64,000 nucleotides of DNA from Cytophagaceae bacterium (GTDB taxonomy: Bacteria; Bacteroidota; Bacteroidia; Cytophagales; Spirosomataceae), in NCBI GenBank assembly GCA_017984215.1, contig JAGOAA010000004.1:1-64000 (forward strand), written 5' to 3'. Each line of letters begins with the position of its first letter. The stretch's first letter is position 1. This document shows positions 1-64,000 of this stretch, piece by piece. Both the position numbers and the translations under genes were made by a program. The notes under the pieces were generated by a model. It saw only the letters and a list, made by a program, of their open reading frames with translations, was not told the origin of the DNA and searched no databases.

Positions 1-2
1 TG

Positions 3-1796
3 TTTTATTTACAGTTGCTTGATGATACCTATGAGAAGGCGGCGGATAATAATGCCATTCGTAAAATCATTCAAGTGCCATTTCGTGGCGAAGTATATGA
101 CCGTAAGGGGAAATTGATCGTGTACAACACCCCGGTTTACGATGTCTACATCACCCCTCGGAAAGCTGTGGTGCAAGATACCAATCGCTTTTGCAAGCTT
201 TTTGGCGTGACACGGGGATATTTTGATACGGTAACGAAACAAGCGCGTGCTTATTCACGGGTAAAACCTTCCTTGTTTTTAAAGCATTTGACCAAAGAGG
301 ATTTTGCGCGCATTCAAGATGCCATGGTAGATTACCCGGGCTTTTCGATCACGACGACAGCATTTCGGACCTATCAATCGATCGCGTTTTCGAATGCCTT
401 AGGTTATGTGGCTGAGATTAACCCAAACTCGTTGAAAGACCAACGAGATGATTATTATCGCCAAGGGGATTATGTGGGAATTTCAGGGATTGAGTCTTAT
501 TACGAAGATGTTTTACGAGGTCAGCGTGGAGTGAAATACCGCATGGTCAACAGCAATGGGGTTGAGAAAGGAGATTACAAAAAAGGAAAGCTGGATGTTA
601 ATCCCGTCGCAGGTAAAAACCTGTACACGAGTATCGATATACGTTTGCAAGAATATGCGGATAGCCTGATGATGCATAAGGTAGGGAGTGTGGTTGCGAT
701 AGAGCCGTCTACCGGTGAAATTCTGACGATGGTTTCAGCACCATCTTATGATCCAAGTTTATTGGCCGGTCGGAATTTTTCCAAATATTATCAGAAATTG
801 GCGCTCGATCCGTTGAAGCCTTTGATCAATCGTCCGCCTTCTGCTTATTATCGTCCGGGGTCTACGTTCAAGTTGGTACAGGCACTTGTAGGCCAGCAAT
901 TAGGAATTCTTTCGGCGGGTTCTGTTTTTGGACATGCGGGTGCTCCCGTCAAATGTCACGCGCACAATACGTCGCACAATGATTTGCATAATGCGATTCA
1001 ATGGTCTTGTAACCCTTATTTTTACCATGCCTTTCGTAAGATTTTATATGATGGGACAACCGGGAATACCTTTGAGCGTTCAGCTCAAGGCTTACAACGC
1101 TGGTCGGAATTGGTCGCAAATTTTGGTTTTGGAAGGAAGTTGGGCGTCGATGTCAGTAATGAGAAAAAAGGGAATTTGCCAACGGTCGATTATTACAATA
1201 AAGTTTACAAAGGGGAGAATACCTGGAAGTTCTCCAATATTTATTCTTTGAGTATCGGCGAAGGCGAATTGGTTGTGAGTCCTTTGAAAATGGCCAATTT
1301 TGCCGCGATCATCGCGAACCGCGGTTGGTATATTCCACCCCACTTAGTCAAAGGGGTAGGAGAGAAACGAACGATGGATCCCTTTTATCGGAATCCTGTT
1401 TCGGTAGGTGTGGATGCCAAATATTTCCCCGTGGTCATTCAGGGCATGCAGGATGCGGTTTTGCATGGAACGGTGGGGGCTGATGGTCGCATTCCGGATA
1501 TCACCATGTGTGGGAAAACAGGGACTTCTCAAAATAAAAAAGGAAAAGATCATTCGATTTTTATCGCCTTTGCTCCGAAGGATAATCCCAAGATTGCGAT
1601 AGCTGTTTTTGTGGAGAATGCTGGTTTTGGTGGATTTGCCGCTGCACCGATTGCTTCTTTGATCATTGAAAAATATTTAAAAGGTCGTGTAGATCGGAAG
1701 GATGTGGAGACGAAATTTATGAATATGAGTTATTTGGCGAACGTTACGTATAACCGGCCCGTCAAAAAAGTCACAAGCGATAGTTTACGAAAATGA
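3..1796 (+). CDS. mrdA: Penicillin-binding protein 2 (peptidoglycan D,D-transpeptidase), 5' end outside window
   Basis: Elongasome transpeptidase that cross-links peptidoglycan in the periplasm as partner of the SEDS polymerase RodA, which is the next gene. All three active-site motifs are visible (numbering from the TTG at 15): STFK with Ser283, SCN at 331-333 and KTGT at 501-504; the N-terminal half is the PBP dimerisation region. The frame is open to the window edge and reads FYLQ before LLDDTYEKAADNN, which looks like the end of the N-terminal membrane segment, so the true start lies upstream and TTG at 15 is not the start. The stop overlaps rodA (ATGA). The family assignment is firm. Confidence 0.95.
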   Translation, partial: FYLQLLDDTYEKAADNNAIRKIIQVPFRGEVYDRKGKLIVYNTPVYDVYITPRKAVVQDTNRFCKLFGVTRGYFDTVTKQARAYSRVKPSLFLKHLTKEDFARIQDAMVDYPGFSITTTAFRTYQSIAFSNALGYVAEINPNSLKDQRDDYYRQGDYVGISGIESYYEDVLRGQRGVKYRMVNSNGVEKGDYKKGKLDVNPVAGKNLYTSIDIRLQEYADSLMMHKVGSVVAIEPSTGEILTMVSAPSYDPSLLAGRNFSKYYQKLALDPLKPLINRPPSAYYRPGSTFKLVQALVGQQLGILSAGSVFGHAGAPVKCHAHNTSHNDLHNAIQWSCNPYFYHAFRKILYDGTTGNTFERSAQGLQRWSELVANFGFGRKLGVDVSNEKKGNLPTVDYYNKVYKGENTWKFSNIYSLSIGEGELVVSPLKMANFAAIIANRGWYIPPHLVKGVGEKRTMDPFYRNPVSVGVDAKYFPVVIQGMQDAVLHGTVGADGRIPDITMCGKTGTSQNKKGKDHSIFIAFAPKDNPKIAIAVFVENAGFGGFAAAPIASLIIEKYLKGRVDRKDVETKFMNMSYLANVTYNRPVKKVTSDSLRK

Positions 1797-3085
1797 GTCA
1801 AACATCGGGATATATGGCAAGTCGATTAGACTGGTGGAGCGTAGGTTTATATGCGCTTTTTGTCCTCATGGGATGGATGAGCATCTATTCGGCGGTATAT
1901 AATCCGGAAGCACCTCTTGGTTTATTTGATGCAGCTTTTTACACCTCGAACGCAGGGAAGCAGTTAATCTGGATTGGGACGAGTTTTGTGCTCATCATGT
2001 TCATTTTTGCCCTCGATTTTCGATTCTTTGAATCTTTTGCGCCTGTGATTTATGGGCTATTCATTTTCTTGTTGATCTTGGTTCCTTTTCTCGGAGTTAC
2101 GATTAATGGTTCTCATTCGTGGTTTAAAATTGGAACGGTCACGATTCAACCTGCCGAATTTGCCAAAACGGCTACCGCACTTTTGTTGGCCAAATACCTC
2201 AATGACCCCCAAGTAAGTTTAACACGTTTTCGCAATCAATGGAAGGCGGCTTTGATCATGTTCGTGCCTATTTTGTTGATTGTTGGCTCGAATGAAACAG
2301 GTTCTGCCTTGGTGTTTGTGTCGTTTATTATCTTGCTTTACCGCGAGGGTTTACCAGGCGAATATCCGGGTTTACTCTTGGGAGGGATTTTCCTTTTTGT
2401 GAGTGCTTTGATATTAAAGCCGCTGACAATCTTTATTTTGCTGGTTATTTTGGCGGGCATGTTGGTGTTATTGATGCCGATTTACCTCCAACGGATGTAT
2501 CAGACCTATGTGAAAATAGCTTTGGGTATTTCAGTGGTCATGTCCCTGGCGATGCTTGTCGAATGGGTTGTGAATAACGTACTGAAAGAACACCAGCGAA
2601 ATCGAATTAAGGTATTGTTAGATCCAGATTTTGATCCAAGAGGCTTAGGCTATCAAGTTACGCAGTCAAAAATTGCGATTGGTTCCGGCGGTTTTTGGGG
2701 GAAAGGTTATCTGGGCGGAACGCAAACGAAGTTTGATTTTGTGCCTGAGCAGAGTACGGATTTTATTTTCTGCACGATTGGGGAGGAGTTTGGCTTTATC
2801 GGGGTAGCCGGGATCATCATCTTGTTTATGGTTTTTCTATGGAGACTTATGTACTTGGCTGATTTGCAGCGTTCACGCTTTGCAAGGGCTTATGGTTTTG
2901 GAGTTGTGGGAATTCTGTTCTTTCACTTTTTGGTTAATATTGGCATGACGATTGGCTTAATGCCGATCATGGGAATTCCCTTGCCTTTCTTTAGTTATGG
3001 AGGTTCATCCTTATGGTCCTTCACCATTCTGCTCTTTATCTTTTTAAAATTAGACTCTCACCGGTCGGATATGCTTTCTCGCTAA
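1793..3085 (+). CDS. rodA: Rod shape-determining SEDS glycosyltransferase RodA
   Basis: Peptidoglycan glycosyltransferase of the SEDS family, a multi-span inner-membrane protein of 430 aa that polymerises lipid II together with PBP2. Seen in the sequence: many hydrophobic segments, the periplasmic DP-rich stretch leading to GYQVTQSKIAIGSGG (around 280-300), and the SEDS signature GIPLPFFSYGGSSL near the C terminus. It starts inside the mrdA stop codon, so the two are probably translationally coupled. The pairing with PBP2 distinguishes it from FtsW, which normally sits in the mur/fts cluster. Confidence 0.94.
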   Translation: MSQTSGYMASRLDWWSVGLYALFVLMGWMSIYSAVYNPEAPLGLFDAAFYTSNAGKQLIWIGTSFVLIMFIFALDFRFFESFAPVIYGLFIFLLILVPFLGVTINGSHSWFKIGTVTIQPAEFAKTATALLLAKYLNDPQVSLTRFRNQWKAALIMFVPILLIVGSNETGSALVFVSFIILLYREGLPGEYPGLLLGGIFLFVSALILKPLTIFILLVILAGMLVLLMPIYLQRMYQTYVKIALGISVVMSLAMLVEWVVNNVLKEHQRNRIKVLLDPDFDPRGLGYQVTQSKIAIGSGGFWGKGYLGGTQTKFDFVPEQSTDFIFCTIGEEFGFIGVAGIIILFMVFLWRLMYLADLQRSRFARAYGFGVVGILFFHFLVNIGMTIGLMPIMGIPLPFFSYGGSSLWSFTILLFIFLKLDSHRSDMLSR

Positions 3086-3086
3086 T

Positions 3087-4304
3087 ATGGAAAACGAAAA
3101 AATTTCTTCCAAAGCCAAAATGTTAATTGCCGTGGCGGCACTCGGTTATTTCGTTGATGTGTATGACTTAATCTTATTTTCTGTCGTACGTAATCCGAGC
3201 TTAAAAAGCTTGGGATTGCAGGGAGGAGAGCTACTGAATCAAGGTTTGAATTTGATGAATGTCCAAATGGGTGGGATGCTGATTGGCGGTATCTTATGGG
3301 GTATTTACGGGGATAAGAAAGGGCGTAAGTCTGTCTTGTTTGGCTCAATCTTACTCTATTCGCTTGCGAATGCCTTGAATGGCTTCGTGACAGATTTAAA
3401 TACCTATGCCATTCTACGGTTTATTGCGGGTATCGGTTTGGCGGGAGAATTAGGTGCTGGAATTACGTTGGTCAATGAGACCTTGCCGCCATCTAAAAGA
3501 GGAATTGGTACCTTAATCATCGCGGGTGTCGGCGCCGCTGGCGCCGTTTTTGCACCCATTATTGCGGGGCTAAGTTCGGATCCGGAATGGTGGCGTTCTT
3601 GTTATTTTATCGGTGGAGGTATGGGCCTTGCCTTGTTGCTTCTACGTTTAGGTACGTTTGAGTCTTCGATGTATTCTCACATGGATGCTGGTGTGCAGAA
3701 AGGGAATTTTTTCCAATTGTTTTCATCTGGCGAAAGATTTAAGAAATACTTGTATTGCATTCTTATGGGATTGCCGATTTGGTACATCATCGGTATTTTG
3801 GTTTTTTCGGCACCTGAGATATTAAAAGGGAAGGTGAACGCAGGCGATGCGATTATGTATTGTTACCTCGGTTTGGCGATTGGGGATTTCGCTTCCGGGG
3901 CATTGAGTCAATGGCTAAAGAGTCGCGGAAAGGCTGTGTTAACTTATTTGTTTATTGCTGTGGTTCTATGTGTCTATTACCTGTTTGGAATTACAGAGGT
4001 TTCCACCGCACAAGCAAAATTATTAATCACGCTACTGGGTTTCTTTGGCGGTTATTGGGCTGTTTTTTTAACCTATTCCTCGGAGCAATTTGGAACGAAT
4101 GTACGTATGACCGTGACAACGACGGTACCGAATTTTGTACGTGGGGCATTAATTCCCATTTCCTTGCTTTTTAAGTTTTTGATTCCTTCGGTGGGCTTGA
4201 TTCACGCAGCCGCCTATGTGGGTATTTTATGTTTTGCCTTATCCATTTTCGCGGTTTCCCAATTGAAGGAAACCTTTGGTAAATCTCTAGACTATACCGA
4301 ATAA
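3087..4304 (+). CDS. Major facilitator superfamily transporter
   Basis: A 405-aa MFS permease with about twelve hydrophobic segments. The family loop motif between helices 2 and 3 is seen as GDKKGRKS, followed by RFIAGIGLAGELGAG, typical of the metabolite:proton symporter/sugar-porter side of MFS. The substrate cannot be read from the sequence. The ATG lies one base after the rodA stop and the TAA overlaps the next ATG by one base, so it is in the same transcription unit as the cell-wall genes. That placement might suggest an envelope-related substrate, but this is only inference. Confidence 0.85.
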   Translation: MENEKISSKAKMLIAVAALGYFVDVYDLILFSVVRNPSLKSLGLQGGELLNQGLNLMNVQMGGMLIGGILWGIYGDKKGRKSVLFGSILLYSLANALNGFVTDLNTYAILRFIAGIGLAGELGAGITLVNETLPPSKRGIGTLIIAGVGAAGAVFAPIIAGLSSDPEWWRSCYFIGGGMGLALLLLRLGTFESSMYSHMDAGVQKGNFFQLFSSGERFKKYLYCILMGLPIWYIIGILVFSAPEILKGKVNAGDAIMYCYLGLAIGDFASGALSQWLKSRGKAVLTYLFIAVVLCVYYLFGITEVSTAQAKLLITLLGFFGGYWAVFLTYSSEQFGTNVRMTVTTTVPNFVRGALIPISLLFKFLIPSVGLIHAAAYVGILCFALSIFAVSQLKETFGKSLDYTE

Positions 4305-5326
4305 TGGCGCTCATCTCAAAGAAAAAATCCCCTTTTCGAATTAATAACCAATTGCGTCGCTACCTGCACAAATACAATCGAGAGCATGCGATGAATATTT
4401 CCTACCAGGATTTATTGCGCTACGAAAATGCGATTGTGTTGTATGACAAGAATGGGCAAGATACACTTTGGGAAACGGTCTTTTATTCGCCTTCTGATCA
4501 AGAGGAAGTTTATGAGTCGTTGAAGCAGATCTATGCCGACTTAAAAACGGATGGGAATGAGGAGGTTATTAAGCACTTGGTGATTGACCGAGTGGATTTC
4601 TGTACTTACGGCAATACGCATCCTTTTCGTATTCGTATTGTGAATCGGGTGAATGATAATTTCGATTATTTCTACATCAAAATTGCAGATGCTTCGCGTG
4701 TGTACGGCTTGGAATTAGAGCATATTTTGTCTCCGAACCGGATCAATTACGTGACTTATGATAACACGCTCGTTGAAGAACATATTGCAGGAATTCCTGG
4801 CGATGCTTTCTTGAAACAGGATTTGGAACAAGATTTGGAATCCCCGATTCGTTTGGCAAAAGAATTTGTCAAGTTCAATGAACGTTGCTTGGTTCAGTTG
4901 CTAGGGGATATGCACAGTGCCAATTTTGTGATTATTACCAATCCGGATTTTGAAGAGATTTATTACCGAATCCGCCCGATTGACTTTGACCAGCAATGTT
5001 ATGAGGGAAAGAAGTCGGTGTACATGCCCCAATATTTCAAGCAAAACAATGCATTGATTGAATTAGGGATGAAATACATGACGCCTGAATCGGTTTGGCA
5101 GTATCAAATTGAGGAGCGCTCAATGATTGCGAGTCGCTTGAAGTCGGAAAGCCAGCGTGTCTCCGATTTAATGACCGTTATGTCGAAAGATGACATTGCA
5201 CCCGAAGAAAATATTCAGCAGCTTAAAACAGAACTAGCGAAGCATTACGATGATGCACGTTTCTTGGCTTGCAAAACGATGGGAGAAATTGTTTGGAACA
5301 GCCTAGAGCTGGTCATGCGTCACTAA
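4304..5326 (+). CDS. Uncharacterised protein with phosphotransferase-like (APH/kinase-fold) motifs
   Basis: I do not recognise a named family. The 340-aa soluble protein carries motifs in the order expected of an aminoglycoside-phosphotransferase/kinase fold: a strand with a lysine (YFYIKIAD), a hinge-like stretch LVEEHIAGIPGDAFL, a catalytic-loop-like GDMHSAN at 201-207 (compare GDLHxxN) and a metal-binding-like IDFD with D227 and D229. There is no signal peptide or membrane segment. The start overlaps the MFS stop by one base, making it the last gene of the PBP2-RodA-MFS unit. A small-molecule or protein kinase acting in envelope growth is possible; the fold assignment comes from motif reading only. 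Confidence 0.55.
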   Translation: MALISKKKSPFRINNQLRRYLHKYNREHAMNISYQDLLRYENAIVLYDKNGQDTLWETVFYSPSDQEEVYESLKQIYADLKTDGNEEVIKHLVIDRVDFCTYGNTHPFRIRIVNRVNDNFDYFYIKIADASRVYGLELEHILSPNRINYVTYDNTLVEEHIAGIPGDAFLKQDLEQDLESPIRLAKEFVKFNERCLVQLLGDMHSANFVIITNPDFEEIYYRIRPIDFDQQCYEGKKSVYMPQYFKQNNALIELGMKYMTPESVWQYQIEERSMIASRLKSESQRVSDLMTVMSKDDIAPEENIQQLKTELAKHYDDARFLACKTMGEIVWNSLELVMRH

Positions 5327-5698
5327 TTATTGTTTCAGTGTAGCATATGCCATCAAGCCGAGCCCTGTCATGTAGGCTAAGCCTCCGATCGGTGCAACGG
5401 CTCCCCACAGCACACTTTGTGTGATACAAATCATATATAGTGCCCCTGGAAAGATGATGGCACCTGCAAAAATCATGTAGCCTGCTGTTTTAAGGTATTT
5501 ATTGGAGATTTGCATCTGCCAAACCCCTAAAATCAATAAGATGATTCCCCCATACATTTGATAGCGCGCTGCCGTTTCAAAGGTCTCCAAACGGTTAATA
5601 TCGCGTAAATAATCTTTCCATGCATGTGCGCCAAATGCGCCTAAGGCAACCGAAATTCCGGCAATAAGAGAACCCGTAAATAAGGAGAATTTTTTCAT
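5327..5698 (-). CDS. DUF423 family small membrane protein
   Basis: A 123-aa protein with four hydrophobic segments and the family hallmark GAFGAHAWKDYL near the N terminus, matching DUF423 (YgdD/YwdK-like) membrane proteins of unknown function. Its stop directly abuts the stop of the convergent kinase-like gene, with no intergenic base. It lies downstream of atpH but behind a strong terminator, so it probably has its own promoter or depends on read-through. Confidence 0.85.
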   Translation of the reverse strand: MKKFSLFTGSLIAGISVALGAFGAHAWKDYLRDINRLETFETAARYQMYGGIILLILGVWQMQISNKYLKTAGYMIFAGAIIFPGALYMICITQSVLWGAVAPIGGLAYMTGLGLMAYATLKQ

Positions 5699-5708
5699 GG
5701 AAGGGGGA

Positions 5709-5738
5709 TAAAAAAAGGCCTTGTTCCCAAGGCCTTTT
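5709..5738 (-). terminator. Intrinsic terminator of the atp operon
   Basis: A perfect 11-bp stem (5713-5723 with 5728-5738) around a 4-nt loop, followed on the minus strand by a run of seven T. It begins two bases after the atpH stop and so closes the atpB-E-F-H transcript. Confidence 0.9.
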
Positions 5739-5740
5739 GA

Positions 5741-6277
5741 TTAAGATGCTAAAGAAACTTTCAGATCGTTCAGCTTCCGCTTAATCGAATCATCGATTTG
5801 TTGGTCGCCTACTTTCAAAATGAAACCACCGATAAGGCTTTCATCAATTTTTTCGATCAATTCTACTTCTTTGCCAGTGTAATCTTTGACGATTTTAGAA
5901 ACCGTAGCTTTTTGATCCGCTGTCAGCGTAGAAGCTGTTGTAACAGTTGCTTTTTGAATTCCTTTATAATCTGTGTACATCGAGATGAATTCTTTTGCCA
6001 CGGCAGGAAGAATTTTCTCACGGTTTTTGTTTGTGATAATCACAAAGATGCCGTAAGTAACAGGGTTGAATTTATCCTTAAATAGCTTCGCTAGGATAGC
6101 TAATTTCGTATAATGCTTAATGATTGGGCTCTTAAGTGCTAAGACTAATTCATGGCTTCCTTCGCAAGTCTCTGCGAAATCGATCATATCTTTTGCTACT
6201 GCTTCTACGGCATTTTTTTCAATGGCGAAGTCAAGCAAAGATTTAGCGTAACGGTGAGCTACAATTAATTCTGACAT
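5741..6277 (-). CDS. atpH: ATP synthase F1 subunit delta
   Basis: Peripheral-stalk subunit (178 aa, the usual length) that attaches F1 to the b subunits. The N-terminal half carries the family stretch VAHRYAKSLLDFAIEK and the C-terminal half ends with ESLIGGFILKVGDQQIDDSIKRKL, the conserved delta/OSCP tail. It follows atpF by 11 nt in the usual atpB-E-F-H order. Unusually, atpA and atpG do not follow; a terminator does. Confidence 0.95.
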   Translation of the reverse strand: MSELIVAHRYAKSLLDFAIEKNAVEAVAKDMIDFAETCEGSHELVLALKSPIIKHYTKLAILAKLFKDKFNPVTYGIFVIITNKNREKILPAVAKEFISMYTDYKGIQKATVTTASTLTADQKATVSKIVKDYTGKEVELIEKIDESLIGGFILKVGDQQIDDSIKRKLNDLKVSLAS

Positions 6278-6288
6278 GGTCTATTCGA

Positions 6289-6783
6289 TTAAGATAATTT
6301 AACGTCAGCCATCCACTCAGTAACTAATTTCTCCTGAGCTGCTTTGTCTTTTAATTGGCTTTTTAACACTTTTTCCGCTAAGTCTAACGAAAGGGTAGCT
6401 GCTTCTTTACGAATGGCTGCTACAGCGCTCGCTTTTTCTTGTTCGAATGCAACGCGTGCTTTTTCGATTTCTTGGTTAGCGGCTGTTTGTGCATCTAATT
6501 TCGCTTGCGCAATCATAGCGTCAGACGCTTCTTTTGCTTGCTTGATTAATGCATCGCGCTCAGCACGTGCCGAATTAATTAATTGTTCGTTACCAGCTTT
6601 CAACTCGGCCATTTCAGCACGTGTTGTTTCTGATAATTTGATCGCTTCGTCGATGGATTGCTCACGTTCAGATAACGATTGAATGATGGGTTTCCAAGCA
6701 AATTTGGCTAAAAGGAAAAATAAGATTCCAAAGACAAGTAATTGCCAGAAGATAAGTCCAAAGTCTGGGGTAATTAACTCCAT
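6289..6783 (-). CDS. atpF: ATP synthase Fo subunit b
   Basis: Peripheral-stalk subunit of 164 aa. One N-terminal membrane helix (about 8-27) is followed by the conserved WKPIIQSLSEREQSI and a long Ala/Glu/Lys-rich coiled coil, the classic b-subunit architecture. It lies between atpE and atpH; the 130-nt gap to atpE holds a strong hairpin. Confidence 0.95.
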   Translation of the reverse strand: MELITPDFGLIFWQLLVFGILFFLLAKFAWKPIIQSLSEREQSIDEAIKLSETTRAEMAELKAGNEQLINSARAERDALIKQAKEASDAMIAQAKLDAQTAANQEIEKARVAFEQEKASAVAAIRKEAATLSLDLAEKVLKSQLKDKAAQEKLVTEWMADVKLS

Positions 6784-6817
6784 AATATATAAATATTTAC
6801 AGTATTTCGTTTTTTAG

Positions 6818-6858
6818 AAAACGCAATTTGGCGCCTATTGCATTCCAAATTGCGTTTT
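6818..6858 (-). other. Intercistronic stem-loop between atpE and atpF
   Basis: A perfect 14-bp inverted repeat (6818-6831 with 6845-6858) with a 13-nt loop, immediately downstream of atpE in the direction of transcription. On the minus strand only TTTTCT follows, which is weaker than a typical terminator. It could stabilise or partially terminate the transcript and so raise atpE output relative to atpF; that role is inferred. Confidence 0.7.
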
Positions 6859-6913
6859 AAATGTTTTGAATAAGGATTCCTAGGCTATCCCTTGGGCTTA
6901 TTCGATTGGTATC

Positions 6914-7159
6914 TTACTTCAAAGTTACCAATAGACAAATTACAGCAGCGAATAACGCAACCGCCTCAACGAAGGCAGCAACGATCAACATCGCACCCTG
7001 AATTTTTCCAGAAGCTTCTGGTTGACGAGCGATAGCTTCCATTGCAGAACCACCGATACGACCGATACCCATTCCAGCTCCTAAAGCAGCTAAACCAGCA
7101 CCAATACCTGCAAGACCAAGACCTACAGAAACTTCTAATAAAATCGATAAAATAGACAT
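6914..7159 (-). CDS. atpE: ATP synthase Fo subunit c
   Basis: Proteolipid subunit of the Fo rotor ring, 81 aa with two membrane helices joined by the polar loop ARQPE. The ion-carrying carboxylate is Glu65 in AAFVEAVALF. The first helix is Gly/Ala-rich (GLAGIGAGLAALGAGMGIGRIG). No obvious Na+-type ligand set is seen, so proton coupling is the default reading. It lies between atpB and atpF and is flanked downstream by a 14-bp stem-loop. Confidence 0.96.
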   Translation of the reverse strand: MSILSILLEVSVGLGLAGIGAGLAALGAGMGIGRIGGSAMEAIARQPEASGKIQGAMLIVAAFVEAVALFAAVICLLVTLK

Positions 7160-7198
7160 ACGATTTGGGTTTATATAAATTAAAAAAAATACAAATTA

Positions 7199-8302
7199 TT
7201 AATGATGATGCTCTTCAACCGCCGCTCCGATGTAGGTTGAAACCAACATGGTGAAGATAAACGCTTGAATAAAGGCAACAATCAGCTCGATAACGTTCAT
7301 GAATAGCGAGAAAGGAACTACTGCGAGACCCAATGCTGCATTTTCAAAAATGAAAATCAAGGAAACTAAACTCAATAAAATAATGTGACCCGCTGTGATG
7401 TTTGCGAACAAACGAACCATTAACGAGAATGGCTTCATGAAAATACCCACGATCTCAACAGGAGTTAAAATAACCAACATCCATTTCGGTACACCGGGCA
7501 TCGCGAAAATGTGTGTCCAATACGTCGAACGGCCATTGAAATTCGTTACAAAGAATGCGATGATGGCTAATACTAACGTAACCGCGATGTTACCAGTTAA
7601 GTTGGCACCCCCTGGAACCAAGCCCAACATGTTGTTGAACCAGATAAAGAAGAAGACCGTCAATAAATAAGGCATAAAACGACGGTAGTGTTTTTCGCCA
7701 ATATTGTTTTTTGCAATCTCATCACGTACAAAGATGATAATCGGCTCGAACATCGATTGGATGCCTTTCGGTGCGCGGTGTGGATTTTCCTTGTAACGCT
7801 TACCGATTCCGATGAAGATTGTTAGCAATAATACTGCTGAAAGCATCAATGAAGCCACATTTTTCGTAATAGAGAAATCATAAACTTTCTCTCCATTCTC
7901 TGCGTGAATTTTTCCGTGCTCTAATAGGAATCCATTGTATGGAATTTCTTCGTGGTGTTCGTTTTTAAAGTTGGCCGATGAAAATAACACTACGCCACGT
8001 GATGCCGTATATACGATGCAAGGCAATGGCAATGTCGCATGGAAATGCCCAACCGTGAAGAAATGCCAATCGTGCTCATCTGCGATGTGGTGCAAGATTA
8101 ACTTACCTGGATCAAATTTCGTTGATTCTGCTTCGTGCGCAGCAGGAGTTGCCGCATGTGCAGCAGTATCTGCATGTGCTTGCGTTGAGTTATGTGCTAC
8201 AGCCTCTTCATTCGCAAGCAGCGAAAAGCTTGAAAAACTGAATAATAATCCGAGGATTATATTTGAAAAATACATTTTCTTTAAAAAAGTCTTAATCGGC
8301 AT
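7199..8302 (-). CDS. atpB: ATP synthase Fo subunit a
   Basis: Stator subunit forming the ion channel against the c ring. At 367 aa it is longer than the E. coli protein because of a signal-peptide-like start and a roughly 120-residue His/Ala-rich periplasmic N-terminal extension, as is usual in Bacteroidota. The essential arginine lies in MKPFSLMVRLFANITAGH, and the protein ends in EEHHH. A second ATG nine codons in (MYFSNIILGLLFSFSS) is an equally good start and gives a cleaner signal peptide. Confidence 0.95.
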   Translation of the reverse strand: MPIKTFLKKMYFSNIILGLLFSFSSFSLLANEEAVAHNSTQAHADTAAHAATPAAHEAESTKFDPGKLILHHIADEHDWHFFTVGHFHATLPLPCIVYTASRGVVLFSSANFKNEHHEEIPYNGFLLEHGKIHAENGEKVYDFSITKNVASLMLSAVLLLTIFIGIGKRYKENPHRAPKGIQSMFEPIIIFVRDEIAKNNIGEKHYRRFMPYLLTVFFFIWFNNMLGLVPGGANLTGNIAVTLVLAIIAFFVTNFNGRSTYWTHIFAMPGVPKWMLVILTPVEIVGIFMKPFSLMVRLFANITAGHIILLSLVSLIFIFENAALGLAVVPFSLFMNVIELIVAFIQAFIFTMLVSTYIGAAVEEHHH

Positions 8303-8402
8303 CGTAATTCTTGCTTTTACTATTTTGTTTTCAAATGATTTGCTAATTCGTTGATTAGCGTTGTTTTAAGCAGAAAAAAAAGAAAAATAAATTCAGTCTT
8401 TT

Positions 8403-8762
8403 CTAAAAACGTCGCAAGTTACGAAGCAAGCCAATTATTTCAAAATTTGCGCTACATAAATAGAGTACAAAAAAGTTGATTACAAATAAGAATATTTCCG
8501 GGGTGCCTGAATAGGCGAAGAATCCAATGAACGAAAGGCTTAATATGAAGCGTATGGTCAGGTTTATCATCTGAAATTGGATGAATTTTTCTTTTCCATC
8601 TTTTAGTCCGATTTGTGCAATGCTATATGTTAAATAGGACTGAAATGCCAAAAAGACAAATATGAAGGAAACGTTTGGGTGCAGTAAGTATGCCAATGCG
8701 CTTTGGCTAATCGCATAAAGAATTACGGCGAAGCCTATATAAAATAGAATTAGGTGTTTCAT
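8403..8762 (-). CDS. Small membrane protein upstream of atpB (AtpI-like position)
   Basis: 119 aa, nearly all hydrophobic, with about four predicted membrane segments and a short basic tail (LLRNLRRF). I do not recognise a family by sequence. The position at the head of the Fo operon matches that of AtpI-type accessory proteins, which help c-ring assembly or ion supply, so an ATP-synthase accessory role is inferred from context only. There is a 100-nt gap to atpB. Confidence 0.6.
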   Translation of the reverse strand: MKHLILFYIGFAVILYAISQSALAYLLHPNVSFIFVFLAFQSYLTYSIAQIGLKDGKEKFIQFQMINLTIRFILSLSFIGFFAYSGTPEIFLFVINFFVLYLCSANFEIIGLLRNLRRF

Positions 8763-8782
8763 AAGGCAAATATCAAGAGAAT

Positions 8783-8814
8783 TTTGGAAAATCCTGATTT
8801 CCTGATTTACTTTG
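8783..8814 (+). promoter_or_regulatory. Candidate Bacteroidota-type promoter of metX
   Basis: TTTG at 8783-8786, a 20-nt spacer, then TTACTTTG at 8807-8814, one mismatch from TAnnTTTG. The placement puts the S-box element in the 5' leader of the transcript. Confidence 0.5.
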
Positions 8815-8850
8815 TGCCCTCATTCAGTCGCTGTGAAGCATTGAATTATA

Positions 8851-8940
8851 AAGAAGAAGGGAGAGACTAGGCTCATTGATCTTCTGGCAACCCGTCAAAA
8901 TTTGACCCCGGTGCTAATTCCTACCCCAGGCGTTTGTCTG
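8851..8940 (+). promoter_or_regulatory. S-box (SAM-I type) riboswitch upstream of metX
   Basis: The S-box core elements appear in order: GGAGAGACTAGGCTC then ATTGAT, the invariant GGCAACC (8886-8892), a small hairpin GTCAA/TTGAC, and GGTGCTAATTCC (8910-8921). They lie about 25 nt before the metX start. No T-run terminator hairpin is visible between the aptamer and the ATG, so control is more likely at translation initiation. The exact P1 pairing was not resolved by eye. Confidence 0.82.
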
Positions 8941-8962
8941 TTTAGGGAAATATAAAGCTTTG

Positions 8963-10042
8963 ATGATGCAAGCAGAATTTAGACACTATCACTATCCCCA
9001 TGCATTTGTACTAGAAAGCGGCACGTCGCTTCCTGAAATTGATTTGGCTTACCAAACTTGGGGCCAAATGAATGCAGCTGGTGATAACGTGATTTGGATT
9101 TGCCATGCGTTTACTGGAAGTCAGGATGTCGCCGACTGGTGGCAAGGGCTTGTAGGACCTGGTAAATTGTTTAATCCCGAGAATAATTTCATTGTTTGTG
9201 CCAATATTTTAGGGTCTCATTATGGTTCTACGGGGCCATTGTCAACGAATCCTCAAACCGGCGAACCTTATTTTCATACGTTTCCTGATGTAACAATCCG
9301 CGATGTCGTCAATGCTTTTGAATTGCTTCGTCAAGATTTAGGAATTCATACCATCAAGACTTGTATCGGTGGGTCGATGGGTGGCCAACAGGCTGTCGAA
9401 TGGGGAATTATTAATCCAGACTTAATTCAGAACTTGATATTGGTTGCAACGAATGCCGTGCATTCGCCGTGGGGAGTTGCGTTTAACGAGTCCCAGCGGA
9501 TGGCGATCGAGTTGGACAAAACTTGGGGAGAATCCCATCCAAAGGCGGGAATTGACGGGATGAAAGCTGCTCGTGCTACGGCCTTGATTTCATACCGCAA
9601 CTACGAAACATATCAAATTACACAGGCGCGTCAGGATCATTCGCTTGAGAAAACCTTGCGAGCAGTGTCCTATCAGCGTTATCAAGGAGAGAAGTTGGCC
9701 CAACGCTTTAATGCCTTTTCTTATTACATCCTTTCCAACATGATGGATTCACAAGATGTGGGTCGGAATCGGGGAGGAATTATTCCTGCCTTAAAGCAAA
9801 TAAAATCGAATACACTGGTTATCGGGATTAAATCCGATGCCTTGTTTCCCATCGTGGAGCAGGAATTCTTAGCTAAACATATTCCGGGTGCATCTTTTCA
9901 AGTGATTGATTCCTTGTATGGGCATGATGGATTTTTAATTGAGAGTGGCTTGATGACGAAAGCGATTCGACTATGGCAGAAATTACAGCTATTAGAAGTG
10001 AATCCCATGGCCGAGTTCTTTCGGGAGTTAGAAAGCTTGTAG
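8963..10042 (+). CDS. metX: Homoserine O-acetyltransferase
   Basis: Acylates homoserine in the methionine pathway (cytoplasm). It is an alpha/beta hydrolase-fold enzyme with nucleophile Ser138 in CIGGSMGGQQA, the acid in IKSDALFP and the histidine in YGHDGFLIE; the early motif LAYQTWGQMN is typical of MetX. Length is normal (359 aa). The frame also opens with TTG at 8960, but ATG at 8963 (or 8966) is the more likely start. It sits behind an S-box element, which fits repression by SAM. Its TAG stop lies inside a copy of a palindromic repeat. Confidence 0.93.
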   Translation: MMQAEFRHYHYPHAFVLESGTSLPEIDLAYQTWGQMNAAGDNVIWICHAFTGSQDVADWWQGLVGPGKLFNPENNFIVCANILGSHYGSTGPLSTNPQTGEPYFHTFPDVTIRDVVNAFELLRQDLGIHTIKTCIGGSMGGQQAVEWGIINPDLIQNLILVATNAVHSPWGVAFNESQRMAIELDKTWGESHPKAGIDGMKAARATALISYRNYETYQITQARQDHSLEKTLRAVSYQRYQGEKLAQRFNAFSYYILSNMMDSQDVGRNRGGIIPALKQIKSNTLVIGIKSDALFPIVEQEFLAKHIPGASFQVIDSLYGHDGFLIESGLMTKAIRLWQKLQLLEVNPMAEFFRELESL

Positions 10043-10066
10043 TGTAGAGACGCGATAATCGCGTCT
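10037..10066. repeat. GACGCG palindromic repeat, copy 1
   Basis: TTGTAGTGTAGAGACGCG followed by ATAATCGCGTCT; the palindrome AGACGCG/CGCGTCT spans 10048-10066. It is 29/30 identical to the copy at 10099-10128 and contains the last codon and TAG stop of metX. Confidence 0.8.
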
Positions 10067-10076
10067 TTCTTATTTT

Positions 10077-10100
10077 AGACGCGACACTTCGCGTCTTTTT
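10077..10100 (+). terminator. Palindrome with T-run, likely metX terminator
   Basis: AGACGCGA at 10077-10084 pairs with TCGCGTCT at 10089-10096 around CACT and is followed by TTTT. It belongs to the same palindrome family as the flanking copies and resembles an intrinsic terminator. Confidence 0.6.
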
Positions 10101-10132
10101 GTAGTGTAGAGACGCGTTAATCGCGTCTCTAC
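10099..10132. repeat. GACGCG palindromic repeat, copy 3 (longest stem)
   Basis: GTAGAGACGCG (10106-10116) pairs perfectly with CGCGTCTCTAC (10122-10132) around TTAAT. A GTAG tetranucleotide at the base of the stem recalls REP elements recognised by RAYT transposases; no RAYT gene is in the window. Confidence 0.75.
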
Positions 10133-10147
10133 ATTCAACATTTTTCC

Positions 10148-10155
10148 TATCTTTG
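10148..10155 (+). promoter_or_regulatory. -7 box TATCTTTG upstream of SDR gene
   Basis: Perfect match to TAnnTTTG ending five bases before the ATG at 10161; no clear -33 TTTG is seen. If used, the mRNA would be leaderless or nearly so. Confidence 0.45.
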
Positions 10156-10160
10156 AAACC

Positions 10161-10958
10161 ATGGATTTCAAAAACAAAATTGTCTGGATCACGGGCGCAT
10201 CTTCCGGAATCGGCGAAGCATTAGCCTATGAATATGCCTCAAAAGGTGCTAATTTGGTTTTATCAGCGCGCAGAGAAGCGGAATTGCAGCGCGTTGCCCA
10301 GGCTTGTGAGTCACATGGGGGTAGCATGTTGGTCTTGCCCTTTGACATGGTCGATCTTGCTACACATGCGCAACAAGTTGAGGCCGTAATTCAAGCATTT
10401 GGTCGTATAGATGTCCTTGTTTTGAACGCGGGCGTTAGCCAAAGGTCCTTCGTCTTAGATACGCAATTTGATGTTTACCGTCGGTTGTTTGAAATCAATT
10501 TCTTTTCGATTGTTCATTTGGTCCAACAAGTTATTCCTGTTTTTCAAAAGCAATATGCGGGTATTTTTGTGCCAATTGCCTCTGTGGCGGGTCGGATTTC
10601 GACACCAAGAAGAGCGGCTTATGGGGCGTCTAAGCATGCGCTTATTGGCTTTTTTGATTCTGTTCGCGCGGAGTTACATGGGCATGGAATTCAAGTGAGC
10701 ACCATTTTACCTGGGTATATTCGTACTGAGATTTCATTGCATGCGATGAACGAGCACGGGGAAAAATATGGCAAAATGGATCCTAATCAGGCCAAAGGGC
10801 TTGATCCAGCAGTCGCAGCACAAAAGATTGTTGAAGCCGTTTCGCAAGGGAAAAACGAGTTTTTTGTCGGCGGGGCCTTGGAGCGTTTTGGTCTATTCGT
10901 TAAGCAATTGGTTCCAAGCATCATGCCTTGGATGTTACGAAAAATCAAGAATACTTAA
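10161..10958 (+). CDS. SDR family oxidoreductase (DHRS7B-like)
   Basis: Classical short-chain dehydrogenase/reductase of 265 aa. Cofactor motif TGASSGIGEAL at the N terminus, NAG of the central sheet in VLVLNAGVSQRS, and the catalytic YGASK in RAAYGASKHALIG are all present; ARR after the second strand favours NADP(H). The C-terminal hydrophobic stretch (FGLFVKQLVPSIMPWML) may form a membrane contact, as in the related mammalian DHRS7 group. The substrate is unknown. The stop overlaps that of the convergent permease by 3 bp. Confidence 0.88.
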   Translation: MDFKNKIVWITGASSGIGEALAYEYASKGANLVLSARREAELQRVAQACESHGGSMLVLPFDMVDLATHAQQVEAVIQAFGRIDVLVLNAGVSQRSFVLDTQFDVYRRLFEINFFSIVHLVQQVIPVFQKQYAGIFVPIASVAGRISTPRRAAYGASKHALIGFFDSVRAELHGHGIQVSTILPGYIRTEISLHAMNEHGEKYGKMDPNQAKGLDPAVAAQKIVEAVSQGKNEFFVGGALERFGLFVKQLVPSIMPWMLRKIKNT

Positions 10959-12145
10959 GCGGCTTGTTTTCGTTCGTGGAAGAAGAGCATAAATAGCACC
11001 AATACTAATGCGGCAATTCCAGCTGGGACCATCCAAACGGATTGCCAATCGTGTATGCCGTTTGAGGTGTACATGTCTAGAACAATGCCGGAAAGTTTAG
11101 ATCCAATTCCCATGCCTACGCCGTAGGTGGCCAGTGTAATTAAGCCCTGCGCTGAATTTTTGATATGCGGACCTGCTTTTTGGTCGGTATATATCTGTCC
11201 CGTCACAAAGAAGAAATCGTAGCAGACGCCGTGAAGAATGATTCCGATATAAAGGATCCATTCACTTGATAAACCGTCGCCATATCCGAAGCAGATGAAA
11301 CGGATTATCCAGGCAATTAATCCAACAATTAACATTTTTTTGACGCCTAAGCGTGCGAATGCAAAAGGGATCAACAGCATGAAGATAACTTCGGAAGCCT
11401 GGCCTAAGGACATTTTGTTTTCTACATTGCTCATGTGGGAATCCGTTAAGGATGGATTAGCCATGGCGTAATAGAAGGAGAGTGGGATACAAATGAGAAT
11501 GGATGAAATAAAGAAGATTAAAAACGATCTGTCTTTGAATAATTTTAAGGCATCGAGTCCTACAATTTGAGCGATGGAGGCGTTCTTGTCGGCTTTAGGT
11601 GGCGTATCTGGCAAGAAAAAGGAATAGATTCCGAGCGCGAAAGAGCTATACATGGCAATGTGGAAAATCGCCACATTATCACCCAAAGCATAGAATCCGA
11701 TGATATTGGTGACAACAATCCAAGCAACCGTACCTGTTACGCGAATATTGGCAAATTCCTTTTCTGGGTTTTGCATTTGTTTCATCGCGATGGAATTGGA
11801 TAAAGCTAGATTCGGTGCAAAGCAGAGTGTATAGGCTAATATGTACCAAAAGAAAACCTCGGGGTCAGTCGTTTGACTTAATAAATACAAGAGTCCACCG
11901 CCGATGATGTTTAAAACCCCCATCACTTTCTGTGCGGCGAAAAAGCGGTCGGCAATTAATCCTACGAAAAATGGAGCAACGAGTGACGCAAGCGCGAAGG
12001 TGAGGTAAGCATTTCCTACTTGGTCACCGGTGGCATGCAGTGTGCTTAATAAATATTTACTCATTTGGCCGTACCATGCTCCCCATCCGAAGAACATAAG
12101 GAACATCATGGTCATGAGTTGAATTTTAGTCGAATTTTTCATCAT
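10955..12145 (-). CDS. Nucleoside:H+ symporter family permease (NupG/XapB-like)
   Basis: MFS-type permease with about twelve membrane segments. The N terminus (MFLMFFGWGAWYGQMSKYL), LIADRFFAAQKVMGVLNIIGG and EFANIRVTGTVAWIV resemble the NHS nucleoside permease family, so nucleoside uptake is likely; the exact substrate is not readable. The frame can be extended to an ATG at 12220, but a TATTTTTG promoter box at 12164-12171 falls inside that extension, so the ATG pair at 12145/12142 is chosen. Convergent overlap with the SDR gene. Confidence 0.85.
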   Translation of the reverse strand: MMKNSTKIQLMTMMFLMFFGWGAWYGQMSKYLLSTLHATGDQVGNAYLTFALASLVAPFFVGLIADRFFAAQKVMGVLNIIGGGLLYLLSQTTDPEVFFWYILAYTLCFAPNLALSNSIAMKQMQNPEKEFANIRVTGTVAWIVVTNIIGFYALGDNVAIFHIAMYSSFALGIYSFFLPDTPPKADKNASIAQIVGLDALKLFKDRSFLIFFISSILICIPLSFYYAMANPSLTDSHMSNVENKMSLGQASEVIFMLLIPFAFARLGVKKMLIVGLIAWIIRFICFGYGDGLSSEWILYIGIILHGVCYDFFFVTGQIYTDQKAGPHIKNSAQGLITLATYGVGMGIGSKLSGIVLDMYTSNGIHDWQSVWMVPAGIAALVLVLFMLFFHERKQAA

Positions 12146-12163
12146 TATAGGTTTCTTGCGGGT

Positions 12164-12193
12164 CAAAAATACGAATTTGAAAGAAATATCAAA
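12164..12193 (-). promoter_or_regulatory. Promoter of the nucleoside permease gene
   Basis: On the minus strand TTTG (12193-12190), an 18-nt spacer and TATTTTTG (12171-12164), an exact TAnnTTTG box, 18 nt before the ATG at 12145. Confidence 0.6.
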
Positions 12194-12448
12194 TTTTCGG
12201 AAAATATATTTTTGGGGCATTTAGGATGATTTTGGAAAGGTAAAATCCAATAATTCTCCTATTTTTTCAAAGAATGGGTCAAAATGGAATCCTATTTTTT
12301 CGATTTTTGCAAAAATGTCATTTTATGCCCTCAAAATGCAACTTGATGCGCTTTTAGTTGGCAACGCTAAGTATTTGATTTTCAGTAATATTTATCCGTT
12401 TTTTGATGAAAATTTGAAAGGCAGGTAGCCCGGAGCGTTTATTATACC
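12194..12448. other. AT-rich intergenic region
   Basis: No gene is seen. It contains a short direct repeat TCCTATTTTTTC (near 12256 and 12290) and otherwise AT-rich sequence. It should hold the promoter of the following plus-strand gene, but no convincing box pair was found. Confidence 0.5.
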
Positions 12449-12919
12449 ATGAATTTAGCGAGTGTTTTATTAATATCAGGAAGGCCTACGGGTTCGTTTC
12501 AAGGTTCGATGACCTTGTTCTTGGTGCTATTTTCATTTATTGCTTTGGCATTAATTGGCGTGGGTGTAATTCTTTACCAAAAGCGGAAGGAGTGGATTGC
12601 ACATTCTAAAATGACCTATGGCAAAATCGTCGAAATCTCGAAGCGCTATGCGCGCGATGATCATTCGGGTCGATTCCCGATTTATTTCCCCATCGTCTCT
12701 TACCATGTCAATGGAAGCGAATTTCGTCGGGAGGCTGATAAAGGATTAGCGAAAAATTGTGAGGTGGGTCAGGAGGTTCCTGTACGTTATCTGACTGAAA
12801 ATCCATATGAGGCTTCGTTGAATGAATCAACAATTCCTGTTCTGAACCCAACCGTCTTTTTTGTGTTGGGGATATTGATGTTGTTGAGTTCGATTGCGCT
12901 ATCGGTGCTGCACAGATAG
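12449..12919 (+). CDS. DUF3592 domain membrane protein
   Basis: 156 aa with a membrane helix near the N terminus (about 22-44) and another at the C terminus (about 132-153). Between them lies a small beta-rich domain with YFPIVSYHVNGSEFRREADKG and VGQEVPVRYLTENPYEASL, the pattern of DUF3592 (compare YPVVxF, GxxVxVxYDPxNPxxA). The function of the family is not known. It is a single gene, followed by a palindrome with a T-run. Confidence 0.8.
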   Translation: MNLASVLLISGRPTGSFQGSMTLFLVLFSFIALALIGVGVILYQKRKEWIAHSKMTYGKIVEISKRYARDDHSGRFPIYFPIVSYHVNGSEFRREADKGLAKNCEVGQEVPVRYLTENPYEASLNESTIPVLNPTVFFVLGILMLLSSIALSVLHR

Positions 12920-12947
12920 ACGTTGGACGTTAGACTTTGGACTTTGG

Positions 12948-12970
12948 AGACGCGTTTGCGTCTTTTTTTT
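12948..12970 (+). terminator. Palindrome with T8 after DUF3592 gene
   Basis: AGACGC (12948-12953) pairs with GCGTCT (12958-12963), followed by a T-run to 12970. It shares its core with the GACGCG repeat family and likely ends the DUF3592 transcript. Confidence 0.6.
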
Positions 12971-12988
12971 GTCGGGTTAATAGAAAAA

Positions 12989-13109
12989 AGACGCGAAGTG
13001 TCGCGTCTCTACATGGCTGTCGTTAGGGGGCAAAGAAAAGACGCGAAGTGTCGCCTCTCTACATGGGTGCTGTTCGTGGTCAAAGAAAAAGACGCGAAGT
13101 ATCGCGTCT
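12989..13109. repeat. Tandem array of three GACGCG palindromes
   Basis: Three copies of AGACGCGAAGTGTCGCGTCT at 12989-13008, 13039-13058 (one arm mutated, TCGCCTCT) and 13090-13109 (loop AGTA), spaced 50 and 51 bp. The spacers are also related (TCTCTACATGG...CAAAGAAAA), so the unit is a tandemly repeated ~50-bp sequence. Each palindrome has an 8-bp stem and a 4-nt loop. Confidence 0.85.
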
Positions 13110-13171
13110 CTGTAAAAAGTTATTTGTCTTGTTCGGTCAGGTAATTTAATCGGCGTGAAATACGCCTCAAA

Positions 13172-13200
13172 CTTTGGCAATCCTAAAAGGTTTGCCAAAG
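13172..13200. repeat. CTTTGGCAATCCT inverted repeat, copy 1
   Basis: CTTTGGCAATCCT, AAA, AGGTTTGCCAAAG: a 13-bp stem with one T-T mismatch and a 3-nt loop. The same element recurs at 32053-32085 and 47096-47128, always after the 3' end of a gene. Here it lies between convergent genes. Confidence 0.85.
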
Positions 13201-13210
13201 GGGCTAGCTT

Positions 13211-13729
13211 CTACCAACCATCATCCTTCTTGGGCTTAATGTTCGCTGGGCTTTTTTTCGCTGCTGCGGGAGCTGCCACTTTGGGACTTGATGCTCCACT
13301 TCCTTTGAGGTTTACGTCTAATTCGACCCGACTGAAAACGCGGGTTACGATTTTCCATTCGCCATTCACTTGTAAAAGGCTCAATAAGTCGATGTATTTA
13401 AAATCAGCGAATTGCAATTCAGCCGCCGCCAAACCTGATATTCCAGCATACGAATAACTAATTAATTTAGTTGTTGCTTTAACGCCACCTGCTGGAGTTT
13501 TGGAAATAAAGGTTTTGATCGGGAAGTCTTGAATCTTTCCTGTGCTCGCGTTCACGGTACGTAAAATCGCAGAGGAATGAAATGCCTTGCCGAGTTTTGC
13601 CGTGTCGCCTGTCGTTAAACCTTCGAAATAGTTATTGACCGTTGCTTTGATTGCCTCATCCGTGCTTTGGCCAAAGGCAAGTACGCTCGTCATTAGCAGG
13701 CAGATGCTTAGTGTGATAATTTTTTTCAT
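13211..13729 (-). CDS. Secreted NTF2-like (lumazine-binding type) protein
   Basis: 172 aa with a signal peptide (MKKIITLSICLLMTSVLAFGQ) followed by an NTF2-like domain (about 24-140): VNNYFEGLTTGDTAKLGKAF, a central ISYSYAGISGLAAAEL and LLQVNGEWKIVTRVF, the pattern of Lumazine_bd_2/SnoaL-like cone folds. The C-terminal ~35 residues are Ala/Pro/Lys-rich and probably disordered. No catalytic residues can be assigned. It follows the serine hydrolase gene by 11 nt on the same strand, so the two may be co-transcribed. Confidence 0.7.
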   Translation of the reverse strand: MKKIITLSICLLMTSVLAFGQSTDEAIKATVNNYFEGLTTGDTAKLGKAFHSSAILRTVNASTGKIQDFPIKTFISKTPAGGVKATTKLISYSYAGISGLAAAELQFADFKYIDLLSLLQVNGEWKIVTRVFSRVELDVNLKGSGASSPKVAAPAAAKKSPANIKPKKDDGW

Positions 13730-13740
13730 AGTTGTATGAT

Positions 13741-15000
13741 TTAGTTGCCTCCAAGGACAAATTCTGTTGGCAAAGGTTCACCTTTCATGAACAAGTTAGC
13801 CTTTTCTGGATATAAAATTGACTGTACAATATTGACGCGTCCCAATGCATGGTTTGCCATATTGCCCAAAATGATAATGGCAGAGTTATCTTTTGGATTG
13901 TGTAAATAATAGTTTTTGAATCCATGCCACCACCCGGTATGGTAAGTTAGCCACTCGCCGTTATCTAATTGTGCGAGGCGCCAACCGAAGCCATAGTTTT
14001 TTGCTAAGACTTTCGGGGAGGTATGTTGGGGTGTGAATGCTTCTTCTAATGTAGTGAATTTCACAAGCTTTTCTTCATTGAGTGCGACGTCCCAGTGGTA
14101 CAAATCTTCTACTGTTGAATAAATACCTTTATCTCCTGTTACGCCATCTAAGTGATTGAATTCTGATACAACAGGTCCGCCGCGGCGAGGTACATAACCG
14201 GTCGCAGCTGTGCGCAGCATTTCGGGATGCATGGGATCGTAGATGAATGACTCCGACATGCCTGCGGGTTCGAATAGATTCTTTTTGGCATATTCTCTGA
14301 AATTCATGCCACTGAGTTTCTCGACGATGTAGGCTAGCAACATGTAGTTGGTATTGTTGTAGCTGAATTTAGCATTAGGTCTGTAGTCGATATGCGGTTT
14401 CAAACGAATCATCATTTCGACAACTTTTTGATTCGTTAGAGGAATTTTTTTGTCGTAGACTTTATCCATGTTGTAGGCATAGTCCGAAAGACCTGACCTG
14501 TGTGTCAATAAACTCCGGATGGTTAGGCTTGAATCATATGGGAAACCTGGAATATGTTTGTAGATCGCATCATCATAATTCAGTAAGCCTTTTTCGTGCA
14601 ATTGCATAATAGCAACTGCCGTAAACTGTTTGGATACTGAGGCTAATTGAAAATGTGTATGTGTATTGATGTTGCTTTTTGTAAAGTAATTGGCATAACC
14701 GAACCCTTTCTTGTAAATGATCTTCCCATACTGGGCAACGAGAACGGCGCCGTTGAATCCTGATTTTGCTTGAAGCTTCGAAAAGAAGGTGTCAAGTTTG
14801 ATGGATTTCTGTTTGGCAATTTCGGGGTTGTATAAATTAGCTAGGCTATCATTGCGTTTCTCGATGCTTGTCTTAACATGAAAGAAACTTTTCGTCGGGT
14901 GCGATGTAATCAGTAAGCCTATGAGCGTGCAGATGGTTAATGCGCCAATAATCTTAGGGCCTTTGGGTAATTTCAACATGTATTGGATAAAGCGGTTCAT
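13741..15000 (-). CDS. Class C beta-lactamase-like serine hydrolase
   Basis: 419 aa with an N-terminal membrane anchor or signal (about 15-32) and a beta-lactamase/PBP4*-type domain. Active-site motifs: SVSK with Ser121 and Lys124, YNN in FSYNNTNYMLLAYIVEKLSG, and HTG in LTYHTGWWHGFKNYY. The family includes periplasmic esterases, D-amino peptidases and true AmpC enzymes. Nothing here points to antibiotic resistance specifically; an envelope or peptide/ester hydrolase is the safer reading. Confidence 0.85.
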   Translation of the reverse strand: MNRFIQYMLKLPKGPKIIGALTICTLIGLLITSHPTKSFFHVKTSIEKRNDSLANLYNPEIAKQKSIKLDTFFSKLQAKSGFNGAVLVAQYGKIIYKKGFGYANYFTKSNINTHTHFQLASVSKQFTAVAIMQLHEKGLLNYDDAIYKHIPGFPYDSSLTIRSLLTHRSGLSDYAYNMDKVYDKKIPLTNQKVVEMMIRLKPHIDYRPNAKFSYNNTNYMLLAYIVEKLSGMNFREYAKKNLFEPAGMSESFIYDPMHPEMLRTAATGYVPRRGGPVVSEFNHLDGVTGDKGIYSTVEDLYHWDVALNEEKLVKFTTLEEAFTPQHTSPKVLAKNYGFGWRLAQLDNGEWLTYHTGWWHGFKNYYLHNPKDNSAIIILGNMANHALGRVNIVQSILYPEKANLFMKGEPLPTEFVLGGN

Positions 15001-15086
15001 TTCAAAGCAATTTACTGTAATTCGTGTTTTTAATCAAGCGCGGATTCATCTTTATTTAGGTTGATTGCTTACATTCGGGGATTCAA

Positions 15087-15308
15087 ATGGAAATTCCCAT
15101 GAAATATATATTCATCTTCTTAATTCGCCTCTACCAAGGATTAATCTCGCCCTTCTTGCCTAATGCTTGTCGGTACCAGCCTACATGTTCGGAATACGCT
15201 AAGCAAGCATTCATTAAATACGGATTTTTAAAGGGGTTCAGGTTAACGGTGAAGCGCATCTCATCCTGTCATCCCTGGGGTGGAAGTGGTTATGATCCGC
15301 TTCCTTAA
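15087..15308 (+). CDS. yidD: Membrane protein insertion efficiency factor YidD
   Basis: Small membrane-associated protein (73 aa, typical) that aids YidC-dependent insertion. The family signature is complete: [27 protein letters not shown] and [17 protein letters not shown] with its three conserved cysteines. A second ATG at 15099 ([13 protein letters not shown]) is an equally likely start. It stands alone here, not next to rnpA/yidC as in many bacteria. Confidence 0.93.
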
Positions 15309-15759
15309 TTTTGAGATACAGCATAGCACTGTCCAAAATATACAATTAATTGGATTATTCCGTTTTGTGTTAATTCCTTCACAGGTAATTCCTTACCGAT
15401 AAATAATTTGATTTTTTTTGAAAAAAAATTCTATTGAAAAAATACAATCGCTTTTGGGCTGTTTTGAGCACTTTTATTGATTAAATATACCGAACAGCAT
15501 CTATATAGGTATAAATTAGATTATTTCGTGAATCTGTCCTACACTGTGCTACTTTTCAAGAAATTCTAATTTTCGTCCAATTTGTTCGCCCCGTTTCCTT
15601 GATTCATTAATTAAAATCATTTTTTTATTCAATTTATTCTTCCTTTTTTTGCCTTGGTTTTGAAATTAGCCTTGGACTCTAAACGTTTACATAGCTGTTT
15701 TAGGTTGAAACAAAATCACAAAGAATCATTAATCATTTTTAACCCTTAATTTTTCACTT
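15309..15759. other. Long AT-rich leader region upstream of susC
   Basis: 451 bp without a credible gene. It contains long A and T tracts (15410-15440, 15620-15660) and a symmetric TAAACGTTTA box, and must include the susC promoter, although no exact TTTG/TAnnTTTG pair was found. The length suggests a long 5' untranslated leader or several regulator sites. Confidence 0.6.
15678..15691. promoter_or_regulatory. Possible LacI-family operator upstream of susC
   Basis: TCTAAACGTTTACA has a perfect 10-bp palindrome TAAACGTTTA and differs from the LacI-type pattern TGnAAnCGnTTnCA at one fixed position. No LacI-family gene is in the window, so this rests on pattern only. Confidence 0.3.
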
Positions 15760-18759
15760 ATGATTCATTCTTACAAAAGAGTGGGTCGCCTTGTGCGATC
15801 AAGTGTAAGTAACCTAGGCTTTAAACAAGCATTTAGTGTTGCTGTTGCACTGTTAATTTCCTTGGGTGCTTTTGCTCAAGACGTGGTAACGGGAAAAGTA
15901 ACTGATGCCGCTGATGGCTCAGGTATCCCAGGTGTTTCTGTAGCTGTAAAAGGTACTACTCGTGGTGCTCAAACAGATGCAAACGGTACTTATAAAGTTA
16001 ATGCTGGGTCGAACGCGACATTGGTATTCTCTTTTGTAGGTTATACAACTAAAGAAGTTGCAGTAGGTTCTAAATCTGTTGTGAACGTTTCTTTAGCTGC
16101 TGACAACAAATCTTTGGAAGAAGTTGTGGTTGTAGGTTACGGTACGCAAAAGCGTAAAGAAATTTCAGGAACAGTAACTAGCTTAGGTTCTCGTGATTTC
16201 AACGCCGGTGTTGTAACAAACCCATTAGCTGCTGCTCAAGGTAAAGTTGCAGGTTTGGTTATCACACAGGCTTCTGGTGATCCAAATGCTCGTCCAACAG
16301 TTCGTTTACGTGGTACAGGTTCATTGAACGCAGGTTCTGAGCCATTATACGTAATTGACGGTGTGATTGGTGCGCCTATCGAAAACATTGCTCCAGAAGA
16401 TATCTTATCTATGGACGTGTTACGTGATGCATCTTCTGCTGCGATCTACGGTTCTCGTGGAGCGAATGGTGTTATCTTGATCAACACAAAACGTGGTAAA
16501 TCAGGTACTCCTACTGTTGACTATTCAGCATACGCTGGTTCTGAGTCTATCTCACAACGCCCTGAATTGTTGACTGGTGCTGAATTCCGTGCTGCTGCTG
16601 CTAAATACGGTCAAAAATTTGACGATTTAGGTGCTAACACTGATTGGTTAGATGTTATTACTCAAACAGCTATCTCACAAAACCACAACGTGGGTGTGTC
16701 AGGTGGTTCTGAAAATGTATCTTACCGTGCATCTGTTGGTTATTTAGACCAAACAGGTACATTGAAAGGTTCAGGTAAAGATCGTTTAACAGGTCGTTTG
16801 AACTTAGATGCGAAAGCAATCGATGGTAAATTGGCGATGAAAGTAAATATGTCTGCTTCTCAAACGAACAACCAATTTACTGATAACCGTGCAGTAGGTT
16901 TCGCAATGAACATGCGTCCTACAGATCCAGTGTACAATGCAGATGGAACTTATTTCCAAATCCCAGGTACATTCGCAAACTTTAACCCATTAGCTACTAT
17001 TGAAAGCAAATCAAACAAACAACGTTTGCACGATTTCTTGTTCAATGCTTCTGCAGGTTATACAATCTTAGATGGTTTAGTATTTAACGTATCAGGAACT
17101 TTGCGTACGCAAACAGCTGATGGTTCTTACTTCGCGAAATCTACTCCAGGTAACTTATTAGCTACTGTAGGTGGTAACGCTGCAAACCGTCAATTGAACT
17201 CGATTACAGATAAGCAATTAGAAACTACATTGAACTACTCTAAGAAGTTGAATGATGTTTCTACTTTGAACGTTTTAGCTGGTTACACATACCAAGATGT
17301 AGTTGCTGATGGCTTTGCTGCTGGAAACAACAACTTCTTGACTGATGCTTTCGAAGCTAACAACTTAGGTTCAGGTTTAGGTATCCGTACCAACCCTAGC
17401 TTATTAGGTTCTTACAAGAATGAGTACAAATTGGTTTCATTCTTAGCACGTGCTCAATATTCATTATTGAACAAGTATTTCGCAACTGTTAACGTTCGTC
17501 GTGACGGTTCTACGAAATTTGGTGATAACAACAAGTGGGGTGTGTTCCCTTCAGTTTCAGTAGGTTGGGCATTATCTGAAGAAGCTTTCTTGAAAGGTAA
17601 TTCAACAATCGATAACTTGAAATTGCGTGTTAGCTGGGGACAAACTGGTAACTCGGAAGGTATCCGTCCGTTGTTATCTAAATCGTTCTACGGAGCTTCA
17701 GGTTCTTACTTTGATGGTGCTGCAAACGATTTCTTGCCTGCATACTCAATCCAATCTAACCCGAACCCTAACTTGAAATGGGAGATTAACGAAAACATCG
17801 GTGGTGGTATCGACTTCTCTTTATTAAAAGGTAAATTGACTGGTAACTTGGATGTTTACACACGTACAACAAAAGATTTGTTATACACAGTAAACGTACC
17901 ACAAGAGAAAGGTTATGTATACCCAACTATGTTGGCTAACATCGGTTCGATGAAAAACCAAGGGGTTGAGTTGTCATTAACTTACCAAATCTTAGAGAGC
18001 ACTGATTGGAACATCGCTACTACGTTAGCTGCTTCTTTCAACAAAAACGAAATCGTTTCATTGAAAAATGATTCATTCGCAGCTCCAGACCAAGTATTCT
18101 TGTCTACTTCTTTAGGTTCATTCATCCGTGGTACATCTGCTGTTAACTTCTCAGTATTACAAGCAGGTCACCCAGTAGGTGAATTCTATGGTGCTAAAAT
18201 CGCTAAAATCGAAAACGGTAAATACGTATTCCAAGATTTGAACGGAGATGGTGTTGTAGATCCTAACGCTGCTGACCGTACGTACATTGGAAATCCTAAC
18301 CCAACTTTCGTTGGTGGTTTGACTACAAACATCCGTTACAAAGCATTTGACTTGCAATTCCAATTGACAAGCCAATTAGGTGCTAAGATTGTTAACACGA
18401 ACGCATTATTATTAGGTCGTCAAGATGGTCGTTTAGCTGAATCAGGTGCATTGAAATCTGCATTGACTTCAATCATCAACGATGAGCGTACAATCCCAAT
18501 GGATTACTATGTTGAGTCAGGTGATTTCTTACGTATCAATAACGCTTCATTCGGTTATACATTACCAGTGAAAGGCGTGTTCAAACGTGCTCGTATCTAC
18601 GTAGCAGGTAACAACTTAGCTGTATTTACTAAATACACAGGTGTTGATCCAGAGATTAGCCAAAACTTAGCAATTGGTTCTGCTGCTCCGGGTATTGACG
18701 TTCGTGAGACTTACTACAAAACTCGTGCGATTACAGCGGGTGTAAATCTTTCGTTCTAA
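15760..18759 (+). CDS. SusC/RagA family TonB-linked outer membrane transporter
   Basis: Outer-membrane active transporter of 999 aa that works with the SusD lipoprotein encoded next. A signal peptide ends near residue 39 (LGAFAQ), a CarboxypepD_reg-like domain covers about 42-125 (GKVTDAADGSGIPGVSV), a linker LEEVVVVGYGTQKRKEISG leads into the plug (PTVRLRGTGSLNAGSEPLYVIDG, DASSAAIYGSRGANGVILI), and the barrel ends in ITAGVNLSF with the terminal Phe. Codon use is strongly biased (Arg almost always CGT, Gly GGT, Ala GCT) compared with neighbours, which suggests very high expression. The substrate is unknown and no glycoside hydrolase is nearby. Confidence 0.95.
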   Translation: MIHSYKRVGRLVRSSVSNLGFKQAFSVAVALLISLGAFAQDVVTGKVTDAADGSGIPGVSVAVKGTTRGAQTDANGTYKVNAGSNATLVFSFVGYTTKEVAVGSKSVVNVSLAADNKSLEEVVVVGYGTQKRKEISGTVTSLGSRDFNAGVVTNPLAAAQGKVAGLVITQASGDPNARPTVRLRGTGSLNAGSEPLYVIDGVIGAPIENIAPEDILSMDVLRDASSAAIYGSRGANGVILINTKRGKSGTPTVDYSAYAGSESISQRPELLTGAEFRAAAAKYGQKFDDLGANTDWLDVITQTAISQNHNVGVSGGSENVSYRASVGYLDQTGTLKGSGKDRLTGRLNLDAKAIDGKLAMKVNMSASQTNNQFTDNRAVGFAMNMRPTDPVYNADGTYFQIPGTFANFNPLATIESKSNKQRLHDFLFNASAGYTILDGLVFNVSGTLRTQTADGSYFAKSTPGNLLATVGGNAANRQLNSITDKQLETTLNYSKKLNDVSTLNVLAGYTYQDVVADGFAAGNNNFLTDAFEANNLGSGLGIRTNPSLLGSYKNEYKLVSFLARAQYSLLNKYFATVNVRRDGSTKFGDNNKWGVFPSVSVGWALSEEAFLKGNSTIDNLKLRVSWGQTGNSEGIRPLLSKSFYGASGSYFDGAANDFLPAYSIQSNPNPNLKWEINENIGGGIDFSLLKGKLTGNLDVYTRTTKDLLYTVNVPQEKGYVYPTMLANIGSMKNQGVELSLTYQILESTDWNIATTLAASFNKNEIVSLKNDSFAAPDQVFLSTSLGSFIRGTSAVNFSVLQAGHPVGEFYGAKIAKIENGKYVFQDLNGDGVVDPNAADRTYIGNPNPTFVGGLTTNIRYKAFDLQFQLTSQLGAKIVNTNALLLGRQDGRLAESGALKSALTSIINDERTIPMDYYVESGDFLRINNASFGYTLPVKGVFKRARIYVAGNNLAVFTKYTGVDPEISQNLAIGSAAPGIDVRETYYKTRAITAGVNLSF

Positions 18760-18815
18760 TCAAACAAAATCGTATTCAATTAGTTAAATAATCGAATAAA
18801 TAAATTATTAATAAA

Positions 18816-20285
18816 ATGAAAAAATATATCTATAAAGTACTTTCAGTAGGTGTTTTCGCTTCGTTAGCCCTATCGTCTTGTACAGATTTAACTGAGCCAG
18901 TTTACGATGCGATCCCAGCGGATCAATTCTTGAAAACGGATGCTCAGATTGCTGCGGCACTAGGACCTGCTTACGGTGGTCTTCGTGGTATCACATGGGA
19001 TTGGTTCAATCCAAGTGAAGCATCTTCGGATGAGTTGATCGTTCCTACACGTGGTGGTGACTGGTATGATGGTGGTGACTGGTTGGCTTATTCTCGCCAC
19101 ACATGGACTCCACAACACGGTCCTATCAACGGTATGTGGGGTTTCATCTTTGGTAACATCTCTCAGATTAACCAATTGATCCCAGTTGTTAAGACAAACC
19201 AAAAAGCAGTAGATGAGTTACGTGCTGTACGTGCTTTCTATTACTTCATGGCTGTTGATGCGTTTGGAAACGTCCCAATCGTAACTGATAACGCTTCTGC
19301 AGGTGGAACAAAAACACGTGCTGAAGTTTATGCTTTCGTTGTTAAGGAATTGACTGAGTCTATTCCTAACTTATTGCCAGGAAAAGCATATTCTCGTATG
19401 ACGCAAGATGCTGCACGTATGTTGTTAGCTAAATTGAAGTTGAATGCTGCTGTTTATTCAGGTACTGCTGATTGGCAAGGTGCTTATGATGCTGCTAACG
19501 CAGTTATCAATTCGAAAAACGGATATTCATTATCTTCTTCAACTGTTTCCAACTTTATCGTTGCGAATGAAGGATCATCTGAGAACATCTGGACTATCCC
19601 TTACGATAGCTTCAAAGCAGGTGGTATGAACTTCCAAATGAGAACGTTACACTATGCTAACCAGCAAACATATGGTTTGGGTAACTCACCATGGAACGGT
19701 TTCTGTACATTAGCGGATTTCTACAACTCATTCGAGTCGAAGGATTTACGTAATTCAATGTGGATCAAAGGTCAGCAATATGCTGCTTCTGGTGCTGAAT
19801 TGAAAGATGCTAAAGGTGCTCCATTAGCGTTTATCGCAGACTTCAACAAGGATCAAATGACGGATGCAGATCCAGAATTCCAAGTTGCTGGTATCCGTTC
19901 TCAAAAATATGAGATCCAAAAGAACAACCCGAACGGGGATCAATCAAATGACTACGTAGTATTCCGTTTGGCTGATGCGATCATGATGCGTGCTGAAGCT
20001 GCTTTCCGTTTAGGAAAAACTGCTGAAGCGTTAGCTGATTTGAACACAATCCGTAAGCGTTCTGGTGTTGATGCTTTAACTGAAATCACAGCAGCTGATA
20101 TCTTAGCTGAGCGTGGTCGTGAGTTTGCTTGGGAAGGATGGAGACGTAACGATATGATTCGTTTCGGTACATTCTCTTTAGAGCGTAAGTTCATGAAGAA
20201 ATTAGATAAGACTCGTGAGTTGTTCCCAATTCCACAACCACGTATCGATGCTAACCCATTGTTGAAACAAAACCCTGGGTATTAA
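18816..20285 (+). CDS. SusD/RagB family surface lipoprotein
   Basis: Substrate-capturing lid protein of the SusC pore, 489 aa. The lipobox is LSSC with Cys22. TPR-like helices (AVRAFYYFMAVDAFGNVPIVTD, AARMLLAKLKLNAAVYSG) and the C-terminal SusD signature (LADAIMMRAEAAFRLGKTAEALADLN, ERGREFAWEGWRRNDMIRF) are all present; the protein ends with LFPIPQPRIDANPLLKQNPGY. It starts 56 nt after susC, shares its codon bias, and is followed by a strong terminator, so susC-susD form their own unit. Confidence 0.95.
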   Translation: MKKYIYKVLSVGVFASLALSSCTDLTEPVYDAIPADQFLKTDAQIAAALGPAYGGLRGITWDWFNPSEASSDELIVPTRGGDWYDGGDWLAYSRHTWTPQHGPINGMWGFIFGNISQINQLIPVVKTNQKAVDELRAVRAFYYFMAVDAFGNVPIVTDNASAGGTKTRAEVYAFVVKELTESIPNLLPGKAYSRMTQDAARMLLAKLKLNAAVYSGTADWQGAYDAANAVINSKNGYSLSSSTVSNFIVANEGSSENIWTIPYDSFKAGGMNFQMRTLHYANQQTYGLGNSPWNGFCTLADFYNSFESKDLRNSMWIKGQQYAASGAELKDAKGAPLAFIADFNKDQMTDADPEFQVAGIRSQKYEIQKNNPNGDQSNDYVVFRLADAIMMRAEAAFRLGKTAEALADLNTIRKRSGVDALTEITAADILAERGREFAWEGWRRNDMIRFGTFSLERKFMKKLDKTRELFPIPQPRIDANPLLKQNPGY

Positions 20286-20302
20286 TTCGTACTGAATTTA
20301 GT

Positions 20303-20335
20303 AAAAAGGCAGAGCCATTGGTTCTGCCTTTTTAT
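20303..20335 (+). terminator. Intrinsic terminator after susD
   Basis: A 14-bp stem with one G-T pair (20303-20316 with 20320-20333), a 3-nt loop and a T-run. It separates the susCD unit from the FG-GAP genes behind it. Confidence 0.9.
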
Positions 20336-20357
20336 TTTATAAACAATCCCTTTTTTG

Positions 20358-20365
20358 TATTTTTG
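20358..20365 (+). promoter_or_regulatory. -7 box TATTTTTG upstream of the FG-GAP operon
   Basis: Exact TAnnTTTG match, 20 nt before the ATG at 20386 and just after the susD terminator. No clear -33 TTTG was seen at the normal spacing. Confidence 0.5.
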
Positions 20366-20385
20366 CAGTCTATTTTGATTCGTCC

Positions 20386-23300
20386 ATGAAGCATTTTGTA
20401 CTCCTTTGTAGCGTTGCATTTTTAACCTTCGCCTGTTCATCCAAAGAAGACACCCTCTTCGAAGAATTACCTGCCTCTGAAACAGGTATTGACTTCGTTA
20501 ATCGGAGTTTGGAGAAAAAGGAATTCAATATTTTCAACTACCGTAATTTCTATAATGGAGGTGGTGTCGCAATCGGTGATGTCAATAATGACGGGCTTTC
20601 CGATTTATTTGTCACCTCAAATTTCGAAGACAATAAACTCTACCTCAATAAAGGGGGGATGCATTTTGAAGACATTACCAAACAAGCAGGGATTGTTGGA
20701 AAAAAATTCTGGTCGACTGGCGTAACTTTTGCCGATGTTAATGGTGACGGATTAATGGATATTTATGTGTGTAATTCCGGTTCTCGGGATGCACGCGGAA
20801 ACCAATTATACATCAATCAAGGTGTTAAGGGTGGAGTTCCAACCTACAAAGAAATGGCACAGGAAGCGGGTTTAGCAGATGGTGGACTTTCTACACACGC
20901 CGCATTTTTTGATTACGATCGCGATGGGGATCTTGATATGTACCTGTTGAACAACAGTTTTACACCCATCGATAAATTAGGTTACACAAATTTGCGCGAT
21001 ATGCGCGATAAGTTAGGAGGGGATAAGTTGTTTCGCAACGACAGTCCTGATGGTAAGCGCATCATGTTTACGGATGTGTCCGAGAAAGCTGGCATTTACG
21101 GCAGCTTAATTGGTTTTGGTTTAGGTATTACAATCGGGGATGTCAACAATGACAATTGGCCCGATATTTACATATCAAATGATTTCTACGAGCGTGATTA
21201 TTTATACATCAATCAGCACGATGGGACATTTAAAGAAGATTTAGAAGCGCAAATGCCGCATATCTCATTAAGCTCGATGGGGGCAGATATTGCGGATATC
21301 AACGACGATGGGAACCTCGATATTTTCGTGACCGATATGCTTCCCGGGGATGATCGCCGCTTAAAAACAACCTCTATTTTCGAGGGCTATAATTTGGTAG
21401 ACTTGAAATTGAAACGTGGTTTTTGGCATCAATACATGCGCAATAACCTGCAGTTGAACAATGGTGATGGCACCTTTAGCGAGGTGGGTCAGTTGGCCGG
21501 CGTACATGCCACCGATTGGTCTTGGGGTGCATTAATCTTCGACATGGACAATGATGGCCAAAAAGATATCTTCGTGGCCAATGGTATTGCCAAGGATTTG
21601 ACAGATCAAGACTTTGTCGATTTCCTCGGAGACCGAAATACGATGCAACAGATGTTGAACGGGAAGAAGTTCGACTACAAAGAATTTACGGATAAGATAT
21701 CATCTGTCCCCATTCCCAATTATGCTTATAAAAATGAAGGGAACTTGAAGTTCTCCAACCAAGCGAAATCGTGGGGATTGGAAGGACCAGGTTTCTCCAA
21801 TGGATCTGCTTATGGAGACTTAGACAATGATGGGGATTTGGATCTTGTCGTTAATAATGTCAATGCACCGCTTTCGGTGTATAAAAATAAGACCAATGAG
21901 AAGTTGAAAAACCATTATCTGACTATTCATTTGAAAGGTACAGGACGTAATTTAAATGGTATCGGGGCGAAGGTGACTTTGTTCCAACAAGGAAAAATTA
22001 AGGTATTACAGCAAATGCCGAATCGGGGATTTCAATCCTCAAGTGATCACCAAATGGTCTTTGGTTTAGGGGGAAATGCGAAGATCGATTCATTGCATAT
22101 TATTTGGCCTGACGATCACATGCAGACATTGAAAAATGTCAAGGCAGATCAAGCTTTGGCGCTTGATTACGCAAACGCATCTTCTACATTTAAGTTTATG
22201 CCGTTTGTTGCCAAGCAATTATTCGCTGACGTGACGGCATCGAAATTGAATTATACGCATCAAGAAAGCATGTTCAATGATTGGGACCGCGATGTGTTAT
22301 TAAAGCAAAAGCTTTCTACCCAAGGTCCCGCGATGGCCGTAGGTGATGTCAACGGCGATGGCTTAGATGATCTTTACTTAGGGGGTGCGGCAGGACAGAA
22401 GAAGCAATTATTCATACAGCAAGCCTCTGGTCAGTTTAAGGAAAGTGTTCAATCTGATTTCAATTTAGACCAAACGACAGAAAATACGGATGCTATTTTC
22501 TTTGATGCCGATGGTGATAAGGACTTGGATTTATTTGTGGTTACAGGAAGTAATGAATTTGAAATCAATGCCCCTGAACTGCATGATTTATTGTATTTGA
22601 ACGACGGGAAAGGGAATTTTAAGCGTGATTTACGCTTCCCAACCATCTTTGAAAATGGATCATGTGCAACGGCTGCCGACATGGATCATGACGGTGATTT
22701 AGATTTGTTCGTGGGTTCTCGGATGCTTTCTACCAAATATGGCATGAGCCCAAGCAGTAATTTGTACATCAATGACGGTACGGGCGGTTTCAAAAACTAC
22801 TCAAAACGATTTATGCCGGAGATTGGTGAATTAGGCATGGTGACAGATGCGGAATGGGCCGATGTGAATAAAGATGGCTATGCTGATTTAGTCGTGGCGC
22901 AAGACTGGGGTGGAATCGTGGTATTCAAAAACGAACGTGGCCGAAAATTAGTCAAACAAGAAATGGTTCCAGGATCAGAAGGTCTTTGGGGCTGTTTGAA
23001 ACCTGCTGATATTGATGGTGACGGCGATATGGATTTTGTAGCTGGAAACTTTGGCCTTAATTCAAAAATCAAAGCATCTACGGAATTTCCTGCTACCTTA
23101 TCGGTCAATGATTTTGATAAAAATGGCACGGTCGAACAGATTATTTCCTGCGTAACGGAAGATGGGAATACCTACCCAATGGTGCTGAAGGGTGAATTAC
23201 AACGTGCTACACCAGCGATCAAACAGAAATTCATCAAGTACAAGGATTATGCGAATAAAACGGTTGAGGAATTGTATTCAGATGATCAACGTGCTGAGAT

Positions 23301-23688
23301 GGTACTTCGCCAAATCACCACAACAGAGTCTGCGTTTTTGATTAATGATGGCAAAGGAAACTTTAGTTTACAGTCCTTGCCTTATGAAGCACAATTTTCG
23401 CCGATTCGCGGAATTGAAGTGGCCGACTTTGATCACGATGGCAAAGTTGACATCCTTTTAGCTGGTAATTTCTTTGATTCTTTACCTGAATGGGGACGTT
23501 TCGATGCCTTGTATGGTTTGATGCTCAAAGGATTAGGGCAAGGAAAATTTGCTGCTAAACGTTCAAAGGACACAGGTTTTCAGACCCGTGGCCAAGTTCG
23601 TAAAATGGCGATTGCAAAAGGAAAAGGAGGGAATTTTGTTGTCCTCGCTAAAAACAATGACAAAGCACAAGTGTTTCAAGTTAAATAA
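20386..23688 (+). CDS. FG-GAP/VCBS repeat lipoprotein with ASPIC/UnbV domain, copy 1
   Basis: 1100-aa exported protein, probably a lipoprotein (Cys17 in LTFACSSKED, although the residues before it are not a perfect lipobox). It consists of FG-GAP beta-propeller repeats with about 13 Ca2+-binding DxDxDG-type loops (for example DVNNDGLSD, DLDNDGDLD, DIDGDGDMD), interrupted at about residues 515-590 by an ASPIC/UnbV (CRTAC1-like) domain: GRNLNGIGAKVTLF and QMPNRGFQSSSDHQMVFGLG. The function of the family is not settled; surface adhesion or binding is usual for such propellers. It is followed after 9 nt by a full-length paralogue. Confidence 0.88.
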   Translation: MKHFVLLCSVAFLTFACSSKEDTLFEELPASETGIDFVNRSLEKKEFNIFNYRNFYNGGGVAIGDVNNDGLSDLFVTSNFEDNKLYLNKGGMHFEDITKQAGIVGKKFWSTGVTFADVNGDGLMDIYVCNSGSRDARGNQLYINQGVKGGVPTYKEMAQEAGLADGGLSTHAAFFDYDRDGDLDMYLLNNSFTPIDKLGYTNLRDMRDKLGGDKLFRNDSPDGKRIMFTDVSEKAGIYGSLIGFGLGITIGDVNNDNWPDIYISNDFYERDYLYINQHDGTFKEDLEAQMPHISLSSMGADIADINDDGNLDIFVTDMLPGDDRRLKTTSIFEGYNLVDLKLKRGFWHQYMRNNLQLNNGDGTFSEVGQLAGVHATDWSWGALIFDMDNDGQKDIFVANGIAKDLTDQDFVDFLGDRNTMQQMLNGKKFDYKEFTDKISSVPIPNYAYKNEGNLKFSNQAKSWGLEGPGFSNGSAYGDLDNDGDLDLVVNNVNAPLSVYKNKTNEKLKNHYLTIHLKGTGRNLNGIGAKVTLFQQGKIKVLQQMPNRGFQSSSDHQMVFGLGGNAKIDSLHIIWPDDHMQTLKNVKADQALALDYANASSTFKFMPFVAKQLFADVTASKLNYTHQESMFNDWDRDVLLKQKLSTQGPAMAVGDVNGDGLDDLYLGGAAGQKKQLFIQQASGQFKESVQSDFNLDQTTENTDAIFFDADGDKDLDLFVVTGSNEFEINAPELHDLLYLNDGKGNFKRDLRFPTIFENGSCATAADMDHDGDLDLFVGSRMLSTKYGMSPSSNLYINDGTGGFKNYSKRFMPEIGELGMVTDAEWADVNKDGYADLVVAQDWGGIVVFKNERGRKLVKQEMVPGSEGLWGCLKPADIDGDGDMDFVAGNFGLNSKIKASTEFPATLSVNDFDKNGTVEQIISCVTEDGNTYPMVLKGELQRATPAIKQKFIKYKDYANKTVEELYSDDQRAEMVLRQITTTESAFLINDGKGNFSLQSLPYEAQFSPIRGIEVADFDHDGKVDILLAGNFFDSLPEWGRFDALYGLMLKGLGQGKFAAKRSKDTGFQTRGQVRKMAIAKGKGGNFVVLAKNNDKAQVFQVK

Positions 23689-23697
23689 TAGTAGTAT

Positions 23698-26600
23698 ATG
23701 AATAAGTATCTCGCATTTTTCATTTTATCCATTGGTTTCCTAGCGTGTAAATCAGGTGATGATGTGCAATTGTTCGAGAAATTACCTGCCTCGAAAACAC
23801 ATATCGATTTTACGAATCAAATCAAGGAAACGCCCGATTTTAACATCCTCGATTACCTTTATTTTTACAATGGGGGTGGTGTTGCTTCAGGCGATATCAA
23901 TAATGATGGCCTAGTTGATTTGTTCTTCACTTCGAATCAAGGGAAGAATAAGTTGTACCTCAATAAGGGGAACATGGAATTTGATGACATCTCCGAAAAG
24001 GCGGGTGTGGCAGGGTTCTCCGACTGGAAAACGGGTGTTACAATGGCCGACGTCAACGGCGATGGCTTCTTGGATATTTATGTTTGTGCCGTGAGTAATT
24101 TCAAAGGCATGGAAGGCTCGAATGAATTGTACATCAATAATGGTGACAATACATTCAGTGAGAAGGCCAATGAATTTGGTTTGGATTTTACTGGATTTTC
24201 CACGCAAGCAGCCTTTTTTGATTATGATAAAGACGGCGATTTAGATTGCTATTTGTTGAATCATGCTGTACATAACACGCGTTCTTACGACCGCGTGAAT
24301 ACGCGGATGTTGAAGGACAACGAGGCAGGCGATTATCTTTATCGAAACGATGGTGGCAAATTCAAGGATATCTCGGCAGAGTCGGGCATTTACCAAGCGG
24401 CGATGGGCTATGGTTTGGGGATTTCGGTTGCCGACTTAAACAATGATGGTTGGTTGGATATTTATGTCAGCAATGACTTCCACGAAGACGATTATTATTA
24501 CATCAATCAGAAAGATGGTACCTACAAAGAGGGAATCAAGGAGCATTTTAAGCACCTAAGTCGTTTCTCGATGGGTTCAGACATTGCAGACATCAACAAC
24601 GATGGTTACCAAGATGTTATGACATTGGATATGTATCCTGAAGATGAAAAAGTAGAGAAATCATCTGTTGGGGAAGATCCTTTGGATATCTACATGTACA
24701 AATTGCAGTTTGGCTATTTCAATCAATATAGTCGGAACTGTTTGCAGCTCAACATGAGTGGTCAAAAGTTTGCGGACATCGCGGCATCTTCGGGTGTGGC
24801 GGCAACGGATTGGAGCTGGAGTACCTTGATGGCCGATTACGATGGGGATGGTTTGAAAGATATTTTTATTTCGAATGGAATCTTACGCCGCCCGAATGAC
24901 TTGGATTACTTGAAATTTGTCATTGGTGATTCCTTGCATTACGGATTACCCACCTCGCATAAATTGGATCAAGAAGCTATCGATTTGATGCCTAGCGGTA
25001 AGGTGCATAATTACTTGTATCAGGGATCGAAGGATTTGCGCTTTAAGGATAAATCATTGGCTTGGGGATTTGAAGAAGAAGGAATTTCAAATGGTAGTTC
25101 GTATGCCGATTTAGATAATGATGGCGATTTGGATTTGATTTCCAATAACCTCAATGAGCCGGCTGGTATCTACGAAAATCATTCGCGTGAGTTGTTGAAG
25201 AACAACTTTGTGAAGGTTAAATTCAAGGGCGAGGGCATGAATACCTTCGGTATTGGAGCGAAGGTGATCTTGAAAACGAAGGACGGCCAACAGCTTCAGC
25301 AGATGATGCCGACACGAGGCTTTATGAGTTCAGTGGAGCCTATGCTTTTGTTCGGTATCGGTCAATTGAGCCAAGTGGATTCGATGATTGTGATTTGGGA
25401 AAATGAGAAGATGCAGATTATCAAAAATCCCAAAATCAATGAGCTGTTGACACTCGATCAGAAGAATGCACAAATGCTTGTCAAGGATTTTCAATTCTTC
25501 ACGCAAACCAAAGCTCTTTTCGAGGAAGTGACTAATGCATTTAATATTCCCTTTTTACATCAAGAAAACACCTATTTCGATTTCAATCGGGAATTATTAG
25601 TTCCATTCAAAGTATCCATCGAGGGGCCTAAAATGGCCGTAGGTGATGTGAATGGTGATGGATTAGAAGACTTTTATGTGGGCGGAGCAAAATACCAAGC
25701 GGGACAATTATATGTTCAAAAGCCAAACGGTTTTGCGCTTTCTCCTCAGGCTTCGTTCAAAGTGGATAGTTTGTATGAGGATGTGGATGCCTTATTCTTC
25801 GATGCCGATGGTGACAAGGATTTGGATTTATATGTGGTAACGGGCGGAAATGAGTTTTTTGATAAAATGCCTGAGCAGTTTGATCGCTTATATAAAAATG
25901 ATGGCAAAGGTAATTTTACACGAGATGCCAAAGCCTTACCTGCGATGTATGATAATAAATCCGTTGTTCGTCCGGCCGACTTTGACCGGGATGGGGATAT
26001 CGATTTATTCGTAGGTGGACGTGTCGTGGGTTATCATTACGGATATTCACCTAAGTCGTATCTGTTGGTGAATAATGGTAAGGGTCAATTCAGCGATCGG
26101 ACGCAATCCTTAGCGCCTGACCTTCGTGAAGCGGGCATGTTGACAGAAGCCATTTGGGCGGATATAGACCGGGATGGCGACCAAGATTTAACGGTCGTAG
26201 GGGATTGGATGCCGATTAAAACATATGAAAACCAGAAAGGAAAATTGACCTTGGTTGAGAATGGTTTGGAAGAATTTACCGGTTTCTGGGGAGGTTTGAC
26301 AGCTGGAGATTTTGATAAGGATGGCGATGTGGATTTTGTGGTAGGTAATTTAGGAACGAACACCAAATTGCGGAAGCAAGTCGATGGGAAATTACGTATG
26401 TTGATCAAAGACATTGACAAAAACGATACAGAAGAACACATCATCTCGTACAATCGCGGGGATGATTGGTATCCGATCAACAGCAAAGATGAGATGGGGA
26501 AACAAATCCCAAGCATCATCAGCAAGAAATACACGAAGTACAACGAGTTTGCTGGGAATACGATTGAGGATTTGTTTGGTGACAGTGAATTGAAGGGAGC

Positions 26601-26991
26601 CACGGAGCGTATGGTAAATACGTTTGAATCCGTGTATATCGAAAACAAAGGAAAAGGGAAGTTTGAGATGCACTTCTTGCCGGCTTTGGCTCAGGTTTCG
26701 AAAGTGATGGTTTTGCGTACGGAAGATGTGGATAAGGATGGAAATTTGGACGTTTTATTGGGAGGCAATTTCAATGGGGCTTCGATGTACCAGGCCCGTT
26801 ATGATGCTTTCTTTGGATTGATTCTTAAAGGAAATGGGAAAGGCGGATTTAGTCCCATGATTCCGACGGAAACCGGATTTTTACAAGATGGTGATGTGCG
26901 GGATATGAAGATTATCAATACACCCAAGGGGCCATTGTATTTTGTGACGCGTAACTCGGCTACGATGCAAATCTTTAAAAAGCTGAATTAA
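23698..26991 (+). CDS. FG-GAP/VCBS repeat lipoprotein with ASPIC/UnbV domain, copy 2
   Basis: 1097 aa, co-linear with the preceding gene over the whole length: same leader type (Cys17 in GFLACKSGDD), same opening (LPASKTHIDFTNQ, YFYNGGGVASGDINNDGLVD), the same ~13 Ca2+ loops and an ASPIC/UnbV domain at about 505-585 (FGIGAKVILK, MMPTRGFMSSVEPMLLFGIG). The two are diverged tandem duplicates rather than a recent copy. The TAA overlaps the start of the next gene by one base, so the three FG-GAP genes are coupled. Confidence 0.88.
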   Translation: MNKYLAFFILSIGFLACKSGDDVQLFEKLPASKTHIDFTNQIKETPDFNILDYLYFYNGGGVASGDINNDGLVDLFFTSNQGKNKLYLNKGNMEFDDISEKAGVAGFSDWKTGVTMADVNGDGFLDIYVCAVSNFKGMEGSNELYINNGDNTFSEKANEFGLDFTGFSTQAAFFDYDKDGDLDCYLLNHAVHNTRSYDRVNTRMLKDNEAGDYLYRNDGGKFKDISAESGIYQAAMGYGLGISVADLNNDGWLDIYVSNDFHEDDYYYINQKDGTYKEGIKEHFKHLSRFSMGSDIADINNDGYQDVMTLDMYPEDEKVEKSSVGEDPLDIYMYKLQFGYFNQYSRNCLQLNMSGQKFADIAASSGVAATDWSWSTLMADYDGDGLKDIFISNGILRRPNDLDYLKFVIGDSLHYGLPTSHKLDQEAIDLMPSGKVHNYLYQGSKDLRFKDKSLAWGFEEEGISNGSSYADLDNDGDLDLISNNLNEPAGIYENHSRELLKNNFVKVKFKGEGMNTFGIGAKVILKTKDGQQLQQMMPTRGFMSSVEPMLLFGIGQLSQVDSMIVIWENEKMQIIKNPKINELLTLDQKNAQMLVKDFQFFTQTKALFEEVTNAFNIPFLHQENTYFDFNRELLVPFKVSIEGPKMAVGDVNGDGLEDFYVGGAKYQAGQLYVQKPNGFALSPQASFKVDSLYEDVDALFFDADGDKDLDLYVVTGGNEFFDKMPEQFDRLYKNDGKGNFTRDAKALPAMYDNKSVVRPADFDRDGDIDLFVGGRVVGYHYGYSPKSYLLVNNGKGQFSDRTQSLAPDLREAGMLTEAIWADIDRDGDQDLTVVGDWMPIKTYENQKGKLTLVENGLEEFTGFWGGLTAGDFDKDGDVDFVVGNLGTNTKLRKQVDGKLRMLIKDIDKNDTEEHIISYNRGDDWYPINSKDEMGKQIPSIISKKYTKYNEFAGNTIEDLFGDSELKGATERMVNTFESVYIENKGKGKFEMHFLPALAQVSKVMVLRTEDVDKDGNLDVLLGGNFNGASMYQARYDAFFGLILKGNGKGGFSPMIPTETGFLQDGDVRDMKIINTPKGPLYFVTRNSATMQIFKKLN

Positions 26992-28469
26992 TGCGGAAAA
27001 TCCTCGGATTGCTACTATTTCTAGGCATTGCGGTTGCGTCTTGTATACGTGATGTAAAGGAAGGCGAGCAATTGGCCAAACAATACTGTGCGTCTTGTCA
27101 CATGCTACCCAGCCCAGCTTTGTTGCCACAAAATGTATGGAAATACTCGACGCTTCCCTATATGGGAATTATGTTGGGCGTTTCGCATGAGATAGACCAA
27201 TTGGAAAAACCGCTTTCCGATTATGCAATCATGCGACCGGCGTCTCAAATGATTCCGGATGAGGATTGGGAAAAAATCAAGGAATATTATCTTACGGAGG
27301 CTCCCAAAGAATTAGCCATGCCAGCTTACCCTGCATTGCCGGAGGAAAATGAATTATTCGCCATTGAAGATTTAGCTGTTTCCAAAGCAAATGCAACGAT
27401 TCCTAATTTTACTGCGGTACGGATCGATGCTTTGAAGCATCAAATTGTCGCGGGTGATCAATCCAATCGGGTTATCTGGATATTGGATGCCACAGGAAAA
27501 CCTAAGCAGCAATTGGAAAATCAAGATGCGCTGACCTACATCGAATCTTGGAAAGGGCAATACCTTTTTACATTTATTGGGACTACTACCCAAGCAAATC
27601 CGGATGTGAATGGCTCAATAAAAACATACACTTCTGGAGAGCCAAACATGCTCATCAAAGGGTTAAATCGCCCCATTGAATTAAAGGCTCGTGATTTAGA
27701 TGGAGATGGTCAGGACGAATTAATCAGCAGTGAATTTGGATTCATGCAAGGAGGGATGTCGGTTTGGAAGAAAAAAGGAACCAACTGGACAAAGAAAACC
27801 TTAAATCCGCAGACGGGTGCGACGCATGTGGATGTCCGCGATTTTAATGGCGATGGACGTTTGGATATCGTTGCATTATTTGCCCAAGGAGACGAACGTA
27901 TCATGCTTTATACGAATAAAGGAGGCTTGAATTTTGAAGAAACACGTCTCATGCGCTTCCCTTCGATTTATGGTACGAGTTCCTTTGATATGGGTGATAT
28001 TGATGGCGATGGCGATTTGGATATCGTTTGTACAGCGGGTGATAATGCTGATTTTTCAACGATTTTAAAGCCTTATCACGGGGTCTACGTCTACACGAAT
28101 CAAGGAAACATGACCTTCAAGCAACAAGCATTTTATCCCCAAAATGGTGCGACCAAGGTGATGTTAGCAGATTTAGATGCCGATGGGGATCAAGACATGT
28201 TATCGATTGCCTTATTTCCAGACGTGGCAAATCGTCCTGCGGAAGGCTTGATTTATTTTGAAAATACAGGTAAAGCGTTTAATCAACGAAGCATTCCGGT
28301 AAATCATTTGGGGCGCTGGTCGGTGATGGACATCGCCGACATTGAAGGGGATGGGGATTTGGATGTCGTTTTAGGCAGTCATGCCGTGGCGAAGTTCCCT
28401 GCAGGCGGATTTGATCCAGCCTGGAAGACCGCTAAAGGAATTTTAATTTTACGAAACAAAAAACGATGA
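26991..28469 (+). CDS. FG-GAP repeat lipoprotein with c-type cytochrome motif
   Basis: 492 aa. Lipobox VASC with Cys18, then a haem-binding CASCH motif about 14 residues downstream (EGEQLAKQYCASCHMLPSP), the arrangement of a small c-type cytochrome domain, with candidate axial methionines in LPYMGIMLG or in the PASQMIPDEDWEKIKEYYL region that usually closes the haem pocket. The rest is an FG-GAP propeller with about five DxDxDG loops (DLDGDGQDE, DFNGDGRLD, DIDGDGDLD). A surface or periplasmic electron-transfer role is possible. It overlaps its neighbours on both sides. Confidence 0.85.
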   Translation: MRKILGLLLFLGIAVASCIRDVKEGEQLAKQYCASCHMLPSPALLPQNVWKYSTLPYMGIMLGVSHEIDQLEKPLSDYAIMRPASQMIPDEDWEKIKEYYLTEAPKELAMPAYPALPEENELFAIEDLAVSKANATIPNFTAVRIDALKHQIVAGDQSNRVIWILDATGKPKQQLENQDALTYIESWKGQYLFTFIGTTTQANPDVNGSIKTYTSGEPNMLIKGLNRPIELKARDLDGDGQDELISSEFGFMQGGMSVWKKKGTNWTKKTLNPQTGATHVDVRDFNGDGRLDIVALFAQGDERIMLYTNKGGLNFEETRLMRFPSIYGTSSFDMGDIDGDGDLDIVCTAGDNADFSTILKPYHGVYVYTNQGNMTFKQQAFYPQNGATKVMLADLDADGDQDMLSIALFPDVANRPAEGLIYFENTGKAFNQRSIPVNHLGRWSVMDIADIEGDGDLDVVLGSHAVAKFPAGGFDPAWKTAKGILILRNKKR

Positions 28470-30970
28470 GGCAGGTATTGCTTATGTGTTGCTTGCTCTT
28501 GTCCTTCGCTTCGCTGGGTCAAAAAAGAGGCTACTTTATTTTTTCAGGAACCATTCAGGATGTTGAAACCAAAGCTCCTTTGGAGGGGGCATCAGTCCTA
28601 TTTTCAGGCTTGTCGATCGGTGCACGGACAGATTCTAGTGGTCATTTTTCGGTCACTTTGCCCTCACGTTCCTATCAAATGGTTTATCGCAGCTTGGGGT
28701 ATAAATTCAAGACGGGTCGAATAGACTTGAAGGAGAATGCCCAGGTCAAAATCTTCTTGGAGAAGTCGGAACAGATTCTAGATGAGGTCGTTATTTCGGC
28801 GGAGAAGTCGGATGCCAATGTCAATCGCACCATCATGGGTGTAGAAAAGATGTCAAGCAAGACCTTAAAAAAGCTTCCCAATTTGATGGGGGAGGCCGAT
28901 GTAATACGAAGCATCATGTTATTGCCTGGCGTTTCCACGGTCGGGGAAGGCGCTTCCGGATTTAATGTGCGCGGAGGAAATGTGGATCAAAACCTTGTTT
29001 TATTGGATGGTGTCCCTTTGTTCAATACGTCCCATTTATTTGGATTTTTTACGGGATTTAATGCCGACATGGTCCAGGATTTAAGTTTGTACAAAGGCGG
29101 TATTCCGAGTATGTATGGCGGTCGGGCGTCTTCCGTGTTAGATGTTCGCGTCAAAGAAGGTAATTTTGAAAAATGGGGAATCCAAGGTGGGGTAGGCCCT
29201 ATCTCCAGCCGATTGTTGGTAGATGGCCCCTTAGTCAAAGGGAAAACGTCGTTGATTCTGGGTGCGCGTGGCTCTATGTCGGATTTTTATCTAGGTTATT
29301 TTCCGAATCCCGCATTACAGAAAAGCAAAGCTGATTTCTACGATGTAAACTTTAAGTTGACGCATAAATTGAGCGAAAACCAACGTATTTCCTTGTCTGG
29401 CTACATCAGTCATGATGGTTTCAAATTCGCTTCGGATACCTTGTATTCATGGGAGACGAAGACTTTGAGTTTTCAGCACCACGCCCTTTGGAAGAATTGG
29501 TCACATCATTTCACCGCATTTGCGAGTGATTATGCCTATGGAATTGATGGATTAAAATCGGGTTATGAGTTTGCATGGAAGCCATCAATTGCTCAAAAGA
29601 CTCTTCGAGAAGATCTTAGTCTTGATTTAAAACAATTGGGTCGCGTCGATTTAGGGGCAGAATTCAATGCTTACCGAAATGATGCGGGTACATTTAAGCC
29701 TAGCTCGGAAAAATCTGTCGTCAATACCTTCCCCATGCAAGCGGAAAATTCCCGTGAAATGTCGGTTTATGTGGGACATAGTCTGCCATTGGGAAAGCGA
29801 GTTAGTTTGGATTATGGACTTCGCTATGCCTATTATCAGTTATTGGGTGCCCAAACATTTTATCAATACAAGTCAGGCATGCCTCGAGCCTTAAATACCA
29901 TCGTTGATACTGTGCAGTACCAAGGTGGTAATGTGATTCAAGCCTATGGGGGTTTTGAACCGCGTTTGTCTTTGGCGGTGAAGTTGGATACCAACACATC
30001 GGTTAAATTAGGCTTTAATCGCATGCAACAATTCATGCATTTATTGTCGAATACGATGGCCGTTTCGCCGGTGGATATTTGGAAAAATTCGAATCCTTAT
30101 TTGCCGCAGCAGGTGGCGGATCAGTATTCGATTGGTTTGTTTAAGAATTTTACCAACGACCAAAATGCGGTCTTCGAGGCCTCGGCTGAGTTTTATTACA
30201 AGCGCTTATCGAATGTGATTGATTACATCGATGGGGCTGCTTTGTATTTGAACCCGACGGTTGAAACACAATTGCTGGTCGGGAAAGGACGTGCCTATGG
30301 GGCAGAATTTTTCTTGAAAAAGGCGCGTGGTACACGTTTGACGGGATGGGTTTCTTATACCTATGCGCGGTCATTTCGCTTGATTGAAGCCAATGAAAAC
30401 CAAATGGCAGCAAATTTTGGCAAGGAATTTCCGGCCAATTTTGATATGCCGCATAATTTTAAGTTTGTGTTGAATAATCGCTTGACCAAGCGCATTTCAT
30501 TTAATGCGAATTTTACCTATACGTCTGGTCGACCTATCACCTATCCAAATGCACGTTACAAGGTTTATGCCTTTAATGATTTGTATGATTACGGGTATGC
30601 AAATGGTATTTTCCCGCGGCCAGGTTTGACTCCTACGACGTATACCTATGGAGGATCCAACAATACCTATTTGACCAATACGACGATTCAGCCCTTATTG
30701 GATGGCTATTCGAGTCCAAGTTTCACATTGCGCAACCAAGAGCGAATTCCATTTTACATGCGGATGGATATTGGATTTACGATTGAGCCTAAGGAAGGAA
30801 AACGCTGGCAGGGAAGTTGGAATTTCTCTGTCTACAATATATTGTCTAGACAGAACGCTTATTCGATCTTTTTTAGATCATCTACAGGCTTGATTAATCA
30901 GGCTAGAACATATCAATTATCAGTTTTGGGAGCTGCAATTCCATCTGTAACCTATAATTTTAAATTTTGA
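28466..30970 (+). CDS. TonB-dependent receptor with N-terminal carboxypeptidase-like domain
   Basis: Outer-membrane transporter of 834 aa, not of the SusC type. Signal peptide (LLLSFASLGQ), CarboxypepD_reg-like domain about 27-105 (GTIQDVETKAPLEGASVLF), plug with LPGVSTVGEGASGFNVRGGNVDQNLVLLDGVPLFN split by short variable stretches, then a barrel ending in PSVTYNFKF. The ATGA overlap with the cytochrome/FG-GAP gene and the TGATG overlap with the DUF4249 gene place it firmly in the operon. TonB receptor plus DUF4249 is a recurring pair in Bacteroidota. The substrate is unknown. Confidence 0.92.
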   Translation: MRQVLLMCCLLLSFASLGQKRGYFIFSGTIQDVETKAPLEGASVLFSGLSIGARTDSSGHFSVTLPSRSYQMVYRSLGYKFKTGRIDLKENAQVKIFLEKSEQILDEVVISAEKSDANVNRTIMGVEKMSSKTLKKLPNLMGEADVIRSIMLLPGVSTVGEGASGFNVRGGNVDQNLVLLDGVPLFNTSHLFGFFTGFNADMVQDLSLYKGGIPSMYGGRASSVLDVRVKEGNFEKWGIQGGVGPISSRLLVDGPLVKGKTSLILGARGSMSDFYLGYFPNPALQKSKADFYDVNFKLTHKLSENQRISLSGYISHDGFKFASDTLYSWETKTLSFQHHALWKNWSHHFTAFASDYAYGIDGLKSGYEFAWKPSIAQKTLREDLSLDLKQLGRVDLGAEFNAYRNDAGTFKPSSEKSVVNTFPMQAENSREMSVYVGHSLPLGKRVSLDYGLRYAYYQLLGAQTFYQYKSGMPRALNTIVDTVQYQGGNVIQAYGGFEPRLSLAVKLDTNTSVKLGFNRMQQFMHLLSNTMAVSPVDIWKNSNPYLPQQVADQYSIGLFKNFTNDQNAVFEASAEFYYKRLSNVIDYIDGAALYLNPTVETQLLVGKGRAYGAEFFLKKARGTRLTGWVSYTYARSFRLIEANENQMAANFGKEFPANFDMPHNFKFVLNNRLTKRISFNANFTYTSGRPITYPNARYKVYAFNDLYDYGYANGIFPRPGLTPTTYTYGGSNNTYLTNTTIQPLLDGYSSPSFTLRNQERIPFYMRMDIGFTIEPKEGKRWQGSWNFSVYNILSRQNAYSIFFRSSTGLINQARTYQLSVLGAAIPSVTYNFKF

Positions 30971-32028
30971 TGAGGAGGATATTGGCATTTGTTGGCTTGT
31001 TGGGCTTGTTCTCCTGTGAGACTGAAATTACGGATTTCAAAACAGAGAACTTGAGTGATGCCGTGGTGGTCTATGGGGAGATGTCAAATTTGGCTGGACC
31101 TTATACCGTTCGGATTAATTATACATCTGGGTATTCGCCCTTTGATCCGACCCAATTTCAGGGGCAATCGATCCCTGGGGCAGATGTTCGCATTGTAGAC
31201 GAGTCAGGTGCAGCCATCAGCTTGAAGGAAATTCAAAAGGGTATGTACCAGACGCCAGCTACTTTTAAAGGGCAAGTGGGTAAAAAGTACCAATTAAAAA
31301 TCATGACGCCAGATGGTTTAGCCATTGCGTCAACTTGGCAAGAGTTAACGAAGCCCGTTGATTTGAAGTCATTTGAATCCACCTATTCCAATGCTGAGAA
31401 AGTTGAGGAAATGCATTTTAACGTGCGGGCAAGTGTTCAAGATTCACAAGGACAGAATGATTATTATTTAGTCAAACGACAAGATTTCATTCAATTTTTG
31501 ACCACCTGTCCGACGCCTCCTGCGCCGCCAGCTCCGGTGCCAATTTGTTACAATAAATGTTGGCAAGCTGTTCAAAACACCCAGCCGATTTTAGCTGATG
31601 ATGCCTTTTTGAATGGTCGGGAAATTGCATTGTCCTTAGCATCTGTTCCTTATGATGACTTTACGGAATGGTTTGTGCAATTGGAAGTGTATCATATCGA
31701 CCAATCGACCCATCAGTTTTGGAAGCGTCAAGAAGATCAGCGGACATTGGGTGGTGGGATTTTTGATAAAGTTCCTGCGCAGATTATTGGTAATTTGACA
31801 TGCTTGAATAAGCCGGAGCGCCAGGTTCTTGGTTACTTCATGGTGGCAGGTAAAAGCAAACAACGATTGTTCATAGATCGCTACAATGGTATACCTGCAG
31901 CATCTTATCAAAAGCTTGTTAATTACGTTGACTTTAAAAAAATGCGCTATGCTGAATCCCCCTTATGGGATTGTCGGAAGGCCGCATGGGTACCCTACAA
32001 TGTCGGCTTAACTTTACCAGTTTACTGA
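30970..32028 (+). CDS. DUF4249 family lipoprotein
   Basis: 352 aa with lipobox LFSC (Cys16), followed by the DUF4249 opening CETEITDFKTENLSDAVVVYGEMSN, read here in two parts: ETEITDF and VVVYGEM. The family accompanies TonB-dependent receptors and is thought to act as a surface accessory, like SusD. A Pro/Cys-rich insert (TTCPTPPAPPAPVPIC, then YNKC) around residues 178-197 may form a disulfide-bonded loop. The ATG overlaps the receptor stop as TGATG; the alternative TTG one codon earlier is less likely. Confidence 0.85.
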   Translation: MRRILAFVGLLGLFSCETEITDFKTENLSDAVVVYGEMSNLAGPYTVRINYTSGYSPFDPTQFQGQSIPGADVRIVDESGAAISLKEIQKGMYQTPATFKGQVGKKYQLKIMTPDGLAIASTWQELTKPVDLKSFESTYSNAEKVEEMHFNVRASVQDSQGQNDYYLVKRQDFIQFLTTCPTPPAPPAPVPICYNKCWQAVQNTQPILADDAFLNGREIALSLASVPYDDFTEWFVQLEVYHIDQSTHQFWKRQEDQRTLGGGIFDKVPAQIIGNLTCLNKPERQVLGYFMVAGKSKQRLFIDRYNGIPAASYQKLVNYVDFKKMRYAESPLWDCRKAAWVPYNVGLTLPVY

Positions 32029-32052
32029 TCAAAATTTTCGTGTTCAACCCTT

Positions 32053-32085
32053 ACCTTTGGCAATCCTCCCAGGTTTGCCAAAGGT
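32053..32085. repeat. CTTTGGCAATCCT inverted repeat, copy 2
   Basis: ACCTTTGGCAATCCT, CCC, AGGTTTGCCAAAGGT: a 15-bp stem with the same single T-T mismatch as the other copies. It lies between the DUF4249 gene and the acyl-CoA dehydrogenase gene. No T-run follows. Confidence 0.85.
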
Positions 32086-32165
32086 AGCTGGATAAAGCGC
32101 AAACTAGTATGCTTGCATAATAGTTTTTTTCTCTGCAAATTTGCTTCCATCTAAACTGAAAAATT

Positions 32166-33926
32166 ATGCCGAGAGAATATGACCGTCGCAACCTCGACTT
32201 CATTCTGAAAGAGGTTTTCAATTATGGTTCTTTGTGCCAATATCCCCGTTATGCTGATTATGCTCCAGACATGTTTGACATGGTCTTGGATTCTGCCGAA
32301 CAAATTGCTGACCGCCATTTGCGTCCGCATTTTGTGGATGCCGACCGTAAGCAGGCAGAATTAGTCAATGGTACCGTTCAGGTCCATCATTCCGTGGAAG
32401 CCTATGTCAAGGAAATGGGTGATTCGGGGATGATCGGTGCGACATTTTCCTATGAAAAAGGAGGTCAGCAATTGCCTTCGATTGTAGGCGGTGCGCATGA
32501 ATTTATTCGGGGAGCGGCCAATAATTCGATCGTGATGTTTACGGGATTAAGTAACGGAGCAGCACACCTCATTGCGAGTTTTGGATCCGAAGAATTGAAG
32601 CAAGCGTTTGTACCCAACATGCTTGCCGGAAAGTGGACAGGCACCATGTGTTTGACCGAACCGCAAGCGGGTAGCTCGTTGAATGATGTAAATACGACTG
32701 CAAAGGATTTGGGCAATGGGACTTATTCGATTAAGGGGCAGAAAGTTTTTATCTCCGGTGGCGATAATCACTTCTCGGAAAATATCATTCACTTGGTTTT
32801 AGCCCGTTTGGAAGGTGCGCCTAAAGGAACGAAGGGTATTTCACTTTTTGTGGTCCCTAAGCGCCGACAAGAAAATGGGCAATGGGTTTCGAACGAAGTT
32901 ACCTCGATGGGACTTTACCATAAAATGGGCCAAAAAGCGACACCGGCCTTACACCTTTCTTTTGGGGACAAAGGGGATTCCATTGGCTATTTGGTCGGGG
33001 AGCCCAACAAAGGCTTAATGTACATGTTCCAAATGATGAATGAAGCCCGCCTGGGTGTGGGCATGGGTGGCGCTTACATCGCTTCGGCGGCTTATCATTT
33101 CTCAAAACAATATGCGTCTGAGCGTAGCCAAGGTCGAAAATTGACCAACAAAGATCCAGAGACGCCACCGACACTCATTCAAAATCACCCGGATGTACAA
33201 CGCATGTTGTATTACCAAAAGTCGATCATGGAAGGCGCCATGGGCTTATTATTCCAATGTTTTCTTTGGGAAGATTTATCCAAATGCCTTACAGGGGATG
33301 AGCAAAAAGAAGCGCAGATGCTTTTGGATTTAATGACCCCGGTGGCAAAAACCTATCCGGCAGAACAAGGAACTTTAGCTGTAAATCAGGGACTTCAAGT
33401 GCTAGGAGGATACGGGTATACTGAAGATTTTCCTTTGGAACAAATGGCGCGCGATGTACGGATTATGTCCATCTATGAGGGCACAACGGGTATTCACGGA
33501 TTAACTTTATTGGGTCGTGGTATTCCAAGTGAACAAGGAAAAGCGGTTCAGGCTTTGGTCAAATTGATTCAAGCAGATATCGCGCAAGGGATGACGCATG
33601 AAACAACGAAACCCTATGCGGAGATGTTGGCCAATGAATTAGCCAGCCTCAATAAGGTAACAATGCATAAATTGAGTAAGGCCAGCCAGCCAGATGTTTT
33701 CTTGGCTGATTCGACACTTTACATGGAATTATTTGGTTTGGTTGTCGTGGCATGGCAATGGTTGAAGCAAGGGAATGTCGCCGTCCGCAATCTTGAATCC
33801 TCTGAAAAATCATTTTATCAAGACAAAATCCATACGATGAAGTTTTTCTATCATTATGAGGTGCCGAAAGCCTTAGGATTGACAAAACGTTTGCTTGATG
33901 ACGAGATTTTAACCATTTTTGAATAA
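32166..33926 (+). CDS. Acyl-CoA dehydrogenase family protein
   Basis: FAD-dependent flavoprotein of 586 aa that introduces the C2-C3 double bond of acyl-CoA (beta-oxidation or a related pathway). Seen: CLTEPQAGSSLNDV of the FAD/substrate region, VLGGYGYTEDFPLEQMARDVRIMSIYEGTTGIHG with the catalytic base Glu438 (YEGTTGI), and a C-terminal AcylCoA_dh_C-like extension. The length puts it with the ~590-aa FadE-like group rather than the ~380-aa short-chain type. It is monocistronic as far as can be seen; chain-length specificity cannot be read. Confidence 0.9.
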   Translation: MPREYDRRNLDFILKEVFNYGSLCQYPRYADYAPDMFDMVLDSAEQIADRHLRPHFVDADRKQAELVNGTVQVHHSVEAYVKEMGDSGMIGATFSYEKGGQQLPSIVGGAHEFIRGAANNSIVMFTGLSNGAAHLIASFGSEELKQAFVPNMLAGKWTGTMCLTEPQAGSSLNDVNTTAKDLGNGTYSIKGQKVFISGGDNHFSENIIHLVLARLEGAPKGTKGISLFVVPKRRQENGQWVSNEVTSMGLYHKMGQKATPALHLSFGDKGDSIGYLVGEPNKGLMYMFQMMNEARLGVGMGGAYIASAAYHFSKQYASERSQGRKLTNKDPETPPTLIQNHPDVQRMLYYQKSIMEGAMGLLFQCFLWEDLSKCLTGDEQKEAQMLLDLMTPVAKTYPAEQGTLAVNQGLQVLGGYGYTEDFPLEQMARDVRIMSIYEGTTGIHGLTLLGRGIPSEQGKAVQALVKLIQADIAQGMTHETTKPYAEMLANELASLNKVTMHKLSKASQPDVFLADSTLYMELFGLVVVAWQWLKQGNVAVRNLESSEKSFYQDKIHTMKFFYHYEVPKALGLTKRLLDDEILTIFE

Positions 33927-33950
33927 TGTATTATCTATAACTTCATCCTA

Positions 33951-35894
33951 ATGTTTAAAAAACTAATTACCTTAAGTTTATTGCTTTGTTCTGGGCAAGT
34001 CTTTGCACAGTACAATGCATACGAATTATTTCACCCATTGTGGAATTATGGCCCTGTTTCTCCGGCGCGTTCGGCAGCAGGTGTTCCGGGTCCAAATTAT
34101 TGGCAAAATGTAGCTGATTATAAAATTTCAGCTTCTTTGGACGATACCAATCGCAAGATTTCAGGGGATGTAGAAATTACCTACAAAAATTATTCGCCTG
34201 ATAAATTACCTTTCCTTTGGTTACAATTAGACCAAAATTCGTTCAATACACAATCACGTGGGGGTAAAACGACGCCTGTTTTGGGTGGTCGTTTTGGAAA
34301 CGTAGCCTTTGATGGTGGGTATAAAATCGAAAGTGTTTCGGTAGACGGGAAACCAGCAAATTTCATTATCGAAGATACACGGATGCAGATTCGCCTAGCA
34401 TCTCCGCTTGCAGAGAAAGCAGGTGTCGCGAAAATCAAAATCGTTTATTCGTTCACTTCACCTAAAAACGGTTCCGACCGCATGGGTATCCAAGAAACGA
34501 AGAACGGCGACATCTACACGGTGGCACAATGGTTTCCGCGTATGTGTGTCTATGATGATATCGAAGGATGGAATGTCTTACCTTATTTAGGTGCAGGTGA
34601 GTTTTATCTTGAGTATGGCAATTTCGAATATTCCATCAATGTACCTGCTTCACACATCGTGGTTGGTTCTGGTGAATTGTTGAATCCTGCAGATGTCTAC
34701 ACTGCTGAGCAAATGAAGCGTTGGGCTGCTGCTAAGGCATCCGAAAAAACGGTGATTATCCGTTCTGCAGCTGAAGTGACTGATGCATCTTCGCGTCCAG
34801 CCAAAGATCGTTTGACATGGAAATTTGCATGTAAAAATGCGCGTGACGTTGCTTTCGCTACGTCAAAAGCATTCATTCAAGATGCGGCCATGATTAATTT
34901 GCCAAGTGGTAAAAAGGCTACTGCAGTTTCTGTTTACCCGATTGAATCGGATGGTGAAAAGGCTTGGGCGCGTTCAACGGAATATGTGAAAGCATCGATT
35001 GAACATTATTCGAATTGGCTATATGAATATACCTATCCTGTGGCTACGAATGTCGCTGGCATCGTTTCGGGTATGGAATATCCAGGGATTATTTTCTGTG
35101 GCTACCGCGATCAAACCGCTTCCTTATGGGGTGTGACGGATCACGAATTTGGCCATAACTGGTTCCCAATGATCATTGGAAATAACGAACGTAAATTTGC
35201 TTGGATGGATGAGGGGTTCAATACATTCATCAACTTCTATTCGACAGATGCGTTTAACAAAGGAGAATACAAGAATCAAAAATTTGATATGCATCAAATC
35301 GCTCCTCGCATGTTCCGTGCGGAGGCAGATCCAATCATGTCCATTCCGGATGTCATTCAAGCGCGCAACTTAGGTTGGGAAGCTTACAACAAACCGGGTT
35401 TTGGCTTACGCATCTTGCGTGAAAACATTTTAGGCGCAGATCGTTTTGATTATGCATTCAAACAATACATTAAAAACTGGGCGTTTAAACATCCTACGCC
35501 ACGTGATTTCTTCCGTTCGATGGAAGATGGTGCAGGTGAGGACTTAGGTTGGTTCTGGAGAGCCTGGTTCTATGAATTGTGGAAATTGGATCAATCAGTA
35601 AAAGATGTTGATTACATCGAACAAGATCCTGCCAAAGGCGCTTTAATCACGATTGAAAATGTAGACAAGATGGCCATGCCGGCGATTGTCGAGGTAGAAC
35701 TTGTGGGCGGTGCCAAAGAACGTTTTACATTCCCTGTGGAAATCTGGCAACGTGGCGGTTCTTGGACATTCAAAACTGCTACCAACCTACCAATCAAATC
35801 GGTAACCATCGATCCTGACCATGTCTTCCCTGACATCAACGGAAAAAATAATACATGGAAGCCTGTTGCTTACAAGGCTCCGAAAGGTAACTAA
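33951..35894 (+). CDS. M1 family zinc metallopeptidase (exported)
   Basis: 647 aa with a signal peptide ([11 protein letters not shown]). Zinc site: HEFGH at 398-402, with the third ligand Glu421 in [11 protein letters not shown] exactly 18 residues later (HExxH-x18-E), and the substrate-binding GMEYPG motif upstream. The N-terminal beta domain ([20 protein letters not shown]) is typical of aminopeptidase N-like proteins. It is likely a periplasmic or secreted aminopeptidase. No T9SS sorting tail is seen; the protein ends at [14 protein letters not shown]. Confidence 0.92.
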
Positions 35895-35896
35895 AC

Positions 35897-35927
35897 AAAA
35901 AGCCCCGATGCGAATCGGGGCTTTTTT
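35897..35927. terminator. Bidirectional intrinsic terminator
   Basis: A 13-bp perfect stem (35897-35909 with 35914-35926), loop GCGA, flanked by A and T runs. It ends the M1 peptidase transcript and, on the other strand, that of tyrA. Confidence 0.9.
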
Positions 35928-35928
35928 G

Positions 35929-36789
35929 TTAATGTTTATTCAGGATCCGACCAATGTCATTGGCTTTCCCTAATTCCTCTTTCAGTTTATCGTAACTTCC
36001 TGACAACATCAGGCCCTTGTATTTCAACAAGGTGTTGATGTATTCATCCAAAACATCCATCAAATTATCTTGGTTTTGATGGAAGATCTGCGACCACGTT
36101 TCCGGGGACGATTTGGCCAAACGTACCGTTGATTCAAAACCCGTGGAAGCTAATTCGAAGATGCGTTCCTCATTTTTTTCTTTCTCCAAAACGGTATTTG
36201 CCAAAGCAAAAGAACAGATGTGGGAAATGTGGGAAATGTAGGCGGTGTGTACGTCATGGTCAATTGATTCCATGTAAATTAAATTCATTCCCAAACCATT
36301 GCGGTATAAACTTTCAATCGTTGCAACGGCCTCAGGTGAACTCAATTCCTTATCACAGATAACGCCTCGCTTTCCTTGAAACAAACCTTCTACTGCGGCT
36401 TCCGGTCCGGAAAATTCGGTACCTGCCATCGGGTGCGTTGATACAAATTGCGCGCGTTTGGGGTGATTTTTGAGGGCCTCGTATACCGGCGTTTTGGTAG
36501 AACCCACTTCGATGACGATTTGACCAGGTTTTAAATGGTCTAATACATTCGGGATGATTTGTACCAAAATGTCTACCGGCGTTGCACAAACAAACACTTC
36601 GACCCGTTCAATGGCTTCTTCAAGCGTTAATATTTCATCCACCAAGCGTAAGGATAGTGCTTTCTTGGCGTGCTCGGGATTTGCGTCAATTCCAATTAAT
36701 TCAGTTGCCCAACCCGATGTACGTAAGGCTTTTGCAATGGACCCACCAATTAACCCAATACCAATAATTCCTACTTTCTTAGATTCCAT
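35929..36789 (-). CDS. tyrA: Prephenate dehydrogenase
   Basis: Oxidative decarboxylation of prephenate to 4-hydroxyphenylpyruvate in tyrosine synthesis. Rossmann motif GIIGIGLIGGSIAKAL at the N terminus, STKTPVYEAL, and the substrate-site motif THPMAGTEFSGP are present; no ACT domain is fused. The ATG at 36789 is chosen because the Rossmann strand begins right after it; the open frame upstream is aminotransferase sequence in another frame. It overlaps the aminotransferase gene by 11 nt and shares its attenuator-like leader. Confidence 0.93.
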   Translation of the reverse strand: MESKKVGIIGIGLIGGSIAKALRTSGWATELIGIDANPEHAKKALSLRLVDEILTLEEAIERVEVFVCATPVDILVQIIPNVLDHLKPGQIVIEVGSTKTPVYEALKNHPKRAQFVSTHPMAGTEFSGPEAAVEGLFQGKRGVICDKELSSPEAVATIESLYRNGLGMNLIYMESIDHDVHTAYISHISHICSFALANTVLEKEKNEERIFELASTGFESTVRLAKSSPETWSQIFHQNQDNLMDVLDEYINTLLKYKGLMLSGSYDKLKEELGKANDIGRILNKH

Positions 36790-37954
36790 TGTTGTGATTT
36801 TTGATGCGATCGATCGCTGTTTGAAATACCTCTTCTTTTGCGCACAATGAAATTCGCACATACCCATTTCCCTGTGATCCAAAAATCCCACCTGGAGTAA
36901 TGAATACCGCATTCTCGTCTAAGATTTTGTCGGAGAGTGCATAGCCCGACTCGAAATTTGCCGGTATTCGTGCCCAAACAAACATCCCTGTTTGCGCGGG
37001 GTCATATACACAATCCAATAAATCCATCAATTCAAATACCTTTTTCTGGCGGGATTTGTAGATTTCATTCTGACGGGCAAACCAAGTTGAATCGGCCGAT
37101 AATGCTTTCGCCGCTGCTTCTTGTAAGGGTAAAAACATACCCGAATCCATGTTGGACTTGAATTTCAAAACCGGTCCTAACAATTCCGCCCGACCGAATG
37201 CCGCACCGATGCGCCAACCGGCCATGTTATGGGATTTGGAAAGGGAGTTTAATTCGATTGCGACATCTTTCATGCCAGGTACGGCCAACAAGCTTATTGG
37301 ATTTTCATTGAGGATAAAACTGTACGGATTATCATTCACCAATAGAATCGAGTGGCGAATTGCAAAGTCGCGCAGTTTGGTAAAAAATGCTAGGTCTGCT
37401 TTGGCACCTGTAGGCATATGCGGGTAATTCACCCACATGATTTTTACCTTCGATAAATCTTGTTTGTCCAATGCATCTAAATCGGGTAACCAGCCATTCG
37501 CTTCGGTTAACTCATACGCTTGAACCGTTGCACCCGCAAGCGAACAAGCCGCTTGATAGGTGGGGTAACCTGGATTGGGAATTAGTGTCACATCGCCCGC
37601 TTCCAAATAAGCCATGGCAATGTGCATGATGCCTTCTTTGGAACCAATCAAGGGTAAAATTTCATTTGTTGGGTCTACTGTCACCGCATAGTGCTTGGCA
37701 TAAAAAGCAGCAAAAGCCTCACGTAAGGCAGGTATTCCTTGATAACCTTGGTAAGCGTGGTTCGCAGGGTTAGCCGCAGATGAAGTCAAGGCCTCGATCG
37801 TTTCCTGAGAAGGAGCGAGGTCTGGACTACCTATACCTAGGTTGATGACAGGAATGCCGGCCGCGCGCAAGGCAGCGATTTGCTTGAGTTTCGTGGAGAA
37901 ATAATATTCTTCAACGGACTTTAAACGCGAAGCGGGTGAAATAGAAAAGCTCAT
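36779..37954 (-). CDS. PLP-dependent class I/II aminotransferase, probably aromatic
   Basis: 391 aa from the ATG at 37954 (MSFSISPASRLKSVEEYYF). Fold type I features: VINLGIGSPDLAPS, the PLP-lysine motif NSLSKSHNMAGWRIG, and the C-terminal arginine region GNGYVRISLCAKEE. By sequence it is in the aspartate/LL-DAP/aromatic aminotransferase group. Being first in an operon with tyrA and behind a tyrosine-rich leader peptide strongly suggests transamination of 4-hydroxyphenylpyruvate (and phenylpyruvate). An upstream in-frame ATG at 38002 lies before the terminator hairpin and is rejected. Confidence 0.88.
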   Translation of the reverse strand: MSFSISPASRLKSVEEYYFSTKLKQIAALRAAGIPVINLGIGSPDLAPSQETIEALTSSAANPANHAYQGYQGIPALREAFAAFYAKHYAVTVDPTNEILPLIGSKEGIMHIAMAYLEAGDVTLIPNPGYPTYQAACSLAGATVQAYELTEANGWLPDLDALDKQDLSKVKIMWVNYPHMPTGAKADLAFFTKLRDFAIRHSILLVNDNPYSFILNENPISLLAVPGMKDVAIELNSLSKSHNMAGWRIGAAFGRAELLGPVLKFKSNMDSGMFLPLQEAAAKALSADSTWFARQNEIYKSRQKKVFELMDLLDCVYDPAQTGMFVWARIPANFESGYALSDKILDENAVFITPGGIFGSQGNGYVRISLCAKEEVFQTAIDRIKNHNNGI

Positions 37955-37983
37955 AAAATAAAAATGCCGACTCACAGGCCGGC
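37955..37983 (-). terminator. Attenuator-like terminator before the aminotransferase-tyrA operon
   Basis: Minus strand: GCCGGC (37983-37978), loop CTGTGA, GTCGGC (37971-37966, one G-T pair), then ATTTTTATTTT running straight into the ATG at 37954. An intrinsic terminator between the leader peptide and the first structural gene is the hallmark of transcription attenuation. Confidence 0.75.
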
Positions 37984-38018
37984 GAAAATAAGTTAACATC
38001 AAAAACCTATCAAACCGG

Positions 38019-38084
38019 TTACGCGCAGACGTAATATCCTGCGTAATAATAACCTGCGTAATAAGTAGTCGATTTGAAATCCAT
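38019..38084 (-). CDS. Tyrosine-rich leader peptide (21 aa)
   Basis: ATG at 38084, TAA at 38019-38021. The peptide begins MDFKSTT and continues YYAGYYYAGYYVCA: seven tyrosines among 14 residues. It sits between a consensus promoter and a terminator hairpin, upstream of an aminotransferase and tyrA, as expected of a leader peptide whose translation senses charged tRNA-Tyr. Its stop codon abuts CCGG, which can pair with the 5' arm of the terminator (weak antiterminator candidate). The Tyr codons come partly from a repeated TTACGCAGG unit, so low-complexity origin is the alternative explanation. Confidence 0.75.
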   Translation of the reverse strand: MDFKSTTYYAGYYYAGYYVCA

Positions 38085-38088
38085 GTCT

Positions 38089-38119
38089 CAAAGGTATGAA
38101 AAAAATGATTTTATGCAAA
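38089..38119 (-). promoter_or_regulatory. Consensus promoter of the tyrosine operon leader
   Basis: Minus strand TTTG (38119-38116), a 19-nt spacer and TACCTTTG (38096-38089), an exact match to the Bacteroidota consensus. Only AGAC separates the box from the leader-peptide ATG. The -33 element overlaps the last codons of recX. Confidence 0.75.
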
Positions 38120-38572
38120 TCCTCTAGGGAAAAGTCCCTTTAATACTTGGGAAACAAGTCCAGGTTCGAATCCTTTGGATAATCCGGTACGGTAACACTT
38201 TTGGTACTTTTCTGCTGAAGTTCCCGATTTCAAGGATTCTGCTTTTTTGGTTAACAGGTTTTTCAAGGCCTCGGAATAGTCTTCCTCCGCGATTTCTTTC
38301 CAATGTGCCTGTATCTCCGAAGCAGATATTCCTTTTTTACGTAATTCGAATTGGATTTTACCACGCCCCCATTTCTTTTGGTTGAATTTGGAACGAATGA
38401 ATAGTCCCACGAACCGACTTTCATTCAGGTAATTGTTCTCCTGCAGCCATTGGATATAAATCGCTTGTTCGGCCAAAGGATCTAATTCGTGAATTTTCTG
38501 TTTGATTTCTGAGATGCAGCGTTCCTGATAGGCGCAATAGCGGGCCAATTTATTCAGTAATGCGCTGTCCAT
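38111..38572 (-). CDS. recX: Regulatory protein RecX
   Basis: 153-aa helical protein that modulates RecA filaments. Family stretches: LARYCAYQERCISEIKQKI, WLQENNYLNESRFVGLFIRSKFNQKKWGRGKIQFELRKKGIS (read in parts), with the RFV.. and WG..KI.. patterns conserved. It starts 3 nt after the hemA stop, so it is likely co-transcribed with hemA, and is not next to recA here. Confidence 0.88.
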   Translation of the reverse strand: MDSALLNKLARYCAYQERCISEIKQKIHELDPLAEQAIYIQWLQENNYLNESRFVGLFIRSKFNQKKWGRGKIQFELRKKGISASEIQAHWKEIAEEDYSEALKNLLTKKAESLKSGTSAEKYQKCYRTGLSKGFEPGLVSQVLKGLFPRGFA

Positions 38573-38575
38573 GGA

Positions 38576-39847
38576 TTAGGATTCGTGCTCTTCGAATTGC
38601 TCGAGATTGAATAAATCAGTTAACACATCTACCATCGCATCTGAATCCCCGCGTTTGCAGGCGGCTTTTAAATGTATGATGGGTTGTTTGATGATTTTTT
38701 GTACCAAAGAAGCCGTGATTTTTTCCAACTTCTCTACTTCCTCCGCACTAAGTCCTTTGAGGTGGCGATTGATTTCCTCCTTACGGATTTGTTCCAAGGC
38801 ACCTTTAAGTTTATGGATCGTAGGGGAAACTTCCATTTCCTTCGACCAATCGTTAAAGCTATCAATGCTTTCGGTAATGATATTTCTTACATCCGGAATA
38901 GATGCCATGCGTAAGGCCAAGGCCTCGTCCGCACGTTCTTTCAAGGAATCAATGTTGTACAACAACACGCCTGAAACTTTTTCAACGCCTTCTTCAATGC
39001 TCCGAGGAACCGAAAGGTCAATGAAATATTTAAATGAAAGCAATTGCATGGCTTTCAATTTTTCCTGTGTGATGATAGGAGAATCCGTACGAACCGAAGA
39101 GATAATGATATCAGCCGCTTCAACCTCTTGGCACATATCTTCGAATGGCGCTACTCGGAAATTTTTCCCCTGCGCAATGCGTTCTGCTTTTTCTAAGGTA
39201 CGATTCATCACCGTTACCTCAGCAAAATCTTTGTCTTCGAAGTTTTTGCAAACGTCGATTCCAATTTCACCTAAGCCCAAAATTAGGACTTTCGGTGCTG
39301 CTAATGCTTGGGATAATTCCTCAGCTAAAGCAACCGTCGCATAAGATACAGATGCCGCTCCATCTCGGAACGAAGTTTCCTGCGCTACACGTTTGTTGGA
39401 ATAGAAAATCGTATGCATTAAACGATGCAAATAGGGGCCTGCCATGTTATGGTCAGCCGCTAATTGATACGCTTTTTTAATCTGATTTGGGATTTGTAAA
39501 TCACCTACCACCTTCGATTGTAAACCCGTAGCCACCTCAAACAAATGTTGGAGTGATTCATTGGTTTCATTCATTTGGATGAAATAATTCACATAATCTG
39601 TCGTATTTGTTAATCCTTTTTCGATCAACAAGGCTTTGATTAATTGTTCTGAAATATCTTCCTGGGTGGTGAAATAGAGTTCCGTCCGATTACAAGTGGA
39701 GACGATCAGCAATTCTTGTAAGCCAAATAGGTCTTTACACTTGAGTGTAAAAGCCTTGCTTTCGTCCTCATTGAGGGCCACCATCTCACGAATGGTGAGT
39801 GGCGCACTGCGGTGAGAAATACTGACTGACTTAAACGGTGTGATCAT
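38576..39847 (-). CDS. hemA: Glutamyl-tRNA reductase
   Basis: First committed step of C5-pathway tetrapyrrole synthesis: glutamyl-tRNA to glutamate-1-semialdehyde. Nucleophile Cys52 in IVSTCNRTELYF, N-terminal SISHRSAPLTIRE, a Rossmann segment VLILGLGEIGIDVCKN, and the C-terminal dimerisation helices. 423 aa is the usual length. An exact TACTTTTG box at 39874-39881 lies 26 nt upstream of the ATG. Confidence 0.95.
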   Translation of the reverse strand: MITPFKSVSISHRSAPLTIREMVALNEDESKAFTLKCKDLFGLQELLIVSTCNRTELYFTTQEDISEQLIKALLIEKGLTNTTDYVNYFIQMNETNESLQHLFEVATGLQSKVVGDLQIPNQIKKAYQLAADHNMAGPYLHRLMHTIFYSNKRVAQETSFRDGAASVSYATVALAEELSQALAAPKVLILGLGEIGIDVCKNFEDKDFAEVTVMNRTLEKAERIAQGKNFRVAPFEDMCQEVEAADIIISSVRTDSPIITQEKLKAMQLLSFKYFIDLSVPRSIEEGVEKVSGVLLYNIDSLKERADEALALRMASIPDVRNIITESIDSFNDWSKEMEVSPTIHKLKGALEQIRKEEINRHLKGLSAEEVEKLEKITASLVQKIIKQPIIHLKAACKRGDSDAMVDVLTDLFNLEQFEEHES

Positions 39848-39873
39848 TAATGGTAGTGGACTAAACTAGTTTA

Positions 39874-39881
39874 CAAAAGTA
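39874..39881 (-). promoter_or_regulatory. -7 box TACTTTTG upstream of hemA
   Basis: Exact TAnnTTTG match on the minus strand; a TTG lies 22 nt further upstream, slightly longer than the usual spacing. Confidence 0.5.
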
Positions 39882-39953
39882 CAACGCAAAAATTAAAATT
39901 TGACAAGTCTTTGTAATAAAATCGTAATTTAGATAAAGTTTAATTAGAACGAC

Positions 39954-40778
39954 ATGGACTTCAAAAACAAAACGGTTTTCATCACTGGTGCTTCGCGCGG
40001 AATTGGTTTAGCAATTGCCAAAAAACTTGCTTCCGAGGGCGCAAACGTTGTTATCGCAGCAAAGACTGCGGAGCCTCATCCCAAATTACAAGGTACTATT
40101 TTCTCCGCGGCAGCCGAAATCGAAGCATTAGGTGGGCGAGTGCTACCCTGTGTTGTCGACATTCGTGACGAAAATCAGGTTTTAGAGGCTGTCGATAAAG
40201 CAGTACAGACCTTCGGTGGGATTGATGTATTGATTAATAATGCATCTGCTATCCAGTTGACGGGTACCCTCGAAACCGAAATGAAACGCTTCGATTTAAT
40301 GCATGGTGTAAATGCCCGGGGTACCTATTTGGTTTCTCGCGCATGTCTTCCGCATTTATTGAAGTCGGAAAATCCACATGTCTTGACATTATCTCCACCA
40401 TTGAATTTTGAGGCGCGCTGGTTTAAGCACCATGTGGCGTATTCGATGGCTAAATTTGGTATGTCTTTAGTTACCTTAGGTATGTCCGCTGAGTTTGAAG
40501 GGAAAGTCGCTTTCAATTCTTTGTGGCCCCGGACCATTATTGCGACAGCGGCAATTGAATTCGCGATAGGTAGTGCAGAGATGTTTAAATTAGCTCGAAA
40601 ACCCGATATTATGGCGGATGCCTGTTTTGAGATTTTAAAACGTGATGCTAAGGTTTGTACGGGCAATTATTTTATCGACGATGCTGTGTTAGCTGAGGTG
40701 GGTATTCAAGATTTCACCAACTATCAAGTTGACCCATCGGTTGACGCGAAGTCCTTAATTCCAGATTTCTTTATTTAA
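39954..40778 (+). CDS. SDR family oxidoreductase (HSDL2-like)
   Basis: 274-aa short-chain dehydrogenase. TGASRGIGLAIAKKL cofactor motif, INNAS after strand 4, and the catalytic YSMAKFGMS (Tyr-x-x-x-Lys). The sequence HVLTLSPPLNFEARWF with WPRTIIATAA is characteristic of the HSDL2 group of fatty-acid-related SDRs. No SCP2 tail is present. The stop overlaps the next gene's ATG by one base. Confidence 0.88.
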   Translation: MDFKNKTVFITGASRGIGLAIAKKLASEGANVVIAAKTAEPHPKLQGTIFSAAAEIEALGGRVLPCVVDIRDENQVLEAVDKAVQTFGGIDVLINNASAIQLTGTLETEMKRFDLMHGVNARGTYLVSRACLPHLLKSENPHVLTLSPPLNFEARWFKHHVAYSMAKFGMSLVTLGMSAEFEGKVAFNSLWPRTIIATAAIEFAIGSAEMFKLARKPDIMADACFEILKRDAKVCTGNYFIDDAVLAEVGIQDFTNYQVDPSVDAKSLIPDFFI

Positions 40779-41725
40779 TGCAAGCATATCGCGCGCCCTT
40801 TTGGTTGCCGGACGGTCATAGTCAAAGTATTTATCCGGCTTTGTTTCGCAAGATACCATTAACGCATACCCATGCCGAGCGTTGGGAATTGCCGGATGGC
40901 GATTTTCTGGATGTGGATTTACACATGCGTGCTGAAAATCTTCAAGATAGACCTTTGTTGATTGTTTCGCATGGTTTGGAGGGGAGCAGTCGGCGGCATT
41001 ATGTCACCGGACTTATTCGTGCGATGCCGGAGTTCAATGCGTTGGCTTGGAATTACCGGAGTTGCTCGGGGGAACCCAATCGGAATTTACGTTTTTACCA
41101 CAGCGGAGCTACGGATGATTTGGACTTTGTGATCCAACAAGCCATTGCTCGAGGTGTGAAAGATATCTACTTGGCCGGCTTTAGTTTAGGCGGAAATTTA
41201 AGCTTAAAATGGTTAGGAGAAAATGGCAAAAAAGCATCGCAATTCGTTCGAAAAGCTGTAGCATTTTCTGTACCTTTGCATCTTTCCAGCAGTAGTCAGC
41301 AATTGACTCGCCGGGAAAACAGACTCTACACACATCGCTTCTTACAAACGCTATTAGAAAAAGTTACCGAAAAGTCGGCCCGATATCCTATGGATATTAC
41401 GCCGACTATGTTAACCTCTATTCGCAGTTTGTATGAATTTGACAATGTGATAACGGGTCCCTTGCATGGATTTAAGGATGCGGAGGATTATTACGAGCGT
41501 AATAGTTCCTTGTATTTTTTAGCAGACATTCAGGTGCCAACCTTAATTGTGAACGCTAAGAATGATCCATTTTTATCGCAGGAATGCCTGCCTGAGCGAA
41601 TTGATTCGGACTTTGTTCAAATCGAATTACCAGATTCAGGAGGGCATTGCGGGTTTTATCCGAGGAATTATCGGGGACAAACTTGGGCTGAGCAAAGAGC
41701 CGCTGCATGGTTTAACGGAAATTGA
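40778..41725 (+). CDS. YheT-type alpha/beta hydrolase
   Basis: 315-aa alpha/beta hydrolase of the YheT/ABHD1-3 group: SHGLEGSSRRHYVTGL forms the oxyanion region, LAWNYRSCSGEPNR is typical of the group, and the nucleophile elbow is AGFSLGGNLSLKWLG; Asp in VNAKNDPFLS and His in SGGHCGFYP complete the triad. It is likely an esterase/lipase acting in the cytoplasm. Translationally coupled to the preceding SDR. Confidence 0.87.
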   Translation: MQAYRAPFWLPDGHSQSIYPALFRKIPLTHTHAERWELPDGDFLDVDLHMRAENLQDRPLLIVSHGLEGSSRRHYVTGLIRAMPEFNALAWNYRSCSGEPNRNLRFYHSGATDDLDFVIQQAIARGVKDIYLAGFSLGGNLSLKWLGENGKKASQFVRKAVAFSVPLHLSSSSQQLTRRENRLYTHRFLQTLLEKVTEKSARYPMDITPTMLTSIRSLYEFDNVITGPLHGFKDAEDYYERNSSLYFLADIQVPTLIVNAKNDPFLSQECLPERIDSDFVQIELPDSGGHCGFYPRNYRGQTWAEQRAAAWFNGN

Positions 41726-41737
41726 AAATTGAATAAC

Positions 41738-43648
41738 ATGTCGACCAAAGAGCTAGAACAATTAACCATCGTCATTGATTTTGACAGCACATTTACGAAA
41801 GTTGAGGGATTAGATGAGCTCGCGCGCATCGCCTTAGAAGGCAATCCAAAGCAAGCTGAGATTGTTGGTAAAATTCGTGAAATCACGGACAAAGGTATGA
41901 CGGGTGAATATTCGTTTGCTGATTCGCTTCGGGAGCGTGTGGCCTTGTTGCCTGCGAATCAATTGCATGTTGACCAATTGATAGCCTTTTTGAAAGGAAA
42001 AATATCGGAATCATTCAAGCGGAACAAAGCATTTATTCGTGAGCATGCAGACCGTATCTTGATTGTTTCGAGTGGATTTAAAGACTTTATTGTTCCCGTG
42101 GTTGCGGATATGGGCATCGCTGCTGAAAATGTGCATGCGAATACCTTTACCTATGACGGCGAAGGAAATATTACCGGTTACGATCACACGAATTTATTGT
42201 CTCAGGACAAAGGAAAGGTTCGCTTATTGCAGTCCTTGGCTTTGGAAGGGGAGGTATTTGTGATCGGTGACGGATATACGGATTATGAATTACGGGAAGC
42301 TGGATTAGCCAATAAATTCTTTGCCTTTACGGAGAATGTATCGCGCAAAGCAGTGACAGATAAGGCTGATTTCGTCGTTCCATCGTTAGATGAGTTTTTA
42401 TACATCAATGGATTGAGTCGTGCGCAGTCTTATCCGAAATCACGGATTAAGGTTTTATTATTAGAGAACGTTCACCCAGCAGCCGTTGCTTTATTTTCCA
42501 AAGAAGGTTTCCAAGTGGAATTGTTGAAGGGTGCCTTGGATGAGGACGAATTGATTGAAAAAATCAAGGATGTATCGATCATCGGTTTACGCTCGAAAAC
42601 AAATTTGACAAAGAAAGTATTGGAACACCCGAATGCTGCTCGTTTAATGTGTGTGGGTGCTTTCTGTATCGGTACCAATCAAATCGATTTAGCGGAATGT
42701 GAGAATCGCGGGATCGCTGTTTTCAATGCACCTTATTCCAATACGCGAAGTGTTGTGGAATTGTCAATCGGTTTGATGGTCATGTTAACCCGTAATATTT
42801 TCGAAAAGTCGACCAAAATGCACGCAGGTGTTTGGGATAAATCGGCTACGAATTCATTCGAAATTCGGGGAAAGAAAATCGGTTTAGTTGGTTATGGAAA
42901 TATCGGTACACAAATCTCTGTGATTGCGGAGGCCTTGGGTATGGAAGTATATTTCTTTGACATCGTCGATAAACTAGCTTTAGGTAATGCGAAGAAGTGC
43001 AATAGTTTGAAAGAGTTATTGTCAACTGTAGATTTCGTGAGTTTGCACGTAGATGGTCGGAAATCGAATACCAACATTATCGGGAAGCAAGAGTTTGCTT
43101 GGATGAAAGACAATGTGATTTTCTTGAATCTGTCCCGTGGGCACGTGGTTGAAATCCCAGCTTTGGTTGATGCGATTAAATCCGGTAAAGTTTGGGGAAC
43201 AGCAGTCGATGTATTCCCTTATGAGCCGAAAACGAATGATGAAGAATTTATCAATGAATTGCGTGGCTTGCCGAATGTGATTTTGACGCCGCATATTGGG
43301 GGTAGTACGGAGGAGGCGCAGGCCAACATCGGTGAGTTTGTTCCTTCGAAATTGTTACAATTTATGAATAATGGAAGTACGTATGGTTCGGTGAATTTCC
43401 CAGAATTGCAATTGCCACCTTTGGAAAATGCACACCGTTTATTGCACATCCATCACAATGTTCCGGGTATTTTGGCACAGATTAACAATGTGTTTGCGAA
43501 ATACCATGTTAACATCATTGGACAATATTTGAAAACGACGGAGAAGACTGGTTATGTGATTACGGATGTGGCGAAGGAATACGCGGAGGATATCGTGAAT
43601 GAATTGAAGTTGATCGACAATACGATCAAATTTAGAATGTTATATTAA
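41738..43648 (+). CDS. serA: Fused phosphoserine phosphatase (SerB) - phosphoglycerate dehydrogenase (SerA)
   Basis: Two-domain enzyme of 636 aa. Residues ~8-225 are an HAD phosphatase of the SerB type: DFDST with Asp14 and Asp16, VSSGF, and GDGYTDYE. Residues ~235-555 are D-3-phosphoglycerate dehydrogenase: GAFCIGTNQIDL, Rossmann GLVGYGNIG near 383, LSRGHVVE and LTPHIGGSTEEAQ with the catalytic Arg and His. A C-terminal ACT-like domain (~560-636, VPGILAQINNVFAKYHVNI) may mediate serine feedback. With serC directly behind, the first, second and third steps of serine synthesis are encoded together. TTG at 41729 is an alternative start. Confidence 0.92.
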   Translation: MSTKELEQLTIVIDFDSTFTKVEGLDELARIALEGNPKQAEIVGKIREITDKGMTGEYSFADSLRERVALLPANQLHVDQLIAFLKGKISESFKRNKAFIREHADRILIVSSGFKDFIVPVVADMGIAAENVHANTFTYDGEGNITGYDHTNLLSQDKGKVRLLQSLALEGEVFVIGDGYTDYELREAGLANKFFAFTENVSRKAVTDKADFVVPSLDEFLYINGLSRAQSYPKSRIKVLLLENVHPAAVALFSKEGFQVELLKGALDEDELIEKIKDVSIIGLRSKTNLTKKVLEHPNAARLMCVGAFCIGTNQIDLAECENRGIAVFNAPYSNTRSVVELSIGLMVMLTRNIFEKSTKMHAGVWDKSATNSFEIRGKKIGLVGYGNIGTQISVIAEALGMEVYFFDIVDKLALGNAKKCNSLKELLSTVDFVSLHVDGRKSNTNIIGKQEFAWMKDNVIFLNLSRGHVVEIPALVDAIKSGKVWGTAVDVFPYEPKTNDEEFINELRGLPNVILTPHIGGSTEEAQANIGEFVPSKLLQFMNNGSTYGSVNFPELQLPPLENAHRLLHIHHNVPGILAQINNVFAKYHVNIIGQYLKTTEKTGYVITDVAKEYAEDIVNELKLIDNTIKFRMLY

Positions 43649-43649
43649 T

Positions 43650-44726
43650 ATGAGCACTTTTTTTACCCCAGGTCCAGCAGCTTTATTTCCCACGGTGGAG
43701 GCACATTATGCGGAGGCTTTTCGCCAAAACATAGGTTCTATTTCCCATCGTTCGGCGGCATTTCGTAAGATTTACCAGCATGCCGATGAGCAATTGCGTA
43801 TCCTTTTGGGTTTGCCAAAAGAGACTGCAGTCTTGTTTACGGGCTCTGCAACGGAAATCTGGGAGCGTGCGATTATGAATACCGTGGAGCATGAAAGTTT
43901 TCATTTAGTGAATGGCTCATTCTCCAAGAAATTTTACGATTTCTCTAAAGAGTTACACAAGTTTGCGCATGCGATGCACAAGCCTTTCGGTGAGGGATTC
44001 GATGCTTCGGAAGTAGAAGTGCCCGAATACGCGGAATTGATCTGTTGCACAGCGAACGAAACAAGTTCGGGTGTTCAAATGAAGGCGGCTGAGATTCACA
44101 AAATCAAGAAGGCAAATAAGGACAAGTTGATGATGGTTGATATGGTTTCATCGGCGCCATATACCAACTTGGATTTCAACTTAGTTGATTCAGCCATGTT
44201 CTCTGTTCAGAAGGCATTTGGTATGCCTGCTGGTTTAGGCGTTTGGTTGGCCAATGAAAAGATGCTTGAGAAGTCGGAGCGCATGAAACTGCATGAAGGC
44301 ATCGTAGGAACTTATCATTCCTTGCCAAGTCTTTGGGAAAATTACAAGAAGTTCGAAACGCCGGAAACGCCGAACGTGATGGGGATTTATGTGCTGGGCA
44401 AAGTCGCAGAAGATTTCAATAAAATTGGGGTCGATGTCATGCGCAAAGAAACCGATCGTAAGGCGAAGGCATTATACGATTTTGCTGACAAATCTGCGAA
44501 TTTTGAGATTTTTGTGGAGAATCCGAATCATCGTTCTGCGACCGTTGTGGTCTTGAATTGCAAAGGATTGGCAGGAGATGTCATCAAGCAAGTACAGGCG
44601 AAATCAGATATGATTTTAGGCTCGGGTTACGGCAAGATGAAGGAAACACAAATTCGAATTGCGAATTTTCCTGCTGTGAATGAGGAGCAAGTACAAGCAT
44701 TAATTGCTACATTAGGATCTTTATAA
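43650..44726 (+). CDS. serC: Phosphoserine aminotransferase-type class V aminotransferase
   Basis: 358-aa PLP enzyme. FTPGPAALFP and the SHRSAAFRKIYQ motif at the N terminus, TGSATEIWERAI, and the PLP-lysine region SAMFSVQKAFGMPAGLGVW are of the alanine-glyoxylate/SerC class V type. It begins one base after the SerB-SerA fusion, which makes phosphohydroxypyruvate its likely substrate. The sequence is closer to the AGT-like SerC variants than to the E. coli type, so the function rests partly on context. Confidence 0.85.
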   Translation: MSTFFTPGPAALFPTVEAHYAEAFRQNIGSISHRSAAFRKIYQHADEQLRILLGLPKETAVLFTGSATEIWERAIMNTVEHESFHLVNGSFSKKFYDFSKELHKFAHAMHKPFGEGFDASEVEVPEYAELICCTANETSSGVQMKAAEIHKIKKANKDKLMMVDMVSSAPYTNLDFNLVDSAMFSVQKAFGMPAGLGVWLANEKMLEKSERMKLHEGIVGTYHSLPSLWENYKKFETPETPNVMGIYVLGKVAEDFNKIGVDVMRKETDRKAKALYDFADKSANFEIFVENPNHRSATVVVLNCKGLAGDVIKQVQAKSDMILGSGYGKMKETQIRIANFPAVNEEQVQALIATLGSL

Positions 44727-44744
44727 GTACAATTGTCTAAACCT

Positions 44745-45740
44745 ATGATTCAAACTGGAAAGCCCATTCGTTGGGGTATATTGGCGTGCGGCGGCATTGC
44801 AACAAAATTTGCAGATGACCTCGTACATGCAAAAAATGGATATTTAGCGGCTGTCTCTTCGCGTGATTTAGGTCGTGCCAAAGCATTTGCGGCCAATTAT
44901 GGAGCAGATGTGAAGGCCTATGGTTCTTACGAGGAGATGTTGGCGAGTGGCGAAATCGATGTCGTTTACATTGCATCTCCACATGGTTTGCATTATGAAC
45001 ATACGATGCTATGTTTGGAAGCTGGCGTCCATGTTTTATGTGAGAAGGCATTTGCCATCAACAGCAAGCAGGTTAATGCGATGATCGCGAAAGCGCGTGA
45101 GAAAAAGCTCTTCTTGATGGAGGCTTTGTGGACCCGCTTCCATCCTTCGGTAGCCAAATTACAAGAAATTATTGCTTCAGGACTTATCGGCGACATCAAA
45201 CATGTTGTAGCAGATTTTGGCTTTAAGGCGGAATATGATGAGGAGGCACGTTGGTTTAATCCGCATTTAACAGGTGGATCTTTGTTGGACATCGGTATCT
45301 ATCCCTTATTCATTTCGAAACTATTATTAGGTCAACCGCTGGAAATGAAAGCGACGGGCGTGATGGCACCTTCGGGTGTAGATATGAATTGTTCGATTGC
45401 GACGAAGTACGCGTCGGGTGCGACGGCGAGTTTGTTCTCTACTTTTGCGGCTCAAACGGATACGACATGTACGGTATATGGAACGCTTGGGAAGATTTAC
45501 ATGCATCCACGCTTTCATGAAACGAAGGGAATGACGCTAACCATTTATGATGGCGCGGAAACGGTATTTGAAACGGAACGCAAGGGTTGGGGATATAGTT
45601 ACGAGGCGGATGCGGTGCAGGAAGATTTGTGGGCCGGTCGGACCGAAAATGCTTGGATGTCACATCAGTTTAGTCAAGAATTGATGGGATTATTAGATGA
45701 AATACGTGCTCAAATCGGTTTAAAATATCCAAATGAATAA
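44745..45740 (+). CDS. Gfo/Idh/MocA family oxidoreductase
   Basis: NAD(P)-dependent sugar-type dehydrogenase, about 331 aa. N-terminal Rossmann motif WGILACGGIATKFADDL, the conserved VYIASPHGLHYEHT and CEKAFAIN (the EKP-like motif, here EKA), and GGSLLDIGIYP of the substrate domain. The substrate is unknown. ATG at 44745 is preferred; TTG at 44733 would add four residues. It overlaps the SGNH gene by 8 nt. Confidence 0.87.
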   Translation: MIQTGKPIRWGILACGGIATKFADDLVHAKNGYLAAVSSRDLGRAKAFAANYGADVKAYGSYEEMLASGEIDVVYIASPHGLHYEHTMLCLEAGVHVLCEKAFAINSKQVNAMIAKAREKKLFLMEALWTRFHPSVAKLQEIIASGLIGDIKHVVADFGFKAEYDEEARWFNPHLTGGSLLDIGIYPLFISKLLLGQPLEMKATGVMAPSGVDMNCSIATKYASGATASLFSTFAAQTDTTCTVYGTLGKIYMHPRFHETKGMTLTIYDGAETVFETERKGWGYSYEADAVQEDLWAGRTENAWMSHQFSQELMGLLDEIRAQIGLKYPNE

Positions 45741-46374
45741 GATCATCATTGCTTTATTGCTTTTCGTAAGCACAAATTTGTTGGCGCAAAATCCTTTTGA
45801 AAAGGAGATTTTGGCCTATGAAAAACAAGATTCTCTTTCGATGCCGGCCAAAGGCCAGGTATTGTTTTTGGGTAGCTCAAGTTTTCGTTTGTGGAAGACA
45901 TTTGATGCCGACATGAAAGGGATGCCAGCTGCTTTCAACCGTGGTTTCGGAGGTTCAACCTTAGCGGATGCCTTGTATTATTTTGATCGGATGGTGGTGA
46001 AGTACCAACCGAAGTGGGTGATTATGTATGAGGGGGATAATGATATTGCGCGCGGGAAGAGTCCTCAAGTCATTGCGGCCGAATATGATGAATTTGTGAG
46101 TCGATTAGCCAAGCAAGTACCTGGTGCTAAATTGGTTTTTGTGGCGGCAAGACCTAGTTTAGCTCGGACAGCCTTGGTCGATAAGCAAAGGGAATTAAAT
46201 GCATTGATTAAGGCCAAAGGAGGTTATTTCATTGATATGCATAGCCCATTTTATTTGGCTGATGGGACCTTGATGCAGGATATTTTTGTTGCGGATAAAT
46301 TGCATTTAAATGAAAAAGGCTACGTGATATTCGCGAAGCAGATTCAAGATTTTATGATTAAAAACGTTAAGTAA
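45733..46374 (+). CDS. SGNH/GDSL-family hydrolase (exported)
   Basis: 213 aa with a signal peptide (IIIALLLFVSTNLLAQ). SGNH blocks: VLFLGSSSFRLW (Ser block I), NRGFGGSTLAD (Gly block II), MYEGDNDIARG (Asn block III) and DKLHLNEKGY (Asp/His block V). It is probably a periplasmic esterase or carbohydrate acetylesterase. It overlaps the preceding oxidoreductase and its stop touches the next ATG, so it is in an operon. Confidence 0.88.
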   Translation: MNKIIIALLLFVSTNLLAQNPFEKEILAYEKQDSLSMPAKGQVLFLGSSSFRLWKTFDADMKGMPAAFNRGFGGSTLADALYYFDRMVVKYQPKWVIMYEGDNDIARGKSPQVIAAEYDEFVSRLAKQVPGAKLVFVAARPSLARTALVDKQRELNALIKAKGGYFIDMHSPFYLADGTLMQDIFVADKLHLNEKGYVIFAKQIQDFMIKNVK

Positions 46375-47076
46375 ATGGGTGTCGAAGCGCAATGGTTGCC
46401 GGGTATTTCAGTGGATTGTGTGATTTTTGGATTTCATGAGAACCAACTGAAAGTACTTTTGTTGAAATTCAAGAAGAGCCCTGTTTGGGCTTTGGCGGGA
46501 GGCTTTGTGGGGGTGGAAGAGGATGTTGATCAGGCAGCACAGCGAATCTTGGAGGAGCGAACGGGCTTAACGGATATCTATTTGGAGCAATTTTATACCT
46601 TCGGTGATTTGGCACGCAATTACCGGGCGACGGAGGAGCATCGGGATGTGAATGCTGCGATGGGTCGTTCGGACGAAGATGTTTCTTGGTTATCGAAGCG
46701 CTACATTACGATTGGCTACTATGCTTTGGTTGATTACTCAAAGGTGCAGGTCAATCCCAGTGGCTTATCGGATGCTTCTGAATGGATGGATGTTAGCGCA
46801 TTGCCGAAATTATTTCTAGATCATAATCGGATTGTGATTAAAGCCCTTGAATCTTTGCGGAGAAATTTGGATGAGAAATTGGTAGCTTTTGAATTGTTGG
46901 GTGATACCTTCACGATGTCAGAATTGCAAATGGTTTACGAAACGATCTTGGGTAAACGCTTGGTTCGGACGAATTTTCAGCGGAAGATATTGAGCTTGGA
47001 AATTTTGGAGCGTATCGAAAAGAAATATACAGGTGGGGCGCATAAGGCACCCTATTTATATCGCCTAAAAGCATAG
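46375..47076 (+). CDS. Nudix-domain transcriptional regulator (NrtR/AraR-like)
   Basis: 233 aa: Nudix fold at about 8-150 followed by a winged helix (about 155-230: LVAFELLGDTFTMSELQMVYETILG is the helix-turn-helix region, read in parts). The Nudix box is degenerate: AQRILEERTGL has Ile and Arg where catalytic Glu residues of REUxEExGU are expected, so it likely binds rather than hydrolyses a ligand, as in NrtR-type repressors. It is the last gene of a unit with an SGNH hydrolase and an MocA-type dehydrogenase, which could be a clue to a sugar-like effector. Confidence 0.83.
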   Translation: MGVEAQWLPGISVDCVIFGFHENQLKVLLLKFKKSPVWALAGGFVGVEEDVDQAAQRILEERTGLTDIYLEQFYTFGDLARNYRATEEHRDVNAAMGRSDEDVSWLSKRYITIGYYALVDYSKVQVNPSGLSDASEWMDVSALPKLFLDHNRIVIKALESLRRNLDEKLVAFELLGDTFTMSELQMVYETILGKRLVRTNFQRKILSLEILERIEKKYTGGAHKAPYLYRLKA

Positions 47077-47095
47077 ACTCGGATTCAGGGTCCTA

Positions 47096-47128
47096 AGCTT
47101 TGGCAATCCTTTGAGGTTTGCCAAAGCT
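47096..47128. repeat. CTTTGGCAATCCT inverted repeat, copy 3
   Basis: AGCTTTGGCAATCCT, TTG, AGGTTTGCCAAAGCT: a 15-bp stem with the same T-T mismatch. Compared with copy 2 (ACC...GGT) the outer pair has changed on both arms (AGC...GCT), a compensatory change. It lies between convergent genes. Confidence 0.85.
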
Positions 47129-47172
47129 AAAGGGGAAAAGGGTTTTTTCCTATTCGGAAATAGAATACAATA

Positions 47173-47201
47173 AAAAAGGCCATCTGACGGATGGCCTTTT
47201 T
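47173..47201. terminator. Bidirectional terminator between Nudix regulator and yebC
   Basis: A 12-bp perfect stem (47173-47184 with 47190-47201), 5-nt loop and A/T tracts on both sides. It lies two bases from the yebC stop. Confidence 0.88.
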
Positions 47202-47203
47202 CT

Positions 47204-47920
47204 TTATCCCATATTATGGTACACGTTCTGAACGTCGTCGTCTTCTTCTAGTCGCTCGATTAGCTTTTCTACATCTGCAACTTGTGCGTCCGTTAACTCT
47301 TTCGTTTCGTCGGGGATGCGTTCAAAGTCGGCACCTAATAACTCATATCCTTGACCCTCTAGGTATTTTTGAATTCCACCGAAAGCGGTGAATTCTCCAT
47401 AAATATTGATTTGGTTCGTTTCTTCATCCAAGAACACCTCATCCACACCTAAGTCAATTAATTCAAATTCTAATTCCTCTAAATCGATTTCTGGTTTCGC
47501 GGCAATTTTGAATACCGATTTACGGGCAAAGATGAAATCCAACATTCCCGTTGTGCCCAATGAACCACCACATTTAGTAAACGATGAACGGATATTTGCT
47601 ACGGTACGGTTAATATTATCTGTGGTTGTTTCTACTAGAATCGCGATGCCATGTTGTGCATATCCTTCGTAAACAATCTCTTTGTAGTCCTCTTGATCTT
47701 TGGAAGTTGCGCGTTTGATGGCACGTTCCACGTTTTCCTTTGGCATATTCACTGCTTTCGCATTCTGAATGATGGCTCTTAAACGTGAATTCGAAGCAGG
47801 GTCCCCGCCGCCAGCTTTTACTGCGATGACAATATCTTTACCAATTTTGGTGAAGGTCTTGGCCATTTGGCCCCAACGTTTAAATTTTCTTGCTTTTCGG
47901 AATTCGAATGCTCTTCCCAT
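47204..47920 (-). CDS. yebC: YebC/PmpR family regulatory protein
   Basis: 238 aa, typical of the TACO1/YebC family, of which some members relieve ribosome stalling and others act as DNA-binding regulators. Seen: FTKIGKDIVIAVKAGGGDPASNSRLRAIIQNAKAVNMPKENVERAI (in parts), SFTKCGGSLGTTGMLDFIF, and the C-terminal PDETKELTDAQVADVEKLIE. Monocistronic, with its own promoter box. Confidence 0.93.
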   Translation of the reverse strand: MGRAFEFRKARKFKRWGQMAKTFTKIGKDIVIAVKAGGGDPASNSRLRAIIQNAKAVNMPKENVERAIKRATSKDQEDYKEIVYEGYAQHGIAILVETTTDNINRTVANIRSSFTKCGGSLGTTGMLDFIFARKSVFKIAAKPEIDLEELEFELIDLGVDEVFLDEETNQINIYGEFTAFGGIQKYLEGQGYELLGADFERIPDETKELTDAQVADVEKLIERLEEDDDVQNVYHNMG

Positions 47921-47946
47921 GCGTATGCTGTTTTAAAATTTTGATG

Positions 47947-47976
47947 CAAAAATAATCAAGCCCTATAAGACCCACA
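47947..47976 (-). promoter_or_regulatory. Promoter of yebC
   Basis: Minus strand TTG (47976-47974), 19-nt spacer, TATTTTTG (47954-47947), exact -7 consensus, 26 nt before the ATG. Confidence 0.6.
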
Positions 47977-47996
47977 AGTCCCCGGTAAAAATAACT

Positions 47997-48004
47997 TACC
48001 TTTG
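47997..48004 (+). promoter_or_regulatory. -7 box TACCTTTG upstream of DUF5916 gene
   Basis: Exact TAnnTTTG box, 23 nt before the ATG at 48028, divergent from the yebC promoter. No clear -33 TTTG. Confidence 0.5.
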
Positions 48005-48027
48005 TTTGTTAACCTATTTATAAGAGT

Positions 48028-50262
48028 ATGAAAAGAGTTTTTCTCATCCTGTGCTTTCTGAGCTGCTTGATTCCAACGCTTCAAGCACAGAAAATCAACG
48101 ACAAGTTTCAAATGCACATTCAAAAAACGACAGGAAAGGTCGTGATTGATGGTGTTTTGAATGAGCAAGCCTGGTTTGATGCCGCGGCTGTCAGCGATTT
48201 CATGATGTGCAATCCCTTTGATTCCTTATGTGCACAAGTGCGAACGGATGTGAAAATGTCTTATGACGATAAATACATATACATTTCAGCGGAATGTTTT
48301 TTAAAGGAGCCGGGTGCTTTCGTAGTCGAGTCTATGAAACGGGACTTCTCTTTTGGGGTGAATGATAATTTTTTGGTCTTCATCGATACCTTTGAAGATA
48401 AAACAACGGGTTTCGCTTTCGGAGCCAATGCTGCCGGCGCTCAATGGGACGGACAGATGTCGGAAGGCGCCAAAGTAAACTTAAACTGGGATAATAAGTG
48501 GGAGTCCGCCACGACCTATAAACGTGACTCATGGATCTTTGAAGCCGCGATTCCATTTAAGTCGATTCGTTACAAAGACAATATCAAACGCTGGGGGATC
48601 AATTTTTCACGGTATGATTTAAAGGCCAAAGAGAAGTCGGCCTGGGCACCCGTTCCCCGACAATTTCCTACGGCCTCTTTGGCATACGCAGGCGTGTTGG
48701 TATGGGAGACACCACCACCAAGTCCCAAGAAAAACATTTCGATTATTCCCTACGGACTTTCGGGCCTTACGGCTAATTACGAATCGAAGGATCCCGCTGA
48801 CATGCGGAACCAACTAGGAGGGGATATCAAGGTCGCCATCAATTCGGGTTTGAATTTGGATATGACGTTGAATCCCGATTTTTCTCAGGTCGATGTGGAT
48901 CGCCAACAAACGAATTTGGATCGATTTGAATTATTTTATCCGGAAAAACGCCAGTTTTTTATCGAAAATTCGGATTTGTTTGATGGCTTTGGGACTGAGA
49001 GTATTCGCCCCTTTTTCTCGCGTCGAATCGGCTTAGCGTTGAATAATAAAACCGGTATTTATGAGCAGACGCCCATTACTTATGGTGCGCGTGTCAGTGG
49101 AAAGTTAAACCCTGATTGGCGCATTGGTGCGTTAAATGTGCAGTCGCAACGCATTGATTCGAAGGGTGTTCCTACGCAAAATTATTCGATGATAGCCTTG
49201 CAACGAAAACTGTTTGCCCGTTCGAATATCGGTGTATATATGGTCAATAAAGAGTCATTTATTGATACGGATTTACAGAAAGCCAATGGTTATCAACCCT
49301 ATAATCGGGATGTCGGGTTTGAATACAACCTAGCCTCAAAAGACAATTTTTGGACAGGTTCGCTATTTTATTCGAAAACGATTAGTCCGTTAAACCAAGG
49401 AAACGATTTTTCACAAGCAGCCTCTTTGGCCTATGCCGACAATAACTGGGCATTCTCGATTAAGGAGCAATGGGTAGGCGAGCATTACAACCCGGAAGTG
49501 GGTTATGTGCCCCGAATCAATTACCTCCAAATTCAACCGGAGGCAGCGAAAATATTTTATCCCAAAAACAAAAATACCAATCTGTTTTATACCAGTTTGA
49601 AGTTGATGTCTATGTCGTATTGGAATAATCAGGGTACCTATACAGACAATACGACTTACGTTGCCTATGACGGAACCATGAAGGATCGGTCAACATTTGG
49701 TTTGTATCTGTCCTATGATTTTGTCAAATTATTGTATGATTTTGATGCGACAAGGATGGGGAATACGGCTTTAAAAAGGGGAACCGAGCACGATTGGTAT
49801 GCGGTGAATGCACGTTATGGATCATCTCCCATCAAGCTATTTACCTATGCATTAACCTCCCGTTTTGGTGGGTATTTTGGAAATGGTTGGCGCACAGGTT
49901 TAACAGCTGATATTGGTTATCGATTCCAACCCTATGGAAGTGTCTCCGTGGCCGTCGATTACAACGATATTCAAGATGTGGAAATTCCGGGTACAGATAA
50001 AATGCTTGCGAAAAAAGTGTCGTCCCAGTTTTGGATCATACGGCCCAAGATTGATATTACCTTTTCAAATAAGCTATTTTTCGCAACCTTTTTTCAGTTG
50101 AACCAGCAGACAAAAAATATTAATTTAAATGCGCGTTTACAATGGCGATACAAGCCAGCATCGGATTTGTTTTTGGTTTACACCGACAACTATTTTCCTG
50201 AGATTATGCAAATTCGTAATCGGGCCATCGTGTTAAAATTAAATTATTGGCTTAATTTGTAA
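48028..50262 (+). CDS. DUF5916 family outer-membrane protein with CBM9-like N-terminal domain
   Basis: 744 aa with a signal peptide ending near LQAQ. Residues ~30-225 form a CBM9-like domain (GKVVIDGVLNEQAWFDAA, DDKYIYISAECF, WESATTYKRDSWIFEAAIPFKSI), followed by the DUF5916 region (NSGLNLDMTLNPDFSQVDVDRQQTN, RFELFYPEKRQFFIENSDLF) and a C-terminal beta-rich part that looks like an outer-membrane barrel. The family is widespread in Bacteroidota without a settled function. Confidence 0.85.
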   Translation: MKRVFLILCFLSCLIPTLQAQKINDKFQMHIQKTTGKVVIDGVLNEQAWFDAAAVSDFMMCNPFDSLCAQVRTDVKMSYDDKYIYISAECFLKEPGAFVVESMKRDFSFGVNDNFLVFIDTFEDKTTGFAFGANAAGAQWDGQMSEGAKVNLNWDNKWESATTYKRDSWIFEAAIPFKSIRYKDNIKRWGINFSRYDLKAKEKSAWAPVPRQFPTASLAYAGVLVWETPPPSPKKNISIIPYGLSGLTANYESKDPADMRNQLGGDIKVAINSGLNLDMTLNPDFSQVDVDRQQTNLDRFELFYPEKRQFFIENSDLFDGFGTESIRPFFSRRIGLALNNKTGIYEQTPITYGARVSGKLNPDWRIGALNVQSQRIDSKGVPTQNYSMIALQRKLFARSNIGVYMVNKESFIDTDLQKANGYQPYNRDVGFEYNLASKDNFWTGSLFYSKTISPLNQGNDFSQAASLAYADNNWAFSIKEQWVGEHYNPEVGYVPRINYLQIQPEAAKIFYPKNKNTNLFYTSLKLMSMSYWNNQGTYTDNTTYVAYDGTMKDRSTFGLYLSYDFVKLLYDFDATRMGNTALKRGTEHDWYAVNARYGSSPIKLFTYALTSRFGGYFGNGWRTGLTADIGYRFQPYGSVSVAVDYNDIQDVEIPGTDKMLAKKVSSQFWIIRPKIDITFSNKLFFATFFQLNQQTKNINLNARLQWRYKPASDLFLVYTDNYFPEIMQIRNRAIVLKLNYWLNL

Positions 50263-50284
50263 ATCATAAACAACATATATAACC

Positions 50285-50794
50285 ATGAAAAAGTATTTAG
50301 CTATTTTATTTAGTGTGATGACTTTCGGAGCATTTGCTCAAAAAGCACCCGCATCGCCACCTGCAGTCGTTATTCAAAAAGTAGGCAGCACCGAAGTGAT
50401 GATCAAGTATGCACAGCCATCTGTGAAGGGACGTTTAGTCTTTGCTGCAAAAGATGCCAAGCCATTAGCTCCCTTTGGAGAAGTTTGGCGTACGGGAGCG
50501 AATGAGGCTACAACCATTGAGTTTTCTTCAGACGTAACGGTTCAAGGTAAGCCATTAGCAAAGGGTGTTTATTCATTGTTCACAATTCCTGGCCCAACGG
50601 AATGGACGGTTATTTTCAACAGTGAAGCTAAACAATGGGGTGCTTATACCTACAAAGCCGACAAAGATGTTTTGCGTGTAACAGGAAAGGTTAGCGAGCA
50701 TGCCATGACGGAGAAATTCACGATTGGCGTTTCACCTGCAGGACAGATTACGTTGGATTGGGATAAATCATCTGTTTCTATTTATGTGAAATAA
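50285..50794 (+). CDS. DUF2911 domain exported protein
   Basis: 169 aa with a signal peptide (MTFGAFAQ). The DUF2911 pattern is clear: IKYAQPSVKGRLVF, LAPFGEVWRTGANEATTIEFSSDV and KGVYSLFTIPGPTEWTVIFN. Function unknown; periplasmic location inferred. It follows the DUF5916 gene by 22 nt and is closed by a terminator. Confidence 0.87.
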   Translation: MKKYLAILFSVMTFGAFAQKAPASPPAVVIQKVGSTEVMIKYAQPSVKGRLVFAAKDAKPLAPFGEVWRTGANEATTIEFSSDVTVQGKPLAKGVYSLFTIPGPTEWTVIFNSEAKQWGAYTYKADKDVLRVTGKVSEHAMTEKFTIGVSPAGQITLDWDKSSVSIYVK

Positions 50795-50812
50795 GGAATT
50801 TGAATTCATTTT

Positions 50813-50841
50813 AAAAGCGGCTCAATTGAGTCGCTTTTTTT
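50813..50841 (+). terminator. Intrinsic terminator after DUF2911 gene
   Basis: Stem 50813-50825 with 50826-50838 (AAAAGCGGCTCAA / TTGAGTCGCTTTT, one G-T pair; the central bases form the loop), continued T-run. Confidence 0.85.
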
Positions 50842-50915
50842 ATTGCGTAATTTCATTTGTTTCTCTATTTTTACTTGAATATGAGGTTTAGCCTCAAAAT
50901 ATCAAATCGAATTTT

Positions 50916-51284
50916 ATGAAAAAAGTATTAATCGCCGAGGACAGTTCTGTCATTCAAAATTTAGCTCGTAAGATTTTAGAATTTCAAAATTTTGAAATTC
51001 ATGCGGTAAAAAATGGCCAACAAGTATTGGATGAATTGGCGAAAGCTGATTTTGATATTCTTTTGTTGGACATCAACATGCCCGTAATGGATGGAATGGA
51101 CTGCGCAAAAGCGGTTCGTGCCTTGTCAGATGCTAAAAAAGCGGCGATTCCCATGATAGCCATTACAGGAAACGCAAGAAACTATACCATGGAGGATTTC
51201 AAAGCGGTAGGTTTTGATGATTTCTTAGCAAAGCCTTTGAATTTTGATGCCTTGGTTTCTCAAGTGAAAGCATTAACTGAATAA
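50916..51284 (+). CDS. Single-domain response regulator (CheY-like receiver)
   Basis: 122-aa receiver domain with no output domain. Acid pocket Glu8-Asp9, phospho-acceptor Asp52 in LLLDINMPVMDG, Thr/Ser switch in IAITGNA and the lysine in FLAKPL are all present, so it should be phosphorylatable. No histidine kinase is nearby. The neighbour downstream is 4 nt away (MBL-fold hydrolase), probably co-transcribed without obvious functional link. Confidence 0.92.
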   Translation: MKKVLIAEDSSVIQNLARKILEFQNFEIHAVKNGQQVLDELAKADFDILLLDINMPVMDGMDCAKAVRALSDAKKAAIPMIAITGNARNYTMEDFKAVGFDDFLAKPLNFDALVSQVKALTE

Positions 51285-51288
51285 TTTT

Positions 51289-52059
51289 ATGTCCCCAATC
51301 CAGGTACGCTTTTTAGGGACTGGAACATCACAGGGGATTCCTATGATCGCTTGTTCCTGCGAGGTATGTGCCTCGCAAGACACACGTGACCAACGCTTAC
51401 GCGTTTCCATGCACATTCAGGTGCAAGGGAAAAGTTTCATTATCGATACGGGGCCGGATTTTCGCCAACAAATTTTACGTGCTGGGATTAAACGTGTAGA
51501 CGCTGTATTGTTTACCCATGAACACAAGGACCATACAGCGGGTCTTGATGATATTCGCGGATTTAATTTTGCTCAGCAAGCCGCTATTCCTTTGTATGCA
51601 CGTGCGCAGGTAATCGAACAATTGAAGCGCGAATTTGCCTATGCTTTTGACGAAAATAAATATCCCGGTGTACCTGAGATAGACGTCTATGAAATAGATG
51701 GTCAGCCTTTTTCTGTCCAAGGCGTTCAGGTTACGCCCATCTTTGTCAAGCATTATTTCTTGGATGTATTGGGTTTTCGTTTTGGAGATTTCACCTACAT
51801 AACGGATGCGAATTTCATTGCCGATGAAGAATTGGAAAAAATCAAAGGTTCCAAAATTCTCGTGATCAATGCCCTTCGGAAAACAACCCATATTTCGCAT
51901 TTTACCTTGGACGAAGCATTAGCTGTTATTGCTGAAGTACAACCTGAGCAAGCTTATATTACGCATATTAGCCACATGATGGGTTTACATGATTCTGTCC
52001 AACAAGAATTACCACCCAATGTATTTTTGGCCTATGATGGCCTGAGCCTAAGCCTATAA
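51289..52059 (+). CDS. MBL-fold metallohydrolase (PhnP-like)
   Basis: 256 aa. The N-terminal RFLGTGTSQGIPMIACSCEVCAS includes the CxxC-type cysteines typical of PhnP-like phosphodiesterases; the metal motif is THEHKDHTAGLDD (HxHxDH), followed by a late ITHISHMMGLH. A cyclic phosphodiesterase-type reaction is likely; the substrate is unknown. Confidence 0.88.
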   Translation: MSPIQVRFLGTGTSQGIPMIACSCEVCASQDTRDQRLRVSMHIQVQGKSFIIDTGPDFRQQILRAGIKRVDAVLFTHEHKDHTAGLDDIRGFNFAQQAAIPLYARAQVIEQLKREFAYAFDENKYPGVPEIDVYEIDGQPFSVQGVQVTPIFVKHYFLDVLGFRFGDFTYITDANFIADEELEKIKGSKILVINALRKTTHISHFTLDEALAVIAEVQPEQAYITHISHMMGLHDSVQQELPPNVFLAYDGLSLSL

Positions 52060-52061
52060 AT

Positions 52062-52709
52062 ATGAAAGCTGTACTTTTTGATATGGACGGTGTTGTGGTG
52101 GATAATTTACCTTATCACGTTGATGCTTGGTTGTTATTTTGTGAACGTCATAATATTCCATTGACCCGTGAAGTTTTTTATCGGGAATTGAATGGAATGA
52201 ATTCCAAAGATACCTTTGAGTGGTTCTATCAAAAGGAAATGAGCCGGGCGGAAGTTGAAGTACTTGAAGAGGAAAAAGAAATTTTATACCGCGGTTTTTA
52301 CAAAGAACACATGAAGCCCGCTGCGGGTTTAGTCGCATTTATAAAGGCGCTGCGCGCGCATGGCATTAAAACAGCCCTAGCAACCTCAGCAGGTCCCGGA
52401 AACATCGATTTTATTGTTGACGGATTAGGTATTCGGGATCAATTTGATGCCATTATTGGCGGAGCCGAAGTTCGTAAAGGAAAACCAGATCCTGAGATTT
52501 ACTTGAAAGCCGCAGCGCTCGTAGGCGTAGATCCTGCCGATTGCTGGGTTATTGAAGATTCGTTGCAAGGGATTGCATCCGGATTGAATGCAGGTATGCA
52601 GGTTGTCGGCATTACCACCTCGCATACGGCGGAAGAATTGGCGCACACACATTGGATTGCGGCAGATTTCGTCGATTTATTTGAACACTTACAAGAAAGA
52701 ATTTCCTAA
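52062..52709 (+). CDS. HAD superfamily phosphatase / beta-phosphoglucomutase-like
   Basis: 215 aa, HAD subfamily IA: FDMDGVVVDN with Asp7 and Asp9, TSAGPGNIDFI (motif II), KPDPEIYLKA (lysine motif) and VIEDSLQGIASGLNAGM (acidic motif). The cap between residues ~15-80 is of the helical PGM type. The reaction could be a sugar-phosphate phosphatase or mutase. It starts 2 nt after the MBL gene. Confidence 0.87.
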   Translation: MKAVLFDMDGVVVDNLPYHVDAWLLFCERHNIPLTREVFYRELNGMNSKDTFEWFYQKEMSRAEVEVLEEEKEILYRGFYKEHMKPAAGLVAFIKALRAHGIKTALATSAGPGNIDFIVDGLGIRDQFDAIIGGAEVRKGKPDPEIYLKAAALVGVDPADCWVIEDSLQGIASGLNAGMQVVGITTSHTAEELAHTHWIAADFVDLFEHLQERIS

Positions 52710-52718
52710 TCACTAGCT

Positions 52719-55328
52719 ATGCGCGATATGAAAAAATATGTATTATTGATGTTATTGGGCTGTGCAAGCAATCTCTTTGCTCAAAAGATTAAGATGGAGT
52801 TTAAGCCGGGTATTATTGTTGAGGAATACACGCCGGAAAAAACGGGGATTCACCGGGAACTTCCTGCAGGCTATTCGGAGCGCATGCTGGACGAAATTCA
52901 AAATCGAAATGCGCGTGCAACGCAATCACAGCAATATGTGAAAGCGGGAACGCAAGTGATTGTGACTTACGAAACGATACCGCCTGATGACGTTAAAATT
53001 ATCTTTGAACGTGCAGCGAATCTGTGGGCTAGTACCTTGAATTCGGATGTTCCCATTAATATTTACATCCGCTGGCGATCTTTGGCGGCCGGTGTATTGG
53101 GTAGCGCGGGTGCTTCTACGAATGTGCGTAATTTTGTGGGTTGCGATCGCCTGAATACCTGGTATCCAGTTGCATTGGCTGAGAAAATGGCTCATAAGAA
53201 TTTGAATGGTTCAAATCCAGACATCTTAGCGACCTTTAATTCCGATTTTACGGATTGGTATACAGGAACAGATGGTGTTCCCAAAATCAATCAAATTGAT
53301 TTATACTCGGTTGTTTTGCATGAGTTTGGTCATGGACTTGGATTCATCGGTCAAATGGGTTTATCCTCAAGTGACAATACAAAAGCTGGGTATGGTTATC
53401 CCGGCATTTTTGATCAATTCATGATAAATGCGGACCAAGTGGCCTTGACGGATACGAGCCAAATCGACAACCCTTCCACGGCCTTAAAAACACAGTTGAC
53501 ATCCGGAGCTTTGTTCTTGAATTCTCCGTCAATTACTCGTTTAAATGGTGCTAAGGCTAAATTATACGCGCCCAATAACTATTCGGAAGGTTCGAGTACC
53601 TACCACGTCGATCAAGCAACCTACAAAGTAGGTGACCCAAACGCTTTGATGACCCCACAAATTGCGCGTGGTGAGTTAACGCGCGACATTGGCCCAATTG
53701 TGCTTGGGGCATTCAATGATTTCGGGTGGTCTTCTTCCAATATTATTGCTGATAATTATAATGATACGGAAGATGTGAGTAAGGATATTATTTTTTCGGC
53801 GAAGGTTTATTCAGATACCTTAATCAATGAATCTTCGGTCAAGTTGATGATGGCGATCGATAAGAGTATTTTGTCCGCAACGTCGGTTCCTTTGGTGAAA
53901 TTGGGCAATACGTACACGTACACCTTACCTAAATCCAATGCGACGCGGAAGATTAATTATTACTGGACAGCCAATGATGCGGGAGGAAAGAAATTCACCA
54001 CACCTGCGCAGGCACCTGTGATTTCAGGTACGAATTTTGGTAGTTATTATGATTTTACCATTGGTGCGGATACGGTAAAACCGGTCGTATTGTATGAGAA
54101 TCCGATCAAATATATTTTTACAAGTCAGACAAAAATTAATTTACCTACATTGCTTACTTCCGATAATATAGGAATCGCTTCGGTTTACATGGAGTATTCA
54201 ATCAATGGTGCACCTTTTGAACGTCAAAACTTTACGAAGGTTGCCGGTGAAACGTTTAGCTATTCGACTGCATTTAATTTTACGGCGGGTCAATTGAAAG
54301 CTGGAGATGTGGTTCGCTATCGTGTGATTGTGGCTGATGCGGCTAAGGTTTCCAATGTTGTTTACCTGCCTTCGAGTGGCTATTATGATTTCAAAGTCTT
54401 GGCTTTGGCGGATCCTGTGTCAGCCTACGTGCAAAACTTTGATTCGAATCCTAGCGGTGATTTCTTTTTAAAAGGGTTTAATTTAATTCAAACCACAGGT
54501 TTCTCAAGTGTTGCCCTACATTCTGCACACCCCTATGCAGATGGTAATGAAGAATCCTATGATGGTGCCGGAGGATCTGATAAGTTTACGAATAACGATG
54601 CCCTACTGTTAAAACCGATCAAAATAAGTGCTGAAAATCCTAAAATAACGTTTGATGAGATTGTTTTAGTAGAGCCAGGAGATACCGGAGAGCCCTTTTT
54701 AAATTCGGATGGAAGTGTGAATCGGAGTTTTTATGATTATGTTATTGTGCAAGGTTCGAAAGACCAAGGGAAGACCTGGTCTAATTTTGCCAACGGGTGG
54801 GATGCAAGTTTAAACGCTGCTTGGTTATCTAAATACAATAGTGCGGGAGACGCAGATGGAAATTCGACGGCGATTGCGACGAGCTCGCTTGTGAAAAGTC
54901 ATGAAATAGATTTACTCGCATCCGGTGATTTTAAGGTAAATGACGAAGTCGTAATACGATTCCGTTTGCATGCAGATGTGGGTGCACATGGCTGGGGTTG
55001 GGCCGTTGATAATTTGAAGATTCAAGGACCTAAAGTTGACCCGATATTGGCGATTGAGCCTACGGCATTAACAAAAGGTTTGCAGATTTCTCCAAATCCC
55101 AGCGCTGGGACTTTGAAGGTGATTTACGAGCAAGCCGCGGATTTGGATGGACTTGTCTTACGTGTCATTGATTTGCAGGGGCGACCTGTATTTAACCAAA
55201 GCTACCCGACACAAGGGAATCGTTTTGAGCAGCAAATTGACTTGTCTTATTTGAGTTCTGGTACCTATGCTTTGCAATTGCAGGTACAAAATCAGGTGGT
55301 ATTGAGGCGATTTGTGATGGTCAAATAA
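52719..55328 (+). CDS. Putative secreted metalloprotease with T9SS C-terminal sorting domain
   Basis: 869 aa with a signal peptide (YVLLMLLGCASNLFAQ). A HEFGHGLGF motif at 201-209 gives HExxH zinc ligands, but the residue at the metzincin third-ligand position (+6 after the second His) is Gly, so the third ligand must come from elsewhere. Middle region: Ig-like and jelly-roll-like beta domains. The last ~75 residues (LQISPNPSAGTLKVIYEQ...SSGTYALQLQVQNQ...FVMVK) are a type A T9SS sorting domain, so it is probably exported to the surface. An ATG three codons in (52728) is an alternative start. Confidence 0.85.
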   Translation: MRDMKKYVLLMLLGCASNLFAQKIKMEFKPGIIVEEYTPEKTGIHRELPAGYSERMLDEIQNRNARATQSQQYVKAGTQVIVTYETIPPDDVKIIFERAANLWASTLNSDVPINIYIRWRSLAAGVLGSAGASTNVRNFVGCDRLNTWYPVALAEKMAHKNLNGSNPDILATFNSDFTDWYTGTDGVPKINQIDLYSVVLHEFGHGLGFIGQMGLSSSDNTKAGYGYPGIFDQFMINADQVALTDTSQIDNPSTALKTQLTSGALFLNSPSITRLNGAKAKLYAPNNYSEGSSTYHVDQATYKVGDPNALMTPQIARGELTRDIGPIVLGAFNDFGWSSSNIIADNYNDTEDVSKDIIFSAKVYSDTLINESSVKLMMAIDKSILSATSVPLVKLGNTYTYTLPKSNATRKINYYWTANDAGGKKFTTPAQAPVISGTNFGSYYDFTIGADTVKPVVLYENPIKYIFTSQTKINLPTLLTSDNIGIASVYMEYSINGAPFERQNFTKVAGETFSYSTAFNFTAGQLKAGDVVRYRVIVADAAKVSNVVYLPSSGYYDFKVLALADPVSAYVQNFDSNPSGDFFLKGFNLIQTTGFSSVALHSAHPYADGNEESYDGAGGSDKFTNNDALLLKPIKISAENPKITFDEIVLVEPGDTGEPFLNSDGSVNRSFYDYVIVQGSKDQGKTWSNFANGWDASLNAAWLSKYNSAGDADGNSTAIATSSLVKSHEIDLLASGDFKVNDEVVIRFRLHADVGAHGWGWAVDNLKIQGPKVDPILAIEPTALTKGLQISPNPSAGTLKVIYEQAADLDGLVLRVIDLQGRPVFNQSYPTQGNRFEQQIDLSYLSSGTYALQLQVQNQVVLRRFVMVK

Positions 55329-55349
55329 GGAAGCTAATGCCTTTTTAAT

Positions 55350-55357
55350 TATCTTTG
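55350..55357 (+). promoter_or_regulatory. -7 box TATCTTTG upstream of accD
   Basis: Exact TAnnTTTG match, 21 nt before the accD ATG. No -33 TTTG at usual spacing. Confidence 0.5.
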
Positions 55358-55378
55358 CGAACATTTTAATTTAGCAGT

Positions 55379-56224
55379 ATGTCTTGGTTTACAAGAAAAG
55401 ATAAAGGGATTCAAACTCCCACGGAATTTAAACGTGAAGCACCCGATGGACTTTGGTATCAGTGTCCGTCTTGTAAAAAGGCTTTACACACACGGGAGCA
55501 TCGCTTGTTTGCATTTACTTGCTCAAGCTGTAATTACCACGAAAAAATTGGTTCTCAAGAATATTTTGAGTTATTGTTCGATCAATCCCGTTACACGGAA
55601 TTAGATCCGATGTTAAGTTCGGGTGACCCATTGAACTTTACGGATACGAAAAAATATACGGACCGTGTGGTAGCCACCGAACATAAAACAGGCTTGAAAG
55701 ATGCCGTTCGTGCAGCCTACGGGGATATGAATGGTATGCCTATTACGATTGCAGCGATGGACTTTAGTTTCATCGGTGGTTCGATGGGTTCTGTGGTAGG
55801 GGAGAAGATTTCCCGTGCCATCGATCATTCCTTGAAGACAGGAACTCCCTTCCTAATGATTTCACGTTCAGGTGGTGCACGTATGATGGAAGCAGGTTTC
55901 TCGTTGATGCAAATGGCGAAAACATCTGCTCGTCTTGCACTTTTGGCGGAAGCGAAAATTCCATACATCTCATTATTAACAGATCCAACCACAGGTGGTG
56001 TTACCGCTTCTTTTGCTATGTTGGGTGATTTCAATATCGCTGAGCCTGGGGCATTAATCGGTTTTGCCGGTCCACGTGTCATTAAGGAGACGATTGGTAA
56101 GGATTTACCCAAAGGTTTCCAAAGCGCCGATTTCGTCTTGGATCATGGCTTCCTTGATTTTATCGTTGATCGTAAGGATATGAAAGATAAACTAAGTGCC
56201 CTGTTAGGGATGTTGAAGAATTAA
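55379..56224 (+). CDS. accD: Acetyl-CoA carboxylase carboxyltransferase subunit beta
   Basis: Fatty-acid synthesis; transfers the carboxyl group from biotin to acetyl-CoA with AccA. 281 aa with an N-terminal four-cysteine zinc finger (CPSCKK...CSSC) and the crotonase-fold core: FIGGSMGSVVGEKI, ISRSGGARMMEAG, DPTTGGVTASFAMLGD and GFAGPRVIKETI. Single gene, flanked by a terminator. Confidence 0.95.
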   Translation: MSWFTRKDKGIQTPTEFKREAPDGLWYQCPSCKKALHTREHRLFAFTCSSCNYHEKIGSQEYFELLFDQSRYTELDPMLSSGDPLNFTDTKKYTDRVVATEHKTGLKDAVRAAYGDMNGMPITIAAMDFSFIGGSMGSVVGEKISRAIDHSLKTGTPFLMISRSGGARMMEAGFSLMQMAKTSARLALLAEAKIPYISLLTDPTTGGVTASFAMLGDFNIAEPGALIGFAGPRVIKETIGKDLPKGFQSADFVLDHGFLDFIVDRKDMKDKLSALLGMLKN

Positions 56225-56243
56225 GTAGTACACTTCATATAAG

Positions 56244-56278
56244 AAAGCTCAGTCGGAACGGAAGGCTGAGCTTTTTTT
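56244..56278 (+). terminator. Intrinsic terminator after accD
   Basis: AAAGCTCAG (56244-56252) pairs with CTGAGCTTT (56266-56274); T-run follows. Confidence 0.85.
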
Positions 56279-56303
56279 ATTCACCAGGATTTTCAAAGGA
56301 CAT

Positions 56304-56334
56304 AAAAAAAGCCTAACGGGAAGTTAGGCTTTTT
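56304..56334 (-). terminator. Intrinsic terminator after the zinc-ribbon gene
   Basis: AAAAAGCCTAAC (56306-56317) pairs with GTTAGGCTTTTT (56323-56334), loop GGGAA; the A-run 56304-56310 gives the T-run on the minus strand. Confidence 0.85.
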
Positions 56335-56355
56335 AATATACAATGCTGTGGAAAC

Positions 56356-57183
56356 TTATTCAGCAGGAACTGCTGCTGCGGCTGCTGCCGCTGCTGCTGC
56401 AGTTGCAGCTTTACCACGTGGTTTTTTCTCTTTTTCTGGCGCTGGGATTGGGTCCTCAACACCTGCAAGAATACGTCCGCAATGCTCACAAACGATCAAT
56501 TTCTTCTTGTCTTTGATGTCTGTTTGACGTTGTGGAGGTACTGAGCTGAAACATCCGCCGCAAGCACCACGCTTCACCATCACAACCGCTAGGCCGTTGA
56601 TTGCGTTATCGCGTAATTTTGTGTAAGATTTCAACAAACGTTCCTCAACGCTCTTCAACGCTTTATCACGGTCTTTTAAGAATTTTTGCTCATCTTCTTC
56701 GCTTTCGCCGATGATCACCTCTAATTCTTTTTGTTTGATTTCAAGATCTTTTTTACGCTCATGTAAATTCGATTCTACGCTAGCGACTTCATCGTTTTTG
56801 TTCAATACTTTGAAATCGATTTCTTTGATGCGCTTGTCAGCAATTTCCATTTCTAAACCTTGTAATTCGATTTCTTTTGAAATTGCATCGAATTCACGGT
56901 TGTTGCGGACATTCATTTGTTGCTCCTTGTACTTAACAATAAGCTTATCTGAATCCTTTTTAGAAATTTTGTAATTCGAGATTTGCTCTTCGAATGAACT
57001 GATTTCCGCTTGGAATTTCGTTAATCGTGTTTCTAAACCAGCGATTTCATCCTCTAAATCACGAACCTCTTCAGGTAAATCACCTCTTACTTTCTTGATA
57101 TTGTCTAAGGCTGAATCAATGGTTTGAAGCTTTAATAAGGCTTCTAACTTTTGGGCAATTGTAGTTTCGGTAACTGTAGCCAT
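56356..57183 (-). CDS. Coiled-coil C4 zinc-ribbon protein
   Basis: 275 aa: a long alpha-helical coiled coil (about 8-180) followed by a C4 zinc ribbon (CGGCF...CEHCGRIL, about 205-240), the architecture of the zf-RING_7/CdsZ-like family. The tail is unusual: KPRGKAATAAAAAAAAAAVPAE with an alanine run encoded by mixed GCN codons (about 56366-56410). It lies 38 nt behind nif3 on the same strand, an association common in bacteria, so the two probably form an operon. Confidence 0.88.
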   Translation of the reverse strand: MATVTETTIAQKLEALLKLQTIDSALDNIKKVRGDLPEEVRDLEDEIAGLETRLTKFQAEISSFEEQISNYKISKKDSDKLIVKYKEQQMNVRNNREFDAISKEIELQGLEMEIADKRIKEIDFKVLNKNDEVASVESNLHERKKDLEIKQKELEVIIGESEEDEQKFLKDRDKALKSVEERLLKSYTKLRDNAINGLAVVMVKRGACGGCFSSVPPQRQTDIKDKKKLIVCEHCGRILAGVEDPIPAPEKEKKPRGKAATAAAAAAAAAAVPAE

Positions 57184-57221
57184 TCTTCTTGTTGCGTTTG
57201 AATTATTAATTCGCTCTAAAA

Positions 57222-58316
57222 TTAAGCATAACTCACAGGATTGCTGTTGGTCATACTTTTCAGAACGGCAAAAGTACTAAAATTATTTGATAAATAAGCA
57301 TGGATTGCATCCTTTATCATGACTTCTGATTCATAATGGCCTATATCGCAAATGGTGCAATGATTTTCGGCATCAAAGAATTCATGATATTTGAAATCAC
57401 CGCTAATAAATACATCCGCGCCAGCTTTAATTGCATCTGCAAGAAGAAAACTTCCCGCTCCTCCACACAAAGCAATCCGCTTAATCGGGCGACCTAGCCA
57501 GGCAGTATGTCGGAAATGAGCCAAACCTAGTTGTTCTTTTAAATAGGTGCTGAATGATGTAGCATCCATCGCTTGGGGTAATTCTGCGATATAGCCTGAT
57601 CCCACTTCATCCCAGGTATTATCTAATCCTGTTATGTAGTAAGCCACCTCCTCATAGGGGTGTGAGACTTTCAACGCTTTAAGTACCGAACTTTCCAAAT
57701 GGGCCGGATAAATCACTTGAATTTGTTCTTCCGTGACCTCCTCCGCTTGATTATTTGTCCCTATACTTGGATTCGCCTGATCGTTTGGTGTAAAGCGGCC
57801 GGTTCCTTCTTGACTAAAACTGCATTCCGTATAGTTCCCGATGTTGCCCGCTCCGGCTGCATGTAAAGCAGTACGCGTCGCTTCGGCAGCGTCCGTAGGG
57901 ACGAAGTATGTCAATTGCTTTAAGGCCTGCTTAAATGGACGTAAAACCCGACCCTTTTCTAACCCAAGTCTTTTTGCAAGTTGGTAACTAACTCCCTGTG
58001 GCGCATGATCTAAATTCGTATGACTCGCATAGATTGCAATATCGTTTTTAATGGCCAAAATCATTGTTCGCTCCACATAATCCTTGCCCGTCAGGGATTT
58101 TAGTCCTTTGAAAACAATGGGGTGGTGGGCGACAATCATGTTACAGCCTTGATTGATGGCCTCTTGAACCACGGCCTCCGTACAATCTAGGCTGATTAAG
58201 ACGCCTGAAACAGGCTGCGATCGGCTTCCGCAGAGGAGGCCGGCGTTGTCATAGGATTCTTGCCAACTTAATGGCGCCCATGTTTCCATGGAATTGCAAA
58301 CGTCTTGAACGGTCAT
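57222..58316 (-). CDS. Nif3-like dinuclear metal centre protein (YqfO type)
   Basis: 364 aa. Metal-site motifs VAHHPIVFKG and SHTNLDHAPQGV in the first half and CDIGHYESEV at the end, with the YqfO-type insertion domain (~125-260) in the middle that separates the two halves of the Nif3 fold. It is a conserved protein without a settled biochemical role; related to GTP cyclohydrolase I type 2. The ATG at 58316 is chosen because a consensus promoter box lies at 58336-58343, upstream of it. Confidence 0.9.
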   Translation of the reverse strand: MTVQDVCNSMETWAPLSWQESYDNAGLLCGSRSQPVSGVLISLDCTEAVVQEAINQGCNMIVAHHPIVFKGLKSLTGKDYVERTMILAIKNDIAIYASHTNLDHAPQGVSYQLAKRLGLEKGRVLRPFKQALKQLTYFVPTDAAEATRTALHAAGAGNIGNYTECSFSQEGTGRFTPNDQANPSIGTNNQAEEVTEEQIQVIYPAHLESSVLKALKVSHPYEEVAYYITGLDNTWDEVGSGYIAELPQAMDATSFSTYLKEQLGLAHFRHTAWLGRPIKRIALCGGAGSFLLADAIKAGADVFISGDFKYHEFFDAENHCTICDIGHYESEVMIKDAIHAYLSNNFSTFAVLKSMTNSNPVSYA

Positions 58317-58335
58317 TTGGCAGGTTTTAACCTTA

Positions 58336-58343
58336 CAAAGGTA
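58336..58343 (-). promoter_or_regulatory. -7 box TACCTTTG upstream of nif3
   Basis: Exact TAnnTTTG match on the minus strand, 19 nt before the ATG at 58316. It supports that start over the ATG at 58349. Confidence 0.5.
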
Positions 58344-58390
58344 GGACAATTCGAAAAATAATGTTAATTTAAAGTGTATTACCCTAATTT

Positions 58391-58831
58391 ATGCGTTGCA
58401 GACCAGCCCTAGTGTTAATTGAAAACAATCATTTACTCGTCATGAAATATCAGTACGGGGACCATTTTATCTATAATCTTCCCGGTGGGAATCCAGATCC
58501 AGGCGAATTACTAAGTGAAACCATCGCACGCGAATGCATGGAGGAATTAGGCATCGATGTGGAGGTTGGCGAAATGCTTGTCATGGGCCAAGTGAGTGGT
58601 AGCGAACAACGAGACGATGTTTTACACATACTTTTTGAAGGTGATTTACTCGCAGGTATCCCTGAATTACAAGCAGATGAAACGAGTGCAATGGAGGTCT
58701 TATGGATGCCGATTGAACAAATTGCAAACGTGACTATGTATCCCAACGTAGGCGAAAATTTGCTGGATTTACTTCTGACTCAGCAAAAAGGAAAATACAT
58801 CGGAACTATTCAGCAACCTTGGTTGGCCTAG
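58391..58831 (+). CDS. Nudix hydrolase
   Basis: 146 aa with a complete Nudix box: GGNPDPGELLSETIARE and CMEELGI fit G-x5-E-x7-REUxEExGU exactly, so it should be an active Mg2+-dependent pyrophosphohydrolase. The substrate (nucleotide sugar, dNTP or similar) is unknown. Divergent from nif3; its 3' end overlaps the convergent symporter gene by 26 bp. Confidence 0.9.
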   Translation: MRCRPALVLIENNHLLVMKYQYGDHFIYNLPGGNPDPGELLSETIARECMEELGIDVEVGEMLVMGQVSGSEQRDDVLHILFEGDLLAGIPELQADETSAMEVLWMPIEQIANVTMYPNVGENLLDLLLTQQKGKYIGTIQQPWLA

Positions 58832-60194
58832 GAAATCCATAGGTGCCAATAAGCAAACCCAATACACTAGCAAGGAGTCCAAACCAAATGGCGGGAATCT
58901 CTGATGGTTGTACAAAGTGAAAATAGGCCCAAACGAAAAGACCTAAAAGCATACTCAAGTGGCTTCCCATGGCACTGGCCTTTTTCCACCACAATCCTGC
59001 ATTCAATGGGATAAACAGGGAAACTAAGCTGAAAGCAGAAGCTTCTCCCACTAGTTCAAAAATGTTCTGTCGGCTCACAGCCATCCAAATGCAAGCCATC
59101 GTCACGAATACCACCGAAAGGCGAATAATTCCCAATACTTTTTTATCAGATGGGTGCTTTAATAATGGTTTCCAAAGGTTCTCGCCTAAAACCGATGCGG
59201 GCGCTAAAATCGCACCACTCGTCGTGCTTAATAAAGCCGAAAGTAAAGCACCAAGAAATAAAATTTGGATTCCGTAGGGCATGAATCGCATCACCAAATG
59301 CGGGATGAGTAGGGTGTCATCAGCTAATAAACTTGGGTATAATCGAACACCCATGAGCCCGATTAGTAAGGGTAGCATGGCAATCGTTAAATACATTGTA
59401 CCTGCTGCGATACTTGCTTTGGCAGCAATTGGGCTGCTTTTTGCCGACATGACCCGTTGGAATATGTCTTGTTGGGGAATGCTTCCCAGGCCGATGACCA
59501 TCCAAGCCCCGATGTACTGAAGCCAATCGACCCATGTGTTTTTTAGCGGGGTGAATCGGAAAAAGCCTTTAGGCTGTTGGTCAATAAATACCCCCCAATC
59601 TGGAATTTTATCCATTAATAAATAGGCCAAAATTAACAAGCCCACAATCAAGATGATGTTATGCAGGAAGTCGGTGATGGAAATCGACCACATCCCGCCC
59701 ATGAGTGTATAGGTCATGACCAATAATGCCCCGATTACAATGCCTATTTCCGTACTGATGGGAAGCAAAAGATGTAAGGTAAGGCCCAAGGCAACGAGCT
59801 GAGCAGATATCCACCCAAAATAGGAGGGGATCATGACTAATGCAGATATTTTTTCGGACACACCCCCAAATCGAATTCGAAAGAAATCGCTAAATGTTAA
59901 AACGGGGAGTGGATATAGTTTTCGAGCATAGATAGCGCCCACAATAAATAATCCCAAAGCTGCACCAAAAGGTTCCTCGATAACAGCATATAATCCGCCA
60001 TGAACAAATTCGCGTGGGGCGCCCAACATCGTTTCCGAGCCAAACCATGTGGCGAAGGTGACCATGGTCGCTAATCCAAATGACAAGGTTCTACCGGCCA
60101 AAACGAAGTCGGTCGTTGTCCGCACTTTCGTGCTAGCAAACCAACCTACGGCTAAGTTGAGCACTAAATAAAAGATGACGAAACCTACGAGCAT
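58806..60194 (-). CDS. Sodium:solute symporter family protein
   Basis: 462 aa with about thirteen membrane segments. SSF features: the N-terminal VRTTTDFVLAGRTLSFGLATMVTFATWFG (in parts), the GYISAQ-like GWISAQLVALG, and MGGMWSISITDFLHNIIL. The substrate is not readable. It overlaps the convergent Nudix gene at the 3' end and shares an upstream region of 47 nt with the divergent PBP4-like gene. Confidence 0.88.
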   Translation of the reverse strand: MLVGFVIFYLVLNLAVGWFASTKVRTTTDFVLAGRTLSFGLATMVTFATWFGSETMLGAPREFVHGGLYAVIEEPFGAALGLFIVGAIYARKLYPLPVLTFSDFFRIRFGGVSEKISALVMIPSYFGWISAQLVALGLTLHLLLPISTEIGIVIGALLVMTYTLMGGMWSISITDFLHNIILIVGLLILAYLLMDKIPDWGVFIDQQPKGFFRFTPLKNTWVDWLQYIGAWMVIGLGSIPQQDIFQRVMSAKSSPIAAKASIAAGTMYLTIAMLPLLIGLMGVRLYPSLLADDTLLIPHLVMRFMPYGIQILFLGALLSALLSTTSGAILAPASVLGENLWKPLLKHPSDKKVLGIIRLSVVFVTMACIWMAVSRQNIFELVGEASAFSLVSLFIPLNAGLWWKKASAMGSHLSMLLGLFVWAYFHFVQPSEIPAIWFGLLASVLGLLIGTYGFPRPTKVAE

Positions 60195-60241
60195 TTCAAG
60201 AATTTAAGCACGAAAATACATATTTTTTTTACCTTTAAGTT

Positions 60242-61489
60242 ATGAAACAACTGGCATACCTTGCGTTCCTTAGCTGCTTAGCCCTATCGTGTACGAGCAC
60301 TCGAATGAATAAAGCTTTCAAAAAGGGGCAACTCGATGAACAGGCTTCTGGTATTTTGATTCAAGAAGTAAGATCCGGGAAAGTTGTTTTTCAGCATCAG
60401 GCCGACCACTATTTCATGCCCGCATCGAATGCTAAATTGGTGACTTTCTTAGAAGCGAATCGCATCTTGCCTGACTCCATTCCAACCTATCGACATTTAG
60501 AAACTTCGGATAGCCTTTATTTTTGGGGAACGGGTGATCCTAGTTTACTGCATCCACGTTTACAAGGGGATGCCTTGTTGAAAAAGCTCAGTTCAACTAA
60601 CAAAGTATTGGTTCTGGCCGATTCCGATGAACAAGTTCGTCCTTTGGGGAGTGGTTGGGCCTGGGATGACTATGCGGACGATTATTCTGCCGAAATTTCA
60701 TCCATTCCGATGTACAATAATCAGGTGCGTTTTGCTATTAAATCAGGTGTGGTCGAAGTATCACCGGCTTTTTTTACACCGTTAGTAAGAACAGGTTCTA
60801 GTCCTTTTGTACAGCGCGACCGAAATGCCAATTCGTTTACATTACCCGCTGTTCAAACGATGCCTACTGTGGCGGTACCTTTTATTACTTCGGCCAAACA
60901 AACTGCTGACTTATTAAGTTTTGAGCTTGGAAAACCTATAATAAATCTTCCGAAAGCGTATGATGCACGTGCAGTATTAGCCTACGCAGGTAAAACGGAT
61001 AGTCTTTATCTCCCGATGTTGCATTTCAGTGATAATCAAATTGCTGAACAGTTGATGTACGTAATGGCCGCTCAGAAAAATTGGGTTGGGCCTACGAACA
61101 AGATCATTGAGAACCTGAAAAAAGAAGATTCGCTTTTATTGCCTTTGAAATGGGTAGATGGTTCAGGGCTTTCGCGCTACAATTTAATGCGGCCGAAAGA
61201 TTTGGTTTCTGTCCTGTTGAAGTTGAAAGACGAGGTAAGTGAAGCTCGATTATTCAAACTTTTACCCGAATCGGGTCGGACGGGAACAATTCGTAAAATG
61301 GGTACGAGTACGCTTGAATCGCGCTTTTATGCGAAGTCGGGATCATTCGGAAATACTTATAATTTGGCGGGCTACTACCTTAATGCCCAAGGGAGCATGT
61401 ATGCATTTGCCATCATGTGTAATCTAGGGAATCGCTCCTTGACGTCGATGAAACAGGATGTGATGGACTTATTAAACACGCTTCGTTAG
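60242..61489 (+). CDS. dacB: D-alanyl-D-alanine carboxypeptidase/endopeptidase (PBP4 type, S13)
   Basis: 415-aa lipoprotein (LALSC, Cys17) of peptidase family S13, trimming peptidoglycan in the periplasm. SxxK is ASNAKLVTF with Ser62 and Lys65, SxN is FSDNQIAEQL, and KTG is seen as AKSGSFGNTYNLAGYY. It is shorter than E. coli PBP4 because the inserted domains are reduced, as is common in Bacteroidota. A TACCTTTA box four bases before the ATG suggests a very short 5' leader. The 3' end overlaps the convergent permease gene by 18 bp. Confidence 0.9.
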   Translation: MKQLAYLAFLSCLALSCTSTRMNKAFKKGQLDEQASGILIQEVRSGKVVFQHQADHYFMPASNAKLVTFLEANRILPDSIPTYRHLETSDSLYFWGTGDPSLLHPRLQGDALLKKLSSTNKVLVLADSDEQVRPLGSGWAWDDYADDYSAEISSIPMYNNQVRFAIKSGVVEVSPAFFTPLVRTGSSPFVQRDRNANSFTLPAVQTMPTVAVPFITSAKQTADLLSFELGKPIINLPKAYDARAVLAYAGKTDSLYLPMLHFSDNQIAEQLMYVMAAQKNWVGPTNKIIENLKKEDSLLLPLKWVDGSGLSRYNLMRPKDLVSVLLKLKDEVSEARLFKLLPESGRTGTIRKMGTSTLESRFYAKSGSFGNTYNLAGYYLNAQGSMYAFAIMCNLGNRSLTSMKQDVMDLLNTLR

Positions 61490-62782
61490 TCCAAATCGGT
61501 AAACTAAGTAACTGATTGCAAAAAAGCAGATCACAAACGGTATGCTCGAGGTGTTTTGAAGCAGAGTGCCTGCCAAAAATAAGCTCGAAATCATTACGAG
61601 TAGCAAGGGCAAATAAGGGTAAGCCCAAACGCGGTAGGGGCGATTCAAGTTCGGTTCCGTTTTTCTCAAGCGTAATAACGAAGCAAATCCCGCTAAATAG
61701 CTGGCCACAAAAAAGAAGGTGGCTATGTCGGATAATCGGTCACTAATCGACTGACTGCTTACCAAAAATAGACAAGCGAGGCCAACAGTCATATGGGTGG
61801 CAACTGTGGGGCTACCTTGTGCATTCACTTTTCCAGCCCCGGCAAAAAATAAACCATCCCGACTCATCGAGTAAATAACCCGAGGCGCGAACATGACTTG
61901 GGTATTTAGGATTCCGAGGATACTCAACATCAAAAAGGTCGTCACCCATCGACCTGTTTGGGCACCTAGAATCTGTTGCATGGCATCCGCTGCGGCCAAT
62001 TTACTTTGGCTTAATTCTGCCCATGAAAGTGTGTTTAGGATACCTATATTGATGAGAATATAAATGACAGCGACTACAATGACCCCAATAAACATTGATT
62101 TGGGCATGCTTTTGACGGGATCTTTGTTTTCTTCGGTGAAATAGGCGGCGGTGTGCCAACCGTCGAAGGCATAGAAAATCGAGAGCAAAGCAGTCAGTAT
62201 CCCTGACCAAAGCGGTAAGCCGCTCGGTGCAGCTGGACTTGCATGCCAAGTGCCGCCGTCGCCATGCGCAAAACAAATGATAATAAATCCGATGAGTGCA
62301 AGCGCTTTTATTCCACTGAGCCATTCCTGTGATTTGCCTGCAAGAACAACGCCCATTTGGTGAAAAAACCACAGGAGCAATAGGATTAGAATGGCGCAAT
62401 ACAATACATAATCTTGTAAGCTAGGGAAAAGAATGGCCAGGTATTCGCTACAGGTGTAAGACCCGAAACCGAGAGCGGTAACGGTTCCGAGCCAAGAACT
62501 TAGGCCAACAATGAAGCCCACGTAACGTCCGAAAGCCCGTTCGGCATATCCATACCAGGCGCCAGCCTTGGGGATGGAAAGGCTTAATTCAAGGACACAA
62601 CTTACGCCTAAGAGCGCATAGATGGCAACAAGAATCCATAAGCCGATAATGAGCGAAGGATTGTGTAAGAGTTCCGCGATGGGCCCCGGTTTGCGTAAAA
62701 TCCCGGTTCCTACCGTTCCTCCGAGAGTTACTGCCACGCCGAAGCTGGTACCCAATACTTTCCAAAGTTTATTATTCGCCAT
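61472..62782 (-). CDS. APC-superfamily amino acid permease
   Basis: 436 aa with about twelve membrane segments. GGTVGTGILRKPGPIAELL near the N terminus is the APC substrate-binding helix-1 motif, followed by SIPKAGAWYGYAERAFGRYVGF and FYAFDGWHTAAYFTEENKDP (helix 6 region). It is likely an amino acid transporter (LAT-like group); the substrate is unknown. It starts 3 nt after the EEP gene's stop, so the two are co-transcribed. Confidence 0.88.
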   Translation of the reverse strand: MANNKLWKVLGTSFGVAVTLGGTVGTGILRKPGPIAELLHNPSLIIGLWILVAIYALLGVSCVLELSLSIPKAGAWYGYAERAFGRYVGFIVGLSSWLGTVTALGFGSYTCSEYLAILFPSLQDYVLYCAILILLLLWFFHQMGVVLAGKSQEWLSGIKALALIGFIIICFAHGDGGTWHASPAAPSGLPLWSGILTALLSIFYAFDGWHTAAYFTEENKDPVKSMPKSMFIGVIVVAVIYILINIGILNTLSWAELSQSKLAAADAMQQILGAQTGRWVTTFLMLSILGILNTQVMFAPRVIYSMSRDGLFFAGAGKVNAQGSPTVATHMTVGLACLFLVSSQSISDRLSDIATFFFVASYLAGFASLLRLRKTEPNLNRPYRVWAYPYLPLLLVMISSLFLAGTLLQNTSSIPFVICFFAISYLVYRFGLTKRV

Positions 62783-62785
62783 CCC

Positions 62786-63898
62786 TTATTTTAATTCGTA
62801 ATCTGCGGCAATCGGAAAGTGATCGGAATAGCCAATGTTCCGAAGTGTGACGAATTGTTTCACCTCAAATTCGTTCGAATAAAATTGGTTGTCGATGCGG
62901 ACAATGAAAGGACTTCTGTTTAATGTAAAGCCAAATCCGCGGCCCGCTTCCTCGAATGAATTTTTTAAACGCTCCCGCAAGGTTCCATAGGCCCAGCCAT
63001 AAGGCGTCTCATTTAAATCGCCCACGACAATCACCGGATACATGCTTTCCTGGATCAAGCGATTAATTTGCGACATTTCATCTTTGTGATGAATAAATCC
63101 TTTTCGTAACGAATTCATGATGCCTCGACCTTCTTTCTTCGCATCTTCATAATCTTGATCACGAATTTTACCTGTTACGCGTCCCACACGAATTCCCATC
63201 GACCATAACTGTACATTAATGATGCGGAAGGTATCTTCTTTTGCGACGATATCTGCATACAAATAACCGTTGGCAGAATTGCCAAATTGTTTGCCTGCCT
63301 GATGGATGATGGGGTATTTAGAGAATATCGCCAAACCCATTTTTTCTTTGGCCTCAAAAAAATCTTCTTTCAAGGGAATAAAGGCATAATGCGGATAGGA
63401 TTCCTTCATCATGTTGATGCTCCGATAAGCCTTGCGATCTGCGTGCGAATAGAATTCTTGAAAGCATTTTACATCCGCTTGATATTCCAGCATGAAACTT
63501 TTCAGCGCTTTGACCTTTTCTTCGTTCCCATTGTAATTGTTGGAGTACATGCCGTAGACATTATAGCTCAGGACGCGCAGGTCTTTTTTTGTCGCAGGTT
63601 TTGCTGTATTCCATACAATACTCCGTTGAATAAATCCATAGCCTAAAGCGAGCACTATGAGGGGTAATAAGGCGCGTTTGGCCCGACGAAACATCCAATA
63701 AATCAAAGAAATTAAACAGAGCACTTGCGCATACGGCAGGGTCATCATAATGAAGCCTGCGAGCCAGTGGTCTACAATCAGCGAATAGCTTAATAAATAG
63801 GTCAGTAGTGTATAAAGGCACAATGGCAGGGTTCCTAACCAGATCAGGGAAGAGATGATTTTCTTGCTAACGGATTCGTCGGTTTTTCGCTTTGCCAT
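62786..63898 (-). CDS. Membrane-anchored endonuclease/exonuclease/phosphatase family protein
   Basis: 370 aa with two or three N-terminal membrane segments (about 13-80) and an EEP domain (~105-370): LRVLSYNVYGMY, CFQEFYSHADRK, INVQLWSMG, VIVVGDLNETPYGWAYG and NIGYSDHFPIAADY, which carry the catalytic Asn, Glu, Asp and final SDH motif. It is probably a phosphodiesterase or phosphatase acting at the membrane. A TATCTTTG box lies four bases before the ATG. Confidence 0.88.
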   Translation of the reverse strand: MAKRKTDESVSKKIISSLIWLGTLPLCLYTLLTYLLSYSLIVDHWLAGFIMMTLPYAQVLCLISLIYWMFRRAKRALLPLIVLALGYGFIQRSIVWNTAKPATKKDLRVLSYNVYGMYSNNYNGNEEKVKALKSFMLEYQADVKCFQEFYSHADRKAYRSINMMKESYPHYAFIPLKEDFFEAKEKMGLAIFSKYPIIHQAGKQFGNSANGYLYADIVAKEDTFRIINVQLWSMGIRVGRVTGKIRDQDYEDAKKEGRGIMNSLRKGFIHHKDEMSQINRLIQESMYPVIVVGDLNETPYGWAYGTLRERLKNSFEEAGRGFGFTLNRSPFIVRIDNQFYSNEFEVKQFVTLRNIGYSDHFPIAADYELK

Positions 63899-63902
63899 GA
63901 CT

Positions 63903-63910
63903 CAAAGATA
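63903..63910 (-). promoter_or_regulatory. -7 box TATCTTTG upstream of the EEP gene
   Basis: Exact TAnnTTTG match on the minus strand ending four bases before the ATG, implying a leaderless or nearly leaderless mRNA. Confidence 0.5.
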
Positions 63911-63946
63911 CACAATCGTAGGCATTTTATAAATTTTGTAAAGACC

Positions 63947-63978
63947 TTTGGGATTTTTCAAAATATTTCCTACTTTTG
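63947..63978 (+). promoter_or_regulatory. Consensus promoter directing into the region beyond the window
   Basis: TTTG (63947-63950), 20-nt spacer, TACTTTTG (63971-63978): an exact Bacteroidota-type promoter on the plus strand. Its gene lies beyond position 64000. Confidence 0.7.
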
Positions 63979-64000
63979 CAATCCCTTTGAGGGAAACCAT

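Follow-up and report, generated by a model that had tools for sequence, protein, structure and literature searches.

How is the aminotransferase-tyrA gene pair of this freshwater bacterium controlled? The question is raised by a short open reading frame, rich in tyrosine codons, that stands together with a terminator directly ahead of the two genes on the minus strand of the window, i.e. the stretch of 64,000 nucleotides of DNA that was analysed, from an organism whose family name we take to be Spirosomaceae. Leader-peptide attenuation is a classical mechanism, represented at amino-acid operons by leaders of the trpL, hisL, thrL and pheL type, and tyrosine genes are classically described under TyrR. 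An earlier note on this DNA had read the region as a transcription attenuator for tyrosine synthesis. From 38119 to 37954 in the 5' to 3' direction, the minus strand carries TTTG and TACCTTTG boxes, the Tyr-rich frame, CCGG, the terminator and the ATG of the aminotransferase. The individual features are as follows:

38089..38119, minus strand: promoter, with the -33 TTTG at 38119-38116 and the -7 box TACCTTTG at 38096-38089
38019..38084, minus strand: leader peptide frame MDFKSTTYYAGYYYAGYYVCA with its stop codon, 21 codons, 7 Tyr and 1 Phe
38018-38015, minus strand: CCGG directly abutting the leader stop codon
38004..38018, minus strand: predicted antiterminator 5' strand, CCGGU + UU + GAUAGGUU, beginning directly after the stop codon (RNAduplex)
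37979..37994, minus strand: predicted antiterminator 3' strand, AACUUAUU + UUC + GCCGG, in which GCCGG is the terminator 5' arm (RNAduplex, occupancy folds)
37955..37983, minus strand: intrinsic terminator GCCGGC - CUGUGA - GUCGGC with a T-rich tail, stem 37983-37966 (pattern scan, fold)
36779..37954, minus strand: aminotransferase class I/II, the first structural gene (PF00155)
35929..36789, minus strand: tyrA, prephenate dehydrogenase, 286 aa from ATG 36789 (NF006307, PF02153, PF20463)

The promoter, 21-codon frame, CCGG, terminator, aminotransferase and tyrA had been named in this order by the earlier note and were all located where it had placed them; its leader of seven Tyr and one Phe is the frame 38084-38019, the stop codon of which lies next to CCGG. 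The T-rich tail of the terminator runs to 37955 and thus abuts the aminotransferase ATG at 37954. The product of tyrA scores 334.5 bits with NF006307, the NCBIfam model for prephenate dehydrogenase (cut-off 295), and the likely start of the gene is ATG 36789, overlapping the aminotransferase gene, which ends at 36779. As for the substrate of the aminotransferase, the best 25 NCBIfam models listed all score under their own cut-offs. Family models identify recX and hemA upstream of the leader. The -33 TTTG (38116-38119) overlaps the last codons of recX, and the same TTTGCATAA stretch is found again at many loci of the genus type.

In 150 first-order Markov copies of the 64 kb window there was no ATG frame of 10-30 codons with at least seven Tyr, and the leader is the single such frame in the real window. 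A simple terminator scan of 36900-38700 returned 2 sites, with 2.2 expected, and the terminator alone is not outstanding; it is because of conservation that the locus as a whole exceeds chance.

Conservation was followed in a sample of 150 family genomes, 42 of which, from 10 genera, have an aminotransferase of the window's class (at least 64% identity, E <= 8e-151). By aminotransferase identity, the nearest named relatives are the Cytophagaceae MAG L001 (97%) and Aquirufa antheringensis L004 (83%). A Tyr-rich leader, a post-stop segment and a terminator precede the aminotransferase in all 42 genomes, 35 of them read by pattern and 7 more with the terminator judged by eye, so that the check proposed by the earlier note, conservation of frame and terminator in close relatives, came out in its favour. 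The leader set comprises 52 loci (35 family genomes and 17 named contigs, partly of the same genomes), which reduce to 41 distinct leaders picked by Tyr content, and a terminator-like site follows the leader by pattern in all 41; the wider-phylum set used below was picked by Phe+Tyr+Trp content. Among the named loci L001-L017, which are mutually related and therefore not independent, a broader frame listing gave no competing frame beside the aminotransferase and a few chance frames further off. Searches with an RNA covariance model (R1) gave one match per genome in 37 of the 38 genomes of the window's genus, with 91 candidates scored per genome, so that weaker second copies could escape; the sole genome lacking a match (G170) is 83% complete and in 520 contigs. 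The aminotransferase lies downstream of the match in 30 of 30 fetched genus genomes and, by coordinates, in 4 more, so that 34 of the 37 were covered. Since R1 retained the terminator helix alone, it served as a finder and not as a structure test.

At the level of codons, 19 distinct leaders have 22 codons including the stop, with Tyr at codons 8 and 12-14 in all 19. Ala15 and Gly16 are equally constant, either Tyr or Phe stands at codon 17, most other positions vary, and there are a few TAT/TAC swaps at the conserved Tyr codons. The peptide is shorter in other genera and usually has a YYY, YYYY or YYYYY run; as a comparison of MDFKSTTYYAGYYYAGYYVCA, MNQSINTYRAYYYYALQA and MATILYTASYYYYYANA makes clear, the residues other than Tyr are not conserved across genera. 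This codon-level conservation suggests that the frame is translated.

The earlier note had proposed that CCGG pairs with GCCGG of the terminator 5' arm, and had called this antiterminator of four GC pairs and a wobble the weakest part of its model. The pairing was found and is longer, comprising two blocks, CCGGU/GCCGG and GAUAGGUU/AACUUAUU (RNAduplex), that add up to 13 pairs, three of them wobbles, with a computed energy of -14.3 kcal/mol vs -8.7 for the terminator stem. As far as the model goes, the weak point is largely repaired. In L001, the post-stop letters of which are those of the window, the same duplex of -14.3 compares with a shuffle mean of -7.8 (p = 0.017, 300 shuffles), and for 17 of 20 post-stop types the own duplex is better than those with the segment shuffled (p <= 0.05), the misses (p > 0.05) being L015, L017 and L110. 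When strands were swapped among the 20 types, own pairs were better overall (P = 2/20001), with the own partner ranked first in only two types. The wider phylum gave a mean of -16.2 for own pairs and -10.8 for swapped pairs over 74 leaders (0 of 20000 permutations; own partner first in 7 of 74, median rank 6), and because related sequences share letters, these permutation values are not independent. One L061 frame with no plausible attenuator was excluded from the 74-leader swap test and from the composition comparison given below. Changes of sequence are accommodated in individual leaders: the Flectobacillus strands AGUCGGUUGUGU and ACACAAGCCGACU (L010) form the same kind of duplex, and in L016 the antiterminator strands and the terminator 3' arm have changed together (GAGUAGG, CCUGCUC, GAGUAGG). 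Many leaders of the second type (L056, L058, L064, L066 and others) have their best antiterminator strand inside the frame, after the aromatic codons, and not in the post-stop segment. Parts, order, conservation and the two mutually exclusive pairings are established for this locus at the level of sequence, comparison and predicted structure, and there is very high confidence in a conserved regulatory unit made up of all three elements, leader, terminator and antiterminator.

The ribosome footprint extends about 13 nt from the A-site codon, as determined by toeprint work. A ribosome at the stop codon would therefore mask the first ten post-stop bases, and one at a Tyr codon would leave most or all of them free. 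In folds of the nascent RNA with the ribosome in place (n=41), the mean probability that the terminator 5' arm is paired upstream was 0.16 with the ribosome at the stop codon vs 0.76 at the last Tyr codon. With the ribosome stalled, the antiterminator exceeded 0.5 in 41 of 41 leaders (the lowest at about 0.50); with it at the stop codon, this was the case in 2 of 41. The nascent RNA free of ribosomes exceeded this value in 33 of 41 leaders; the window itself gave 0.82 stalled, 0.47 at the stop codon and 0.15 without a ribosome. Shuffling of the post-stop linker reduced the mean switch from 0.61 to 0.04, and in 25 of 41 leaders the switch was larger than with any of the 20 shuffled linkers. Full-length RNA free of ribosomes favours the terminator in 41 of 41. 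Full-length equilibrium folding was also tried as a general model and failed, with the antiterminator beating the terminator in 20 of 41 leaders at best, when the ribosome was placed where the Tyr run begins (14 of 21 leaders of the genus type, 6 of 20 others), and in only 7 of 41 when it was placed on the last Tyr codon. In this modelling, the leaders that fail in equilibrium folds would need co-transcriptional folding.

Three of the features that define an attenuator occur together here: a frame rich in the end product, a terminator before the first gene and, by computation, an exclusive alternative pairing. On the strength of sequence and folding models, it is highly probable that a ribosome-mediated transcription attenuator, sensing charged tRNA-Tyr, controls the aminotransferase-tyrA operon; judged by its anatomy, ribosome stalling at the Tyr codons is with much the same assurance its mode of action. 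We infer a transcription start, stalling, termination and a tyrosine response that would be connected as follows. Transcription would begin at or beside the leader ATG, and a ribosome would translate the leader behind the polymerase. With plentiful Tyr-tRNA, the ribosome would reach the stop codon and cover the first ten or so post-stop bases, the terminator would form, and transcription would end just before the aminotransferase ATG. With scarce Tyr-tRNA, the ribosome would stall at the Tyr codons and leave the post-stop bases free to pair with the terminator 5' arm and the bases ahead of it, so that the polymerase would read through into the aminotransferase gene and tyrA.

The same anatomy would serve if the nascent leader peptide arrested its own ribosome by its sequence, in response to free tyrosine or another signal as in TnaC, and the terminator switch ensued; indeed, all 19 distinct leaders of the genus type share an unchanged YYYAG core. 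The peptide outside the Tyr codons is not conserved across genera, however, and the leader MTKAAYNKNWWQG of trpE in the same genome (L237, G000:C12), which is followed by a terminator, has WW instead, and arrest by the nascent chain is thus considered unlikely. That trpE has a WW leader of its own also speaks for leaders specific to the amino acid concerned. The trpE leader has no Rfam match, the Bacteroid-trp motif RF01692 included. Elsewhere in this genome, no Phe leader was seen at the chorismate mutase-prephenate dehydratase gene, which has only a short gap to the previous gene. No leader was seen either in the upstream stretches inspected of the two genes of the DAHP-synthase family, and none was evident upstream of four ilvD-type and leuA-type genes (L240-L243); the match to homoserine dehydrogenase sits on a contig edge. 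At hisG, this genome and two relatives have a terminator between genes but no visible His leader.

It is very improbable that the small frame boosts translation of the aminotransferase by re-initiation, with the hairpin incidental. Short leader frames near genes are common, and a role in re-initiation is argued for them in passages of PMC4833913. The Bacteroidetes peak given there is at 11-14 nt, however, whereas in the window 64 nt separate the leader stop codon from the aminotransferase ATG, and in other genera 96-183 nt separate it from the point where the aminotransferase match begins; the Tyr enrichment and the kept terminator and antiterminator would be left unexplained. Equally doubtful is a terminator that merely ends read-through from recX, with the Tyr-rich frame as a small protein gene. 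The distances give this reading some appeal, with recX ending 26 nt ahead of the leader start in the window and the recX match ending no more than about 330 nt from where the aminotransferase starts at 11 of 17 named family loci. Leader and terminator are nevertheless kept where recX is further off (L009, L011, L014) or not found (L015, L017), a promoter motif lies between recX and the leader, and the frame length and the non-Tyr residues are not kept across genera. Most remote is direct binding of tyrosine or tRNA-Tyr by a riboswitch or T-box, with the frame there by chance: T-boxes serve tyrosine genes in other bacteria according to a passage of PMC1262725, but up to E = 1 no Rfam family, T-box included, matches 37000-39000, an alignment of 12 leaders yields a consensus structure with the terminator helix alone, and all 42 genomes keep the Tyr frame.

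For the probable attenuator sensing charged tRNA-Tyr, the upstream boxes also indicate where transcription may start. Of the 41 distinct leaders, 37 have TAnnTTTG at 4 nt (29 leaders) or 5 nt (8 leaders) ahead of their ATG, the exceptions in spacing being L015, L189, L016 and L017. The same promoter box is described at -12 to -5 in a flavobacterium, in which only 5.5% of mRNAs are leaderless (passages of PMC9723704). A box at -12 to -5 with a gap of 4 nt would make the A of the leader ATG the first transcribed base, and the leader of the window is probably leaderless as judged from this spacing; for the genus, a leaderless start is likely. A sigma-70 promoter scan of the 36900-38700 region did not pick the leader promoter, which is of the Bacteroidota type, and such a scan proved useless for Bacteroidota promoters.

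The composition of the leader appears to follow the gene content of the operon. At 52 of 80 named loci, a prephenate dehydratase gene lies ahead of the aminotransferase at a distance of up to about 1350 nt; of these loci, 50 have at least one aromatic (Phe/Tyr) leader with a terminator and 23 have two in tandem; the two with no leader are L049 and L050, with little sequence upstream of the dehydratase for L050. The 73 leaders of dehydratase loci contain Phe in all cases and have a mean Tyr share of aromatics of 0.39, as compared with 0.94 (range 0.67 to 1.00) at the 18 loci with the aminotransferase first and a leader (L001-L017, L062), a comparison partly shaped by filters because leaders were preselected by Tyr or by Phe+Tyr+Trp content. 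Loci L024, L035, L068 and L074 were excluded, with a far-off dehydratase or little upstream sequence. Six named loci with the aminotransferase first have no leader (L028, L053, L057, L060, L067, L077). One of those with a leader lies outside the family: L062, a Lentimicrobium MAG in which no dehydratase was found at the locus, has a Phe-free Tyr leader (MASASNNMYYYAYYYLNGNKGSYVLL, or with a shorter start) 90 nt before the aminotransferase, and this Tyr-only leader apparently arose independently. A Bacteroidota-wide rule linking leader composition to operon gene content is moderately probable, with Phe/Tyr(/Trp) leaders at dehydratase operons; that the leader was retuned to tyrosine on loss of the dehydratase at least twice, in the window's family and in the Lentimicrobium MAG, is on balance favoured.

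Among L018-L080 there are tandem Phe/Tyr attenuators, each complete, at some 900-1650 nt ahead of the aminotransferase (1147 and 977 nt in L026). They precede both dehydratase and aminotransferase, and the first leader of a pair often contains Trp (e.g. MIQQTTFGYFYGFYFFWYQE; a second leader is e.g. MLQRFSLYFFYFFFYFFYVVKAGTLL). Within loci L008 and L012, the leader is kept with no tyrA within about 4 kb downstream of the aminotransferase, and there it would guard either the aminotransferase by itself or different genes. Other genera have a second class of aminotransferase, at about 50% identity; none of its 14 sampled loci has such a leader, and it adjoins tyrA in 6 of the 10 sampled genomes covered. 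Where tyrA stands apart from the aminotransferase (L215, L217, L218, L221, L228), no Tyr leader of its own was seen upstream. Several family genomes (G014, G019, G022, G027, G062 and others) have weak tyrA (PF02153) matches and a distant aminotransferase only, and those genera may use a different route to tyrosine or lack its synthesis. L017 has a SAM riboswitch (RF00162, 74.6 bits) upstream of the aminotransferase on the opposite strand (L017:1762-1876, minus).

Leader-peptide attenuation has been indicated in Bacteroidota in passages of several papers (PMC9723704, PMC2864571, PMC1173090). Table 7 of PMC1173090 gives putative attenuators for hisHb>tyrA in Agrobacterium tumefaciens and for pheA>hisHb>aroA-aroQ>tyrA in Bacteroides thetaiotaomicron. 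Like the window, these cases have an attenuator ahead of genes of the aminotransferase-tyrA kind, one of them in Bacteroidota; they differ in coming from a terminator/antiterminator database, with no leader peptide or controlling amino acid named in the passages concerned, and Agrobacterium belongs to another phylum. Passages of further papers report clues to leader-peptide attenuation in Flavobacterium psychrophilum (PMC9723704), two uORF candidates that contain Phe and Tyr, at shikimate genes (PMC6429828, legend of Fig. 6b) and uORFC-13-1 with Phe before aroF in Acholeplasma (PMC8632094). They share with the window leader peptides at amino-acid or shikimate genes, but those passages name no tyrosine-only leader before an aminotransferase-tyrA pair. 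In the part of PMC1262725 concerned, phenylalanine is placed under attenuators and tyrosine under T-boxes.

Two Rfam families come close in kind. Phe_leader (RF01859) shares an aromatic leader and a terminator with the window; it scores below its gathering threshold of 55 on Bacteroidota Phe/Tyr leaders (L019 43.1, L026 41.5, L080 41.3 and L045 35.6 bits) and has no match in 37000-39000 of the window up to E = 1, nor to the Tyr leaders L010, L015 and L017. RF01692, the Bacteroid-trp motif in Table 1 of PMC2864571, is a Bacteroidetes cis-regulatory motif named for trp, and has no match in 37000-39000 of the window. Searches of the open PMC library, outside which most subscription papers lie, gave by title and abstract no report of a tyrosine-only leader attenuator. 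If the reading given here is true, the classical mechanism would have a new specificity and a new layout in tyrosine-only attenuators on leaderless frames, and one more amino acid would join those sensed by attenuation, in a phylum with little-studied gene control. Such attenuators would be compact, testable switches in freshwater Bacteroidota, and since operons with and without prephenate dehydratase differ in leader composition, they offer a natural experiment on the regulatory code following operon rearrangement.

The window resembles leaders of the trpL, hisL, thrL and pheL type in its frame of end-product codons, its terminator before the first gene and a pairing that would be chosen by the position of the ribosome. 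Classical attenuators use a separate protector hairpin, which at leaders of the window's type is seen only in ribosome-free folds. Unlike the classical leaders, that of the window is read as specific for tyrosine alone, takes its predicted antiterminator strand directly from the stop codon and has a predicted leaderless start.
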